Source: Macrocystis pyrifera
Lineage: Eukaryota > Sar > Phaeophyceae > Laminariales > Laminariaceae
Length of the DNA stretch: 64,000 nucleotides
NCBI GenBank assembly: GCA_031763025.1
Contig: JASSKH010000040.1
Location: 1,067,001-1,131,000 of the forward strand
Reading direction: 5' to 3'
How positions within the stretch are numbered: the stretch's first letter is position 1; each line of letters opens with the position of its first letter. Below the pieces are notes generated by a model that was given only the letters and a program-made list of their open reading frames with translations, was not told the DNA's origin and did no database searches. Position numbers and translations under genes: made by a program. Shown here in pieces: positions 1 through 64,000 of this stretch.

Positions 1-99
1 ACGGTTCGTTTCGGTATTGGTACCCGACTAAGGGGAGATAATGTGTTGCTCTTCCCCCCCTCCCCCCCCCGCCCCGCCCGAATAGTAGTCAATTCGATG

Positions 100-350
100 C
101 TGTCCTCCATGTGTGAGAAACTCCGCCTCACAAGCGGGTTCTTAGTGAGATTCAGCTCGCCGATTCTTTATGCGACACGCTGAACAAACCTCACGGGGTT
201 TCGTGCTTGGTACAAGCAATGTCTGCCTCTGGTCGATGAAAACCGGACGTGCTCCGTTCCGGCATTGTAGGAATGCAACGGTCTATGGTCATACGACTAC
301 GGCCATGCATAACAATGAGTGCACACACCCCTCCCTCCGCCTCCCCCCCA
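100..350 (+). repeat. Dispersed family A (SINE-like), copy 1
   Basis: Family A has a conserved core that runs from a CCTCACAAGCGG block through GTCTGCCTGGTCGGTG and GGCATTGTAGGGATG to GACTACGGCCATGCAT, ending in an AATGAGTACAC motif and a C-rich run. This copy is divergent but complete over the core, with the tail at about 310-350. Confidence 0.85.
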
Positions 351-359
351 CCAAAGCAC

Positions 360-530
360 GCCTTCCTTTCCCCCCGCCCGAGAAAAGTACGTAGCGAGCG
401 CCCAAACGTTGGAGATGTCCTCTACGTATTATGAGTTGAAACGGTGCCGCGTCTCGAAATTAGGGAAGCGTGGTCAATGGTCAAATGACGAAGGCAAACA
501 ACAAATGAGTACGCCCCCCTCCTCCTGACA
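360..530 (+). mobile_element. LINE 3' end fragment
   Basis: It matches the terminal part of the LINE copies at 8990-9600 and 32655-33140, for example AGCGCCCAAACGTTGGAGAT and GGCAAACAACAAATGAGTAC followed by C-rich sequence. It is 5'-truncated and frame-disrupted. Confidence 0.7.
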
Positions 531-603
531 GAAACAAGGAATGCACTCTTTCGTTCCCGACCGGAGCGAAGCACGAGCAGCACCAGCCACACCCTAGTTA
601 TTC

Positions 604-625
604 GATCCCCCCCCCCCCCCCCCCC
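604..625 (+). repeat. Poly-C tract
   Basis: A near-uniform run of C lies directly before family A copy 2. Such runs end most copies of family A and of the LINE in this window. Confidence 0.8.
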
Positions 626-627
626 GA

Positions 628-895
628 CTAACTCATTGAGGCTGTCATCCATATGCAAGAAAATCCGCCTCACAAGCGGTTCTTAGTAGGATGCAGCTCA
701 CCCTTCATGCGACTCGCCGGACACCTCACGGCGCTTCGCGCTTGGTGCAAGCAATGTCTGCCTGGTCGGTGAAAACCCGACATGCTCCGTCCCGGCATTG
801 TAGGGATGCGAGGGTCTATGGTCATACGACTACGGCCATGCATGAGATCGAGTACATCTCTCCTATCGAGTACACCCCCCCCCCCCCCCCGATTA
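628..895 (+). repeat. Family A copy 2 with poly-C tail
   Basis: A good full-core copy that starts at a CTCATTGAGGCTGTCATCC block and ends at GAGTACACC followed by a run of C. Confidence 0.9.
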
Positions 896-1001
896 GCTCA
901 TCCCATTCCCCACATACCACCATTCGCGACCTCGCTCGCATCAACTCCGGAACGTGCCAAAAGACAGACTTACAGACAGACATGCAGACAAACAGACATA
1001 C

Positions 1002-1184
1002 CTGTGTAGCCCACGTTTCCTCGCGTCGGGATTCCACTGCATCGGCGCCTTGGCTTCCAGACGACTTCGTTGTTCGAGCAGTACGCTTGTGGCGTCGTTC
1101 CGCACGATCCTCAGCGTGTTCGAGTAGACCGCGGGAAGTCGTACCGCGCCCAAACCTTGCCCTGTTCGTTCGTGCCCCCCATGC
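1002..1184 (-). CDS. WD40 gene, exon (C-terminal region, last recognised)
   Basis: Acceptor ccgctgctgcag|G, donor CTACACAG|gtatgt, 183 bp, entering with one base, which matches the previous exon. It encodes VYSNTLRIVRNDATSVLLEQ and RLEAKAPMQWNPDARKR, probably helical and basic and no longer WD40. It ends in phase 2, so a further exon is expected, but none was recognised in positions 1-1001. Confidence 0.65.
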
Positions 1185-4100
1185 CTGCAGCAGCGGGAGA
1201 CGGGACGGGGAGGGGGGTGCCCTTGTGTCACGCATGGCCGTGGTCGTATAACCATACACCCTCGCACCCCTGCAATGCCGGGACGGAGCGCGTCCGGCTT
1301 TCACCGACCAGAGGCAGACATTACTTGTACCTAGCTACAGCATTTGTGCTTTTGCTAAAAAACAAAATGAAAAAAGGTAGGGCAGCTGTGAGACAATTAT
1401 TTCGGTCGCGCGCACTACGTATATAAGGGGCGCGTGCTGCAACAGAGGCAGCACTGTTTGGCCAAAAACAAATTCTCAACAAGGCATGTCTTACCGTCGT
1501 ACACCTAGCTTAGGCCATGGGTTTGTTCATCTTGGTCCGTTTTTCGTGAGTTTCGTGAGTTTTGGGATGAGAACGGGACAAGAGGAACGAAACCCCATAA
1601 ACGTTAGGTTGCACCCCTACCTACAGGTGGCATGCGTCAGGGGTATGAACATCGCGTGAACCCTGTACGTAGGTAAACGACCCCCCCCCCCCCCCAGGGT
1701 AAGGTGGTACCGAGATCAACAGGACGATGTTTTATTATTAAAGACGAGCTTTTGCGCATCGTTGGAGAAAGTTGCCGAGGGACGGTGGGCGCTGTTGGTC
1801 TCGCGGTATGTTTGTTTACATACTGGAGAGATGGAACGTGGCGGCTTATCAATGCTCGCCACAGCAGTAGAGTATGAAGGCCAGACCCTTCGACTTTGGA
1901 TTGACCCTATACGAATATGTATATATCTATGTTTCCATCTTTGCTCTATCTATTATTTTTGCCCTCGACTCCTCCAGCTCCCTCCCACGCGTAACTCAGA
2001 TCCGGGGTCAACATGGCGGGCACCCTCCCCCCTCCTCATTTTACGGTGCGAGCCTTTATTTTTATCGCGTGAGGAGCTCCGTATTTCCTGTCCTCGTCGA
2101 CTTGCGTCCAATTGTATACACATACGCTACTTATGCGCTTCCTGCGAGCCCAAATTCCCACAAGAAAAAGCTCCTGCTTGGCAGGATTCGAACGAACGAC
2201 CTTGACTTGAGCACTTGCGAGATTGAAGCATTTTTCCAGCGGGGGCGCCGGGTTCAGTGAGTTGGTCGTGGTGCGTCCTGGGCGATCATATGGCCCGCGC
2301 CCCTTGCTGAGCAAGCTCGTAGTGCACGCGGTGCGGCACGTACTTCGGAGGCAAATGTTAGAAAATGTTGGAGGGGGGACGGGGGCGGGGCTTTTGCATG
2401 GGGATGCGTCACACCTTGGACAGATCATCTATCTATCTATCTGTCTGTCTATTTACAGGTAGATGGATTCCGGATCTATATGATCTGGCTCATGCTGTCG
2501 GGTGGGACCCGTACATTGTGCATTATTTAGAACGCGCATTTACTGGGTTGCATCCGTACTTTACAGGTCCTGCACAGCATTTTCACAGCGGCGGATTATG
2601 ATCTAGAATATTTACAGCATGATCTATACTTCGTGATCTGTACAACGACTGCTATAGAATCTTCACACAGACATGCGCGAGAAGCGCCACTCACGAGCGA
2701 ATGAGGTCCAACAGCAGCGGCTTTAGGTCCCACGCCGTCACCCCTCCGGCGTCGTCCGCCGCGTAAACGGTGTAAGCCAGCATCTCAGCATCCCAACGCG
2801 CCTCCTGCTCCGGAGTTTCACGCCCCACACTCGACTGATGGTACCTTTTCGTGAGAAAGCACCGAACGGAGGAAGGGAGGGGGTGGGCGGTGGAGGGGCA
2901 GGGGGGGGAGGGACTCATGTACTTGCATGGCCGTAGTCGTATGACCATAGACCCTCGCATCTCTACAATTGCCGGGACGGAGCACGTAAGGTTTTCACCG
3001 ACCGGGGATCGAAAAATGCCTGCCCTCCAGAACTCATACTCGTAGCGTCGAAGAGTCTAGCATTTTTCTGTACCGCACCACTGCCGCCGCGTCAATCGCC
3101 TCAGGCGACCTATATACCCGTAGAACCCGCAAAAAGGCACGGAACACACGGCACCCCCCCTTCAGTGCAAACCAGAAACGCCGAGCGATTTTTTCGTTTT
3201 TATGGAAATATCTCGCCCGAGAAAAAAACAAACAAACAGAAAACCGCCAATTTCGTTGTGTGTGCCGTGTTATACCCCCCTTTTTGTATTTTTGGAGAAA
3301 ATAATCGACTCGGAAATTCGTCCCAGCAGGGAGTGTCTTAGCTTGGATGCACGTTACGATATATGTTCGCCTAATATTTTCTGAAGCTCCTCACTTTAGG
3401 AGCTCTGGTTTCACGGAAAATCGAAATTTGAACGCGGCGAACAATCTCATGTAAACCGGCTGTCAGAAACACTTTAATTAAAAAAAAAAACTACACCCTT
3501 GCGTGTTGTGGAGTACGCCGATGCTGCACTACTGATTTGTTTTGAGGCAGAGTTGGGAATTGGATGTACCCTGCCTTTTACGTATACTGGGTTGGTTCAC
3601 CTTCGTCGTCGACGACGCCCCTTGTACTTGCGGAACGTTGCTGCGAGGCGTTCTTGAAAGGAGTGGTCGCGTAGGCTGCTATTTTTCAGATGCGTGGGGG
3701 TCGCATCGGATATCTCGGACCTGGAAAAACAGACAAGGCAGACAGACAGACAGATAGACAGACAGACAGATAGACAGACAGACAGACAGACAGATAGACA
3801 GACAGATAGACAGACAGACAGAACAGACAGAGGGACAGACAGACAGACAGAACAGACAGAACAGATAGAACAGACAGACAGAACATACAGAACAGACAGA
3901 ACAGACAGACAGACAGAACAGACAGAACAGACAGACAAACAGGCAGAACAGACAGACAGCCATGGAAGAGGAGACGCGCGCACGCAAGCCAACGAACACG
4001 CGCAATGTTGAAAAAAAGCAGCGACTCATAGGTGCAAGGGAAGAATTTGGTTCGTGGTGGTGTGCCACGGGGACGGGGCTTCCTGTACACTACGCAATGC

Positions 4101-7100
4101 TAAGGATTAATTGGGCTCGTAAAGGACGAATTGGGTGCCTGGTGTCATCACTGCGCGGGGTTAGGCTGAAGAGAGGGAGCGGGGGGGGGCGGTAGCGGCT
4201 GCGGGGAGAAAATACCGGATGCTGAATCGAGCTTGCCTTTCGCAGAGAATTTTTTGTTATCCAATCGGAAAGCTGCAAGTGCTACCTGGAAGAGTTCGGT
4301 GAAAAGGCCTCCCTTTTTTTGGCGGTATGTTATTGCTAGCAACAAAGTTTCACGGGCAGATCGCCGATCTCTAGTTCATAGTCTAGATCTTGCAGGGCGG
4401 CGAGATTCCTCATCTGCACGTAGGACACAATCGCTCGTTTTGCATCCGAATAATCTGCATGATTTAGCGAATACTTCCGGTGGATTGGGATCTTTGTATA
4501 CTATGCAATGTGCACATTCTGCCCAACGTCTCATAGCAGCAGGTTAGGATCTAGATCATCTAGCACTTGATCTGTCCGATCAATTGTACATGCTTTAGCT
4601 CCAACTCACCCCGAGCCCGCGTCGCTTTGGGGAAGGGCGCAAGCCCCACCGCCCCCGCCGCCATCACTACCACCACCGCTACCATCACCACCACCACTAC
4701 CACCACCACCACCACCACCGCCTGGATCAATCCATCCATCGCCAAGCGCAGTGGAGGCGACCGGAGGTTTGCCTCCGTCTGCACTGTCCGGGTTTTTGCT
4801 CCCACTGGCTTTGTCGTCAGCCAGCGTGGTCAGGATAGGAGTAGAGGCTCCGACCCCACCGTTTCTATCGCCCACATCCCCCTCCGCTTCGACGGTGAAC
4901 TCGTGGGTTTCTTCTCGACCTCCGATGTCGACGCCACCGTCCTCAAGAGAGGGTGCGGGGGTCAAGGGTCCCCCGACGCCCGACGCCGCGTTGCTAAGTG
5001 ACGCCGATTTCATCGCTACCTGGATTTTCCGTTGGGAGGGGGTTACGCAGAAGGGGGGGCGGGGGGCGATATCATGCATGGCCGTAGTCGTATATGTACC
5101 CATAGACCCTCGCATCGCTACAATGCCGGCACGGAGCACGTCGAGTTTTTACCGACCAGGCAGACATTGCTTGCACCAAGCGCGAAGCGCCGTGAGGTGT
5201 CCGACGAGTCGCATGAAGGGTGAGCTGCATCCTACTCAGAACCGCTCGTGAGGCGGACTTGCTTATGGATGACAGCTCCAATGAGTTGATTTAATTTCCG
5301 GTGTGACCACTTCCAGAGACAGCAATGGGGGTACTACGTAGCTGCCTCTTGGGCGCCTTACCATAAACACTACGTGATACGATCATTCCCCTCGTGTGGA
5401 GTGAAGGTTCTCCACCTCGCACAGATTATCTAATTCGACCACCAGCTGTGACCGAAAGCCCCCAAAAAAAAACCAGCACCCTAGTTGTCTAGCTCAAGTA
5501 GTGAGCGGCATGTTCTACAGTGTCGTCGGTGGGGAGGGGGGGCAGGGCAAGGGGTGGGGGGGGGAACGGCGGTCTCTGATTTCAGCAAAAACTTCGGACT
5601 TTTACTCGTGGACTGTTTTTACAAGGCTTCCAGAAAGCTTTGTAGAGAGATTGCAGAATGGTGTCTGCTGTAGCTGAAACTTTAGAGGTGCTGTGTGTGT
5701 GGCTGGAATTACTCTACGTACCGCTATAGCGGCCCTTTCTTAGAAGGCGTCGTCGAAGTGGTTATCGGTGGGGTCAAAAGAGGCGGCACATCATTCACGG
5801 GCTCACGTGTAGCGCAACGCTGACACAGCATTGAAACAAAAATGTTTTTTTGTGTGTAAGTTTTAGCCGGGGCTCGTATATAGCTGCCACTGTGTCGCGT
5901 CGCTATATATCACCAAGACAGCACCCTTCCGTCAAGACAACAAGGTGTATGCTATGGAAATCTTTGAAGGAGTCACCGATGGATCTAAATGCCAAACCCT
6001 CCGCAAACGACCTGCGTCGCTCCAATGCTCAAGACCCAACATTTCATTTCATGCGAGAAAGTAAATTGGCACGGCGTGGCACAACCACGCTGAGCTACTT
6101 TTCTCGCCTGGCATTCCAGCGCCGTCACCCCCACAGATATTTGCCCATCCGCCTCCCCGCCACCGGCGTACATCCGGCCAGAGAGAGGCTGGTTGTTGAT
6201 CCACGTGAAAATGCGACTGAACCTGCGGCGAGAGGTGCGGAGCAAAGTTGAGTAACTGCCAACAGCTGTACGTAGGGACAGGCGAGTTGACAAAATCCAA
6301 CGCGCAGCTTAAGGCCTCAGCAGACCACACCACCCCCGTGAATAAAAATGATAAGGCGCATGGCAGCGGTCTTGCTTGCACCTGATAGAAAAAAAGTAGA
6401 CAACGGCGTGTCGTTTCGAAAATGTTTTTCTACTCTCGGCCAAACATTGTTTTTGACTCGCCCCCTTTTTGGCCATGCGACTAACCCCAAACAAGTTTTT
6501 GTTGTTGTTGCGGGTCCCGTTCTTTCACATTTCGGACAGATCGTCTAGAGATCATCTGCTCCCACTTGATGATGATCTAGATCTTTCAGGGTAGATAGGT
6601 CCTGATCTGCGTGATCTAGCTCACGTTTACCGGGCAGGGGCCGTATAACAACCTACATGGTCTACGTAGGGCGTGTTTCCTGCGTTGGATGTGTACTGCA
6701 GGATACAGGTCCTGCACAACATCTCGTAACGACAAATTAGTATCTAAATGATCTATCTGTAGCTGATCTGTCTGTAGATCATCTGTCAGACGAGTGAAAC
6801 GTTGTGTCTGCTCACCTCAGACCCGCCCTCGCCGGCGGTAGCGCCCACAGTGCCAAGCAGCCCGCCACGTCCGTGGACAGCAGTATCGGAAAGGGGTCGA
6901 GAAAGGCCAGGCAGGAAACGGCGTGCTGGTGCCTTTCCAGGCAGCATCCTTCGTGCCGTGCCATCTCGAAGTTCCACAGCTGTGTTGTCGAGATAATAAA
7001 AATAAACGGTTTCGGTGGATGGAAGCGCAACCACGTGGAACTAATTGCAAGCGAAGGGGGAGAGTTGGACGGGAGTAGTATCGGAAAGGGGTACGAGAAA

Positions 7101-10100
7101 AGGCCAGGCAGGTGGCGGCATGCTGGTGCCTTTCCATGCAGAGCATCCTTGGTGCGGTGCCGTCTCAGAGGTCCACAGCTGTCGTCAAGAAAGGGTTGGT
7201 CGCGTTTCGGCGGATCACAGCAAAACCGCGTGGGCAGAACATTAGCAAGCGAAATGGGGAAGCGGAGGCCGCTCTGGAGTCCGCATGCAGGAGCCTCAAG
7301 AACATATGGTGAATATTTCCTTGATCCTGCTTCCTCGATGTAATTCATTCCAAGAGGAACAAAACACACTCTCCTGTCGTCGTAGTGGGCTGGGCGTGCC
7401 ACTGACCCTTCCATGCCCCCCCCTGGAGTGAGTGAGCTCGTATGGTTGCTATCTTGTTTCTTCTTCAGCGACTACTATTACTTTCAACGAATGGAGAGTT
7501 GGATGTTATATATATACCTGTTTTAAGGGCAGTTCACAACTATGTGGACTGAAAAATGTTTTTTTTTGTTGGATCCCGAGGTTACGGTATTACCCTGCGA
7601 TAGACAGTGCGAAAAAAGTAAAAAGAGGTGGGGCGGAGAAGGATGATATGGCGCCGGGGGCTAACCGACCACTTTCCGGTTGAACGAACGTGGGCTCCAG
7701 TCCAGCCATGCACGACTTCTTCTTGTTGTTTTTGCTCTCTTGCTTGTTTTCGTGGCTGTGGACGACCGGGGGTGCCTGGGATCAGGGTGGCTGGTGGGCC
7801 TCACGCGGCTCCTGCGGAGGGCGAACTATATTTCTGCACCTTGTGGGTGGAAGTAGGGTGCCAAACGGGAAGGACCCACTGCGGGGTCAAGGTGCCAGGC
7901 GGGCAGTAGGGTGCCAAGCCGGGATTGTTTTGCTGCTTCAAAGAAAAAGATTTTCATGAAAAAACAAAATCCCGTAAGAAAGTTCTGATATCTAAAAATA
8001 GAGCTGAACTTTACTGCCTGTTTTTGGTTACTGCCCTCCATCAGGTTTATTAGTAGGAGACGATATAGTTGAGACAGTGCTAATTAACTTTTGGAGACGA
8101 TGTAAGAGTGTGAAGCAATGTCGACCGGTAAGCAAACGCCTGTACGCAGGCGGTGGTAGCAGCGGCGATCACCTCGCGTCCTCCGTTGCTACGGCCGGAA
8201 CAGCCCAATTGTACACACGTGGTTAAAGTTCATTAGGGCCAAAACCTCCACCCACGAGCCCTTGAAAAAAAAAAAAAAATGGAATAGAAAATATATCATT
8301 CTATTTTACATCGCGTTTTTTGCTACAATACCTGCTCAGCTCAAAAGATAATACTGGTATATCCCCGTCCTGCGCACAATCCGCACATACCCTTCTTCCC
8401 TTCCCGTCCAGTGAGGCCATCTGTTGGTCCGTGAACCAAGCTAAGCAAATAGGTGACGCAACATCTCCAACAACGACGGAGTCCAAGCCCTACTCGCTAA
8501 AATTCATCACCAAGAAGTTCCGTGCGCTATACCAGGTATACCTGAATGGATCCGTCGGAGCTTCCGGAGGCGATGAGGCCCAGATGAGAGCTATACCTAA
8601 GCGCGGTTATCTCAGACCAAGAGGCATTCGTGATTCGTCTCAGCAATGCACCATTAGACCGCTGATCCATCAGCATCGGATCGACAGAGAGGAGACGGGA
8701 GAGGCCGGGTGAGGGGGGCGGGGGCGGGGGACCGGTGAGTGTCAGGGAGGCGGAGGGGAAAGGCATGGCCGGGGAAGAGGAGGCGCGCATGAGGGGGGGG
8801 GTGTTGCTCGTAATGGCGCAAGTCACAGTCGTGAAGAAATAGTCAAGGGGGGGAGGATGCTCGTATTAGCACAAGCTACAGTCGTGAAGGGAGAGCGTCA
8901 GGGGGGGAAGGGGGTGTGCTCGAAATAATGCATGGCCGTAGTCGTATGACCATAAACCCTCGCATCCCTACAATGCCGGGACGGGGGGGAGGAAGGGGGA
9001 GGGGGTACTCATTTGTTGCTGGCCTTAGTCGTTTGATAGTTGAACACGCACCCCTTCCGAGACGGAGCACCGTTCCTACTAATAGAGACACCTCCAACAA
9101 TTGGGCGCTCATTACGTTGTTTCCATATATTACATAAAAACGTTTTGCTAATCCTATTCCCTTCCTGTGTGGCCTCCTGTGGCCACCATCTATCTCCTAG
9201 GATAGCGATCGTTTTCTCGCTGCTATCTAGAGTATCACTCCTCCATGTCACGTTCGTCTATTTTCCTCATCTCCTCTTCTAACACATCCCGTTCCTCCTT
9301 GTACATTTCGCATTCTCCCACGACGTGAATTCTTCTCTCTATTGCTTTGCCACAAAGACACTTTCATCTACTTCTCCCTCCTCCCGGATACTGGTATACC
9401 TCTTTCTTCTTGCTGGCAGGCCCAGGTCCCCTACACGAAATCGCAGTTTCAGCGTTTTCGCGACGTTCGTTGGGCCGGGGGGGGATAGGGGGGGAAGGGT
9501 CGAAACGGCCCGAGCCACAGCCGTTAAGGGAGAGTCAGGGAAGGGTGGCCCCAGGGGGGGGGGGGTGCCCGTAGTGGTGCAAGCCGCAAGCCACAATCAA
9601 GACGATAGTTCTCCAGATGGCGATGTGGGCATACCCAGAATGTCTATTGGCCGCCTGCATACACCGATTTCTCTTCGCTCGAGAGAGGTCGAACGAAACA
9701 GCAGCCTCGAGGGGAACCAGGGTCGCCTCCTGTTGGAAGTTTGCTGCGGGAGGGGGGTCCCAAATGACACGACGAAGCTGTCTGCCATCCACTGTATGTG
9801 AAGGTGTTATGACGGGGGACCATAGTAAATAGCACCAAATTTTGGTAGAAAAAATAGGTAAATATATAGATTTTTGTGTGTACCATAGGTCCTATTAACT
9901 GTGGACCACCGTAATACAATAGGGGTAAAAGATGGATCAATTACCCAGCCCAGGGTAATCCTTATAACACTCTCCCCCCCTCTGAACGGCGGGAATTTTG
10001 AGACGTCGGTACCGTACGTATACGTCTGTACGCTGACCTACTGCCGACGACGCCAATGTGAAGGAGTTACCTACTGAGCTACAGGGGTAAAAGATCGATC

Positions 10101-13100
10101 GACTATACCCAGTCCAGGGTAATGCTTGTAACACTCCCCCCCCCCTCTGAACGGCGGGATCTTCGGGGCGTCGGAACCGTATATGTCTGTACGCTGGCCT
10201 ACCCGCTTCGTTTCACTACCTGGGGAACCAGGGAGATGTGTTTTTTTAGGCACGCCCAAGCGTTTCTGTAAAAGAAACGTTCGAAGTGAGGTTCGAACTC
10301 GTGACCTGGACGACGTCAAATGTGAAGGACCTACAGAGCTATAGGGATAAAAGATCGATCAATTACCCAGCCCAGGGTATTCCTTATAACATGTACCTCT
10401 CAGTCGAACCACTTGATGTGACGGATAGAGCACCCCACAAACACAAAGTAAGACCCGTAGATCTCATCGGCTGCCACGCAATAATGGCATAGAGGGTTCG
10501 GGGTGTGGTTTCACAAAAGCTTAATATAATGCGCGGGGAAACGCCCGTAGGCGCAACCCGGCCAACGTACTAAACTGGGGTAACACACCACAACCAGAAA
10601 GTAATGCAACCGCTATATTTCAACAAGACACGCAACGGCTGTACACCAACAGACATGCAACGGCTATATATACCAACATATATGTAACGGCTATATACCA
10701 ACAGACTTTCAACGGCTATATATACCCAAGAGGCATGCAACGGCTATATATACCAACAAGACTGATGCGTTGTCCATCGCTTATTGGACGGTGGAATGTC
10801 ACGTGCAAGTAAGTAAGTTCCCTTCGTTTTTTTCTTGGGTTGTAGTGAGCTGCGGGAGGTCCGTCCACTACTGATGTTCCTCCTTCATGGAGTTTCTGGC
10901 CTTGCCCTATCAATCAATCCGTCCGCTATAAGGGGCCAAGCGCGCCTTATTGGCAGAACGCGAGAGGCAGTGTATAGAGGCGTTCTGCGATAGGGGTATA
11001 TAGCGCTTCTTGGTCATTTATTTTGTCACTGGGACAGATCATGATATATCAATCTACAGCAGATGATCTAGTTCCTCACCTGCCGTTGTGACAGGTAGCG
11101 CAGGATCTGCCTTATAGGGCAGATATACCCAACCCAGGAAACATGTGCTGGACCTTGCAGATTATACAGCTCCCATGCGGCAACATGAGCTACAGCAGTA
11201 GATCATACAGATCATACAGATCAAACAGGGGTGGGAATAGATAGATTTATCTGCCGTTGAAAGGTCTAGATCATGAAGTGACAATCGATGAAGTATCTGT
11301 CCGATGATCTGTGAAAAACAAATCTGGAAGATGGGGCTTCTCGAAGGAGGAACTACAGTATCACGCTGACCGGCAATAAAAGCTTCGTTTGACATTCACA
11401 TCAGACTCCAAACCATTCAGGGTGGTACTCAATAAGGCATGGCTTATCGTTCTGTTTTTACACAACCGTTTTCGTTACATACTTACTCCGAGTATACGTG
11501 TGTATAGGTCATGGGTCTGATTTTCTGGCGCTTGTCGAGTCATCAAGCGCTTTTCATTTCTTCTCACTCAAGCGAGTTTTGTTTGATGAAATACAGAGCT
11601 CCTCGAGCGAGGAAAGGCCTCGGAAAATTCTTTGAAAATTCAGGTGATACCCTCTCTACCGTAAAACGCGTCTGTAAGCGTAGCGCGGTGGCGGAAGAGG
11701 AGGCGGGGCCGAGATTTGCACCGCAGCGCGGGCACGGGGCTTGCTTCTTGAGACAACAACACACTTGGGCACCTTCGAATCGTCGTGGATGGCGATGGAC
11801 CTGTCGCTGGACGCCGATATGAGGAGGTTGTGCTTGTCCACGAACACAAGGGCCCGAACATCGCCCTCGTGCGCCTTTCCCATGCACTCGGGGTACTTGT
11901 AGTCCTTCAGCTCGGCGTGGTTGATGTGGTTATACACCTGAAAACGAGGGGCGGGGGGAGGGGGGAGAACTGCCGACTCTCAAGGGCCGCGGAGATCCTT
12001 GGAACCATGTATACATACCAAAACTGCATGGATAGCCCGATATGCCACATTTGGAAGTCCGTCTAATTCTGCGCTGGAGTAAACAATAGACAGAGAAAGG
12101 CACCCATGTTGCCACTATCAGTACGTGTTCGCTAACCGCAAGATAAAGGTCCGCCAGCGCTGCAGCTGCGAGGGCCCACTACCCCGCCGCTTTCGTATGC
12201 CTTCTTCCCGACCAAGCCGCCACGGTAAAGAGGCGACAGCGTCTATCTAGTCCAGGGTTAGAGAGACGTGCTCCGCCCCGGCATTGAAGGGATGCGAGGG
12301 TCCATGTATGGCCATACGACTACGGCTATGTAAACACATCAGTGCATCACCCCTCCCCCTACTCCTCCCGCGCCCGCCTTCTGCCCCCTCGCGCATGACG
12401 TACATAGACAGCTACATGACCAGACCTCAGACAACGAACCTGACGGTCCTCGAGCGGCGGTGAGGCATGCGTTTACGAAGTGGCAGTTTCGGTTCGACCC
12501 CCCCCCCCCCCTTCCCTGAGAAACACGTTTCAATGACATGCACACGTGCGCCTCGGACGCTATATCAAGCGTGCCACGGCAGAGATAGCATATCAACTAT
12601 ATACCTGGTACCTGGTACCAACACTTTATGGCGGCTGCTTGCTTGCGGAGCTAGCTCTGTACCTCGCCCATAAAAATAGTGGGGGCAAGCCCGGCACGCG
12701 CAATCAACCCCCATGGGCCATGCCTGGCGGCAGGAAGGTTAATACTCTATCACACTAGGGTGATAAGATAACACACACCCTCAGACGATTTTCAAAGCTG
12801 GGTCTCTCGACATCGAGAGGGGGTACCGAGTTCGACGAGCGATGCGTCTATGCAACCGTCTCGACGAAATCTTTCCAAAGCCACCATTTTCGTTGTGTTG
12901 TGTGTGCCCCCCGTTGAGGCATGTTTTGGAGGAAACCAGGCCTGAAAATCGTTCTAGGGGGTGTGTTATCTTGATTATAGTATACGGTATTGCGTCGTTT
13001 TAGATTTTTGTTTAGCGTTGCTTTCGGAACGCCAGCTCATCGCGAACGCAGTGAAAAAAAAAAACGAAATGTCGATTGCCTCGTGTCGTACGTATCGTCG

Positions 13101-16100
13101 CCAAGATATTCGGCACAAAATCTCTATTACGGGGGACCACAGTAAATAGGACCATATATTATTAGCAAAAATAGTAAAATATTTAGTTTTTTGTGTGTAC
13201 TGTAGGTCCTATTTACTATGGTCCCCCGTAATAGTTGGTCCTTACAATATGCATCAGAGCGGTATGTATGCATCTAACGAACAGTGTCGTAATACAGTAG
13301 TGGTGTACCCCATTCTACGACCACCGCGTGACCAGCCCAAAAAACGTGGTGTTTTTCTCTCAACATGGTCCTATCTTTTGACCACGGAAAACATGACCTC
13401 ATGCTAAATTCAAGCGTTTTCTTTTGTCTCGTGACTGGGCCGATTCACCTGATCTTCTCTCGACTCTTGAGGCCTTGAAAACCGGATGGTCTCCACCCAT
13501 TTAGGACCGCAGTACCGTTTTGGGGGACAAAACTGCTTAGAACTTGTGCGCTTTGTCCCCAAAACGGGACTGCTGTTCAAGCGGTTTGCCCTATGAGGGT
13601 TAAAATAGGTTCAACACTGGTTGAGTGGCCCCCGCCAAGGGAGAACTATTTTTCCGCCTCAAAAAGCGCCAACCTCTGTTGTACAGCACGGCTTTGCTTG
13701 TGACGTACCACGGCTTTGCTTGTAACGTACCAGTCCACCCCCCACCTTGATACGGCCTCGGGCGTCCCCGACAATGACTTTCCTCCCTCTCGCTCCGAGG
13801 CACATGGAGAAGAGCTCGCTTTTTTGGCCCTCGGGTTCGTGCGGCGGCTGCCTGGCGTCCTCGCAGAGGAGCTCTCCCGTTGCCGCGTCCCACACTTTCA
13901 CCGCCCAAGCTTTTTTTTCGAACCGTAGAAAATAGTGAATGAAAGGGCGGTGGTATGCAGCTTATAAGGTAAAAGTGGCACTGCAGTATTACTTCACTAG
14001 CCTACCCGGATATCTTTCAAGGTGCACATATATATATGTATATATACCACTCCCCCGTCGGACGAAATCTCAAAACTGGTACGTGTCCTCGTCGACAACG
14101 GGGACACAGTGTAAATAAAACGCCTAGCGACGCATCTATATGGGGAAGGGAACGTCGACGAGATGTTTCCGAAAAATAGGCCGCCACATTATTTTTTGTG
14201 TCTGCCTGCCTCCCCCCGCCCCCACGGTTCGGAAAAAAAGTGGCTCTCAGGGTGTGTGCGTTGTCTCGCGCGCTCTGGCTCTGAACGCGAATATAAGAAC
14301 TGTTTTGACTCTGATATTACTATCGAACGGAGCTTGTATTCCCGGTGAGAGTGGTGTGCGATATTTAACCACGTGACAATAAGATAGACCATTGAGTAAT
14401 GGCGGGTCAACACCATTCAGGGAGCATCGAATGGGTCATGCGTGAGATACATACAGGTCTCGTGCTCGACAGGACTGAGGGCTTTTCTTACACCTCCGAC
14501 ATATCACAATCTATCTATCCATCTGTAGATAGATCATCTCGACCATCTAATCCTAACACACCGCCATGATGCGGCGTGGGGATCTGTGCGATGCTTATCC
14601 TATCCCAGCCCAGGTAACACGTCCTAGACCATGCAGACTGTGTCCCTCCCACCCGGCAACCTGAGCTGTGGAACACGCAACGGAACAAGGCATCTTTGCG
14701 CCTTGAAAGATCTACTGTATATAGATCGTCATCCTCATCGTCATCATCAAGTGCAAACCGATTTATCTGTCCGAGCTTTGCTAGGGTTTTCAATATATTT
14801 TTTTAAGTATTTTACTCATCCGCGCCGGAGGGTTAAAGAAACACCAACAACAAGCAGTACAGTACGACAACGAGCCGTCTACCACGGCGGCACATAAGGG
14901 GCTGCACATTTCAGATTTGTTTATGGTATTTTTCTTATTTCCTGGTCTTGCTTGTGTTGTTGTGTTCTCTTAATCGGTACACTGTCATTTCACCTGCTTG
15001 ACCCATGAAATTGCGATTATTATTGTTTTTTTTTGCTTTTGGGCTTTCTCTGTCTCACAGTCTGTGACCACATAATAATTAGTATCTCTCTAGGATAAGG
15101 AATCAGGACGGACACTAGGTGTACTGATGAAGCTGGGTAGAAACGACGATTTAATGTGAAGACAAGGCGCACACTCTTCGACCACAAAACACTTCTCTGG
15201 TGACGGAGCTCCTCAACTCGATGTGTATACATACTAAAATATCGTTTCCTGAAACCAAAATCATGGAATTAAGGAAACGCTGCACACCAGCAGCTCAAGT
15301 TAATTCATTATTTTCCCCCCACCCCCACCCTAACCCGTATACCAGGTACGTATTATTCATTACGTATACCTACCCCGCGCGGAATTGCATGCCGGGGTTG
15401 CTTGTAAACGTAGCTTACAGTGTTCTCAAAGTTTGGGCGCTGGGTGAATTACAGAGCGCCTCCGGTGGGGAGATTCAGAGAGTTTAGATGCCACCCCGAG
15501 GATACACGAAAAAAAAAACGAGCAAAAAACGAAGTACCTTCCTTCCCAAGTTCAGAATGAGAGGAGCAAACCAGAATGGTGGGGCTTTCTGATTTCTGGA
15601 CGAATACAACCGAAAGACATTTGTTTTTATGAATTGTGTGTGTACCCCTCCCCCTTCCCGTGCCCCTCGTCTGGGATTCCTCTTCTTCCACTCTTCTTTT
15701 CTCCCTCTTGTCTTGTTTTCTTCGCCTACAAGCGGCAACTTTTCGGCGTGAAACATCTTCTATGATTTCCGAAGGCACAGCCAAGTAGTTAGTATAGCCA
15801 CTGCCAGCGCAAGCCTGTGCTACAGTGCCAACTGCTAAGGGTGTACCAACTACGCAGATAACTTTACAAGCGGAGGTGGCGTTCTTCTTTTGGGGCTTTT
15901 CGAGTATACCCCTGGCTACTCCTGTACCGAACGTAGCATGTGCCCAACATGGCATGCCCCCGACGCTGCCGCCGCCGCACCTGATGCAGTAGTGAAGGTG
16001 AGATTAGTGATGTTGAAGAAAGCTGACAAGACCACCGTTTCGTCCGTGAGGCCGTCGCACTCATCCCGAAGCACCTACAATGGACCGTCAGATCATCACT

Positions 16101-19100
16101 GTCGTTGTCGTTACTATTATCGATATCATTGCGTTTTCCATCGGACAACGAATGTTTAGCACGAGCTTCAACGTTGATCATTCACATCGAAAAAAGAAAA
16201 CCAAGGGAATCAATAACAAAAAACAAACCTATTGACCCACAGTTGACTATTGGACTGCTGCAGTAGCTTCAACGTTGATCATTCATAAAACCTTCCCCCA
16301 AGGAAGAAGAAAGCCAAGGGGAATCAACACCAAGGAGGAAGCCTATGCACGATTATTTGCTCTATTCATTGTTTCAGGCACCACGATATACAATATGTAC
16401 CAGCGATAAGCAACAGGTGGGAGGGGGGAGGCGTTACACACACACGAACGCTGGCGGACAAGGGACGCGAGATGGAACACCCCGGGGCCGGCGCGAGGAG
16501 GAGGTGGAGGAGGAGGAGGAACCTTGCAGGCATGTTTCTACTTCGGCACGAATCAAGTTAAAACGTGCGGGGGCTTGATTGGATCGATCGATCGCGCGCC
16601 TTTTTCAACAGAGAGGGGGGCGGAACTGCCGGGATAATTGATTGACCATGCGCGGTTTTCAAGGGGGGGGGGGGGGAGACCGATTGATGTGTTGACCATA
16701 CTTGTTTTGCTAACCTTGTTTCGGGGACAAACGGCAGCGGTTGGAATGAGTTAGGCTCATGTTTTGTCGTTGTAAACAATCTTCTGTTCTTATTTTCTTA
16801 TTGCACGGCAATCGTCAGGTTGATCTATGCACGTATTTTCTCTGAAGGGCTGTTCACGAGTCAGGAGGTCTCCAAAACCTCACGAGTCGGTCGGATCCGT
16901 TCGGGCCAGGAGGCATTCGAAATCCTACGGGTCGGGTCGAGTCGGGTTGGGTCGGGGTAGGTAGATCCCATCCGACCCGACCCACGAGTTTAGACCCGAC
17001 CCGTGAAGCACCCCTGAAAAATAGGAACCATAGCACATTGCCACTCGCTGGGGAAAGGATGACCTCAACGATATGCTGTCAGTAGTTTTACTGACCATCC
17101 CGTTCGTTCGTCATTCGTGCTGGGCATTTTCCTGTGATCACATCACCATAGACGTATATATGGCGATGTCGTTTTTTTGGAAGAACAAAATATCGGCGAG
17201 TGCTCCCGGAATGTTTCCAGGTACAGCGCCATCGACGCTTACTCACGTTGCGGTGGGTGCGAGCGCGGAAGGAAGTATGAGTGGCACGGCGAGCTTTGCC
17301 CACACAGAGGGGGGCAGAACCCTACGTCGTCACATGCGACCGGCAGCAAGTGGCGAAGTGTCTCAGGTATAATATCTTGCATGTGTAGAATGAACCTCAT
17401 GAGTTGAAGTTACACCTCATTTGGATCAGGTTGCACCGCATACTTTTTGTAACGTATGGTATAACATACGGCTGATAAGATTACACACCCTCCTCTGGAC
17501 GAACGTCAAGGCTAAGGTTCTCGACAACAACGGGGACGAGAGTCTAAACAAACGCCGAGCGACGCACGCACGTCCATGGAAAACTCTTGATGGTATGTTT
17601 TCAGAGCCACCATTTCCGTTGTGTGCGCCCCTTAAGGCATGTTTTGGAGAAAATAGGCTCTGAAATTCACCCGAGGGGGCGTGTTATCGTATCACCCGGG
17701 TGATACGGTGTCTTATGTTATCACAGGTGTGATAGGGGGTGTGTTATCTTATTACACGTGTGATACGGTGTAATCTTATCCCCCGTGTGATACGGTGTTT
17801 TCTTTTCACCCGCGTGCTACGGTATTATCTTATCACACGTGTGATACGGTGTAATCTTATCCCCCGTGTGATATGGTGTGTTGTCTGATCACACGTGTGA
17901 TACGGTGTGACCTCATCCCCCGTGTGATACAGGTGTGTTATTTTATCACCCGTTTGATCAGGCAATCACCCGTGTGATACGGTATACTTTTATGCGTACA
18001 ACACAGTACTGTTGTAGCATGTACGTATATGCGAGTGGATGTCTACTGTGGAGCTTGGATTCGTCCTCGCTGGCCGCTACACACAAGTACCATATTTTAC
18101 CGACAGAGTGGGCACCACGGAGGGCCCCGCCCGTCTCTTCTGCCCCCCCGGTGCAAGCCTCGCAAGTACTACAGCAGCAGTACAGAATTACACTAGCTGC
18201 CGGGGGCTCACCTCGAAACTGTCGACAGTCCTCCCGCCGACAAGAACTCGCTTGTGGGGGGGACTCACCGTCATGCACGTCAGAAGGGGCTCCTGCGTGG
18301 ACAGACAAAACAGGCAACAATTCATCGTATGTTATTAATTTTATCATTATGATTACTGTAGTATTACTTTGGTCGCCATCCGACAATGTTTAGCGTTTGT
18401 CAATCGCAAACAAATAACGAAGAAATATATCGTAGCGTTGGTGAATATATCTAAGTATTTATACATACATAATATTCACTATTAATACTAGCCGATATAT
18501 ATATATATATTATATGGCGTGTGCCTCCTAGGTGGAAACTAAGTGGGTGTCTGGAATTAGTATGAGCTAATAGCATATGGTGCAAATTGTCTTGACGGAA
18601 TCCCCGTAGGCGTGTGTGCGCAGCTCCTGAGTTAGATCCGGCAGCCAGCCGCAGAGGTAGGCACTCCAGCCGGCCGATGTCGAACCGACTGGTTGCTGTT
18701 CAAATGTCAGCTCTCAGAAGAACGTAAGAATGAAAATGGCGCTCATGGCCAGTGTGGATTATCGGCCTTGTCCAACATGAAAGGGGATGAGAGAAGAGAA
18801 GTGAAGAGACGTGTGCGTCTGCACGGTCGATTGATCACGGAGCTCTCAAGTCTCAAGACCTTCAGCATGCAGCGAAAACTAAAACTCGAACAAGAAACGT
18901 CGGCTGAACCCGAAACGGTATTTCGGGGTCCTGCCGCCTGTAAATCCGAGATGACTGATCCAACGGAGTTCCACCGCATACTACTGCTTGTACTGCCATA
19001 CACGGTAGCATGTTGTACTGCTACTGTGGCCTACTCGCCACAGGCGACTATGTTACCGATCAGCGACTCGGTACAGGCTGTTGGCTACTGCTGGGTAACA

Positions 19101-22100
19101 TGGTAGCTATCCTTAACAAGTCACACTGATAGAACAGGGTCTCCTAACAAAAACGATCAAATTCGTTCATCACGCTAAACAATTGGTTTTACCCGCTCCC
19201 ATCGTCACGCAAACCTTGGGACCCGCGCGGGTCTCACTATACACATATTAGACAGACATACTCAGCACGATATTACTTTATACGCTAACTACTACGACGC
19301 CGTTACTGGCCGTAGGTTTTCTGAAAGGATAGTTGAACAGCAGTGTTACTTATCATTGTTTGTTTCTGAAACGCATTCCAAACTGCCATGATGTTGTACT
19401 GCCCAAAGGTTGAATTAACAGTTGAAGGCAGGTTTCTTACAAACGCAGGGCCGGCGACGGGGGACCGAGGAGGAAGGTGCACACGCTGTCGCCGCCCTAT
19501 GAATAGTACCGGGGTGCCCGCTTTGTGCCGACGATAGTTATGCCGTCGGGCACGGAGGGTGCCACAGCGAGGGGCGCCAGGGTGAATGGTTCATAGCGTC
19601 GCGACTGTCGTGACGAGCACTATGAGAAGGATAATATGGCGCGAGACAACTGTTCTGATCAGTGTCAAGCGTCGGGTTTATTTGTATGGGCAGAGGGTAA
19701 GACTTCACTAGCTCCTCTGAGCGCATCTTATAGGGGCAGGAAGGATCCCTTGTGTGGGAACGCCTTCGGTCTCGGGTAAAGAGCCAGCAACTTAGTTCCG
19801 GGAACACCCGGTTTATACTAAACACCACCAAGTGAACCCAAAAACGTTAAAGTTAAGTGATCTGCGATACCCATCCTATCAACCCCCAGCCCCCAACGCC
19901 CTGCCTTGCCCGTCGTGCCCGTTGCCGTATCTGGTGCTTCGTTGATTGTTTACTCTGGCTGCTTGCAACTACCGCCTTGCATCGAATCGCTTTCTGCGTG
20001 ACCCGATCTTCCCTGCTCGAGGGCACTTTCTTGAACTCTCAAACAACAGGTGAGCGGAGCCTCACAGATCTAGCGAGCGCGGATCCTTTTAGGGTCTGAG
20101 AGCTGTACCCTGCTGTATCAGTTTGTGTCGGAGAGAGACCATAAGTATTACCCGAGAGAAACATGCCTAGGCCCTGTTGTCTCTACGTATCCCAGACGGT
20201 TACGCACAACCATCTCGTACACCTCGAGCATTCAACCCGACTGGCAGCTGTTTCCGGCACCACCGCGGTCGGACGATAACGTAACCGAAGGTGGATATGC
20301 AAACCCACGGTCAAGGCGTGTGCGGATGGGGGGATGGGGGGCGTTCTTATACTTGGGGGCTGTTATGAAAACCAAGCAAAATTTAGACCATAGGAGGGGA
20401 GGGGGTACTCATGTCATGCGTGGCCGTAGTCGTATCACCATAGACCCTCGCACCCCCACATTGCCGGGACGGAGCACGTCGTCGGGTTTTCACCGAACAG
20501 GTAGACATTTGCTTGCACCGAGCGCGAAGCGCCGTGGGGTTTCCGATGAGTCGCATGAAGAGGTGTGGTTTTAGCATCATCCTCAGATCCTCAGCTTGTC
20601 AGCGAGCAAAACAATTTGTCATTCTGTTGCAAGGTCCTTGCTCAGTCAGCTTACCATTATATTGTTTTGACCGAGTTTGGCGGTGTCACGCCCGCGCGCG
20701 ATCATCATCTACTGTAACAATCGACGTTCCTACTGTACAAGGAAACACAAGGAAGAGGGAGCTTCAAGTGTGGGCGGCGTCGACCATTGTACCTGCCTAG
20801 CATGGTCCCGTACGTAGCGGAGCCCTATTCTACCATCTACTATATCGTCGCCCGTGCGAAAAAAACCCGAAATGGATACAATATGTCTTAGGAGGGGGGG
20901 GGGGTTCCCTTTGGTCTCGAATATTCGTCGCCTCAGTCGTTTTAAAACTCATGGGCAATCAGGAAAGACTCTTCATGGATCGGGTCGGGTCGGGTCGAGT
21001 CGTCGCAAAGCGATTGTTTTGAGCTGTCCGCATAACTCTGACCCAACCCGACCCTGGAGAATTTGTGCAACTGGCCGACCAGACCCGACCCGACCCGACC
21101 TGACCCGTGAGGTTCTGAAAACCTCCTGACCCGACCCGCGGGTGGGGGTCATGATCCATGAAGAACAAAGCCATGATGTTTTTTACGCCGCAGATCTTGT
21201 CGCAGGACAGCAATGTTCACTACCTATTAACAACCCCTTGGAAGATACGAAAAACCGTGGCAGGTACGGCGGGTATCCTGATCAAAACCGTCAAGAAAAT
21301 GAGTGAGGGCGCGCTTCATTCAGACCACGACTATTACGGGGGGGCTCATACATAGTACTCAGAACCCACCATGGACCAAGCAAACCACTTTATGGACCAT
21401 ATTCGGTTCTGATGATCACATACGGATAATAGCATCATGGCGAAGGGCATGTAAGGACGGCTGGAGCTTAGTTCTGAACACCAAAACGCTCAGTATATTT
21501 CCCTCGAGAGTGGTGTGTATGATGATCCTTGCGCTGTAGATTCGGGTACACCCCCACGCCCCCAACTTCAGCAGCAGCAGCCCGGGTTTGTAGGACCGAT
21601 GGGATCGAGTGATTTACCACGTATCCTCATTACAACAAGGGTGGGCGTACTTATTCATTCCTTGCCTTTGTCATTTAGACCATTGACAACGCATGCCTTT
21701 CGAGACGGAGCATCGTTCCTACTCTTAATATAGCATGGGGGGGGAGAAGGTCGTGTTCCTTGCTTTTTTCTCACCCGCGTTGCAGGCGAACTGCAATAGT
21801 TGGCCGGTTTCTTCGACGCTCGTCCGTCCTCCCTCGGAGCTTTGGAGGTGAAGGTTTCCACACACGAGAATGTTCGAAGGTCCCACAGCTTACAGTCTCC
21901 GTCTTCGTCCGCTGTGATCAACTACATTTTTTGTTTTTCGTGTGGCATTGCGTTTCGCCGGGGGATGGCAGGGGGGAGCGGGGACGGGGCGGGGATGAAC
22001 AAGCAGAGCGGGAAGATGGAACGAGGCCCGTCCGTGGCTTAATTCCATTTGTAGAACTGCGTCAATCACTTCTTGGAGTTCAATTACTTAAGCTACTAAC

Positions 22101-25100
22101 CTTCCGTTGTCATCTAGCTTCTAACCTTCCGTTGTGATGTTGTAGCAGGATCTGTGCAGTAGCATAGGTTCAACCCAGGAAACATGTGCTAGATCGTGCA
22201 GATTGTACGGCTCCCACGCGGCAACATGAGCTAGATCATACAGATCATACAGATCATACAGATCATACAGATTATACAGATAAAAAACTATCTTCCCTGA
22301 AAGATCTAGATCATGAAGTGGGAAATATCTATCTGATATGCCCAGCGTGCAAAATAGTTTTGAATTTGATTGGGATACGGTTTGCACCGGTGAAGGGGTC
22401 ACATGGCCGAAGTATCACGCAGCTTGCTCGCAAAGCTGAAAATATATCGAACATCAAATCGGTCAAGCTAGCTCACAACAGATATAGTGATAAAAAAAAA
22501 AATTAAATGTCGGTGCAGCAAGTTCAAGAGGGACAGGCTGCTGTGAATCAAGGTGGTGCTGTAGATCGATGCTTCTCGTACAGTTTTTAACCGACACCGG
22601 CACGTATTCACTGAAGTCTAGATGAAAGGAGAAGCAAACACTATACACTATCATCGGTAGTTTTGCGTGGGGTCACTCTTCGACAAGGAGTACGCTGTTT
22701 CTGCGTCCCCTACACAAACGGTACCACTACTCCGCACAAAGCAGCAGGACCTTGCATCCGTGCTCGTAATGTTTATCCCTCACGTGCGGTACACCTAAAG
22801 CTGATCATTCATTCAAAATGACACCAAGCCAAACACAGTATTACATCCTCCTACCGGGCTGTCGGCGCCCCCTCCGACCCCCCCTCCCACCTCCCCCACA
22901 AGTGACCACACCGGAAAAAAAAAATAACTCATTGAAGTTGTCATCCATGTCCAATTCCGCCTCACAAGCGGTTCTTATTAGGATGCAGCTCACCCTTCAT
23001 GCGACTCGCCGGACACCTCACGGCGCTTCGCGCTTGGTGCAAGCAATGTCTGCCTGGTCGGTGAAAACCCGACATGCTCCGTCCCGGCATTGTAGGGATG
23101 TAAGGGTCTATTATCCATACGACTACGGCCATGCATGATATCGAGCACACCCCCCCTACATATTATATATAGGTTGGGCTGGTGCTCCATGTGGAAAGGA
23201 ATGCGTGGGCAATGGTCAAATTACTAAGGCAAGAAATAAATGAATAGGCCCCCTATATATTATATATAGGTTACGTTGGCGTCGGTTGGCAACGACACTG
23301 TAAAACATGCCGCTCACTGCTTGAGCTAGACGACCAGGGTATCGTTTTTGTTGTTTGGTTGTTGTTTTGGCGATCCGTCATAGCTGGTGGTCGAGTCAGA
23401 TCATTTGTGCGGGGTGGAGGACCTTCACTCCGCACAAGGGAAATGATCGTATCACGTAGTGTTTATATGGTAAGGCACGAAAGAGGCAGTTACATAGCAC
23501 TCCCATTGCTGTCTCTGGAAGTGGCCACACCGGAATTTAAACGAGCTCATCGAAGCTGTCATCCGTATGCAAGTCCGCCTCACAAGCAGTTCTTAGTAGG
23601 AAGAAGCTCACCCTTTATGCGACTCGCCGGACACCTCACGGCGCTTCGCGCTTGGTGGAAGAAATGTCTGCCTGGTCGGTGAGAACCCGACGTGCTCCGT
23701 CCCGGCATTGTAGGGATGCGAGGGTTATGGTCATATGACTACGGCCATGCATGATATCGAGTACACCTCCCACACACACCCCTACCCCACCACGACCCCC
23801 ACCTCCACCCCACTATCCCCCTCTCATCACCCCCCCCCCTCTGTGTTGGGATGCGAGGGTCTGTGGTCATATGACTACGGCCATGCATAATAATGAGTAC
23901 ACCCCCCCCCTCTCGCACCTCCCTCCTAGCACTCCCAGCCCCCCCCAACCTTGCATGACAATGAATACACCGCCCCCCCGACAGTTTTTTTCACTGTCGG
24001 CGACGCCCGCTCCCCACCCCCCCCTCCCCGCTGCCCCCCCCCCCCGTGCGATGGCGTTTTCGTTGAGGGTCACTTGCCTGAGAGGTGCCTGCGAGATGCT
24101 CTACCCCGACGATGGGCGCAGAGTGGCCGTGCAGGCGGCTGATGGGGTTCGACACGTAAGGGTTGTTGATAACAAGATCGTAGCAAAACCCGCCCGAGAC
24201 GATCAGGCGGTGGTCCGGGCAGTATGCTACGTGTCGCACGCCCTGTGTTATCACCACACACGCCACACGGAATGAGGAGCACCAAGTAAAATGAGAGAGA
24301 GAGAGGGGGGGGGGGGGAGGGAGGGAGGGTGTCTATCGTCTGATCTGGTCCGGTCCGGTCTGATCTGGTCTGATCTGGTCTGGTCTGGTCTGGTCTGGTC
24401 TGATTGGGCTGGGCGAAGTCAGGGGCGAGCAATCGCGAACTGTTCACATTTGAAAAAAAAAAAAAAAAAACACCCACCTCTCACCTGTGAGATCGACTTT
24501 GTCGTAGAAAGTCACAAAATGCTGCAAAGATGCGCGCGGTCCTGCGGTCGCACTTGCCACGGGGTGTATGAACCTCTAGTCAGGATTGACTTTCAATGAT
24601 AAAGTCGATCTAAGTTACACCCTCCTCTAAAGGGGGAGGGCGGGTGTCTGTGGTCTATGGTCTATTGAAATATGGGCGTCGAGGTTTATATCTATGCTGA
24701 TGTACAGTACCTACGCTAGTGGGTGTTGGGCACCGAAAGGGATGCCGGTAGTTGTATGTCATCCATTCCCACAGCGCCGAGATCTAGTTACATGGTCTTC
24801 CTGGGCCTGGCGAGGCAGAGGGCGGTCGCGATTTGCATGCGAACCGTTAGGTCACACTGCCTGCACCGGGGGTGGTCCTCGCGCGGCTGGCCGGGTCACC
24901 AGGCATTGCCGTACGGTAGATGTCACGCACTTTTATTTTTACTCAGACTCCATAATACTAGGTTAATCGATTCTCCGACCTGTATACATGAGCGTAAAGT
25001 CCTAGGTGTTCTTCACATGAAACTGTCCTTTTTCAACCATCGACAAACCAGCACACCCGCGCAGTGTCCGTCACGATTCTTCCTTTCTAGAGAGATGCCA

Positions 25101-28100
25101 GCTCTGTGGCCACACACTGCGAAACCAGTAAAATAGGGTGGGGACCAAAAGGCATCGTGGAGAGGTGGGCTCCCAGTTTCGTCGGATGCACCAAAGCACC
25201 GTATGATGTGCATGAGGGCCGTCGTCGAGCGAGACGGGCGGCGCTTTCTTCTTCCGTGAAGGGGGGGTGTAAAGAAATCAGAACCAAATGTGGCGTGAAA
25301 GCATACGGGGTGTACATGAGTTTGGGGTCCATCATGGGTTCTGCATACCACAGAATATCCCCTCGTAATAGTTTTTACTCTCATCTCCTTGTTGTGCCGC
25401 CTTTTGGATGGAACTCCTTGTATGACAGCCAAGAGAAAACGCAGGCTCTGACGAGATCAACACTGCTAGATACCTGGTAGATGCCGAAGTATATATGTGT
25501 GTTTATGGGATGGGGAAAAAGAAGGTGGAGATGTTAGAACGCGGAGAGGGAAGGGGTTTGGGCTGTATCTACTAATTGAATTCGCGGAAGAGGGACACAA
25601 AATGTCCTTGAAAAATAAAATCGGTCCCCGACTGACACATGCCATTATCTTCACAAAAAAACTATGAGAAAAACGCCTAAATTTTGAAGAATTTACCCTA
25701 ACTCAACACATTCATGTTTTGTTTCCACCTTCGAGGCACACAACACATCGCTTCTACTCCCAAGACGCACACACGATACAGAGCCGGTCTGCGCGTGCCA
25801 TGTTCGCCAAGATGGCAATAGTGTTGTACCAGGCACTACAGCAGGGTCACCGCACCACCATCGTCCTCTCTTCTATTGAATCCTGTCGTACAAAGTTCAC
25901 CTCATCGTTAGCTCGTGCTTGCCCCAAATTCTAAGCCGTGTGTTGGCGGTCACCGACAATCGGGTCTAAGCGTACGCACCAGCCTCGAGCTGGTACACAC
26001 GATAGTCGCCAAATGCGTAATAGACATTTGTTGCTGTTGTTCTCACATGAACTCTCAAAGCAAGGAACCCGTGGTCACACAAAGTGTGCTGGAGTCCTAC
26101 TAATAGGAAGATCCGAAAGAAACATAAAAATATATTTAGACAGGCATATCTAATGACAAAAAACAGAACCAGAGTGGTTGTAGTGACCCCGACAAATGAC
26201 CCAGGTGCTGTATGATGCATATACATATATATATATATACGTATGTACATACTTTGAGTATAAATATATCCTATGATGCAGGCCATCAAACCTTCGAGTG
26301 TCCGAGCAGCGTAATCTTCAGCCCACGCGTGTTGATGTCCCACAGCTTGACCGTGCGGTCCATGCTGCACGACGCCACCGTGTCGGTGCCTGTTAATAGA
26401 TCAAATGTCCGGGTTTTTAGTGACTTGGAGGCACTTGTGTCTGTTGTGAGGTCGTGTTGGGCATTCGACTGGTGCTACAATAGTAGGGAGGCCGCTTTCA
26501 TGCTCCTATGTTTTCAGTCGGTGAGAGCCACTCGGCCGAGTGACCATTTTATTTCTTGCCATTCTTGGGTCTTCGTTAATATTTTGTGTTGTTCGCGATG
26601 TTCGTCGACGAGAGACTGTTTGTCGCTCTGCGGCAACAAAATATTGTTGCCGTCCAATTTTGAGTGAGATTAGATACAGAGCCAGTCGTCCGCGTGAAAG
26701 TAAGCACCGTGGTGGAAATGACGGCATCACCCTCCCCCCCCCCGGCTACCGTAGACAGTCATGGATGGGTCGATTTTGTGCAAGTATGGTTGAGAAAATG
26801 TCCAATATTGCGCATTATGTGGTCTTCAGTGCGCCTCAGACGTAAACGTTGACGTTTCGCACCTCGGACAGACCACCAGTCCCTTCTGCGTGATGTAGAT
26901 CTTTGAGGGCATATGTATAGACCTATACACACCTGATCTGTATGATCTGTATGATCTGTATGATCTGTATGATGTGTACGATCTATATGATCTAGCTCGT
27001 GTTGTCGGGTGGGAGCCTTACAACCTGCATGATATTAAGGCCATGTTACCTGGATTGGATCTATCTGCCCTATAAGGCAGATCCTGCACAACCTCCCACA
27101 ACGGCAGGTGAGAAACTACAGTAGATGATCTACAAATAGATAGATCAGGTAGATCATGATCTCGCTGAGGTGTGACAAGGTTTGCAGCGGTGTGCTTGGT
27201 AAGGTATGCACTGCAATTTAGGGTACCCGGGGAACCTTCCCCGTCAGGTACAGCCTACCAACGAGTACGTTGTCGTTCTTGTTGCTGCTGTCTTCACATT
27301 AATTTGTTCTTTTCGAGCCAACGAAACCAGTTCACCCGGCTTCCGTCCTCCAGCAATTCTCCATCCTATAGAAAGATACAAATTATGTGGTCACAGACCA
27401 TTTGTGTGAGACAGCAAAAACAAAACTAATCGCACTTGAGTGAAAGCATAAGCGAGGTGCCAACGCATGTATGTGCCTATACCAACGTCTTCCAATACCG
27501 TACATGTCCGTCGTGAAACTTACACAACCTGGGAGCGAGGCGGTATACACAGGTAGTCAGGGTAGCTTTTGGTATACAATAATAAAGCCAAATGCCTATC
27601 ATATCCGTGTTTTTGACGCAGACGTAAGCATGCTCCACTTTCGACGGTTAAGTGGTTGTAAGGCATACGCAGCCAAGACACACGGTTTGGTCGCGGAGAG
27701 TTTCCAGTCTATGACCTAAACAGTCCAAAGCCCCACCCGACGATGCTCCTAAAAACACTACACCAAAATAGCACCAAAGACTTCTTACGTATCGGACAAA
27801 TCATGATATATCTATCTACAGCAGATCACGGTCTGTCTATCTATCTATTTATATATCTATCTATCTACAGCAGATGATCTAGTTCCTCACCTGCCGTTGT
27901 GACAGGTAGCGCAGGATGTGCCTTATAGGGCAGATAGATCCAACCCAGGAAACATGTGCTGGACCTTGCAGATTATACAGCTCCCACGCGGCAACATAAT
28001 GAGCTAAAAAAACGTACAAAATCGGGCGTGTATCTCTGCCTTGAAAAATCCACTGTTGTTGTAAGTGGGAATCGATCGTGTCATGTATACCTACGGTATG

Positions 28101-31100
28101 TAGTAGAGATCATGATCCATCTGTCTCAGACGTGAAATCTTTCTACTACCGCAGACGAGGCGTTTCCGCTGCGTTTCATTCCTCACCGGACAGCGCGTTG
28201 ATGCCGAGCACCGCGTCTGTGTGTCCCCCGTCCCCGTCAAAAACGCCTGCCCCGTCGTTGTACCCTGACATCCTGCGCGCGCGCGAAAAAAAATCACCCG
28301 AGGGAGAGATATGTACTCGTACACAGTGGTTCGTTGGCGACAAGTCGGTATTAGCTAGAAGGGGAAGACTGCTACAAATAGTAGTAGTAGTAGTAGGTTG
28401 TCCCTTACACCCAACAAAGTCCCAATCTGGGCGGGAACATAAGGAACAATAGGTATTCATACTTATACCCCAACGGTCCTTACTTTTCCGGCCAGAGTGG
28501 TATGTGTCGTGCCTGATTGTCAAGGTCTTAGTCCGTTGGGGTATTGGAAAAAAGGTTAACCAATCGCCTACCCAAGCTAAGCCTTGTATCACTCTTCCTC
28601 CCTCTTCGGAACAGCGGGGTCCTTGGTCTTCGTATCGGGCCGCACGTGCCTAGTCCGCAGTTCTTCACAATCTCTGGGGACCCAGGAAGATAAGAGTGTT
28701 TCATCAGATTCTTGACATGAGGAAATTCACTTTTCTTTAAAAAGCGTAATACATGGTGGAGGTGAGATCCGAACCCACGACCAACGATCCATCCATGTCT
28801 TGCCGATCGACGCCATATGTTAAGGTCTTAACCCGTTGAGCTGTTGATAAAAGATTAACCAATCGCCTACCTACCCACTCTAAGCCCTGTAACAACTGAG
28901 CAGAGCAGTAGGTTATCCCTTCAAAACCAGTGTCTCCCCCCGAAAAAAACGAATTTTTGAGGAAAAAATGGACACGTGACCTCTCTACTCTCGGCCTACA
29001 TCGCGGGAGGCATTACTGTGTCGTAAAACGACAAGAATCGAAAATGGGATCAACGATCTTGTATTTGTCAAAACAGAAAGTTCCTCAGTCCAGCACAACA
29101 GTTTGGCCAGAAAATAGTGTACTGAATACAGTATACTGTATATTTTTTTTTTTTTTTTTTTTTTTAATCATCACTTTTACTTTCCAGCCCACTCGTACGA
29201 GGTTTTTACCCTCGACGATCTTCTGGACAAGCCGTGGTCACAGGTGTCGTCCCTTCTCCCCCCCGGTACGTGCCTTTAGTTTTTATCGCGCATAGGGTTC
29301 AGCATTCCCACTGCTCGTCGATTTTCATCGAATGTAGCCAACTCACGCTTTCGCGCTTTCCGCTTATTATCAATTTTTTATGCAAGAAAAAGTCCCTATG
29401 AGCATGCACTCGGTGAGACTCGAACTCACGAAATTGATCTTGACAGGCACGCGGACCACCTACCAAGCCACCGGGGATACCAGGTAATTACTGTATACGG
29501 TGTACCAGGTACTATAAATACTGTATACCAGGTACTGTATACTGTATACCAAGTACTGTATACTGTACACTCTCTGATGAATACCCCCCCTATCGTATGT
29601 CGGGGGCACGATATCATATACCACCAATTTAAAAGGGCCAATTCTATATTCCTATTGAGTGCAAATGGTAATTGTGTCCAGGACAAATAGTTACTATTTG
29701 TTGTAATTATCTGTCATCCGACAATGTCCATGCTGCATGATCTTCAACGTGGATCACTCAAAAACATTAGCACTCCCCGAAAAAAAAAGAGAACCAAGGG
29801 AAGCGCCTGTTGGTCTACAGTTTACTGGTGTTTTTTTTTTCATCGTCATTTATACTCTCCAGCTTTACTCGTAGGAGGTTTTACCCTCAGCAATCTTCTG
29901 GACAAGCCGTGGTCGCAGGTGTCGTCTCTTCTTCCCCCAGGTACGCGCCTTCATTTTTATCGCGCATAGGGTTCATTCAGCATTCCCACTGCTCGTCGAT
30001 TTTCATCGAATGTTGCAAACTCACGCTCTCGCACTTTCCGCTAGTCATTTTTTATGTAAGGAAAAGTCCCCACGAGCATGCACTCGATGAGACTCGAACC
30101 CACGAAATTGATCTTGGTAGGCACGCGGACCACCTACCAAGCCACCGGGGGACGATGTTGGACTACAACAGGCTATTGGACTACAGTAGTAGCTTAAACG
30201 TTGATCACTCAAAAACATTCCCCGAAAGAAGAAGAAAATCAAGGGAAACAATCACACAAAAAGCAAACATGTTCGCCTACAGCATACTATTACGGGACTA
30301 CAATAGCCTATTGGACTACAATGGATTCAACGTTGATCAGTCATGGACATTTCCCGAAATAAGAAGGAAACCAAAGCAACGGGAAACAAAAACCCCCCAG
30401 CAAAACCTATGTGTTTGCACGAGAAGTCTTACTCTTTTCGGTATACCTCTTCTACTCCCTGCTTCAATTTTTTACCACCAACCTCTTGGTTTTGAAGGCA
30501 GCCGCTCCGAAGACATTGTGTGGAGGACCATCGCCGCCGTCGGTGTTGAAGTCGCGGACGTCGCTAATCTTCCACGAAAACAGGTTCCCGAGCGTATCTC
30601 CTGCCACCAGCAAATCGTGACTTTCGGAGTGTGCCATGCAGATCTTCCATGGTTGGTCGGCAGCCAGCGTACCAATAGTGTGTAGCGTAGCCGTATGGAC
30701 GAGGACGATAGCGCGCAAAACACGGCAGGCATTGAACATGAAACCACGTTACTCTGTTAGTGCTCTCGCTTCGCGTGGAGCCAATCGGAGGGGTAGGGGC
30801 AGGGGTGGCTCGGAAGAATAGAAAAGGGGAAGCTCAACGCCAAGCCGGAAGAACTTTTAGTTGCCTGATTTTTGTTCTGAGTGTTTCTATTCGCGACGTG
30901 GATTGGGTTCGAAACGCCTACCAGGTACTGCGTAGCCCACACGCGGTTTTACTGTCCCACACTTTCGCCCGTGTTGGTCCAGTCTTCTCTCGTCCCAACC
31001 GCCGCAACCAACTGGTATCCGTCGACTCAGCTTTCACCCCGCACCAGGGGCTCGATGTTATCAACATTATCATTGCCTTTGCCATCCGACAGTCAACGTG

Positions 31101-34100
31101 CATGCGGCACGGGCTTCCAATTTGATCTCTCACAGACATAACCTTGCCCGAAAGAAAAAAAAGCAAGGGAAACAATAACGTAAAATATGACCCAAAATAT
31201 TGGACTTCAAAATATTGGACTTCAATAGCCTATTGGACTACAGTAGCTTCGACGTTGATCGCCCGTAAAATATTCCCGCAAAGAAGAAGAAAACCGAGGG
31301 GAACCAAGGGAAGCCTATAAGCGGAAACCTACGCATACAGCACAATATTCACTACAGGCAGGTAAGCCGACGTTTGATTGGACGCAAACGCGGTGCTGGC
31401 TCACCGGGGTGCTCGGTGCGCTGAAGCTCCTCCACGCGCTCGCGCTGCCTTCGTCGTGGAAGCAGACCTTTGACGTAGACGTAGCCGCGACGAAATGCCT
31501 GGTGGTACTGCAGTAGCACAGGGATCGCGCGCTGCCCCCCAAGTGCTGACATAAAACAATCACAACACACACAACGAAACACAGTAGGACAACCGATCGC
31601 GGGAAACCAACATCAAGTGCTGGCATTGGAACCACGAGACACGAGACGTAAGTAAGTTCGATCCTCGGCGCTCGTGTTTTTTTTTTTATTATCCAGGTGG
31701 GAAAAACGGGGACGGCGTTTTTTTTTTTTCTTGTCTGACCGGTAGCTACGGTAGAGTGAGCTGAGGGATTTCGCCCCGAAGGTCCATGCCGAGACCGAGT
31801 CGAACTCACGGAGTATATGTTTCGCTGGTCAGAACAGGGATGACTCACTATTGCTGTATGATAGCTTAATAAATCAGCAGTAGGCTACTAATAGGTAGAT
31901 TGCGTACGATTAACAGCGTTCTCGGTCAACAGTAGGCTATTTAGTACGAAGTAGGTAGGCTACCTGCTAGCCTTCTCAGTCGGCGGTAGGCTAGTAATAG
32001 GTAGGTTACGTGCTGGCCTTCTTAGTCAGCAGTAGGCTATTAACAGGTTGGTCACCTACTAGCCTTCTCAGTCAGCAGTAGGCTATCAATAGGCAGGTTT
32101 CCTGCTGGTATTCCCGGTCAGCAGTAGGCTATTAATAGGTAGGTCACCTGCTAACCTTCTCAGTCAGGTAGGCTATCAATACCTGGCACAGAGGTAGGAT
32201 ACCCCTTCGAAGGCACTACTAATAGAAGTATGCGTGGTTGCTGTATACCGTCGAAACCCGCGATAAGATCGGCCAGAGAAACTAGTTCGAAGAATTTGGC
32301 GGGTTTGGTTTTGGCTGATAATGTAAACGCGCGTTGGACGCTGCCTCAAGCCCATCGCGTCGCCATCGCTTAAGGTATTAGGTACACAGACATATGATGC
32401 ATCCGGTGCGGGCTTACCTTAGGCCCATGGCTTCGCCAAAGGATGAAGGTTTTGGTGCACATACATACGATATATCCGGCGCCTAAAGCAGCATCTTCGA
32501 GACTTAAACCTTGCCCCTGGCACGATTGGGGCTCACCTTGGTGTCGTACTGTCGTTTCAGCTGCATCGAACCGGCATGGTACACCCGGAAGTAGCTGGCG
32601 TTGGCCTCCATGACAGCAACCACATCAGGCTCTGCAAAGTAATCCATCTGCGCCGGGGAGGGGGGGGTATTCATTTGTTGCTCGCCTTAGTCATTCGACC
32701 AATGACCACGCTCCCCTTTCGAGACGGAGCACCGTTCCTATTCCTAATAGAGACATCTCCAACAATTGGGCGCTCATTACGTTGTTTCCATGTAATACAT
32801 TGAAATTTTATGCTAATCTTATCCCCTTCTTGTTTCGCCGCCTGTGGCCACCATCTATATCCTAGGATAGCGTTCGTTTTTTCGCTACTATCTAGTGACC
32901 CAAACTCCTCCAAGTCACATTCGTTCATTTTGCTCATCTCCTCTAACACATCCCGTACCTCCTTGCACATTTCTCATTCTCCCACTATGTAAGTTCTGCT
33001 CTGTTGCTTTGCCACACGGGCACATCTGTGCATCTACTTCCTCCTCACGGTTACTGGTCTACCCATTTCTTCTTCCTGGCAGATCCAGATCCCCTACACG
33101 AAATCACAGTTTGCAGCGTATCGGGCCGTGCAAAAACGGTTTCATTCCTATCTCTTCTCTTTGGGGGATGTTGGCACCCAAGCGTCCCCTGGTTCCCGGG
33201 TTTCCGGTCACTCTAACATCTAGATCTTTTATCGGAACAGAAAAACACATCGACAGTTCAACACGCGGCGTTTACAACTTCGGCGGGTTCGTGCTTACCA
33301 GAGAGCGACGGTGACTTGACAGAGGTTCATCACAGCAGCTTGTGTTTCTCTCGAGACTGATCTCCCGCCCGTTCTCAACAGAGGCCTACATCTCGACTTA
33401 GAGGTGCTGCAGTGGTCGAGATTGGTCGAAATTTTGGGGTGCACAAAATAAATAGACAAAAGCCAACCCCCAACTGAATGTTTGCACCTCGCTTGCGGAC
33501 AGCTACAGCTCCGTACAGGATACTACAGCCCGCTAAATTGAGGGATGCTCTTGGTGGGATGTGTGAGGGTATTGGGTGCGCCAGACGGCAGTCGTATGCA
33601 CCCAGAAGCGACTCACGAGGCGTTTTCGTGCACTCGAAGTTGCGAGCGAGGAACACAAAAATCTCGCAAAAAACCGGCAAAATGTTTCATTTTACGCAAG
33701 GGAGCATAGCACAATGGCTACATTATCGATGAAGCAATGGCCTTCACTATAATGTTTCTGTTCTCCAGGCGGATGAGATATCTCTTAGAGAGTCGTCGTC
33801 GAGGATGGGGCGGGAGGAAAAACTTCGTTCCCATGATGGGTGGTAAGCTCTTGGGCCCCAAAAAGGCCAAAACGGGCTAAAAAGCTCAGGACTCTTGTAA
33901 ATTTGCATCAACTATTCTACAACTACGAAATACGGATCTTGGTTGCAAATCCCTCACTCTAATAACAAGTCGTACGTATACCTTGCCGAAACGCCCACGC
34001 GCGGGTACTTGACTTCGCATTCCTGAGGGTGCCAGCGTCCCTTAAATATCCCCCAATCTACCTACGTGTTTTTCCTCTTTCGCCTTGTTTATTAGCTCTA

Positions 34101-37100
34101 GGCTCACCCTTATTTCTATGTTTCTAGCATTTCTTCTACTTCTGTCTTGTACCTCCCGAACTTCTTCATGGACAGCATCTCTTCTTGGTTTCCTCCTATT
34201 GTATATCGTTCTGTACTTTCTCGACCGCTCTATCCCACCTTATACCAGCTCGATTTTTGTTACTTTTTCCCATACAGCTCCTTCAGCTGGCTGGCAACCT
34301 CTTTTTCGGCATGTTCCATACTTTGAATTGCCACTTCGACTTTCTCACGTCTCTATTTGTCTTGAGCGGGTACGTTCCCGGTTCTGTGCTTAGTACTGCG
34401 TTACTCGTCATACTTGAGCATCCTTCGAAGTTCCTTTTTGAGCTGCTGTCATCTGTATCGTTTCTACTACGGGGATCCATAGTTAATGGGACCAAATTTT
34501 GCTAGTAAAAATAGGTAAATATATAGATTTTTATGTATACCATAGGTCCTATTATCTATGGACCCCCGTAATAGCTGTGTTACTAACTTCGCGTTCCCTT
34601 CCCATACTTTCACTGTATATTCTAGCTCTGGTAGTATCATATTTATCAGGATGCATCCATCTTCCCTACGTGTGCGTTGCCCTTTCCTGTTACTTTTGCT
34701 CCTTGTGCATCGCGAAGAGCAGTCTGTTGAGATCTCTACGCCAAGGTACCCAAACTGGTCTACGGTCGGCGATTCATGTTCTCCCCACTTTCAACTCAAA
34801 GTTACCGGGTTCACCTGATCTTCGTTACATACAATCACTGCGATTGTTTTTTTTACGCCCGCCGTCAATCTCCATTTCCCAGTTCACTCTGTATCTATTA
34901 CGGGAGACCATAGTAAATAGGACCCACGGTACGCACAAAAACCTATATATTTACCTATTTTTACTAACTATATTTGGTCCTATTTACTGTGGTCCCCCGT
35001 AATAGTGCCTTTTGTGTTTGTTTCTGCAACCCTTCGCTCGGCGGCAGGGTTGGGGGGGCGCGGTATTGAGCGGTAAAGGCAGAAAAAGGAAGGCCGTGAC
35101 TGGATGACCACCTTGGGTATCGGGGCAATTATGACTTTCGTGCTTGGGACGGCATACGGGGCGAGCAGTTAAGAGGAACGGGGAGGACGTTCCCGAGGAG
35201 GGGAGTGTGGAACAGCGAAATGGGGTGGCCTATTGTGCGTGCACGGCGACAGTTCGGATCCTTCGCCTCACCTCCAAGCAGAGCATGCGAAATCCATCAG
35301 TATAATATGTCATGATTTTGCGCTCGTCTTGTGAGCGGGGGGGGGGGTGTACTCGATAGGAGAGATGTACTCGATCTCACGCATGGCCGTAGTCGTATGA
35401 CCATAGACCCTTGCATCCCTACAATGCCGGGACGGAGCATGTCGGGTTTTCACCGACCAGGCAGACATTGTGAGCGGGGGGGGGGGGGGGAACCTCAGCG
35501 CGGTGTGCTATTGTATAGACGCACCGCCTCAGAGCGAACAAGGGTGGAGGTAGCTCGCACGAATAAGGGTGGAGGAAGCTTTTTTTGGGGCCTGGGTTCC
35601 GCCGGCTGAGTTCCGCCGGCTTCTTTCAGCCGGCGGACGTTACAGGCGACTTCAGCCGGTTGCTGGACAAACCATCCGCCACGACGACGAACGAACCTCC
35701 CCGCGCCCCCGAACCGGTATCGAACCCCCCGGTCTCCAGACCAATCCCTACGAGACGAGGGGGAAGCCGTGCTATGTTCGGCAAGGGTTGGACTTTTGAG
35801 CCGAAACGTTTCCCTGTGGCGTATCATAGCTCCTCCATTGCATATCTGGATCCGATGATGCGTGTTGACTATACTACTCTACCATTCGCTAGATACACGG
35901 GTGGACGGAACCCCGCCTCCCCCTTTCGACATCCCTCACATTGTTATTATTGGGCTTGCGATCCGACAATGTGCAGCATGAGTTTCACCGTTGATCGATC
36001 AAAACTTTCCTGAAAGAAGAAATCCCCGGACACAATTGAAGGTGGGCAAAAGACAAGCGTTCCAAGCATCCCTTTTTTATACGTAAAACATAATCCCGCA
36101 AGGTTGTGGATTTTGTCTATGTATATACATATATACGTTCTGTGCACTCGGCGTTCGTTCTTTGGTTTGCCGAAAGGTGCAAAATAGAAAAAGAAGAACT
36201 CTCGGCTGGACTGGCCTTAAGTACGTTCTGTATAATTTTGCTTGTTTTTGTGACGTCCCAGAAGGTGGATATAACTTAGCAAGTCTGTCTATTGTCCACC
36301 TTTTATTGGGGCGTCGAAAGGAAAGGGAAGGGTCCTGTCTACCCGTGTATACCTATTAATAGCCCATGAGGTTGTGTGTCGGGCTTATATACCACTCTGG
36401 ACGTAAATATAAGGAACACGTGGTATCGATATTAATGTATGAACGGTATTTATATTTCCGCCCAGGGTGGTAGCATACAGTCAACATACATACTTTTTTG
36501 ATAGTCGGGTAAACGGTCGTACCAGGTACGTACTGTGGAGCTCCTCAACTACATACAGTAGTAGCTATCGTTCGAAGTTGGCATAATATTGTTGTAACAT
36601 CGCGTCGTACGTCAATTCGTATATAGTTTGGGATCAATGAGGCCTCTCTCTGCTGCGGCATGAGATCACACCCATACTTGCTAACCCTTCTCTTATCTCA
36701 ATGTCGTCGCTCGTTTGATGCGTATCCTTTTTGCGGATGCCTTCTATTCCTTGTTGTCCCCAAACTTGTAGCCTAGTTGATTAGGGGTTCTGCTACCGTG
36801 GGAACGTCGTGTACGATTTTCCAGACCCCTCCGACGGTGATACGCGCTGAGGTATGCGATCGCGGTGGGATGCACCCGGAACGCGTTTACCTGGTTGTCG
36901 GCACGCAGTGTTGTAGCGTGTCTCCGTGCGGTTCTTCCGGAACTAACCTACGCTTATGTCGTGCTTGAGGGGCGACAAAGGCGGAGCGTTTATGTAGGTG
37001 GTCTCCCACACTATATTTTCTCAGATACCGCAGCCCGCCCGCCCCCCACCGTAGTTACCGTACGCTTTCGTCTAACGAAGCACGCATAACGTCTGCCACA

Positions 37101-40100
37101 GTCGGCATGTTTTCTACGTTTCGCTTGGTCCTCGCCCCCTCATCCCATTTGTTCCTCCAGATTACTGCTATACCATAGCACGAGTCAAGCGGGTTCACTA
37201 GGGCATGTGCTGTATGTACTGCACCTGATCCGCGGCCACAGCGGGTCGTGCAGCCTCGAGTTGTCCGGCGTAAGCATACACGGGCATCCCGACTCCACGC
37301 CCAGCCCAGCCGTTCATGCCCATGTTAATCATGAACGACGATAGCTCTTCCCAGTCTACCATCCCGTCGTTGTTCACGTCCATCTGCATGCGCGTATGCG
37401 TGTGTGTGTCCATCAAGCAGGCAGGCACCGAAATCGAGTCACACGACAGGCTCGGTGCGGTTGTCTGTGGCAAAAAAATCGAAAAGCAGGACTGCTCACG
37501 GGTCGGATCAAGTCTCGCCCCGAAGACGATGAAAACACAAGCATATCAGGGCTTTCACGGGTCGGGTCAAACCTCGCGTGTCAGGTCACACGGGTAGGGA
37601 AAAGGTCACCGGACCCGATCCGTGAATATTTAACAACTTCTTCACCCGACCCGACCAGACCCGACCAGACCTGATCAGACCCGATCCGATCCGACCCGAT
37701 CCGACTCGATCCGACCCGACCTGACACGACCCAACCCCTGAGATTTCGATATTTTCTTGACCCGACCCGCGGGTTGGGGTCATTATCCTTGAACAGCCGT
37801 GGTAAAGACCAGGGTCGTTGGTGACGTGATTTGCGGTGAATCTTCGCCCCGAACGCGATGAACACGCGGCAACATCGAAACTATCAAACATTGTTTTCGA
37901 GGAGGCTACTACCACACTGTAACGGAACAGCCGACGAATGCAGCAACATATATTCGTTGGACCCGAGGAAGGAGACTGAATATAGTTTTTTTTAGTCACG
38001 TGACTGACGTAGCCCTATCTGTAGTCAATCCTTCTAACGCTCTAAAAATATCGCTCTCATTCTGACAATCCGCGCAAAAAATTGACCAATCAGAAAACTG
38101 CGTACGACACCAACATGTCTTTCAGGCTGCAGCCGCGAATTATCACCGGAAATCTCCCGGAAAAATTTGAACCAGATCGAGAGATTCACGCCCTCACCAC
38201 CACTAACGAGACAGGCAGGCGCGGAAAAACCGAAATCGCGCTCGGGCAGCGGTTGCTACTGTTGTTGTCGTATACGTAGCTCCACCAACAATGGCGCCAG
38301 TCACTGAGGCCCTCTGGACGAATGACTACCGCCGGACAGCATATAGAGGCAGTGGTAGTCCCGCCGTGGAAGCAACACCAAGCAGGCGGGCACAGTCACC
38401 ACTCGCCTGGGCGAAAAGGTCGCAGAAATCTGCCACCATGTTGAGGTCGATGTCGTCGATGCAGCTCACCGGGGATGATATGTCTCCCACAGCGCACCTG
38501 AGCAAGCCAAGAAGGGCGCGCTATTAATAGGTAGGTACTACTGTAGAACAATTTCAAAGGAGCTCACAGGGCTACGGCTGGGGACACGTCGACCAACGCG
38601 AAAGCTTGCATGGGGCCATGAATATCGGATACCTGGTGCGTTTTCTACAGCATGTACAGCAGTAGCGTGCCTGCAGCGTGAACGCATGCATCCTGTTTGC
38701 CTCGCTTGCTGTGCTCAGTATTACGGGGGACCATAGTAAATAGGACCTATGGTGAACACAAAAACCTATATATTTACCTACTTTTTACAACAATATTCGG
38801 TCCTGTTTACTATGGTCACCCCCAATAAATAATACCGTACTATGGCACGCAAGATAACGCGACCACCTCGGACGATTTTGAAAGGTGGGTTTCTCGACAA
38901 CGGGGGGAGGGCGTACCGAGTAGGATGAGCGATGCGTCTATGCTACCTTCTCGACGAGGTCTTTCCAAAGCCACCATTTTCGTTGTGTGTGCCCCTCAGG
39001 TTTCGGAGGAAACCGGCTCCGAAATTCATCCCAGGGGAGGTGTTTGTTAGCTTGCGTGTTATTCGGTATATAGAACGTTACACAGTAGGTCTTACAGCAG
39101 GCATGTACCGAGTGCTTCGTGCATACCCTGCCTTTCTAGGCGTTTTTCTTTGCATTCCTTCAGGTAAACTGCGTATAGTGGTATCATGCCTCGTACCGTG
39201 CGTTCTGACCGCTGAATCGTCTACTGCACGTTTCGGCGCACTTGATAGCTCAACCGATCGTAGAAAGAATGCTGCGGTACCAGCGTATCTCAGAACACGT
39301 GCAGGCAGAACGCGTACGTATGAGATGTATCCACTGCACCAGGCGTGCGCCTATTATTCGTTAGAAGTCACAAGGAGTTATTGTACCTATACTGCTGCAC
39401 CTCTCGGGCTAGTTGAGTGACCTGGCTGGCTGTGAGTAGAGTACAGGACACCAAATAAGAAAACGATCAATAAGAAACGCAGGCTGAAAATAGCAGGAAA
39501 GTAAGAGATTCGGGAGTCGTTACACTGAAATGTTCACAGTCGTGCGCCCATTCTCAAATAAGAAATCTAGCCTGGGCCAGCTTTAATGTTTCTTATTGTC
39601 AATAGGTGTCCTGTACCGTACTGTAGCCCAACAGGCAGTTCCCTCCAACAAACAACAGTATCCACTCTACTCGTTTTGCCTATACAAAAAGGTGGTGGCG
39701 GTGGCGGTGGCAGCTGCGGCAGTGGCGGGGGTGGTGGTGGTGGTGGTGGTGGTGGTGGTGGTGGTGGTTTTGGCGGCCCTCGTACGACACGGATAACGAA
39801 AGTACTGTCTCGTGGTGTGCCATTTTGCGCTGCCTAAAATTGGCTTCCGAGAGCACAGCAGATAGGTATCCATGTTCCAGCTGTACGTACGGTTTTCCTT
39901 TGTAGGCCTATTGCCAAATCGAGCGCCCCTGCTATTAAATAACCTCATACCACAGGAGGTACAGAAGGTCCTATCGTACACATCACTAAAACAGCACAAC
40001 AACATGTGTTTTGTTCCTGCGTAGGGACGCCATCAGTGCCCCCCCGCTCACGTTGCCATATTCATGACGAAGTCGATACGATTGAGTCCAGCTCTTCTCT

Positions 40101-40290
40101 TTCTGATCTGTTTCCGCAGGAAGGAAATTTGAGGCAGATCCATGGCCGTGAGCGTGTCGGTGACAATATTCCGCGAGTCCGAGCATCGCCTGAAGCCACT
40201 TCCTCCTCCTTGCGCCGAGCATCGCCGGAGGCCACTTTCTCCCTGCGTTTCCGGCCTGTCCGGCACACTGTCGACCACCACGGAGAGCAA
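1002..40290 (-). CDS. EF-hand/WD40 repeat protein gene, WDR49/WDR64/EFCAB8 (CFAP337-like) family; 20 exons recognised, incomplete
   Basis: This entry spans the whole gene; each exon is listed separately. Seen: minus-strand exons with good acceptors and donors whose phases match (for example 2+1, 0+0, 1+2) across the chain from 32.6 kb to 1.0 kb, and again for the first three exons. The product has an N-terminal helical region, a canonical EF-hand loop (D-x-N-x-D-G...E, DVNNDGMVDWEE) and then about a dozen WD40 repeats with motifs such as VKLWDI, CKLWDL and VKVWDA. Family knowledge: EF-hand followed by two WD40 propellers is typical of WDR49, WDR64 and EFCAB8, which are linked to motile cilia. 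An axonemal role is therefore inferred. Introns run from about 1 to 4 kb and are full of repeats. One or more exons are missing between 32.6 and 37.2 kb, and the C-terminus is not found. It could be a related EF-hand/WD40 paralogue rather than WDR49 itself. Confidence 0.85.
1201..1335 (-). repeat. Family A copy 3 (inverted, partial)
   Basis: It contains ATGGCCGTGGTCGTAT, AATGCCGGGACGGAGCG and CGACCAGAGGCAGACATTAC in inverted orientation. It lies in the intron just upstream of the last recognised exon. Confidence 0.85.
1955..2240 (-). mobile_element. tRNA-derived SINE, divergent copy
   Basis: On the minus strand a B-box-like GTTCGAATCCTGCC follows an A-box-like region. Further on, the body (TATTTTTATCGCG, ATTTTTGCCCTCGAC on plus) is shared with the better copies at 29143-29480 and 29828-30152. 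Confidence 0.6.
2400..2665 (+). repeat. Dispersed family C copy
   Basis: Family C shares a GGACAGATCATC start, an ATCT/GTCT-rich stretch, TGATCTGGCTCATG..TCGGGTGGG, GGTCCTGCACAGCAT and a TGATCTAGA-rich end. This copy is moderately divergent. Confidence 0.7.
2695..2844 (-). CDS. WD40 gene, exon (last clear WD blade)
   Basis: Acceptor ctcacgaaaag|G, donor CGCTC|gtgagt, 150 bp, entering with one base and ending in phase 2. It encodes RWDAEMLAYTVYAADDAGGV, then TAWDLKPLLLDLIR, a clear WD40 ending. Confidence 0.85.
2900..3020 (-). repeat. Family A copy 4 (inverted, partial)
   Basis: A poly-G-rich left edge is followed by TGCATGGCCGTAGTCGTATG and CCGGGACGGAGCACGTAAGG. Confidence 0.85.
3215..3350 (+). 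repeat. Family E fragment
   Basis: It shares CCAATTTCGTTGTGTGTGCC, TTTGGAGAAAATA and GAAATTCGTCCCAG with the longer copies at 12770-12975, 17480-17700 and 38850-39065. Confidence 0.6.
3736..3960 (+). repeat. (CAGA)n tetranucleotide microsatellite
   Basis: About 225 bp of CAGA/CAGATAGA repeats with occasional AACAGA variants lie in an intron. The long CLSV- and TDRQ-rich open frames here come from the repeat and are not genes. Confidence 0.95.
4340..4590 (+). repeat. Family C copy (divergent)
   Basis: TCTAGATCTTGCAGGG, TGCATGATTTAGCG and CTAGATCATCTAGCAC match parts of family C. It directly abuts the long low-complexity exon. Confidence 0.5.
4610..5019 (-). CDS. WD40 gene, exon (long low-complexity insert)
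   Basis: Acceptor aaaatccag|GTA, donor GGCTCGGG|gtgagt, 410 bp, starting in phase 0 and ending in phase 2. It encodes 136 residues with an acidic Ser/Thr/Glu part and then a long Gly-rich tract. The GGT/GGC/GGA codons come from a trinucleotide repeat at 4650-4720. It is probably a disordered loop inserted in a propeller. The open frame and both splice sites support it; there is no domain match. Confidence 0.75.
5040..5545 (-). repeat. Family A, long-form copy (inverted)
   Basis: The core is at 5060-5300. A further 240 bp match the upstream part of the copy at 23270-23775, including AACACTACGTGATACGATCA and CTAGCTCAAGTAGTGAGCGG. The full-length family is therefore about 480-500 bp and most other copies are truncated at this end. 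Confidence 0.85.
6108..6222 (-). CDS. WD40 gene, exon (3' edge ambiguous)
   Basis: Acceptor ctcgccgcag|G completes the Arg codon of the previous exon. It encodes FSRIFTWINNQPLSGRMYAG and then QISVGVTALECQ. The donor may be CCAG|GCGAGA (a third GC donor, exon to 6108) or GTGGGG|gtgacg (exon to 6129). Both leave phase 0. The longer form is given because VTALEC looks like a WD40 opening strand. Confidence 0.7.
6525..6795 (+). repeat. Family C copy
   Basis: It contains GGACAGATCGTCTAGAG, TGATCTGCGTGATCTAGCTC, a CTGCGTTGGATGTG block and GGTCCTGCACAACATC, in the same order as the other copies. Confidence 0.7.
6816..6979 (-). CDS. WD40 gene, exon (canonical WD blade)
   Basis: Acceptor cgacaacacag|CTG, donor GTCTGAG|gtgagc, 164 bp, starting in phase 0 and ending in phase 2. 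It encodes LWNFEMARHEG, then HQHAVSCLAFLDPFPILLST and GCLALWALP. A decayed duplicate of its first half lies about 190 bp upstream in the intron (7065-7260). Confidence 0.92.
7065..7260 (-). pseudogene. Decayed tandem duplicate of the 6816-6979 WD40 exon
   Basis: On the minus strand it carries GGAAAGGCACCAGCATGCCG, CCTGCCTGGCCTTT and CCCTTTCCGATACT, as in the intact exon, but the frame is broken. Flanking intron sequence is duplicated too (a GTTTCGGTGGAT and GTTTCGGCGGAT pair, and TAGCAAGCGAA). The duplicated unit is therefore about 190 bp and crossed the exon border. Confidence 0.8.
7300..8541. other. Intron sequence without recognisable gene
   Basis: It contains short direct repeats (GGGTGCCAAACGGGAAGG and GGGTGCCAAGCCGGGA at about 7857-7925) and an A14 run near 8265. 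No exon with matching phase was seen. Confidence 0.6.
8542..8661 (-). CDS. WD40 gene, exon (canonical WD blade)
   Basis: Acceptor atggatcag|CGG, donor ATTCAG|gtatac, 120 bp, 40 codons in phase 0. It encodes WSEITALRYSSHLGLIASGS followed by SDGSIQ. The next exon opens with LWNFE, finishing the blade. Confidence 0.9.
8915..8990 (-). repeat. Family A fragment (inverted)
   Basis: ATGCATGGCCGTAGTCGTAT through to CAATGCCGGGACGGGG. It is fused directly to a LINE 3' end. Confidence 0.85.
8990..9600 (-). mobile_element. LINE 3' end (non-LTR retrotransposon, 5'-truncated)
   Basis: On the minus strand the decayed frame shows KTLKLRFRVGDLGLP and ARRKRYTSIREEGEV, and then TIAILGDRWWPQEATQEG and KQRNERPIVGGVSISRNGAP. 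This is the C-terminal region of the same LINE as at 32655-33140. It ends at a stop codon in ACAAATGAGTACCCCC with essentially no 3' UTR. Assignment to non-LTR elements is inferred from repeated 5'-truncated copies and the Cys-rich C-terminal motif seen in the sister copy. Confidence 0.75.
9810..9914. mobile_element. TA-flanked palindromic MITE, divergent copy
   Basis: About 105 bp with arms GACGGGGGACCATAGTAAAT and ATTAACTGTGGACCACCGTAA, flanked by TA on both sides. Same family as 13127-13231. Confidence 0.8.
9935..10400 (-). mobile_element. tRNA-derived SINE subfamily, partly tandem
   Basis: On the minus strand, TATAGCTCTGTAGGTCC is A-box-like and GAGTTCGAACCTCACTTCG is B-box-like. The body, with CCCAGCCCAGGGTAAT and CTCTGAACGGCGGG on plus, occurs twice in full and a third time in part. 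Confidence 0.7.
10606..10765 (+). repeat. 26-bp minisatellite
   Basis: Five to six units of about 26 bp built on GCAACGGCTATATATACCAA. Confidence 0.85.
11030..11395 (-). repeat. Family C copy (inverted)
   Basis: CTCACCTGCCGTTGTGACAG, CTGCCTTATAGGGCAGATA, AACCCAGGAAACATGTGCTG and an ATCATACAG repeat. It is very close to the copy at 27790-28085. Confidence 0.85.
11773..11937 (-). CDS. WD40 gene, exon (canonical WD blade)
   Basis: Acceptor cgttttcag|GTG, donor TTCGAAG|gtgccc, 165 bp, phase 0 at both ends. It encodes an YNHINHAELKDY linker, then AHEGDVRALVFVDKHNLLIS and SDRSIAIHDD, a complete WD40 unit. Confidence 0.92.
12265..12365 (+). repeat. Family A fragment
   Basis: Contains GACGTGCTCCGCCCCGGCAT and ACGACTACGGCTATG followed by C-rich sequence. 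Confidence 0.8.
12770..12975 (+). repeat. Family E copy
   Basis: About 205 bp: CACACCCTCAGACGATTTTC, GCGATGCGTCTATGCAACCG, TTTCCAAAGCCACCATTTTC, GAGGCATGTTTTGGAGGAAA and GGGGTGTGTTATC. Shared with the copies at 17480-17700 and 38850-39065. Confidence 0.85.
13127..13231. mobile_element. TA-flanked palindromic MITE (reference copy)
   Basis: 105 bp beginning TTACGGGGGACCACAGTAAA and ending TTTACTATGGTCCCCCGTAA, flanked by TA on both sides. The arms are nearly complementary over about 30 bp, so the element can fold back on itself. TA duplication suggests Tc1/mariner-type mobilisation. Five sister copies are in this window. Confidence 0.9.
13746..13909 (-). CDS. WD40 gene, exon (canonical WD blade)
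   Basis: Acceptor cgaaaaaaaag|CT, donor ATCAAG|gtgggg, 164 bp, entering with two bases and ending in phase 0. It encodes WAVKVWDAATGELLCED, a linker, then FSMCLGARGRKVIVGDARG. The acceptor lacks a normal pyrimidine tract, but phase and content fit on both sides. Confidence 0.9.
14045..14165 (+). repeat. Family E fragment
   Basis: CGGACGAAATCTCAAAACTG, TCGACAACGGGGAC and GCGACGCATCTATATGG match the 5' half of family E. Confidence 0.6.
14490..14795 (-). repeat. Family C copy (divergent, inverted)
   Basis: CCAGCCCAGGTAACACGTCC, ACCATGCAGACTGTG and the GATCATCTCGACC edges match family C. An (ATC)n-like stretch lies at 14725-14750. Confidence 0.6.
15981..16074 (-). CDS. WD40 gene, exon
   Basis: Acceptor ccattgtag|GTG, donor GCATCAG|gtgcgg, 94 bp, starting in phase 0 and leaving one base. 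It encodes LTDETVVLSAFFNITNLTF and then TTAS. The blade continues into the VKVWD motif of the next exon. Confidence 0.85.
16135..16355 (+). repeat. Family H, two tandem units
   Basis: Units with AGCTTCAACGTTGATCATTC, then a GAAGAA-rich stretch and CCAAGGGAATCAA. Further copies lie at 29690-29815, 30152-30420, 31080-31330 and 35940-36040. Confidence 0.8.
16850..17020 (-). repeat. GGGTC/CCCGA pentamer-rich repeat
   Basis: It contains GGGTCGGGTCGAGTCGGGTT and a CTCACGAGTCGGTCGG block. Related tracts at 20960-21160, 24340-24420 and 37500-37790. Confidence 0.8.
17480..17700 (+). repeat. Family E copy
   Basis: Near-complete copy with CACACCCTCCTCTGGACGAA, TTTTCAGAGCCACCATTTCC and GGGGCGTGTTATC. 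It runs directly into the minisatellite that follows. Confidence 0.85.
17685..17990 (+). repeat. ~30-bp minisatellite with CACGTG palindromes
   Basis: About ten imperfect units of 29-31 bp built on GTGTGATACGGTGTAATCTT. Several units carry the 12-bp perfect palindrome TCACACGTGTGA. The array looks like an expansion of the GGGTGTGTTATC end of family E. Confidence 0.9.
18212..18292 (-). CDS. WD40 gene, short exon
   Basis: Acceptor ctgtccacgcag|GAG with a good pyrimidine tract, donor TTCGAG|gtgagc, 81 bp, 27 codons in phase 0. It encodes PLLTCMTVSPPHKRVLVGG and ends at a turn. An internal GTGAGT after 24 bases could serve as a cryptic donor and give an 8-codon microexon, but that would break the WD40 strand. 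Confidence 0.85.
18480..20394. other. Intron sequence without recognisable gene
   Basis: AT-rich near 18420-18530, including a TATA dinucleotide run at 18495-18510. The 137-residue plus frame at 18693-19106 and the other open frames show no recognisable motif. Confidence 0.55.
20395..20580 (-). repeat. Family A copy (inverted)
   Basis: GTACTCATGTCATGCGTGGC through GATGAGTCGCATGAAGAGGT. A G-rich left edge marks the C-tail. Confidence 0.88.
20960..21165 (+). repeat. GGGTC/CCCGA pentamer repeat
   Basis: It contains GGGTCGGGTCGGGTCGAGTC and later AGACCCGACCCGACCCGACC, so both orientations of the pentamer occur in one copy. The pair could form a hairpin. Confidence 0.85.
21645..21735 (-). mobile_element. 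LINE 3' end, short fragment
   Basis: TTATTCATTCCTTGCCTTTG and TTTCGAGACGGAGCATCGTT match the end of the LINE. The copy lies 40 bp from a WD40 exon. Confidence 0.75.
21775..21921 (-). CDS. WD40 gene, exon (canonical WD blade plus loop)
   Basis: Acceptor aatgtag|TTG, donor ACGCGG|gtgaga, 147 bp, phase 0 at both ends. It encodes LITADEDGDCKLWDLRTF, a canonical WD repeat end. A basic loop (about 25 residues, rich in Lys, Arg and Ser) follows, as often seen between the two propellers of this family. Confidence 0.92.
22085..22425 (-). repeat. Family C copy with ATCATACAG minisatellite
   Basis: AACCCAGGAAACATGTGCTA, CTCCCACGCGGCAACATGAG and then five tandem units of GATCATACA. Confidence 0.88.
22920..23160 (+). 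repeat. Family A copy
   Basis: A complete core that ends ATCGAGCACACCCCCCC. It closely matches copy 2. Confidence 0.9.
23170..23250 (+). mobile_element. LINE 3' end, short fragment
   Basis: GTGGGCAATGGTCAAATTAC and AAGAAATAAATGAATAGGCC followed by C match the LINE end. It lies between two TATATATTATATATAGG-type palindromes (23158-23172 and 23252-23272). Confidence 0.55.
23270..23775 (+). repeat. Family A, long-form copy
   Basis: It starts near TTGGCAACGACACTGTAAAA, passes through CACGTAGTGTTTATATGGTA and CTCATCGAAGCTGTCATCC, and ends GATATCGAGTACACC. Together with 5040-5545 it defines the full family at about 500 bp. Confidence 0.88.
23835..23945 (+). repeat. Family A fragment with C-rich tail
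   Basis: TGGGATGCGAGGGTCTGTGG, CATGCATAATAATGAGTAC and then C9. Confidence 0.85.
24078..24242 (-). CDS. WD40 gene, exon with GC donor
   Basis: Acceptor ataacacag|GGC, 165 bp, 55 codons in phase 0. It encodes VAYCPDHRLIVSGGF and then RLHGHSAPIVGVEHLAGTSQ. The donor is TCTCAG|GCAAGT, the usual GC-AG consensus. The next exon starts with LITADEDGDCKLWD and completes the blade, which supports this donor over the internal GTAGAG. Confidence 0.88.
24290..24475 (+). repeat. GA/G-rich run, TCTGG/TCTGA repeat and A-run
   Basis: (GA)n and poly-G at 24292-24330, a pentamer repeat TCTGGTCTGATCTGG at 24340-24410, and an A18 run at 24453-24470. Confidence 0.85.
24480..26291. other. Intron sequence without recognisable gene
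   Basis: Only short open frames and an AT repeat at 26215-26245 were seen. No exon with the required phase or WD40 content was found. Confidence 0.55.
26292..26389 (-). CDS. WD40 gene, exon (canonical WD blade)
   Basis: Acceptor attaacag|GC, donor TCGAAG|gtttga, 98 bp, entering with two bases and ending in phase 0. It encodes VASCSMDRTVKLWDI followed by a GHSK turn, a textbook WD40 repeat. This is one of the strongest exons for identifying the family. Confidence 0.92.
26860..27195 (+). repeat. Family C copy with ATCTGTATG minisatellite
   Basis: Five units of TGATCTGTA at 26930-26990, then GTCGGGTGGGAGCC, CTGCCCTATAAGGCAGATCC and CACAACGGCAGGTGAG. It is the plus-oriented counterpart of the copies at 11030 and 27790. 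Confidence 0.88.
27790..28085 (-). repeat. Family C copy (inverted)
   Basis: Nearly identical to 11030-11290: CAGCAGATGATCTAGTTCCT, CACCTGCCGTTGTGACAGGT and GCTGGACCTTGCAGATTATA. Confidence 0.88.
28187..28272 (-). CDS. WD40 gene, exon
   Basis: Acceptor gcgcgcag|G, donor TGTCCG|gtgagg, 86 bp, entering with one base and leaving with one. It encodes a Gly/Asp-rich loop and then GHTDAVLGINALSG, the opening strand of a WD40 blade that is completed by the next exon (26292-26389). Confidence 0.85.
28540..28900 (-). mobile_element. tRNA-derived SINE, second subfamily
   Basis: On the minus strand, AACAGCTCAACGGGTTAAG (A-box) lies about 70 bases before TGGGTTCGGATCTCACCTCC (B-box). The flanking TAACCAATCGCCTACC block is repeated on both sides (28557-28572 and 28856-28871). 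Confidence 0.7.
29143..29480 (-). mobile_element. tRNA-derived SINE with poly-A tail
   Basis: On the minus strand it starts with GGTGGCTTGGTAGGTGGTCC (A-box region), then GTGAGTTCGAGTCTCACCGA (B-box), a body of about 240 bp and a run of about 23 A (T on plus, 29143-29165). The head resembles a tRNA but lacks the complete cloverleaf. Confidence 0.85.
29480..29578 (+). repeat. TACCAGGTACTGTATA tandem repeat
   Basis: Four to five irregular units built on CTGTATACCAGGTACTGTAT. Confidence 0.85.
29690..29815 (+). repeat. Family H copy
   Basis: CATCCGACAATGTCCATGCT, TTCAACGTGGATCACTC and GAACCAAGGGAAGC match family H. Confidence 0.7.
29828..30152 (-). mobile_element. tRNA-derived SINE, second copy of same subfamily
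   Basis: Head CCACCTACCAAGCCACCGGG and ACTCGAACCCACGAAATTG on plus, body CTTCTGGACAAGCCGTGGTC, short T9 tail. It is close in sequence to 29143-29480. Confidence 0.85.
30152..30425 (+). repeat. Family H, two units
   Basis: CTATTGGACTACAGTAGCTT, AACGTTGATCACTC and GAAGAAGAAAATCAAGGG, repeated after about 130 bp. Confidence 0.75.
30483..30739 (-). CDS. WD40 gene, exon with unclear acceptor
   Basis: The frame contains HDLLVAGDTLGNLFSWKI, a clear WD40 blade, and ends in phase 2 at AAGAG|gttggt, which joins the next exon to make an Arg codon. The 5' edge is a problem. An in-frame TAA lies at 30749-30751 and no AG occurs between it and the blade except GGAAG at 30644-30646. That gives a phase-0 exon 30483-30643 but has a poor pyrimidine tract. 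Residues upstream of that AG (TLHTIGTLAADQPW) also look WD40-like, so the longer frame is given here. Confidence 0.65.
31080..31335 (+). repeat. Family H, two units
   Basis: CATCCGACAGTCAACGTGC, CTATTGGACTACAGTAGCTT and CGACGTTGATCGC. It ends about 70 bp from the 31405-31545 exon. Confidence 0.7.
31405..31545 (-). CDS. WD40 gene, exon (first propeller)
   Basis: Acceptor gtcag|CAC, donor ACCCCG|gtgagc, 141 bp, 47 codons in phase 0. The strand pattern SLCYCSTTRHFVAATSTSKV fits a WD40 blade with a degenerate WD dipeptide. The tail is Ser-rich. Confidence 0.7.
31640..31850 (-). mobile_element. tRNA-like SINE fragment
   Basis: On the minus strand CCGTGAGTTCGACTCGGTCT resembles a B-box and the upstream TGACCAGCGAAAC an A-box region. 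T12-13 runs at 31678-31690 and 31720-31730 may be A tails. Confidence 0.45.
31865..32190 (+). repeat. 46-bp minisatellite
   Basis: Seven units built on CAGCAGTAGGCTATTAATAG, spaced 44-54 bp and mostly 46 bp apart. Confidence 0.9.
32537..32631 (-). CDS. WD40 gene, exon (first-propeller repeat)
   Basis: Acceptor tttgcag|AG, donor ACCAAG|gtgagc, 95 bp, entering with two bases and ending in phase 0. It encodes a WD40-type strand pair, PDVVAVMEANASYFRVYHAG. It joins the next exon (31405-31545) in phase 0. Confidence 0.75.
32655..33140 (-). mobile_element. LINE 3' end (best copy of the C-terminal region)
   Basis: On the minus strand a CPCGK motif (33020-33035, part of a Cys/His cluster usual at LINE C-termini) precedes EVRDVLEEMSKMNECDLEEF, SSEKTNAILGYRWWPQAAKQ and NRNGAPSRKGSVV. 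The frame ends at the TGA in AACAAATGAATACCCCCCC. It is 5'-truncated and carries at least one frameshift near 32970. Confidence 0.8.
34085..34890 (-). mobile_element. LINE internal fragment split by a MITE
   Basis: On the minus strand the decayed frame reads DQFGYLGVEISTDCS, CILINMILPELEYTVKVWEG and, after the MITE, YPLKTNRDVRKSKWQFKVWN and MPKKRLPAS. This resembles the region between RT and the C-terminal Cys cluster of non-LTR elements. It lies upstream, in element order, of the part kept at 32655-33140. Confidence 0.7.
34467..34571. mobile_element. MITE inserted in the LINE fragment
   Basis: 105 bp with GGGGATCCATAGTTAATGGG and a complementary right arm ending GGACCCCCGTAA, flanked by TA. 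LINE coding sequence continues on both sides. Confidence 0.85.
34898..35002. mobile_element. MITE copy
   Basis: 105 bp between TTACGGGAGACCATAGTAAA and ATTTACTGTGGTCCCCCGTA, TA on both sides. It lies immediately beyond the LINE fragment. Confidence 0.88.
35330..35480 (-). repeat. Family A copy (inverted)
   Basis: GTACTCGATCTCACGCATGG, CAATGCCGGGACGGAGCATG and CGACCAGGCAGACATTGTGA, with a poly-G run on each side. Confidence 0.88.
35580..37224. other. Intron with short repeats; missing exon expected nearby
   Basis: Contains a GCCGGCTGAGTTCCGCCGGC inverted repeat at 35603-35640 and a family H copy at 35940-36040. The region from 32.6 to 37.2 kb should hold at least one exon that starts in phase 0 and leads to phase 1. 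A candidate at 36799-36848 (tcag|CGCGTATC to CCCACG|gtagca) does not fit the phase alone. Confidence 0.4.
37225..37383 (-). CDS. WD40/EF-hand gene, exon 3 (EF-hand calcium loop)
   Basis: Acceptor catgcag|ATG, donor GATCAG|gtgcag, 159 bp, phase 0 at both ends. It begins with MDVNNDGMVDWEELSSFMI, a canonical 12-residue EF loop: D1, N3, D5, G6, D9 and E12 are all present, so calcium binding is plausible. The rest is a linker leading to the first propeller. The next exon recognised (32537) starts in a different phase, so at least one exon in between is missing. Confidence 0.85.
37500..37790 (+). repeat. CCCGA pentamer repeat
   Basis: CGACCCGATCCGACTCGATC-type units, ending CTTGACCCGACCCGCGGGTT. 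The end closely matches the tract at 20960-21165. Confidence 0.85.
38407..38497 (-). CDS. WD40/EF-hand gene, exon 2 (entering helix of the EF-hand; GC donor)
   Basis: The acceptor is gctcag|G and the donor is CCCAG|GCGAGT, a GC-AG intron with otherwise consensus bases. The 91-bp exon starts with one base that completes the Thr codon of exon 1 and ends in phase 0. Its last residues, ADFCDLFAQ, form the helix that precedes the calcium loop in exon 3, so the splice restores a complete EF-hand. Using the alternative GT six bases further on would add residues between helix and loop. Confidence 0.75.
38721..38828. mobile_element. MITE copy
   Basis: TTACGGGGGACCATAGTAAA to TACTATGGTCACCCCCAATAA. 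The right terminus is slightly degenerate. Confidence 0.85.
38850..39065 (+). repeat. Family E copy
   Basis: ACCTCGGACGATTTTGAAAG, CTTTCCAAAGCCACCATTTT and CGGCTCCGAAATTCATCCCA. Confidence 0.85.
39690..39775 (+). repeat. (GGT)n microsatellite
   Basis: About 80 bp of GGTGGC/GGT triplets. Gly-rich and Val-rich frames across it come from the repeat. Confidence 0.95.
40052..40290 (-). CDS. WD40/EF-hand gene, exon 1 (N-terminal helical region, possible start codon)
   Basis: The frame opens at an ATG at 40290 and runs to a strong donor (AAC|gtgagc) at 40052. The last third encodes a helix-rich stretch with SFLRKQIRKRR and RIDFVMNM, resembling the degenerate first EF-hand region of WDR49-like proteins. 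It ends in phase 2 and joins exon 2 to complete a Thr codon. The 5' limit is uncertain: an acceptor-like CAG sits at 40190-40192, so the true coding exon may be only 40052-40189. A small direct repeat (GAGCATCGCC...) lies within 40181-40240. Confidence 0.65.
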
Positions 40291-40299
40291 GGCAGAAAC

Positions 40300-42215
40300 A
40301 ACAGTTCAACGCATCGCGAGATCAGTGGCAGGAGTCTCGAAACAGATTTTTGCTCGAGGCGCGACGCGAGCTTGCGTGCCACATACCTGGTACTGTACCT
40401 GGTGATCGGGCGGCGCCTTATTATGTACCTGGTAATACAAGGTCGTCACGTGGAATCTCCACCCTCCCGTTGGTCGTCCTCGCGTCTACGAGCACGCTCT
40501 GCCCACTGTGCGATCGAAGTGCGATCCGACCTGGACTTTCTTTTTGGTTGGGGGCTTCCGATTTACAAATCGTCTACGACCACTCGTACGTACTGCTGCA
40601 GTAAGAGTATGGATACTATCGCCGTACGTCGAGTTCAGTACGATTTCATACAAAACACGAGGCGAGGGTACGTTGTTTATTTAAAACCTTAGTAATATCT
40701 TCTTCCACCTCGTGTGTACCATGCTACGCTTATGTATATATATATATGGTAAAAGTGAGTTTCGAACGTATATGTATAGTCAAGGAAGGGTTGAACTCAC
40801 TCTAAGCCTAGCGCCAGCCCAGTCAAGAAAGTCGACTTCGCATCCATCAACGATGACGATGGTTCGTTGTCGTCGCTCATTTTGTCCCGAGCCGGGGATA
40901 GCGTGTGATATTGATGATCTCCCTTGGATATGATGTCGACTGTTGTTGCTGCTGCTGGTGCTGTGTTGTTGTCTGGCAGTGGTCCATGAAGCAGAACGAC
41001 AGCGGCACTCACCATGCCACTGATCGCACTACTAGTAGTCGTGGTTTCTGGTTGTTATCTCAACCCACAGCTATACACAGACCTCCTGCGTCCAGTGTCC
41101 ATCCCAGCTAGCCAGCCTCTTGCGCTGTCTACTGTCTGTAGTTTTTCCTCGCTCGGCAAAATCATGAAACCGAAAAAGCCTTATTTCAGGTGCAACTCCG
41201 CCAATGACCCATTGTGACGAATACATTATTGACGAATGAGCCATGAATGAATCCTCTCCTCCTCGTGTCCTGTGTCGTCCCAGCTCAGACCTCGTGCGCT
41301 TTTCTATCTACTACAGGGTGCACTGGTATGTATGGTACATGGACGATGATGCGGTGACAAAACTTGTCCTCCTCCTGGCATTCACCCCCCGATTGGCATT
41401 TCGATTGCTGCTGTGCACGGACTCCGACGAATTTAAACCCAAACGAACGACACCGTTCCAGGGATTTGGGGATGTACATTTATATCTTGTAATTATATTC
41501 TTTCTATGAAATACATCAGCTGTGAGTTCGACTGATTAAATAAATAAATAGTAGTTGATACCTGGTACTCAACGTTGCAAGCTGCGTAATACGTCTCGTC
41601 TATATTCCATTTTTACCGAATTTACAAGACTTACTTGCTTGCTTGCTTGGTGTTTGTTGTAATAAATCGAACGCGCGTGTTCTATATACTAAAATATGTA
41701 ATTCCTTGTCAAAGATATAGGCCAGTGGCTCCCCTGGATGCTGCTGCCCGGGTCAACAGGATAACATTTTAAATAATCAATCATTCTGCGCATTAGTGTA
41801 TAACCCGAACAAGGGAGAATGATATATATGACGTTGCAACGTGTCGCAGCCTTTTTTTCTTTTCACAAATAAATACCAGGTAAATATTTATACATTGATT
41901 GAGTGTTGTTGAGTTTTTAGTATGGTATGGTTCTAAATGTGAGTAATTCTTGCGGGGATGAGCTGCTGCTGTTATTGCTGCTGCTTTGATGCCTATTATA
42001 GGGTTTTATTTTATATAGATTTTTGTGTAGATTCGAAAGTAGTGTATACGAGGTATGTATGTGTCAAGATATGTCGCAGATCTACGTGAGGTCATGCTGG
42101 TGGAGCCATAATATTTATTTGAAGAATTTTCAAAATTATATTTTATAAAATTTGAAATACGTCAGCTGTGAGTTCGATATATTTGGGAAAACCAGAAATC
42201 AATTTGATGAACAAC
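40300..42215. other. AT-rich intergenic stretch without recognisable gene
   Basis: Short open frames only. A 27-bp near-direct repeat (GAAATACATCAGCTGTGAGT and GAAATACGTCAGCTGTGAGT) at about 41507 and 42157 brackets about 650 bp and may mark an unrecognised element. Confidence 0.5.
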
Positions 42216-42302
42216 TTCTTTGTGGAAAACCAGGAAAATTACGCCGGATGAACCAAAACCATTACGTAACAGCTAGGTTTAAAAGGGCACAGGAAGGCAT
42301 GT
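42216..42302 (-). repeat. Family J repeat, left part split by the copia insertion
   Basis: On plus: CTTTGTGGAAAACCAGGAAA, TTACGCCGGATGAACC and TTACGTAACAGCTAGGTTTA. The rest of the same repeat resumes at 45987, after the retrotransposon and its target duplication. Confidence 0.8.
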
Positions 42303-42307
42303 CATAT

Positions 42308-42782
42308 TATTATGGATAATTGCGTTGTACCCTGGCAATGTAGACAGAGGCTGTGTCCTCGGTGTTACCCGAGATATGACACCGGGCTAGCGATGGCCCG
42401 GGGAGTAAGATACTCCCGTGCTGTAGAGAGAAGAAGACGCGATAACACGTAAACACTGGCGCTTAGATGGCCAACACACACAGATGTACTCCACAGAGAA
42501 TGCAAGAGTCCAGACGACGGCAGCTTCCAGAGATGGATAGGCAGCTAGGATACCATCACGATCCGGATAAAGGTCACATCAGAGAGTGAGATACTCGATC
42601 CTACGAGAAGATACGATACGGCTGCGATACTCAGTCCTACGAGCAGGGACGATACGGCTGCTATTCCTCCGCATAATATACGTTACAAGCCGAAACGGTA
42701 CATAGACTATGATCTACGACACAAGAGCAGTGCTACTTGAATATTGACACAAACATGGTCATGTGCTAACATTTCCATAACA
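42308..42782 (-). repeat. 3' LTR of the copia element
   Basis: 475 bp, the left copy on plus. It differs from the other LTR at a handful of bases, for example GCTGTAGAG against GCTTTAGAG. Confidence 0.95.
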
Positions 42783-43166
42783 CTCCCCCTCAATGTGAAA
42801 TTCGATGATAAAACCAAAAAAAAACAATTTCAGTCAGTGATAAAATAGAAAACAGTCAAGAAACCATTTCCTGCAATATAGTAGTTCGATGCGTTTACTA
42901 GTACAATTTTAACAATGCTTTGTGCCTTACGTGCATACATTTATGTGCTTGCAAAAGTACTGCTATCGTTCCTGCGCAAACCAAATTTACCATAACCTTC
43001 AATCCTACATGTCTCGTTCAACCAGTAACGGTTCGAGACGAATGTTGACCATTGAAATAGCAAGCTGATTTCCACAAATAACAGGTTCACATAACAAACA
43101 CACAAACACAAACACAGTGTTGATGACACAAACAAATAACATAAGATGTTGACGACGATACTGACG

Positions 43167-44624
43167 TCAGAAGCTGCTGATGATGTCCAGTAGCTGTTGG
43201 AAACGCGGCTTAGCAAAATGCTTGGTCCCGATATCGGCGGGGTTGTCCTTTGTGGAGATGTAGTGAGTCGAAATCTTCCCCTCGGATACCAGCTCGCGAA
43301 TGTAGAAGTAACGGAGTGCAATGTGCTTGGTTCGAGAACTATATGAACGGTTTCCAAGCGCATGCACAGTTGCAGTGTTGTCGCAGTGAAGCGGCACTTG
43401 AACGAACTGCTCCCCAAACCCTAGCTCCGTCAGCATGTTCATGCAGAACACGGCTTCCTTCATCGCGAGTGCCGATGCAACCAGCTCAGCTTCCATTGTG
43501 GACATGGCTGTAAGACTTTGAAGACCAGATTTGAAACTGATTGGAGCCCTGGCCAACATCATGATGTAACACGACGTCGACTTGCCGTTGTCCGGGTTAT
43601 TAGCCCCGTTTGAGTCCGAGAAGGCCGTGAGCTTAAAGCCTCCCTTCTTGTACACAATTTTGAAGTTGGTGGACCCTGCCAGGTACCGCAAAATGTGCTT
43701 GGCCGCCACCATGTGCACTTCCGACGGATTTGACATAGCACGAGAAATCTGACCCGAGCTGTACATTATGTCATACCTGAGTACAGAAGCCAGGTACATG
43801 ACCGTGCCTGCGATCGCTTGGTACCTCTGCCTCTCGTCGGCGTTCAGTAGGGTCTCCTCCGGCTGCTTTGTGGAGAGTTCAGGTCCGTATCCGGGAGTCA
43901 GTGTTGGCTTGCAGTTGTGGCACCGGTCTTTGCTGGTCGCGGCCATTGCCGCACCACGGCCGGAGACTGCGGGCCCCGACGACTTCCTCGATTGTGCGTC
44001 GATAAAGTAATTCACAGCGGTTCGCTTTATTTCCTTGACATTTGGAAACGGTTGCCGGTAATGCATGTCCCGCATGAAGCTGTAGTCCGACGAGTGAACG
44101 AGAGCGTTTAACACTAAGTCCTCGAACGTCTCCTCCGGCGTGGTCTCACGCATATCTTCAAGCCGAAGTTTTAAGTCGTCCATGGTTGCCAGGAAGTCGA
44201 TGACGTTCTGACCGTGTCGGAGCTTGGCAGAGTGGAGTTGCTCCCTGAGGGCTCGCCGGGATTCTTTTGTGTTTCCGGCGAAGCGTTCCTTCAGGGCCAC
44301 CCAAGCCGCAGCTCCATTTCCCATTTCACCCCCAGTCTTCCCTTGAAAAGGCTTCGTGGTAATGTTAGCGGATTCAACTGTGGAGAAGTAAATGAGGGAG
44401 AACAACTGGTTGTTCCGACTTTTCCAGTTTGAAGCTGCTGTAGCAGCGTCCATCCCAGTGCCACTGAGGCACGATTCTCCGTCAAGAATCTTCAGCTGGT
44501 CCTGCGAATGAAGACCCACCGCCATTCGAAACTTTTCCGCCCATTCGCGGGAGTTCCGTTGATCTTTGCATTGACCAACGGTTTCGAGCGTCTTTTTCAA
44601 TGCAGTGTAAGGCGATTCTGTCAT
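43167..44624 (-). CDS. Gag::RT/RNase H fusion ORF of the copia element (internal deletion)
   Basis: 485 codons, uninterrupted. Residues 1-240 are copia Gag (UBN2-like), with LFSLIYFSTVESANITTKPF, AWVALKERFAGNTKESRRAL and DFLATMDDLKLRLEDM, up to the first half of a zinc knuckle (CHNC). The ORF then passes straight into the end of the RT region (QRYQAIAGTVMYLASVLRYD) and RNase H: AFSDSNGANNPDNGKSTSCY, STMEAELVASALAMKEAVFC and SSRTKHIALRYFYIRELVSE, to a DNPADIGTKHFAKPRF end. Protease, integrase and catalytic RT motifs are absent. The knuckle lost its last ligands. An in-frame deletion of roughly 3 kb is inferred. It could act as a Gag-like protein, but no test is possible here. Confidence 0.92.
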   Translation of the reverse strand: MTESPYTALKKTLETVGQCKDQRNSREWAEKFRMAVGLHSQDQLKILDGESCLSGTGMDAATAASNWKSRNNQLFSLIYFSTVESANITTKPFQGKTGGEMGNGAAAWVALKERFAGNTKESRRALREQLHSAKLRHGQNVIDFLATMDDLKLRLEDMRETTPEETFEDLVLNALVHSSDYSFMRDMHYRQPFPNVKEIKRTAVNYFIDAQSRKSSGPAVSGRGAAMAATSKDRCHNCKPTLTPGYGPELSTKQPEETLLNADERQRYQAIAGTVMYLASVLRYDIMYSSGQISRAMSNPSEVHMVAAKHILRYLAGSTNFKIVYKKGGFKLTAFSDSNGANNPDNGKSTSCYIMMLARAPISFKSGLQSLTAMSTMEAELVASALAMKEAVFCMNMLTELGFGEQFVQVPLHCDNTATVHALGNRSYSSRTKHIALRYFYIRELVSEGKISTHYISTKDNPADIGTKHFAKPRFQQLLDIISSF

Positions 44625-45495
44625 CGCCTCCCGATCCTTTTCCAGGGAACGGGGCTACGCTCAAGGCGCGTAGGCTTTCCTCACACGCGTAACGCCCCGA
44701 GTACCTGAGTATCTCGACGCGCAAGGGACGGTGCAAGATCTTGTTGCTACACGGATGTAGGCTTCTCAGGATTGCAGCCCTGGAGCTCACAACCCTTGTC
44801 CGCCGGACGCTCACCAGTATCCGCCCAGACTCCTATGCTCCGGGAGACACAGGAATAACCTACCACAGATGACTAGGCTGCGGTGTATGGCGTCGGAGGT
44901 GTCAACTCCGGCCACGTCCTGCAGTCACACGGGCCAGATGCACTGCTCAGACAGGTCGAATCCGCAACCTTACGCACGCACCACAAACCGGTACGAGAAG
45001 GTAGTCTTGGATGTAAACCCTACCTCGCGTGACGACGCACGCGCAGGAAACGTGGAGCACGTTATATTTATTTGATGAGGCTGCCACAACGGATGCGCCC
45101 TGCCAAGCCAGATCCTCACCCTTACACACGCTACAGAGTCGGCACCCAGCAGCTAGAAGGTGTCTTGGACAGACTACACCTCGCGATACGACACGCGCAG
45201 GTGATTTCGAGAAGTCAATTACACAGGCCCAGAATACCTGAACGGTACTCTGCACATGCGAACCAACAACCCTGCACAACTCTATTCGCCGACCTGAATC
45301 AACGCCTAGAAGTTGTACCCCCGAATGCTTTACACACAGCAGTAGCGTACCGAATGTGCAGCCGAGAATCCAGGTGATCAGTCCGGATCCAACAGCAGAC
45401 GGGTTGACTCAATGTAGACCTCCAGCAGAAAACTCCCTCCAGCAGAAGAAACCTCCGCAGAGAAGATGTGTGTGTTCACTACACGCACAACGCGA

Positions 45496-45506
45496 GGCTC
45501 ATAACC
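45496..45506 (-). promoter_or_regulatory. Primer-binding site
   Basis: GGTTATGAGCC directly follows the 5' LTR on the minus strand. It resembles PBSs of copia elements that pair with an initiator Met tRNA fragment. Confidence 0.7.
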
Positions 45507-45981
45507 TATTATGGATAATTGCGTTGTACCCTGGCAATGTAGACAGAGGCTGTGTCCTCGGTGTTACCCGAGATATGACACCGGGCTAGCGATGGCCCGG
45601 GGAGTAAGATACTCCCGTGCTTTAGAGAGAAGAAGACGCGATAACACGTAAACACTGGCGCTTAGATGGCCAACGCACACAGATGTACTCCACAGAGAAT
45701 GCAAGAGTCCAGACGACAGCAGCTTCCAGAGATGGATTGGCAGCTAGGATACCATCACGATCCGGATAAAGGTCACATCAGAGAGTGAGATACTCGATCC
45801 TACGAGAAGATACGATACGGCTGCGATACTCAGTCCTACGAGCAGGGACGATACGGCTGCTATTCCTCCGCATAATATACGTTACAAGCCGAAACGGTAC
45901 ATAGACTATGATCTACGACACAAGAGCAGTGCTACTTGAACATTGACACAAACATGGTCATGTGCTAACATTTCCATAACA
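45507..45981 (-). repeat. 5' LTR of the copia element
   Basis: 475 bp, the right copy on plus, followed by the CATAT target duplication and the rest of family J. The transcription start should lie here, reading leftward. Confidence 0.95.
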
Positions 45982-45986
45982 CATAT

Positions 45987-46075
45987 GAACATACTTCCTT
46001 CAAAGAGGAGCAGCAATTTGAAGGCAAACAACTTTGTGGAAAACCAGGAAAAATACGCCGGTTGAACCTAAAATG
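45987..46075 (-). repeat. Family J repeat, right part
   Basis: ACTTCCTTCAAAGAGGAGCA, ACAACTTTGTGGAAAACCAG and ATACGCCGGTTGAACC continue the repeat broken at 42302. Confidence 0.8.
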
Positions 46076-46264
46076 GGAATGACTAGTATTATTGGGGACT
46101 CACAGGGGACGTTTAAGCCCACCCCCCTGTATAGTGACGTACGTGTAAAAATGGCGTTCATTGTCTGTAGGTGTTACTGACCGGGGATACCAGAACTGAG
46201 CACCTAGAGTGCACACTTCATTCGGGGACTGGAGACGAAGCCGGACAGCTACAGGCGCCAATGG

Positions 46265-46775
46265 TTGCTCTATATGGGTGCTCTGCTGCCTCCTGGATAT
46301 TTTCGGACTTCAGGATGAAATGCGAAAAAAAATGGAAAATTCTCGAAAGATACCAAGGAAGCCAACTTTTTTTTTTCGTTTCTAAGAATCTGCTGCGGTG
46401 GGTAGATAGCACCACAAGGCACCCTACCTCACGGTTTTTTGGGGTCCTAGGGCCCAGCGTCGCCGATTACTGTGGCATACGGGTTTTCACCTATTTCGGC
46501 CGTTCCCGGTGCAGGTAAGAATTCGATTTTTCGTTTTTTGCGGTGGTGAGAGGCGATGCGAGATCGTAAGACACCAAAAATTCGCGAGGTGGTGTTTTGT
46601 GGTGACTTTTTTACCCATCCTAGAAATAGGGGAAAAAAAAAAAATGTTTCCTTGGTATCTTTTGAGCGATTTCTATATTTTTTCGTCTCATCCTGAAGAA
46701 ATATTTCATCCTTAAGTCCGAAAATATCCTGTCTGCTGTGCCCCTGGCCCAGCACACCCTGGACAATAGACAATG
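46265..46775. mobile_element. Foldback element with long inverted arms
   Basis: The left arm (GGATATTTTCGGACTTCAGG, GATGAAATGCG, GATACCAAGGAAGCC) at 46295-46372 is the inverted complement of the right arm (TCCTTGGTATCTTTTGAG, TTCATCC, TAAGTCCGAAAATATCCTG) at 46645-46732. A second inner pair lies near the centre. No coding sequence. Confidence 0.8.
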
Positions 46776-46799
46776 GCCCCTGCAATAGCACTATAATTT

Positions 46800-47245
46800 G
46801 GTGCAATGGACGGGTCTATTGTCGTCGGCAAAGGCTATCGATTGGCACGTTCCTCGATCCATTGTCGTCGTTAATGTCTATCGATAGATTACGTCCCCGT
46901 GTGTCAGGCAGGAGTGTGTGCTGAAGTACCTGGGTTGAAAGCTATTGTCACCGACGATGGCTATCGACGGGTAGCTTGCAGAATCTACTGCGGTCCACAG
47001 TTGCTATCGATGAAGACATTTCTTGATCTATTGTGGCGGCAATGGCTATCGATAGATGGATTTCTTGATCTATTTTGACCGGCAATGGCTATCGATCGAC
47101 ATGTTTCTGAATCTATTGTGACCAGCAATGACTATGTCGATGGATACATTTCTAATCTATTGTGGCGGGCAATTGCTATCGATGGACACCGTTGAGAATC
47201 GATTGTGGTGGACAATGTCTATCGATGGACACCATCACCAGCCTA
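46800..47245 (+). repeat. 43-bp minisatellite, direct array
   Basis: About ten imperfect 43-bp units with TCTATTGTGGCGGCAATGGC and TATCGATAGATGG. Spacing of 43 bp was measured between the units at 47044 and 47087. Confidence 0.85.
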
Positions 47246-47569
47246 TTTCCACACCTACAATGCACTCTGATTTACTAAGCAACGCAATATTCTGTGCCGA
47301 AGCAATGTCATAGTTTCATCTTGTGGTCACCACCAGTTTCAGTACGGAATGAGTGCATGGTGTATCGTGATGAACAGCAATGTCGGTGCATGGCATAGCG
47401 TGAAGGAGGGCTGCAACGTTGTGTGTCTCAACAAGGCAGTGGGCTTGGTGGGAGTTAAGTGTGTTGCACTGTCGGCTGTGTTGTTGTGGTTGGTAGTCTG
47501 TGTTCGTATTAATAGTGAATCCTAATCGGTTACACTCTGTACGGATAGGATAGATGAGGTAAGATGTGC

Positions 47570-48215
47570 ATACACCCTGGACAATAGAAATAAAACATTG
47601 CCGCTACAGTAGCCCCGAAAAAGCGTGTGTCAATGAATATTGTTAACGACAATAGACTGGCAACGCTGGCTAACGATAGACACTGTGAACCACAATAGAC
47701 TGGCAACACTCTCTGGCGATAGACACTGTTAACCACAATGGACTGGCAACGCTGTCTATCTATATAGATGTTGCTAACCACAACAGACTGGCAACGCTGT
47801 CTATCGATAGATATTGTCAGGGAACAATAATTTTTCGGCATTGGAGACAACATGCCTTTGCCCGAACAATGGAGTCACAAGGTTGTCCACAGATGGCCAT
47901 TGTCCTGAACAATAGATGTTGGGGAAGCAACGGTGATAGATATTGTTCGAACAATAGATCAAAACGTTTGCCTATCGATGGCTATTGCCGCCAACAGTAT
48001 ACACGCAATTGTATCCATCAACAGCCATCGTCATCCACAATAGACTGTCGGGCGTGTTTTCGTAGTATACTATTACCTAAACCTAGTGTATACCGTGGAA
48101 TGATGCATATCGATGGCCATTCTTGACGACCGCCGAAGCTTCTATTGCCGCCAACAATAGGTACGCGATTGTGTCCAACAATAGTCATCGTCGCCCACAA
48201 TAGATTGTTGGCCGG
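47570..48215 (-). repeat. 43-bp minisatellite, inverted array
   Basis: Units AACCACAATAGACTGGCAAC..CTATCGATAGACAC at 47651, 47694, 47737 and 47782 (43-45 bp apart), then looser units to 48210. They are the reverse complement of the array at 46800-47245, with about 330 bp between the two. Confidence 0.85.
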
Positions 48216-48384
48216 GCTCCGAAAAATATGAATATGGCTTACTTCATTTCAGTACGAGACAAAAACCTCGAGTTAAGAAACGGAAAGCTGATGATTTTCT
48301 TTTCAAGGTGGTTTTATTTTTAGCATCCAGATTGTTTTTAAAAGTGCAGTTAATATAAGACAATGTAAGGGTAATAAATCGAAT

Positions 48385-48705
48385 TTATTTCCGAACAAAA
48401 AAACAAACTAAAATAAAGATGTATGTCAAATTGCTCCGTAGGTAGTCTTTTACAGCGTAGCCGTTGATGACCACGATTATGGACCCCGTCTCGATCAGGC
48501 GCAACACGACGCCGCGCGTGAAGAAATTAACGACGCGGGTATGGGTCGTAGGGGAGAGGACTTCAGTGGGCTGACTGGGCTGGACGGAGGAGAGCTGGGA
48601 TGGACCGCCGCTGGAAGTTGTACGCGTTGTAGTGGCAGCTGATGACATGGATGCGAGGACTGCTGTGACTGATACTGTTGCGTCGTGAGCGTGCGGGTGG
48701 CTCAT
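48385..48705 (-). CDS. Unrecognised small ORF, 106 residues
   Basis: A Ser/Thr-rich N-terminal half (TTTRTTSSGGPSQLSS) and a hydrophobic C-terminal half (VLRLIETGSIIVVINGYAVK, LTYIFILVCFFV) that could span a membrane. It sits between the 43-bp arrays and family J. No family was recognised, and it may be a chance frame or part of an unknown element. Confidence 0.25.
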   Translation of the reverse strand: MSHPHAHDATVSVTAVLASMSSAATTTRTTSSGGPSQLSSVQPSQPTEVLSPTTHTRVVNFFTRGVVLRLIETGSIIVVINGYAVKDYLRSNLTYIFILVCFFVRK

Positions 48706-48727
48706 GTCACGGCGGTGCGTTACTGCC

Positions 48728-48911
48728 CCTCTTTGAAGGAAGAATCTTCATGCCTTCCTGCCATTTAAAACCTAGCTGTTACGTAACGGTTGTGGTTCAA
48801 CCGGCGTAACTTTCCAGGTTTTCCACAAAGTTTTTTGCCTTCATATTGCTGCTCCTCTTTGAAGGAAGTATCTTCATGCCTTCCTGCCCTTTTAAACCTA
48901 GCTGTTACGTA
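48728..48911 (+). repeat. Family J, dimeric copy
   Basis: Two partial units head to tail: CCTCTTTGAAGGAAGAATCT and CCTCTTTGAAGGAAGTATCT, each followed by CTTCATGCCTTCCTGCC and CCTAGCTGTTACGTAA. TTCAACCGGCGTAACTTTCC and GGTTTTCCACAAAG lie between them. The DIRS element begins at the end of the second unit. Confidence 0.8.
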
Positions 48912-49147
48912 AATGTGGGTTTCCGTAGGAAACTGGCGTTTGTGAGGCGGGTTGAATTCGAGTAACGGAATAGTTTGAATCAGGCCGACGTACAAGGGTG
49001 CGACGCACTTGTCCAGTCTCCAGTCGGCATAAGACAGCGGAGGCAACGAGCTACGAGCACGTCGGAGCGGACAAAGGAGAGAGCTGGCTCGTTCTGTCGC
49101 AGGTGGTGGTATCGTAGTATCACAAACTTCGCGTGGTAGAAGACAGC
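48912..49147. repeat. Left inverted terminal repeat of the DIRS element
   Basis: Complementary to 57066-57285 with small differences. It includes ATGTGGGTTTCCGTAGGAAA and CTTCGCGTGGTAGAA. Confidence 0.88.
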
Positions 49148-49479
49148 GAGACCCATGGTTTGTTTGTTATAGCTCAAGAATTCTCGGATTAGTTTTTTTT
49201 CGGCTCTACTACAGGCAATGCACGTTCGCCGACGTGCCAAAAAGGCCTGCCAGTGGTGTGGCAAAACCCGCCACCAAACCCTTGGACCCGTCGTGGGGTC
49301 CCCGTTAATTTTACCCACTACGAAAACCCCACGAAGATTAATGAGACCGACTAACCCGCAGCTTATGCCCCGCGTCTACCCCTGCGGGGCTAAGTAACAT
49401 CTCACACCATAAGGCCAGCCTGATCATTACTTATACGTCCCGTGCTACTCGTACCCTAGCCCGTTATCCGATCTACCCC

Positions 49480-50564
49480 GATTGCGCGAGTGCGACGGAG
49501 ACAGATTCTGCGCCTCCCCCCGCCTCCCGCACATACGTCATGAACGCTCGCGACTTCCATCTGCCTGCGCGCTGAATTTACAGCTCTGACACCCCTCGCG
49601 CAGCCAACTGGGTTGCACCCCCGATTATTCCCGAGTGTAGCGCGTACTGCGCCGGGTCTCTTCCGCTGCTCCCGATCATGAATCTCAACGCTGCTACAGC
49701 TTCCGTCCGCGTCAACGGCTTCCACCCGTGTGGCGTACACCTAACCGCCAAGACTGACCCTTCCGGAAGCAGCGGTGAACGGCGAGGAGGTCCAGGAGCA
49801 CCTCGAAAGAGCCCACTGGACCCCCGCCGGAGCCGCCCGCTTTTGCCAAGCGGGATCGAGCAATTGTGCACCCCGCCCTCTTCTGGTCGGTCTTCGACGC
49901 CGCGAACCGCACCTGTACCGAGTCCGCGATCGATCTGTTTTCCATCGCGACCTGAACTCCCTCTTGAAAGAAAGTGAGACACTTTCGCGTCAGACAAAAC
50001 TCGGGATGCACTTTTCTGATCGCATATGCCCACAACTCCGACGCGCGACACAGCAGGAAGTACGACAACGCAAGACTCAACCACATGACCTTCCCCCCGT
50101 CTGCCATACTTGTGACTACTTGTTTACCATGGGCTAAAATGGGCCAGGTCAGTGGAACCTAACCTGCGCGGGTTTTTGCGCAGCACCATGCGCGCGGTCA
50201 ACCCTTTTCCCACGGCAACAATCATGCAGTGCGGAATGGGGAGTTCCCACCCTGCATACATCTTGTGGAAGAACTTGATAACGGCAAGATACCCCCTCAC
50301 AGTGGACTGATGGTTGTTGTGCACGTAGCGCCGACTCACCATGAACTCCATCAACTCCGAAAGCACCAGGTTAGGGTCGTCGGAATTACGTTGCAGCCAG
50401 GGCTGCTTGCCCTGCGCCGCCCTTTTTGCGACCCAGACCTTCCACTTACTTGAGTAATTTTTCTGGGTACTTTCTCCCGCCGACCCGAGCGCCAGCGTCT
50501 CCACCAGACGCGCTACCTCCTTCTTATCCTCCATCTTTCTTTGCCGTGTTCCTGTGGGCACCAC
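49480..50564 (-). pseudogene. DIRS tyrosine recombinase, disrupted
   Basis: The N-terminal SAM-like core-binding region (50124-50564) has TQKNYSSKWKVWVAKRAAQG and LMEFMVSRRYVHNNHQSTVR. After a frameshift near 50130 comes the catalytic domain: Arg box LLCRASELWAY, Lys in ASKTDQKRAG. After another shift near 49740 comes YALHSGIIGGATQLAARGVS. The usual H-x-x-R reads HSGI, so the second catalytic Arg is replaced by Ile (ATA). An in-frame TAA at 49578-49580 precedes GRWKSRAFMTYVREA, which holds the nucleophilic Tyr (49533-49535). The enzyme cannot be made from this copy. Confidence 0.88.
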
Positions 50565-50649
50565 CGGTTAAACGTAGAGTGAACGGGGGGGGGAAACGAG
50601 GAGGGGGGAGGGTGCAGTAAGGTCCCCGCAGGGCGCCGTGCACACAAAA

Positions 50650-51115
50650 TCAAAACGAGTCCTGTCCGTTGACCATGATGTCCCACAACCGATCGTCGTG
50701 CCGGTTAGAAAGATTTTTGGTTCCCAGTACGACGTCAAAAATACTTGACCCCTGGCGGCCGATATCCTGCTCCGCCCAGTCGTTACTACCCGTCGCTTCC
50801 CTGACTTTTTCTGCCCGCTCGGCTCGGGGCCAGCGCGATATGCCGTCCGCTAAGGTGTTTTGCACGCCAGGTATGTGCTTGGCGGCGTGACTCCATCCAC
50901 CCTTGATTTCGAGGCGGCCGAGCATTCTCGTAAGTAAACAGGCCCTCCTGCCTTTCGCCCCGCCGCACTTATTAACCCATGTGATGGCGGCCACGTTGTC
51001 GCCCCGCATCGCGATCGGATCTCCTACCGACACTGGTCTGTCCCCTGTCAATTCGAACATCACCCACGTTGCCACTACCATCCCCAATAGCTCAAGCAAG
51101 TTGATCGTGAAGGTA
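50650..51115 (-). pseudogene. DIRS RNase H domain
   Basis: LLGMVVATWVMFELTG, AMRGDNVAAITWVNKCGG and KHIPGVQNTLADGISRWPR are the RNase H motifs typical of DIRS/Ngaro elements, including the D of RGDN and the final D of LADGISR. It is out of frame with the RT upstream, joined near 51110. Confidence 0.85.
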
Positions 51116-52902
51116 CAAGTTTCACGACGTTCGGCCTTCCGTTCAGTTCCGCCGTTAGTGCGGGTGGTAAATCGTATCTCCAGAAGACCTTCTTTTCGAC
51201 GCAGTGCCCACCGACCGCTGCGAAACTGGCACCGGATAGATCGTGCCGTTTGGCCGGTCGTATGAGCGCGGTGTAGCTGGGGGCACTAATTGCCTCCCCT
51301 ACATGCAGAAGCTTGCGACTTATCGCCCACTTCCCAAAGAGTAGGTCGGCGTGGAACTCTCTGCCTAGTCTCACACGGTGCTGATTCCTAGTGTTTCGCT
51401 CATTATGCAACCCCGTGAGCCTCAGCAGTCTCCACACGAAATACCTGCCGGCGCGTACTACGTATGTCAGGTTCCAGAGATTCCCTGCCATACTGAGGAC
51501 GTCCCTTGCTTTGGCGTGTCGTGTGTGCGTAGGCCAGTGATCGTCCAAAAGGCTTCTGGTCGCTTCTGTTTTTTTACGTGTCAAGGAGATTCTCATGGTG
51601 TGCGAGTTTATGGTGAAACCCAGGGCATCAATCTTGGAATCTGTACTCGTTTTGGGTGCAAGGATCGGCGTGGCGCCTGCCTCGCCCGGCCCGAACAAAC
51701 GTACGTGATCGGAGGCTAGAGAGGCTGAGGCGACTAACGCGGACGAGTCTACGTCAGAATGCTGCACCTTAGTTAGCAAGTAGTCGTCCACGTATACGGT
51801 AACGAAGAAGGGGTCCGACTTCCCCCCCCCACGGTTCGCACGAATTCTTGCGTCTGCGGGTACGGTCGTTGGGTTTCCTTCTTCCCAACGGTCTACCACC
51901 TTCACGTGAGCCACCATTTCTGTCCCTTCTTGCAGTATCTGGGCCGATGCCACCGTGGTGTTACAGTGAGCGTGTTCGGCGGCTGCCGACATCACGCCCC
52001 GAAAACCGGGGGACCCCGACCAACCGAACGTCAAGCGGAAATCGATGACCACCAATTCCCCTACCGTGTAGCAGAAATTGTGAGCCTCGTCGGGGGTCTA
52101 TTCTGACGTTGCGAAAGGCATCAGACACGTCAGCCTTGCTCATCAGAATACGCTTGGTCAGGCCCAGGCTGACTAGTTCCACGAGGAATTTTGGAAGAGC
52201 CTCTGCGCACAGGCACGGAGGCACGCTGTCCGAATCGGTGTCTGCATCCAATCCCCCCTTCCTCTTGCTGTTCTGCGTCTCGAAGGAGAAGTCGTCAATT
52301 ATCCAAACCTTGTGTGTGACGACTGCTCCCAGCGGTGACACTCGTAGGTTTGGGATTTCATGGGCGGCTGCTTTCTTTATCACGAGGCATTTTTGGCGTC
52401 TTAAGTCTTCACAAAGCTTGTCCCAAATCACTGACATGTGCCCGGCGACGCTGCGGTGGTTACCATACTGTAGGGCGCGCTCCAGACCCCGCCTGTAGGG
52501 TACTGCCTGCACCGGGACCCCTCTGGTAACTATCGTGATCAGTTTTTCAATGGCACCAAAACTTTTTTTTTCACCACAATACCTCTGTAGTTGCGTGGCA
52601 TCTACCGGTGGTGCTATCAGAGACCTTCTCAGCGCCCTGGCCACGTCGCCCACGACGCCGCGGTAGTGTCTCGTCAGGTCCGTGCAAATGTCGGCAAGCT
52701 TGTACAGCAGTTCCTGCTTGGCGCGTGCATCGAGGTTTTCCTCACCAAGGTTGGCTTTTTCTGGATGCCAGGTTCGCACCATGAGTTCGGTCTGCGGTCG
52801 ACGAAGCAACTCCCCATCAGGAAGCAGCGAGCGTGCTGACCCGCTACCTGTCCGCGACTCGACCGGATCGAACGTGTGCTTGGCTACTCGTGGCCGGCGC
52901 AT
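51075..52902 (-). pseudogene. DIRS reverse transcriptase, frameshifted
   Basis: The first part (51961-52902) has an N-terminal region and fingers motifs: VTHKVWIIDDFSF, ILMSKADVSDAFRNVRIDPR, the first catalytic Asp being in ADVSDAF. A frameshift between about 51990 and 52060 leads to the second part: FRLTFGWSGSPGFRGVMSAA and the catalytic FFVTVYVDDYLLT (YVDD). Then come ALGFTINSHTMRISLTRKK and a connection region with LSMAGNLWNLTYVVRAGRYF. The catalytic residues are intact; only the frame is broken. Confidence 0.88.
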
Positions 52903-53049
52903 TTCGCCCCGTCGCGGGTCCGACGGTCACTGTTTCGATCCTGCCATGTGCATGTGTTCGAGAGCGTAAGGGTTATGTTGGCATTCCATGTTTCGTATGA
53001 AAGAAGTACGGCGCGAACCGTCACTGTTTCGCGGTCCGTACGCCGGATC

Positions 53050-54089
53050 CGTACGGTGAGCCCGCGTGAAAGGTGGACTACGGCCCTCTGGCTCCGGCTG
53101 CGGTACGTTTGGGAGACCGCTGCCGTACCGAAGTTATCTGTCCTTCTGTGTATGTGTTTTCGTTCTCGGTTTTCTTTCATGTGTTCTGGTGTGTGTTGGT
53201 TCGGGGTACGCCCGCGGGGCGGTGAGGTGTGCCCAGGCCCCCCTACCGGCTCCGTCGGAAGGAGACAAAAGGGAAAAAAAACCCCGCCCTCCACACACGA
53301 AAGGAAAACCGCCCCAAACTGAATGGGCCTCTCGCGATGTCGGCACGACCACTGCGCGCGGGTGGGGAACCTAGCGCTGGTGACCTAGCCCTGGCACTTG
53401 GGCACCAGGGGGACGTGACCTGTTGTCCGGTCCGAAAAGGAACCAAAACCAAAAGAGAACGGGGGGGGGACCCAGCCCTCGGTATTCAACCCACCACCGC
53501 TGCCTGGCCCTCGAAGATGTCGGCCCAGCCGACGCTCGCGGGAGGGGGAACCTAGCCCGGGGGACCGGGCCCTCGCGCTCGAGTAGGTACGGGCGGTGAA
53601 CTGGTTGTCCCATCTGAAACGAAAACAAACAAAAAGGGAAGCCGGCCCTCGGAAACGGACGCCTCAACAACTGAACGAGTCTCCCGCGATGTCGGCGCTG
53701 CTGACACTCGCGGGCAGAGGAACCCCCCCCCAAGGGACCCGACCCTCGTACTCGAGCAGCTGCGGGCCATGAACTGTTGACCCGTCTGCACGGGAAAAGC
53801 GGGAACCCAGCCCTCGGAACCGAAACACACCCAAAGCTGACTGCGCCTCGCGCGACGTCGGCCCGGCCGACGCTCTCGGAAGGGGGAACCTAGCCCTGAG
53901 GAACCTAGCCCCCGCACTCAAGCAGCTACGAGGTGTGAACTGTTGTCCCGTCTGACAGGGGAAAAGGAGGGAACCCAGCCCTCGGAAAACGAGCGCACCT
54001 AGGCTAACGAGTCTCTCGCAGCCTACGCCTAGGGAACCTAGCTCTAGCACTCGAACGGCTGCGGGTTATGAACCGTTGTCCCGTCTGCA

Positions 54090-54122
<33 letters not shown>

Positions 54123-55060
54123 ACCCAGCCCTCGGAACGAAAACGAACGGAAAAAACCCAGCGCTGCGTCAGCCTCGCGCGATGTCGGCACTACCGACGC
54201 TCGCGGGAGGGGGAACCTAGCCCAGGGGAACCCAGCCCTCGCACTCCGACAGCTGCAGGATGCGAAACTTTGTTCTGTTAACAATACGGGGAACCAAGCC
54301 TCGGGGAACCTAACCCGTGTGCGCTGGTGACGGTTATATGAACTTCCGCGGCTCGGTGCGGCCGACACACGCAAAAGAGGGAACCTAACCCTCGGAATCA
54401 GACACCACAAAATCTGACTGCGCCACGCGCAATGCCGGCACGGCCGACGCTCGCGGGAGGGGGAACCTAGCCCTGGGGGACCTAGCCCCCGCACTCAAGC
54501 AGCGACGCGGTGTGAACTGTTGTCTCGTCTGAAAGGGGAAGGGAAGGAACCCAGCCCTCGGGAAAAAAGCCCACGTAGGCTGAATGAGTCTCTCACAACC
54601 TAGCTCTGGGGAATCCAGCTCTCGCCCTCGAGCGGCAGCAGTGTGTGAAACTATTGTCCCGTCTAAACGTGGGGGAGGTAGGGAACCAAGCCCTTGGACA
54701 CGAAAAGTAACAAGACACCCGAGCTGCATGAGCCTCTCGCGATGTCGGCACCACCGACACTCGCGGGAGGGGGGACCTAGCCCTGGCACCCAAGCCGCTG
54801 CAGGCTGTGAAAATTTGTTCTGTTGATCAGACGAGGGAACCTAGCCCCGGGGAAACCTAGCCTTTGCACTCTGGCGACGGTTGTGTAAGCCTTCCGCGGT
54901 TCGGGACGTCGACACGCGCGCGGGCGGGGGAACCGAGCCCCGGAGAGGCCAAGCCCTCGCCCTCGGGCAGCTGTAGATTATGCACGGTTGTCATGTCTAA
55001 GAGGAAAAACAAGGGGGGAACCAGGCCCTCGCAGTTTAACTGTCGCTCGCTCCCTCGTGT
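53050..55060. repeat. ~170-bp GC-rich minisatellite inside the DIRS element
   Basis: About nine degenerate units carry TCTCGCGATGTCGGCAC, GCTCGCGGGAGGGGGAACCT, a CTCGAGCAGCTGCGGG-like block and TGAACTGTTGTCCCGTCTG. The GATGTCGGC landmark recurs near 53335, 53515, 53689, 53850, 54181, 54430 and 54741. It lies between the RT and Gag-like regions. The many long Arg/Pro frames here are compositional. Confidence 0.85.
54091..54121 (+). repeat. Run of 31 consecutive G
   Basis: The longest homopolymer in the window, inside one unit of the 170-bp array. It could form G-quadruplexes, or its length may be imprecise. Confidence 0.9.
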
Positions 55061-55412
55061 TACGCGTCTGAGTGCTCGAGCGAGGGGAGGGTGGGGAAGC
55101 AACGATTTTTTTTTGTCTTTTTTCGCGGCGCACCGACACTGCAGTACGAACCCGCCGGCGCTGCTGTCCACCATTTCCTACCACTGACCCGTTCGTGGCC
55201 CGCGATCACTCTCTACGCTGCGAAATTCGTCTTCACACACTCTGTTTGGCGTCAGACACTTACCGTGAAACAGGACCGGCGAAACCGATCCGGGTTTGGG
55301 AATGTGGTTAAGTCCCACGGACCTCGAGGCGTCAGCAAAAAACGTACTTGCTCCTTCTGCCCCCCCCCGCCCCCCCCGTGGTCGGCCCTGCCTGGAGGCA
55401 GGGCCCGTATTG

Positions 55413-56441
55413 TCAGTTGCCGCCCCCGCCCCTGGCCGCTCCGGCTCCCGAAGGGGCCGCACCGTTCCCGCCCCCGATGTAACTCCGGCTGAACCGCGCG
55501 ACGCTCGGCGGCCGTCCCCCCCCACCCCCCCCGGCTGCGCCGCTTCCCCCAGTGTCGGGGACCTCCGACTGCTGGGGCGGGTGGGGAGGGGGCGGGGGAG
55601 GTGGGAGGGACGTGTTTCGCGCCTGGCCTGTCCCCCACACGCGGGCTGATGGGGAGACCGGGTGATCATTGAACGGACAGGCGGGCCTGGGGCAGGCGTC
55701 GGCGCTCCACACGTAGCGACACGCGTTGGTGGGCAGGTTGTCCAGGACGGCGGGCCGCGGCTTGGAGGAGGTCCCCCCCGCCCCCCCCGAACCCATCCCG
55801 CCCTCCGCGACGGTCGCCTTCCGTCCGTTGGCGCCGGGGGGGGTCTTACGCTTCCCCGCCCCCCCGCCCTTTGCCGCGCGGGTGCGGGACCACATCTCCG
55901 ATCGCACGACCAATCTGTTTGTGCTGCCTTCCTCCACGAGCGCCCTTAGCTGCTTGAAGGCGAGTGGCTGGAAGACAGGGCCGCCGCTCGGCGGAGGTGG
56001 CACGAGGGGATGCTGCCTCCGCACGACTGCTGCGTCGACGGCGAGCTTGTACATGGCATCCTTGATGTCCGCATTGATGGCCTGTACGAGGACGTCTCGC
56101 ACCTGCGCGTTGTGCGGGGCGAGGACCAGGCGGTGAAACTGCAGATACGCCCGAAGTTCTCCCTCGACCTTCCCCAGCGCCTCCCTTACGCTCCTGACGG
56201 TGTGCATCACCGGGGTGTCCTCCATCCCGTACTCGAAGACGGCCATGAATGCGGAGATGAAGGTGCCGAAGTGGATATCAGCCGGCATATCCGTTGGTAC
56301 CTCTCTCGCTGGCGCGGGTGGGAAAAAGTCTTGCACAAGGAAGCCGGATAAAGAGTGCAGCTGCTCTACCGCGTCGTCCGATGCCCCGGCAACCGTCGTC
56401 AGACCGAGACACAAGAGGCCGTGGGACATCCCCTCGGACAC
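55413..56441 (-). CDS. DIRS Gag-like ORF, 342 residues
   Basis: Helical core (FGTFISAFMAVFEYGMEDTP, VRDVLVQAINADIKDAMYKL) and then a basic, Gly-rich region. A Cys/His cluster follows (CRYVWSADACPRPACPFNDH, spacing C-x8-C-x4-C-x4-H) and could bind zinc and RNA. The C-terminal tail is Pro- and Gly-rich. It lies in the Gag position, between the right terminal repeat and the RT. No sequence match was recognised, so Gag is inferred from position and layout. Confidence 0.6.
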   Translation of the reverse strand: MSEGMSHGLLCLGLTTVAGASDDAVEQLHSLSGFLVQDFFPPAPAREVPTDMPADIHFGTFISAFMAVFEYGMEDTPVMHTVRSVREALGKVEGELRAYLQFHRLVLAPHNAQVRDVLVQAINADIKDAMYKLAVDAAVVRRQHPLVPPPPSGGPVFQPLAFKQLRALVEEGSTNRLVVRSEMWSRTRAAKGGGAGKRKTPPGANGRKATVAEGGMGSGGAGGTSSKPRPAVLDNLPTNACRYVWSADACPRPACPFNDHPVSPSARVWGTGQARNTSLPPPPPPPHPPQQSEVPDTGGSGAAGGGGGGRPPSVARFSRSYIGGGNGAAPSGAGAARGGGGN

Positions 56442-56679
56442 GTGAAAGCAACCGCGCGCCGCGTAGAACTTTTGGCCTTCCCAGGACCGCCACAGGTCCG
56501 CCGTGACTCCCCCATGGGCTTTTACCGCCGCGCTGAGCGCAGCCTGCTCGCTGGGTCCTTGGGGCGGGGGGAGGGTTGAGGTGCGATCAAGCCCCCTCCT
56601 CCCAGTAGAGGCTACCCTCCCGCGAGCCCCCTGCGGATTGGAGGCCCTGGTGGGCTGGGTGTGGGACCAGCTGTGGCTG

Positions 56680-56985
56680 CTACAGCCGTGCCTGCTGCTG
56701 GACTTGTACCTGCTTGATGTGAGAGATACGTGCCCCGAGGGCGTCCTGCCCCGCCACTATGGCCTGCAGATGCTGCAGGACGGCGTCGAGACCCGCGGAG
56801 GAGGCTGGGCCGGGGTGTGCCTCGCCCTCTGCATTGTTGCCCGGGGCCACCCCAGATCCGCCGACGCCCCCAGCCGCGAGCCCGTCGGGGGGTGGGGCGA
56901 CGACAGTCTCACCTACCGGCGGGGCAGCCGCGGCTCCCTCTCCGGCGGCTGCGCCGCCGCCGACCTCGATGAGATCCCCGGCCAA
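56680..56985 (-). CDS. DIRS Gag N-terminal segment (separate frame)
   Basis: 101 residues: Ala/Gly/Pro-rich, then a likely coiled coil (LDAVLQHLQAIVAGQDALGA, HIKQVQVQQQA). It is in another frame from the 342-residue ORF, so a frameshift or a short separate ORF is possible. Confidence 0.45.
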   Translation of the reverse strand: MAGDLIEVGGGAAAGEGAAAAPPVGETVVAPPPDGLAAGGVGGSGVAPGNNAEGEAHPGPASSAGLDAVLQHLQAIVAGQDALGARISHIKQVQVQQQARL

Positions 56986-57065
56986 GTCGACGTTGTCGCC
57001 AATGGGCGAAGCCGCGACGTTGTTGTACGAGAAAGTCGATCGATCCAGTTGGTCTCGCCGTTTTC

Positions 57066-57288
57066 TACCACGCGAAGGTTGTGATACTACGATACCATCA
57101 CCTGCGACAGAACGAACCAGCTCTCTCCTTCGTCCGCTCCGACGTGCTCGTAGTTCGTTGCCTCCGCTGTTTTACGCCGACTGGAGACTGGACGAGTGCG
57201 CCGCACCCTTGTACGTCGGCCTGATTCAAACTATTCCGTTACTCGAATTCAGCCCGCCTCACAAACGCTAGTTTCGTACGGAAACCTA
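57066..57288. repeat. Right inverted terminal repeat of the DIRS element
   Basis: Complement of the left terminal repeat, ending at TACGGAAACCTACATTTTT. Family J resumes at GGTTCAACCGACGTAATTTT. Confidence 0.88.
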
Positions 57289-57340
57289 CATTTTTGGTTC
57301 AACCGACGTAATTTTCCTGGTTTTCCACAAGGTTGCTGGT
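57289..57340 (+). repeat. Family J, right flank of the DIRS insertion
   Basis: GGTTCAACCGACGTAATTTT and CCTGGTTTTCCACAAGG continue family J from the point where it stops at 48911. Confidence 0.8.
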
Positions 57341-57344
57341 AAAG

Positions 57345-59235
57345 GAGTAAATCGAGAGTGGAAAACGCCTGCGAAGTTTGGCGTGAAGAATCCTTCTTGT
57401 TTTTTTGGAAACCCCTCCCGAGGAAATTTTCAGAATTGTTCTCCGTTTCCCCCCCCCCCCCCCCCCCCTTTTTCGTTTTTGTCAGACAATTCCTGCCCGC
57501 AAGATTGCACATCTTCGGGGGCCAATATTTATACGTTATATGACGTCTTTTCGTGAAGAAAATTGACTGAATGACGTCTTTCCGTGAAGGAAATTGGTTG
57601 AAAATGAGAGACACACACAATTTTTATGAAAATGCGACCAAAGTAAAGACAAAAGACACATAATCTCGCAAATAAGACCAACATCAACACAGACTTTCTG
57701 CCGGAAAAAGGTGGTATTGATGAAGAAAATTGGTGGCAAATGAGACGAAAATAATTCAATTTTCGACGGTGCTTATTTTGAGATAAAAAGACTGGCAACG
57801 TTTATACGCATGTATTATTGGTATGTTTTAACGCTGAAGAGCGCATTTCCCCCGCAAAACATATTAACAAAAACCCACCCCGCACAAGAAAGAAGGCGCC
57901 GACACAAGGTAAAATCCTTGACTCCTATCTTGAAAGAAAAAAAATCGCCGGTGAGTTAAAAATGAACTCGAGGGAGAACCGAAAAAAACTCGCCGTCAAG
58001 GTTATATTACCGCCTTCTCTCCGCTAAATACATGCCCGCAACGGAGTAGCACAGCACGAAATCTCACCTCGGACGAAAAAGAACGCGACAATGTACGAAA
58101 GCAATGACACCCATGGAAAAATACTACAATATGTCCCGGTAAGAAAAAACCGAACTCGAGGGAAAACGGAAACAAAAATCTCGCCGAGAAGTGCAGCGTA
58201 CAGCAGTGTACAGACCCCGCTAGAACTATAGGTAATTAACCTGCGTACACCGATGAATCTATCTCTCGTTGGTACGCAGTGTGCACTGCACAGGTTACGT
58301 AAGAACTCCGTAAATAACCTGTGCACTGACCAATCTATCGACGTCATACAGCCGTGAAAGTTACAACAACAACAACAAAAAATGCAGACTCCGTTCTTCC
58401 TACTCGTGCGTATTACCGTAAGCTGAGAGAGAATCGAACTAGGAAAGTCCAAGATGAACGCACTGGTTACGGGACCCCAACGGCTTCTACGGGAACGCAA
58501 TATAAACGCGTTCGCTACTATCGCTGTATGAAAACGAACCTACTAGTTACGAAACCAGAACAGCTTCTATGGGAACGGAATATAAACGTCTTCGCAACTG
58601 CTGTACAGACTTCGTGAAACCGCATTAAGGGAAAACTATACAACAGACATATCTATAAAACCTACCAGGTACTAGTTAGGAAACCCGAATGGACTCTACG
58701 GGAACGCAAGATAAACCTCTCCGTCACAGCTGTACAGACTTCGTAAAACTGTACAACAGATGATGCATCATCTACAATATGTGCTTCTACGGGAACGTCA
58801 AGCAAAACTTTCTGGGACCCAAGGTGAGACTCTTTGGGGCCGTAGAGAAATCTCTCTAGTACTGCAGTACGGGCTTAGTAAACTCTTATGGTAAAACTGC
58901 TCAGATGGATCAGACGGATCACATGCACCATCCATAATATGCACTTCGACGGCATGGTGCAACAGCAGAGAGCACTGGTATCACTACGCAAGATGAACAC
59001 GCGACCACTAAAAGCGTACAGGAGGGGAGGAGGTCTAGAAGGACGTCCGAAATATATTGGGAACACTCCTCTTCACATGGCAACGACGGCAAAAACATGA
59101 ACAACAAACGTGTGTTAACACTCACGCCAACAGCGACAGGAACACAGAGCCCCCTCCCGTGTAAACCCCGACGAGTGAGCATCTCACGACAAGAAAACCC
59201 GCGCCACCCCCCCGCATCCACCGTGGGCGTGGTAG
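57345..59235. other. AT-rich stretch without recognisable gene; diffuse repeats
   Basis: A C-run lies at 57450-57468. Between 58460 and 58870, imperfect units of about 110-130 bp carry CTTCTACGGGAACGCAATAT and GCTGTACAGACTTCGT. No coding motif was recognised. Confidence 0.55.
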
Positions 59236-59238
59236 GTA

Positions 59239-59350
59239 ATACGGGGAACCATACCTGGTAGTAAATAGGACCAAATATTGTTAGTAAAAATAGGTAAATA
59301 TATAGGTTTTTATGTATACCATAGGTCCTATTAACTATGGACCCCCGTAA
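59239..59350. mobile_element. MITE copy with a 7-bp internal insertion
   Basis: Same family as 13127-13231, but the left arm reads CCATACCTGGTAGTAAAT where the others read CCATAGTAAAT. The rest is conserved to the CCCCCGTAA end. Confidence 0.88.
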
Positions 59351-59595
59351 TAGTAACCACGGTATGAACGCGTCAGTACATGGGGGAAGTTGGACTGACG
59401 ACTGACTAATTTAGGAAAGGAAAGGAAATCTACACTCCCCGCCCCGGCCCCTCTTTAACGGTGCCACCACTGTCCAACGTAACCTCCAGCACGGACAACT
59501 GGCGGAATGGCAGGAAGACGTTGATGACCTCTCATGAAAGAACAGGTAGGCGAACTTGCCCGAACAGCTATCCAATTCAGAGAAGGCGAAGACAA

Positions 59596-60003
59596 CTAGG
59601 CGTCCGGATCCTCCCCCTTGCCGTGGCTGCTGTCCCCGCCGATTCCAATGTTAGACAGTAGCAGCGTATCGGGGGCAGACAGGAACGCCGACACCTGCGA
59701 GTCGTGGGAAGAACTACCACCGGACGCGGCTGCAGCATTGGCGGTGTCTTCGGCGGGAGAGCCAGGCGAAGGTAGGGAGGCCGTTGCCGTCGTGGCAGGG
59801 GTAGTAGGAGTACCTCCAGCGGCGCCGCGCGCGAGGTTAACCTCCGCCTCCGCCATAGCGGTGAGGATGTCGCGGCGGCGAGAAGCGTGAGACTGCGCCC
59901 CGTCAGCGGTCATGTCGGCAAATGGCAGGTCGGAGAGTTCCCACGCTTGGCAGGTGGACCCGGTGTGGGTGTCGAAGAAGATATGTCGTAGACAGCGAGG
60001 CAA
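59596..60003 (-). pseudogene. Unassigned C-terminal frame of the Ty3-like element
   Basis: 136 codons: WELSDLPFADMTADGAQSHA, SRRRDILTAMAEAEVNLARG and then a Thr/Ala/Ser/Pro-rich tail ending GDSSHGKGEDPDA before a stop. It follows the truncated RNase H in another frame. It may be the end of a polyprotein whose integrase was deleted; no family was recognised. Confidence 0.35.
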
Positions 60004-60230
60004 CGGCTCCAGACGATGTTGCTTGCTTCCAGATCGAGCGGAGTCCAGTGGCGTTCAGACTCGATGGTAGCGCGGCTGATGAGCGCGATGGGACGAATGG
60101 TGTGGTCGTCCTCACAAGCATCACAGTAGAGGAAGAAAGGGCGGGAGTCATCAGTGACGGCGTCCCAGTTGGGATAGACGAGGACCGGGGGCATGGTCAA
60201 CTCGGCCAGGAGCTTCCGCACGATGACTTG
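59905..60230 (-). pseudogene. Ty3/gypsy RNase H, internally deleted
   Basis: MPPVLVYPNWDAVTDDSRPF, LYCDAC, then DDHTIRPIALISRATIESER and HWTPLDLEASNIVWS. The usual stretch after the first catalytic Asp, about a dozen residues, is missing between DAC and EDDH. Homology ends abruptly after VWS. Confidence 0.85.
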
Positions 60231-61267
60231 ACTTCTATTTCTGGGGTAAAGACGACTTGACGCCTTGTTTCACAAGGGAAGTGATGGATCGTATGCGCTT
60301 GGCCATATCGCGCAGGAATTTCCTGTAGCAGGAAAGTGCGCCTAAAAGGGAGCGTAGCTGTTTCAGGTCTTTCGGCATGGGCGTTTTCGTCTTGTGCTTC
60401 CACTTTCTGCGCGTTCGGCACAACGCCGGCTGGAGAGATGGTGCGACCGAGAAAATCCGCATGCGTGGCGCCGATGGTAGCCTTTGAAGGGGACAACTTG
60501 AGGTTGTGCTGTCGCAATCGCAAGAACAATTCCTTCATGCTCGCGACGTGGAGGGAGGGACTGGCGTCGAAGACGATGACGTCGTCGGGGTAGGCGGCAA
60601 CGCGGTCCAAGCCCTTGATGACCTCGTTGATGACTTTGACGGACCACCCTGGAGCAGCGCTGCTTCCTTGAGGCATAACCAGCCACTCGACAAGGCGCGT
60701 GGGTGTACATAAAGCAGTGAGAGGGATCGTGTCCTTGTGTACCATTATCTGATGAAAAGAAGAGACGAAGTCGAAGAGTGCGAAGATTCGACCGGTGCCA
60801 AGCTTGTCGAGAACCCCATCAACGCGCGGGATGGGGAGCTGGCCAAGGATGCTGAGTTTGTTCAGCTTGTTGTAGTTCACCGTGATTCGGATGCCACCGG
60901 ATTTCTTCGGGATGACAACCACTGGGCTCGCCCAGGGAGATGTGGAGTGTTGGATGAGGCCGGCGGCGAGGAATTTATCCAGAACCGAGTCCACTTGCTT
61001 GGCGGTCGGGGGATTGATGCGATAGGGCCGAGACATGACAGGAGAGCTGTTCGGGGGAACAGTTATCTTGAAGGGCAGCAGAGAGCAGGGGCCAAAATCG
61101 GTTGGAGACTTTGAGAACACGTCGGAGAACTCAGCGAGAACATCGCCCAACTGGGTGATGACGGTTGGCGTCCAACCGAGACCGCGCGAGTCAAATGCGA
61201 GTTCGCGCATGTGCAACAGTAAACGGTGCCATACTTGTAGAAAGCTCGTGCGTTGGTCTGTACTCAA
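60230..61267 (-). pseudogene. Ty3/gypsy reverse transcriptase with altered YxDD
   Basis: RT motifs in order: RPYRINPPTAKQVDSVLDKF, SPWASPVVVIPKKSGGIRIT, FALFDFVSSFHQIMVHKD, MPQGSSAAPGWSVKVINEVI and AYPDDVIVF, then KLSPSKATIGATHADFLG. The catalytic YxDD reads Tyr-Pro-Asp-Asp (TACCCC at 60587-60592). A Pro there is unusual and probably inactivating. A frameshift near 60400 moves the connection region (LKQLRSLLGALSCYRKFLRD) to another frame. Confidence 0.92.
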
Positions 61268-61697
61268 TCGTTCGAGCAGCGCAGGTGAAGGGGGGTGGTC
61301 GACTGGCGGAGCCGAAGGGGGTCGCGAGTTCTTCGCGTGTCGGGGCTGTCTCGTCGCGTAGATGGTGCACGAAGGGATCCAAGCACTGTGGTTGTGAGGG
61401 CTGGTCCGTGCCTATAGAATGGGGGAGGACTGACCCTGGGACTGAGAATCCAAAGTCGTGTGAGCGTAAAGAAGGAGCCGGAGCGTCGAACAGGACAGTT
61501 TCCAGGGGAACGCGTAATAGCGGGCTAGACGAGGTGCCAAGAAAGGCACTTGGGTCTAGATCCGCGGCGCCGGCTAATGGGATGAGCTGGCAGCCATTTT
61601 CTACAATTTGTTCATCCGCAGAAAAATCGGTGACCGCGTGCAGCATGTTGACCAGGTAGCAACCGGCGAGGGCAGGGGCGCCATTACTGCGAACCAA
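61191..61697 (-). pseudogene. Linker between protease and RT of the Ty3-like element
   Basis: 168 codons (CYLVNMLHAVTDFSADEQIV, LDPFVHHLRDETAPTREELA) between the protease frame and the RT frame, offset from both. There is no catalytic motif. It is likely spacer of the polyprotein. Confidence 0.5.
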
Positions 61698-61756
61698 ATC
61701 GACATCGTGATGCCTGTGTCACCCGCATACAGTAGGTGGAAGCTTTCAGGATAAGC

Positions 61757-62240
61757 CTAAGAGTCGGGCGCAAACGCTGTTGCGCCCTGTAGTCCTGGGA
61801 GGGACAGCGCAAGTTCGCCGAGAACCCGATTAGTCATCGAGCAGGGAGCCAATGTACGGTAGGAGCGATCCTGGAACCACATCCAGCTGTCGCGTCCGCG
61901 TAGCACGTCGTGTTGCATCGCTTCAGGTGGGACGACGTATGCCCATACGGCGAGTGATGCAGTTGGTGTATCGCCGTGGAAGAATTGTACGCTTGAACGT
62001 ACTGTAACCGTGGTCTCAAGAGGCAGAGACTTACGAAAGCCGCCCCATGACCTGGGAGGGGTGCGTCGTTCGCAAGTGACAGAGGCAGCACCCACGCGTT
62101 TCATGCTATCGAACGCGCGGGTGTTAAGGAAAGTCTGCGGCGAGCCCGAATCCAAAAGGCGACACATCCAAGCTGCAGAACAGCCAGGTCACTGTGGATC
62201 TTGATTTTGGTGGTGAAGGAAGAGTCGTCCATGATTACTA
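61757..62240 (-). pseudogene. Retropepsin-like aspartic protease of the Ty3-like element
   Basis: CRLLDSGSPQTFLNTRAFDS carries the D-S-G active-site triad in the hydrophobic context of retropepsins. The preceding strands, VIMDDSSFTTKIKIHSDLAV, are in another frame, joined at about 62165. YVVPPEAMQHDVLRGRDSWM and YRTLAPCSMTNRVLGELALS follow. It lies directly upstream of the RT, as expected for a pol polyprotein. Confidence 0.75.
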
Positions 62241-62244
62241 CACC

Positions 62245-62524
62245 AGCAACAAGACAAGGCCCTTGCTCAGCGAGCAAGGGGGGGTGCTGACTGGAGCGGG
62301 CGGCGGACATTACTTCGAGAACGTCGCTGCCGTGGTCTGATGGCACGGTTGTGGGGGAGTCGGGGTACCCCGACAGGGAGGCGGCTGCAGGTGTGTCCCT
62401 TGGGCACAGTTGCTCTCGCGTCGAAGGGTCGCCTTCGAAGATGCGGTCTCTACTAGAGCGCGAGGTGTCCTGAGGAGACCATCGTTGGGGGCGCGTCGGT
62501 GGCGCGCGCGGTCGCGGAAGAGAT
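62245..62524 (-). pseudogene. Linker between NADAR and protease
   Basis: A low-complexity segment in a third frame (GYPDSPTTVPSDHGSDVLEV, MSAARSSQHPPLLAEQGP) ties the NADAR region to the protease strands. It shows no domain. Confidence 0.5.
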
Positions 62525-63020
62525 GTCGGGCGTTTTGCAGAGCCTTGCCCAGAAAATTTAAGCCGCGCCACAGGGGCGGCTGGAGTGCAGGAATAGCGTC
62601 AGCCCTGTATCCGATGCCCCATATGAGGTCGTGAGGGCTAACTTCCGCGAGAAGTTTGTCGCCTGTGTCCAAGAGGTGGGATCGCATGGCTGGGTTTTGA
62701 GCGAACTTGACGTAAGAGCCGACAAGCACGATATTTTCTCGCTCGCGTTCCCACACGGCGAGATCGAAGTTACGGACTTCTCGTCCATATTGTTTGTGCA
62801 GGCGGGCGTCTGACACGCGCATGATGTGTTGTAGGGTCTGGTGGTCTCTGAAGAGGCGACTCTTTTCGGCAGCGAAGAACTGTTCGCCGCAGGAATAAGA
62901 GATGCCTTCGACCGTAAAATGGGAAGGCGTCCATTGCGAAAGCATGAGGGGGGCTGCCAGAAGAACACGATATCGCGCGTGCAGTACTCTTGCGTAGGAT
63001 CGAACGCGGCGGTATTCACC
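62525..63020 (-). pseudogene. NADAR (YbiA-like) domain upstream of the protease, frameshifted
   Basis: The domain starts with YCTRDIVFFWQPPS in one frame (63000-62950). After a one-base shift at a C6 run (about 62947-62952) it continues LSQWTPSHFTVEGISYSCGE, QFFAAEKSRLFRD, NFDLAVWERERENIVLVGSY, VKFAQNPAMRSHLLDTGDKL, LAEVSPHDLIWGIGYRAD and NFLGKALQNAR. These match NADAR landmarks: the EQ-F-x-x-x-K helix, the KF..NP.....LL.TGD segment and SP.D..WG.G. Characterised NADAR proteins act on ADP-ribose or related nucleosides. The domain sits in the Gag-side part of a Ty3-like polyprotein, so it was probably captured by the element. Confidence 0.82.
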
Positions 63021-63664
63021 GTCGCGCGAGGAGAAGCGGGGGGGGTGTCAGACACATCCCCTGAAAAGCGGTTGGGGGTCTCTCTCTCTCTGGGAGACGG
63101 GTCCCAACCTGCTTCTTGCCCTGACAGAACCTCGTTATCGAGGCCGGGGTGGGAGGCGCATTCGCCTGGACCGGTCGTGTCTGCGGTCCCCGAGACATTT
63201 CGGGGAGGGGCAGGGGGCTCTCGACCGGTCCACCTTGACCGGGTGGGCGAGACATCCGCCATGTAGGCGGGAGGCATTTGAAGTGCGTCCACAGCAAATT
63301 GTGTTGTCAGCACGGCCCGGGCGGCACGCGGGGTCTGTTCTCTCAGATCACCTCGTCGTGACTCGTCTGGGAAAGAAGGGGCGCAACTTGGCGCCAAGGG
63401 CGTAGCTGCGTGTAAGCCCTGTGGGGGACATGTGTCGTCCTGTTGGGGACACGTGTTCTCCACCAGCCCAGTGGCCTCCGGCGAAACGCCGTGGCTCAAA
63501 GAAGAATCTTCCACTACGCTCTGATCAGGATGAAAATCAAAGCTGACTACACTCCGATCGTCTTCGATAGTAGTGCGCAGAGGGAGATTCCGACTGGTCT
63601 TGCGTGAGGACCTCGAGCGGAGCGCCCGTGTTGTCTCGAGGGACCTGTGTTCCCGTACCCGCAC
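62950..63664 (-). pseudogene. N-terminal part of the NADAR-bearing polyprotein
   Basis: The frame runs from about 63664 to the NADAR start: a charged N-terminus (RSRSSRKTSRNLPLR), then Pro/Ser/Thr-rich linkers (GREPPAPPRNVSGTADTTGP, PRERETPNRFSGDVSDTPPA). No canonical Gag motif or zinc knuckle was seen. Confidence 0.5.
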
Positions 63665-63699
63665 CTCAAGGCGACCCTCACATCCTGTGAGTCACTCCT

Positions 63700-63990
63700 G
63701 GACATGGTGGCTGCCTCAAAAGATGAAGTCGGGGAGGACGCACGCGGAAAATTACGACTAGTGTTGTTTACGCGGGGACCAGGAGTGCCGGGCACTCCTG
63801 GTGCTTGCGGCGGAGAGGCTACGGCGGCAATCATACCGTCGTCTTCGCCAAAACCAGGAGCGACAAGCATGCCTGGTGCCTGCGGGGAAGAGCCTACGGC
63901 AGCTGAAAGGCGGCCATCTTCGCAGAGACTAGGGGCGGTACGCATACCCGGTTCCGGCGGTGAACATGTAGAACCTACGATCTCAACCAA
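63700..63990 (-). repeat. 75-bp coding tandem repeat upstream of the polyprotein
   Basis: On the minus strand a frame carries 25-residue repeats, CSPPEPGMRTAPSLCEDGRL, SSPQAPGMLVAPGFGEDDGM and a partial SPPQAPGVPGTPG. The array runs towards or past the window edge. Confidence 0.75.
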
Positions 63991-64000
63991 AGGACCGTCT

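Follow-up and report, generated by a model that had tools for sequence, protein, structure and literature searches.

A NADAR-bearing Ty3/Gypsy-type retrotransposon lineage in the genome of the kelp Macrocystis pyrifera

Domains at the locus

The window analyzed here is a stretch of 64,000 nucleotides from the brown alga Macrocystis pyrifera. Near its end, on the minus strand, it carries a NADAR domain, a D-S-G protease, a reverse transcriptase (RT) and an RNase H in this order. Pfam scans and motif searches bear out the order and strand given by the first-pass annotation. The YbiA-type NADAR domain (62526..63020) matches PF08719 at 4.3e-40 in the scanned frame 62310-63047, and its first ~23 homologous residues sit in a different frame. 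In the alignment with 8bau, three of its residues, E46 (62883-62885), K53 (62862-62864) and E126 (62643-62645), fall at positions that are catalytic in solved NADARs. The retropepsin-like protease piece (61757..62188) is identified by its motif, LLDSGSPQTF followed by GRDSW, and has no match in a Pfam scan. All 13 copies examined keep D[ST]G of the motif LLD[ST]GSPQTF, and 11 of the 13 keep the later GRD. The Ty3/Gypsy-type RT (60497..61267) matches RVT_1 at 1.8e-20 in the scanned frame 60197-61411 and reads YPDD at 60581-60592, where most copies read YLDD. The RNase H (60009..60269) is cut short and matches RT_RNaseH_2 at 5.1e-7 on 59910-60269.

Upstream of the NADAR, the region 63021..64000 (minus strand) corresponds to the part of the element between Gag and NADAR, as judged by translation and by blastn and tblastn with the copy L010. 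By the same searches, Gag itself lies beyond the window edge, at 64324-65246 by extension (L009:5324-6246). Proline/glycine-rich repeats were spotted by eye in the 63547-63999 frame. No tandem repeats were reported for window positions 56000-64000.

At the other end, blastn and tblastn homology to an LTR-bounded copy stops at 60009. The element had been given the span 59596..64000, which stands down to 60009; the remainder, 59596-60009, is without homology to the LTR-bounded copy. No counterpart of that copy's integrase, chromodomain or LTR stretches was found in the window, and Pfam scans of the frames 56680-57171, 58024-58539, 58919-59410 and 59596-60054 gave no matches. The window copy is almost certainly a 3'-truncated, frame-broken fossil of a Ty3/Gypsy-type LTR retrotransposon from a NADAR-bearing lineage of M. 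pyrifera.

Copies elsewhere in the genome

Since the window copy is frame-broken, the linkage of NADAR and RT could not be proved from it alone. The genome holds 150 scored NADAR places among 1387 candidates and 148 scored RT copies. Among the NADAR matches listed, a NADAR lies upstream of the RT on the same strand in 65 of the 148, with a spacing of 1.59-2.22 kb in 64 of the 65 pairs, and none of the 148 has any other NADAR-RT arrangement within 6 kb. When 20 of the remaining 83 RT copies were sampled, a NADAR was present at 16 and undetectable at four. Because the pairing keeps a fixed order at these counts, the linkage is not due to chance. NADAR, protease and RT share a single open frame in five fetched copies (L010-L014), and that of L011 runs for 2016 aa. 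The single ancestral ORF that had been proposed from the shifted frames is thus found in other copies.

Copy number, the fixed-order pairing with RT and the one-frame copies together rule out a host NADAR gene beside a retrotransposon fossil, to which we give next to no weight. No independent host NADAR gene was recognized, with 150 of 510 candidates scored. A piece of E. coli YbiA used as genome query returned 122 matches, and 18 of the best 20 fell at places already listed. The two contrary outcomes named by the first-pass annotation, the absence of any other NADAR-RT link and a host gene with a chance neighbor, did not occur. These results support the capture of a NADAR by a Ty3-like element in which it ancestrally shared a single frame with protease and RT.

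Architecture of better-preserved copies

The order of parts in this lineage is LTR, Gag with a zinc knuckle, NADAR, protease, RT, RNase H, integrase, a chromodomain-like end and LTR. The first-pass annotation had asked whether intact copies carry NADAR and pol in one ORF between LTRs, and one such copy (C207) was found. Its LTRs (L021:1019-1285 and L022:3252-3519) are 97.0% identical over 268 bp, and the pair spans about 14.5 kb. The LTR edges were read in one copy and are without a clear target site duplication. Between the LTRs of C207, an open frame of 2349 aa runs from NADAR past RT through integrase to a weak chromodomain match. This frame contains Integrase_H2C2 (6.5e-13) downstream of RVT_1, an rve match (2.4e-7) slightly below the Pfam cut-off, and a Chromo match at the C-terminal end (9.4e-4; 19.5 bits against a Pfam cut-off of 25.1). 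RNase H was located downstream of RT in L010 by tblastn and in L012 by Pfam (2.1e-31). The Gag zinc knuckle, CX2CX4HX4C, was seen in six of the 16 sources scanned (L010, L011, L013, L014, L016 and L020).

Catalytic residues and relatives of the NADAR

The roles of the catalytic glutamate and lysine and of the last-strand glutamate of NADARs are described in PMC11543638 and PMC11125620. We read E126 from the alignment as the probable last-strand glutamate. In an alignment of 12 rows, built from stop-free pieces only and so biased toward intact residues, E46 is kept in 11 of 12, K53 in 11 of 12 and E126 in 12 of 12. The exceptions are L037, with V at E46, and L011, with N at K53 despite its long open frame. 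Among copies excluded for stops, L002 has lost E46, and L029 and L030 have lost E126. Because the catalytic E, K and E are kept in most stop-free pieces, the element probably uses its NADAR.

Two solved relatives were found, of which the Phytophthora nicotianae NADAR (8bau) scores best (2.1e-27). Foldseek places 8bau (E 3.4e-4) and E. coli YbiA (2b3w) as its top two, with a query model of mean pLDDT only 60.7 that makes this a supporting result. Phage NADARs (711 phage records) are also among the relatives found.

Subfamilies, constraint and origin

The NADARs of M. pyrifera form at least three subfamilies (A, B and C). Between the three representatives, a single copy per subfamily, the NADAR is 49-58% identical and the protease 56-58%. 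The stretches flanking the NADAR are 22-30% (upstream) and 32-33% (downstream) identical, against 18-25% for shuffled sequence, and the stretch between protease and RT, at 37-41%, lies above them. Constraint on the NADAR is also seen in pairwise Nei-Gojobori counts between A and B (dN 0.385 vs dS of about 2.5). Inside subfamilies dS is low, and NADAR dN/dS is low only in part: 0.15-0.91 within A without the window copy, 0.38-1.84 within B and 0.24-0.60 within C. The window copy itself gives 0.55-0.70, a figure that includes its out-of-frame first ~23 residues. Seven RT pieces, all from groups B and C, had one or two stops, which were skipped in the counts.

A family tree of the NADAR, proposed by the first-pass annotation, was built with seven of 35 genome loci and seven of 27 viral loci left out and the rows L081 and L108 removed for stops. 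It groups A with B (96/83) apart from C, and a bacterial row adjoins A+B (94/85). This topology would suit multiple captures, with the NADAR of subfamily C acquired separately from those of A and B. A single clade of A, B and C is not rejected, however (p-AU 0.197), and the adjoining protease has diverged between subfamilies about as much as the NADAR, as expected under vertical descent. Separate acquisition is accordingly improbable in our judgment.

Proposed role of the NADAR

The NADAR would be made within Gag-Pol and packaged in the virus-like particle along with RNA, tRNA primer and cDNA. Inside the particle it may, by hydrolysis, free the RNA or cDNA of the element from ADP-ribose or a comparable N-glycosidic adduct. 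The adduct would most plausibly be ADP-ribosyl-guanine added by a host or invader enzyme, and its removal would allow reverse transcription to be completed. We put this forward tentatively, from sequence, as the leading possibility, though of clearly less than even weight. The identity of the element and the proposed mechanism, taken jointly, come close to an even call without reaching it.

It is also conceivable, but rather unlikely, that the NADAR acts on RNA ends or on the tRNA primer to make them fit for the priming of reverse transcription, with host attack not involved. By-products of tRNA repair that bear ADP-ribose or a cyclic phosphate would be example substrates. Dinatale et al. suggest processing of RNA intermediates (PMC12477816), NADARs have been tied to RNA repair (PMC9503650), and the domain would accompany RT and tRNA primer. 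The substrate of the solved relative is, however, guanine-linked ADP-ribose, which the Phytophthora nicotianae NADAR hydrolyzes (PMC11543638), and Pfam scans of polyprotein pieces gave no partner domain linked to RNA repair.

A role away from the particle appears unlikely, whether in a YbiA-like metabolism that clears reactive intermediates of riboflavin or small derivatives of ADP-ribose, or in countering NAD-derived immune signals. YbiA acts as an N-glycosidase on riboflavin intermediates (PMC9503650 and PMC11543638), soluble ADPr derivatives are thought to be the main target of phage NADARs (PMC9503650), and the relatives of the kelp NADAR include phage NADARs, as noted above. The position in Pol, upstream of the protease, would nevertheless bind the NADAR to the particle unless the protease frees it.

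Two ADP-ribosyltransferase families were sought in the host genome, which bears on adduct removal within the particle and on the action against ADP-ribose-based defenses that the first-pass annotation thought possible. DarT has no match and a PARP domain is found in one exon, so within these two families no enzyme is apparent that would modify nucleic acid and that the NADAR might oppose. A bolder and quite improbable extension is that ADP-ribose serves brown algae as a tag on nucleic acid that is foreign or extrachromosomal, and that a particle-borne eraser of bacterial or phage type lets the retrotransposon lineage survive. If true, this would be, to our knowledge, the first case of a retrotransposon shown to supply a nucleic-acid de-ADP-ribosylase itself. 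It would also hint at an unknown algal defense.

Comparison with known systems

The fold family of 8bau and 2b3w is common to the kelp NADAR, and the E, K and later E of 8bau align with it. Both were solved as stand-alone chains, whereas the kelp NADAR is a polyprotein domain. Polyproteins of animal RNA viruses contain NADAR or Macro domains (PMC9503650), joining an ADP-ribose-processing domain to a polymerase as in the kelp element; theirs is an RNA-dependent RNA polymerase, whereas the kelp element is reverse-transcribing. Tx1 LINEs of Crassostrea gigas likewise hold a NADAR-type domain within a retrotransposon, described from divergent hits as a NADAR-like ORF1 (PMC12477816). They are non-LTR elements with the domain in ORF1, and the kelp element has it in Pol.

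The closest description (Dinatale et al., 2025; PMC12477816) is that of a Gypsy lineage in Ectocarpus, exemplified by Gypsy-12_Ec32, whose Pol carries a NADAR N-terminally. Going by that description, its NADAR lies near the start of Pol, as in the kelp element. The NADAR-Gypsy arrangement is therefore not new. The kelp is a different brown alga, and the fusion reported from Ectocarpus is now found in its genome as well, where the copies are numerous and their NADARs fall into at least three subfamilies. Because the NADAR is conserved between subfamilies about as well as the adjoining protease, it appears to be a functional component of the element, and it offers a starting point for testing whether ADP-ribose chemistry has a place in retrotransposition or algal defense.

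Domain Order and Extent of the Window Copy

Pfam places three domains of the Ty3-like copy on the minus strand at the right end of the window, as the first-pass annotation had proposed: NADAR at 4.3e-40, RT at 1.8e-20 and part of an RNase H at 5.1e-7. The D-S-G protease that it described is also present, as a minus-strand piece between NADAR and RT that Pfam does not recognize in this copy and that shares the motif LLD[ST]GSPQTF with other copies. Across copies, D[ST]G is found in 13/13 and a GRD further on in 11/13. The element had been placed from 59596 onward. Homology to an LTR-bounded copy (fetched piece L010 and its neighbour L021) reaches from past the right edge of the window only as far as 60009, which upholds the span to that point and leaves 59596-60009 without support as part of the element. 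This comparison detected neither integrase nor LTR sequence in the window, and Gag lies immediately beyond the window edge. The reading frames are broken. The RT active site (60581-60592) reads YPDD; among 31 copies examined, 25 have YLDD, 2 have YPDD and 4 do not match the pattern. Beyond the window, the match to the LTR-bounded copy breaks for ~2.9 kb (window 65558-68502; L009:6558-9502 in the rightward extension), as if a sequence had been inserted into the 5' part of the window copy.

NADAR and RT Across the Kelp Genome

The genome searched comprises 537,376,219 bases in 223 contigs. NADAR candidates numbered 1387 by protein search and 1264 by Pfam profile (150 scored in each case), and the merged lists gave 249 places, which were set against 148 scored RT out of 3247 RT candidates. 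A listed NADAR lies upstream on the same strand in 65/148, at 1.59-2.22 kb in 64 pairs and 4.76 kb in one; none of the 148 has a listed NADAR downstream or on the opposite strand within 6 kb. Because these lists cover the scored share of the candidates, 20 of the 83 RT without a listed NADAR were drawn at random, fetched and checked. An upstream same-strand NADAR, whole or in part, was found in 16, and none was found in L027, L032, L034 and L035. In the listed and sampled copies that have it, the link recurs in fixed order. The single ancestral ORF that had been inferred is borne out by five fetched copies (L010-L014) with NADAR, protease and RT in one open frame.

The LTR-bounded copy has NADAR and pol in one ORF between LTRs. 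Its 2349-aa frame, scanned piece by piece, matches NADAR (5.6e-45), RVT_1 (two pieces, 1.7e-18 and 5e-23), Integrase_H2C2 (6.5e-13), rve (2.4e-7) and, weakly, a chromodomain (9.4e-4). A Gag zinc knuckle lies upstream, and the flanking LTRs, 97.0% identical over 268 bp, bound about 14.5 kb. No clear target-site duplication was seen at the LTR edges of one copy.

Several copies contain or adjoin direct repeats whose units measure roughly 125-260 bases (L022:99-894, L016:7346-7968, L017:1591-1966). Identical-score NADAR places on separate contigs (C46:34559, C48:11451, C129:3254870, C149:46477, C200:2845266) suggest that copying was very recent or that contigs are duplicated. EsV-1-7 repeats, a mark of brown algae, are abundant in the genome (1585 candidates, 150 scored).

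Subfamilies, Constraint, and Relatives

Three NADAR subfamilies are present: A, which includes the window copy, B (about 54% to A) and C (about 45%). One copy of each (L010, L012 and L036, respectively) was compared. Identity is 49-58% in NADAR, 56-58% in the protease and 74-77% in RT; it is 22-30% before NADAR, 32-33% in the linker following it and 37-41% between protease and RT, with shuffled controls at 18-25%. A versus B NADAR gives dN 0.385 and dS about 2.5, and dS is saturated in the NADAR comparisons with C. Within subfamilies, the dN/dS picture is mixed and few changes underlie it: A spans 0.15-0.91 with the window copy excluded, B 0.38-1.84 and C 0.24-0.60. The window copy's own 0.55-0.70 is inflated partly by its out-of-frame start.

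Among 12 stop-free NADAR pieces, the catalytic positions are largely intact: E46 is kept in 11 (lost in L037), K53 in 11 (lost in L011, whose frame is otherwise long and open) and E126 in all 12. Stop-bearing copies outside this count show further losses, at E46 in L002 and at E126 in L029 and L030.

Among solved relatives, the NADAR of P. nicotianae scores best (2.1e-27). Bacterial, metagenomic viral and phage collections were searched; relatives reach 48% across the domain in bacteria (one 51% segment lies in a broken row), 46% in metagenomic viruses and 45% in the top row of 711 phage records. A tree of 58 rows joins A and B (96/83) with C apart, and a single clade for all three is not rejected (p-AU 0.197). 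The GTP cyclohydrolase annotation of one phage NADAR homologue (L109, Pseudomonas phage ZQG1, 1-501; 45% identity) may be an error or may belong to a riboflavin-type theme.

Proposed Role and Relation to Known Elements

From its position in Pol, upstream of the protease, NADAR would be made as part of Gag-Pol and then packaged. The favoured role is that it may free the element's own nucleic acid of ADP-ribose or a comparable adduct. This reading is favoured because the P. nicotianae NADAR, with the same residues, strips ADP-ribose from guanine (excerpts of PMC11543638), and several NADARs do likewise, with differences in what they protect from (excerpts of PMC11125620). Against it, searches of the host genome for DarT and for PARP domains gave no match to the former and a single exon for the latter. 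Processing of RNA ends or primer, and clearing of soluble signals, remain rivals to ADP-ribose removal.

NADAR in a retrotransposon has a precedent in an Ectocarpus Gypsy lineage, where Dinatale et al. (2025; PMC12477816) report it at the N-terminus of Pol; among the matches listed, no other on-point literature on NADAR in Gypsy elements or retrotransposons was found. What the kelp copies contribute to this known kind is breadth, subfamilies and a test of constraint.
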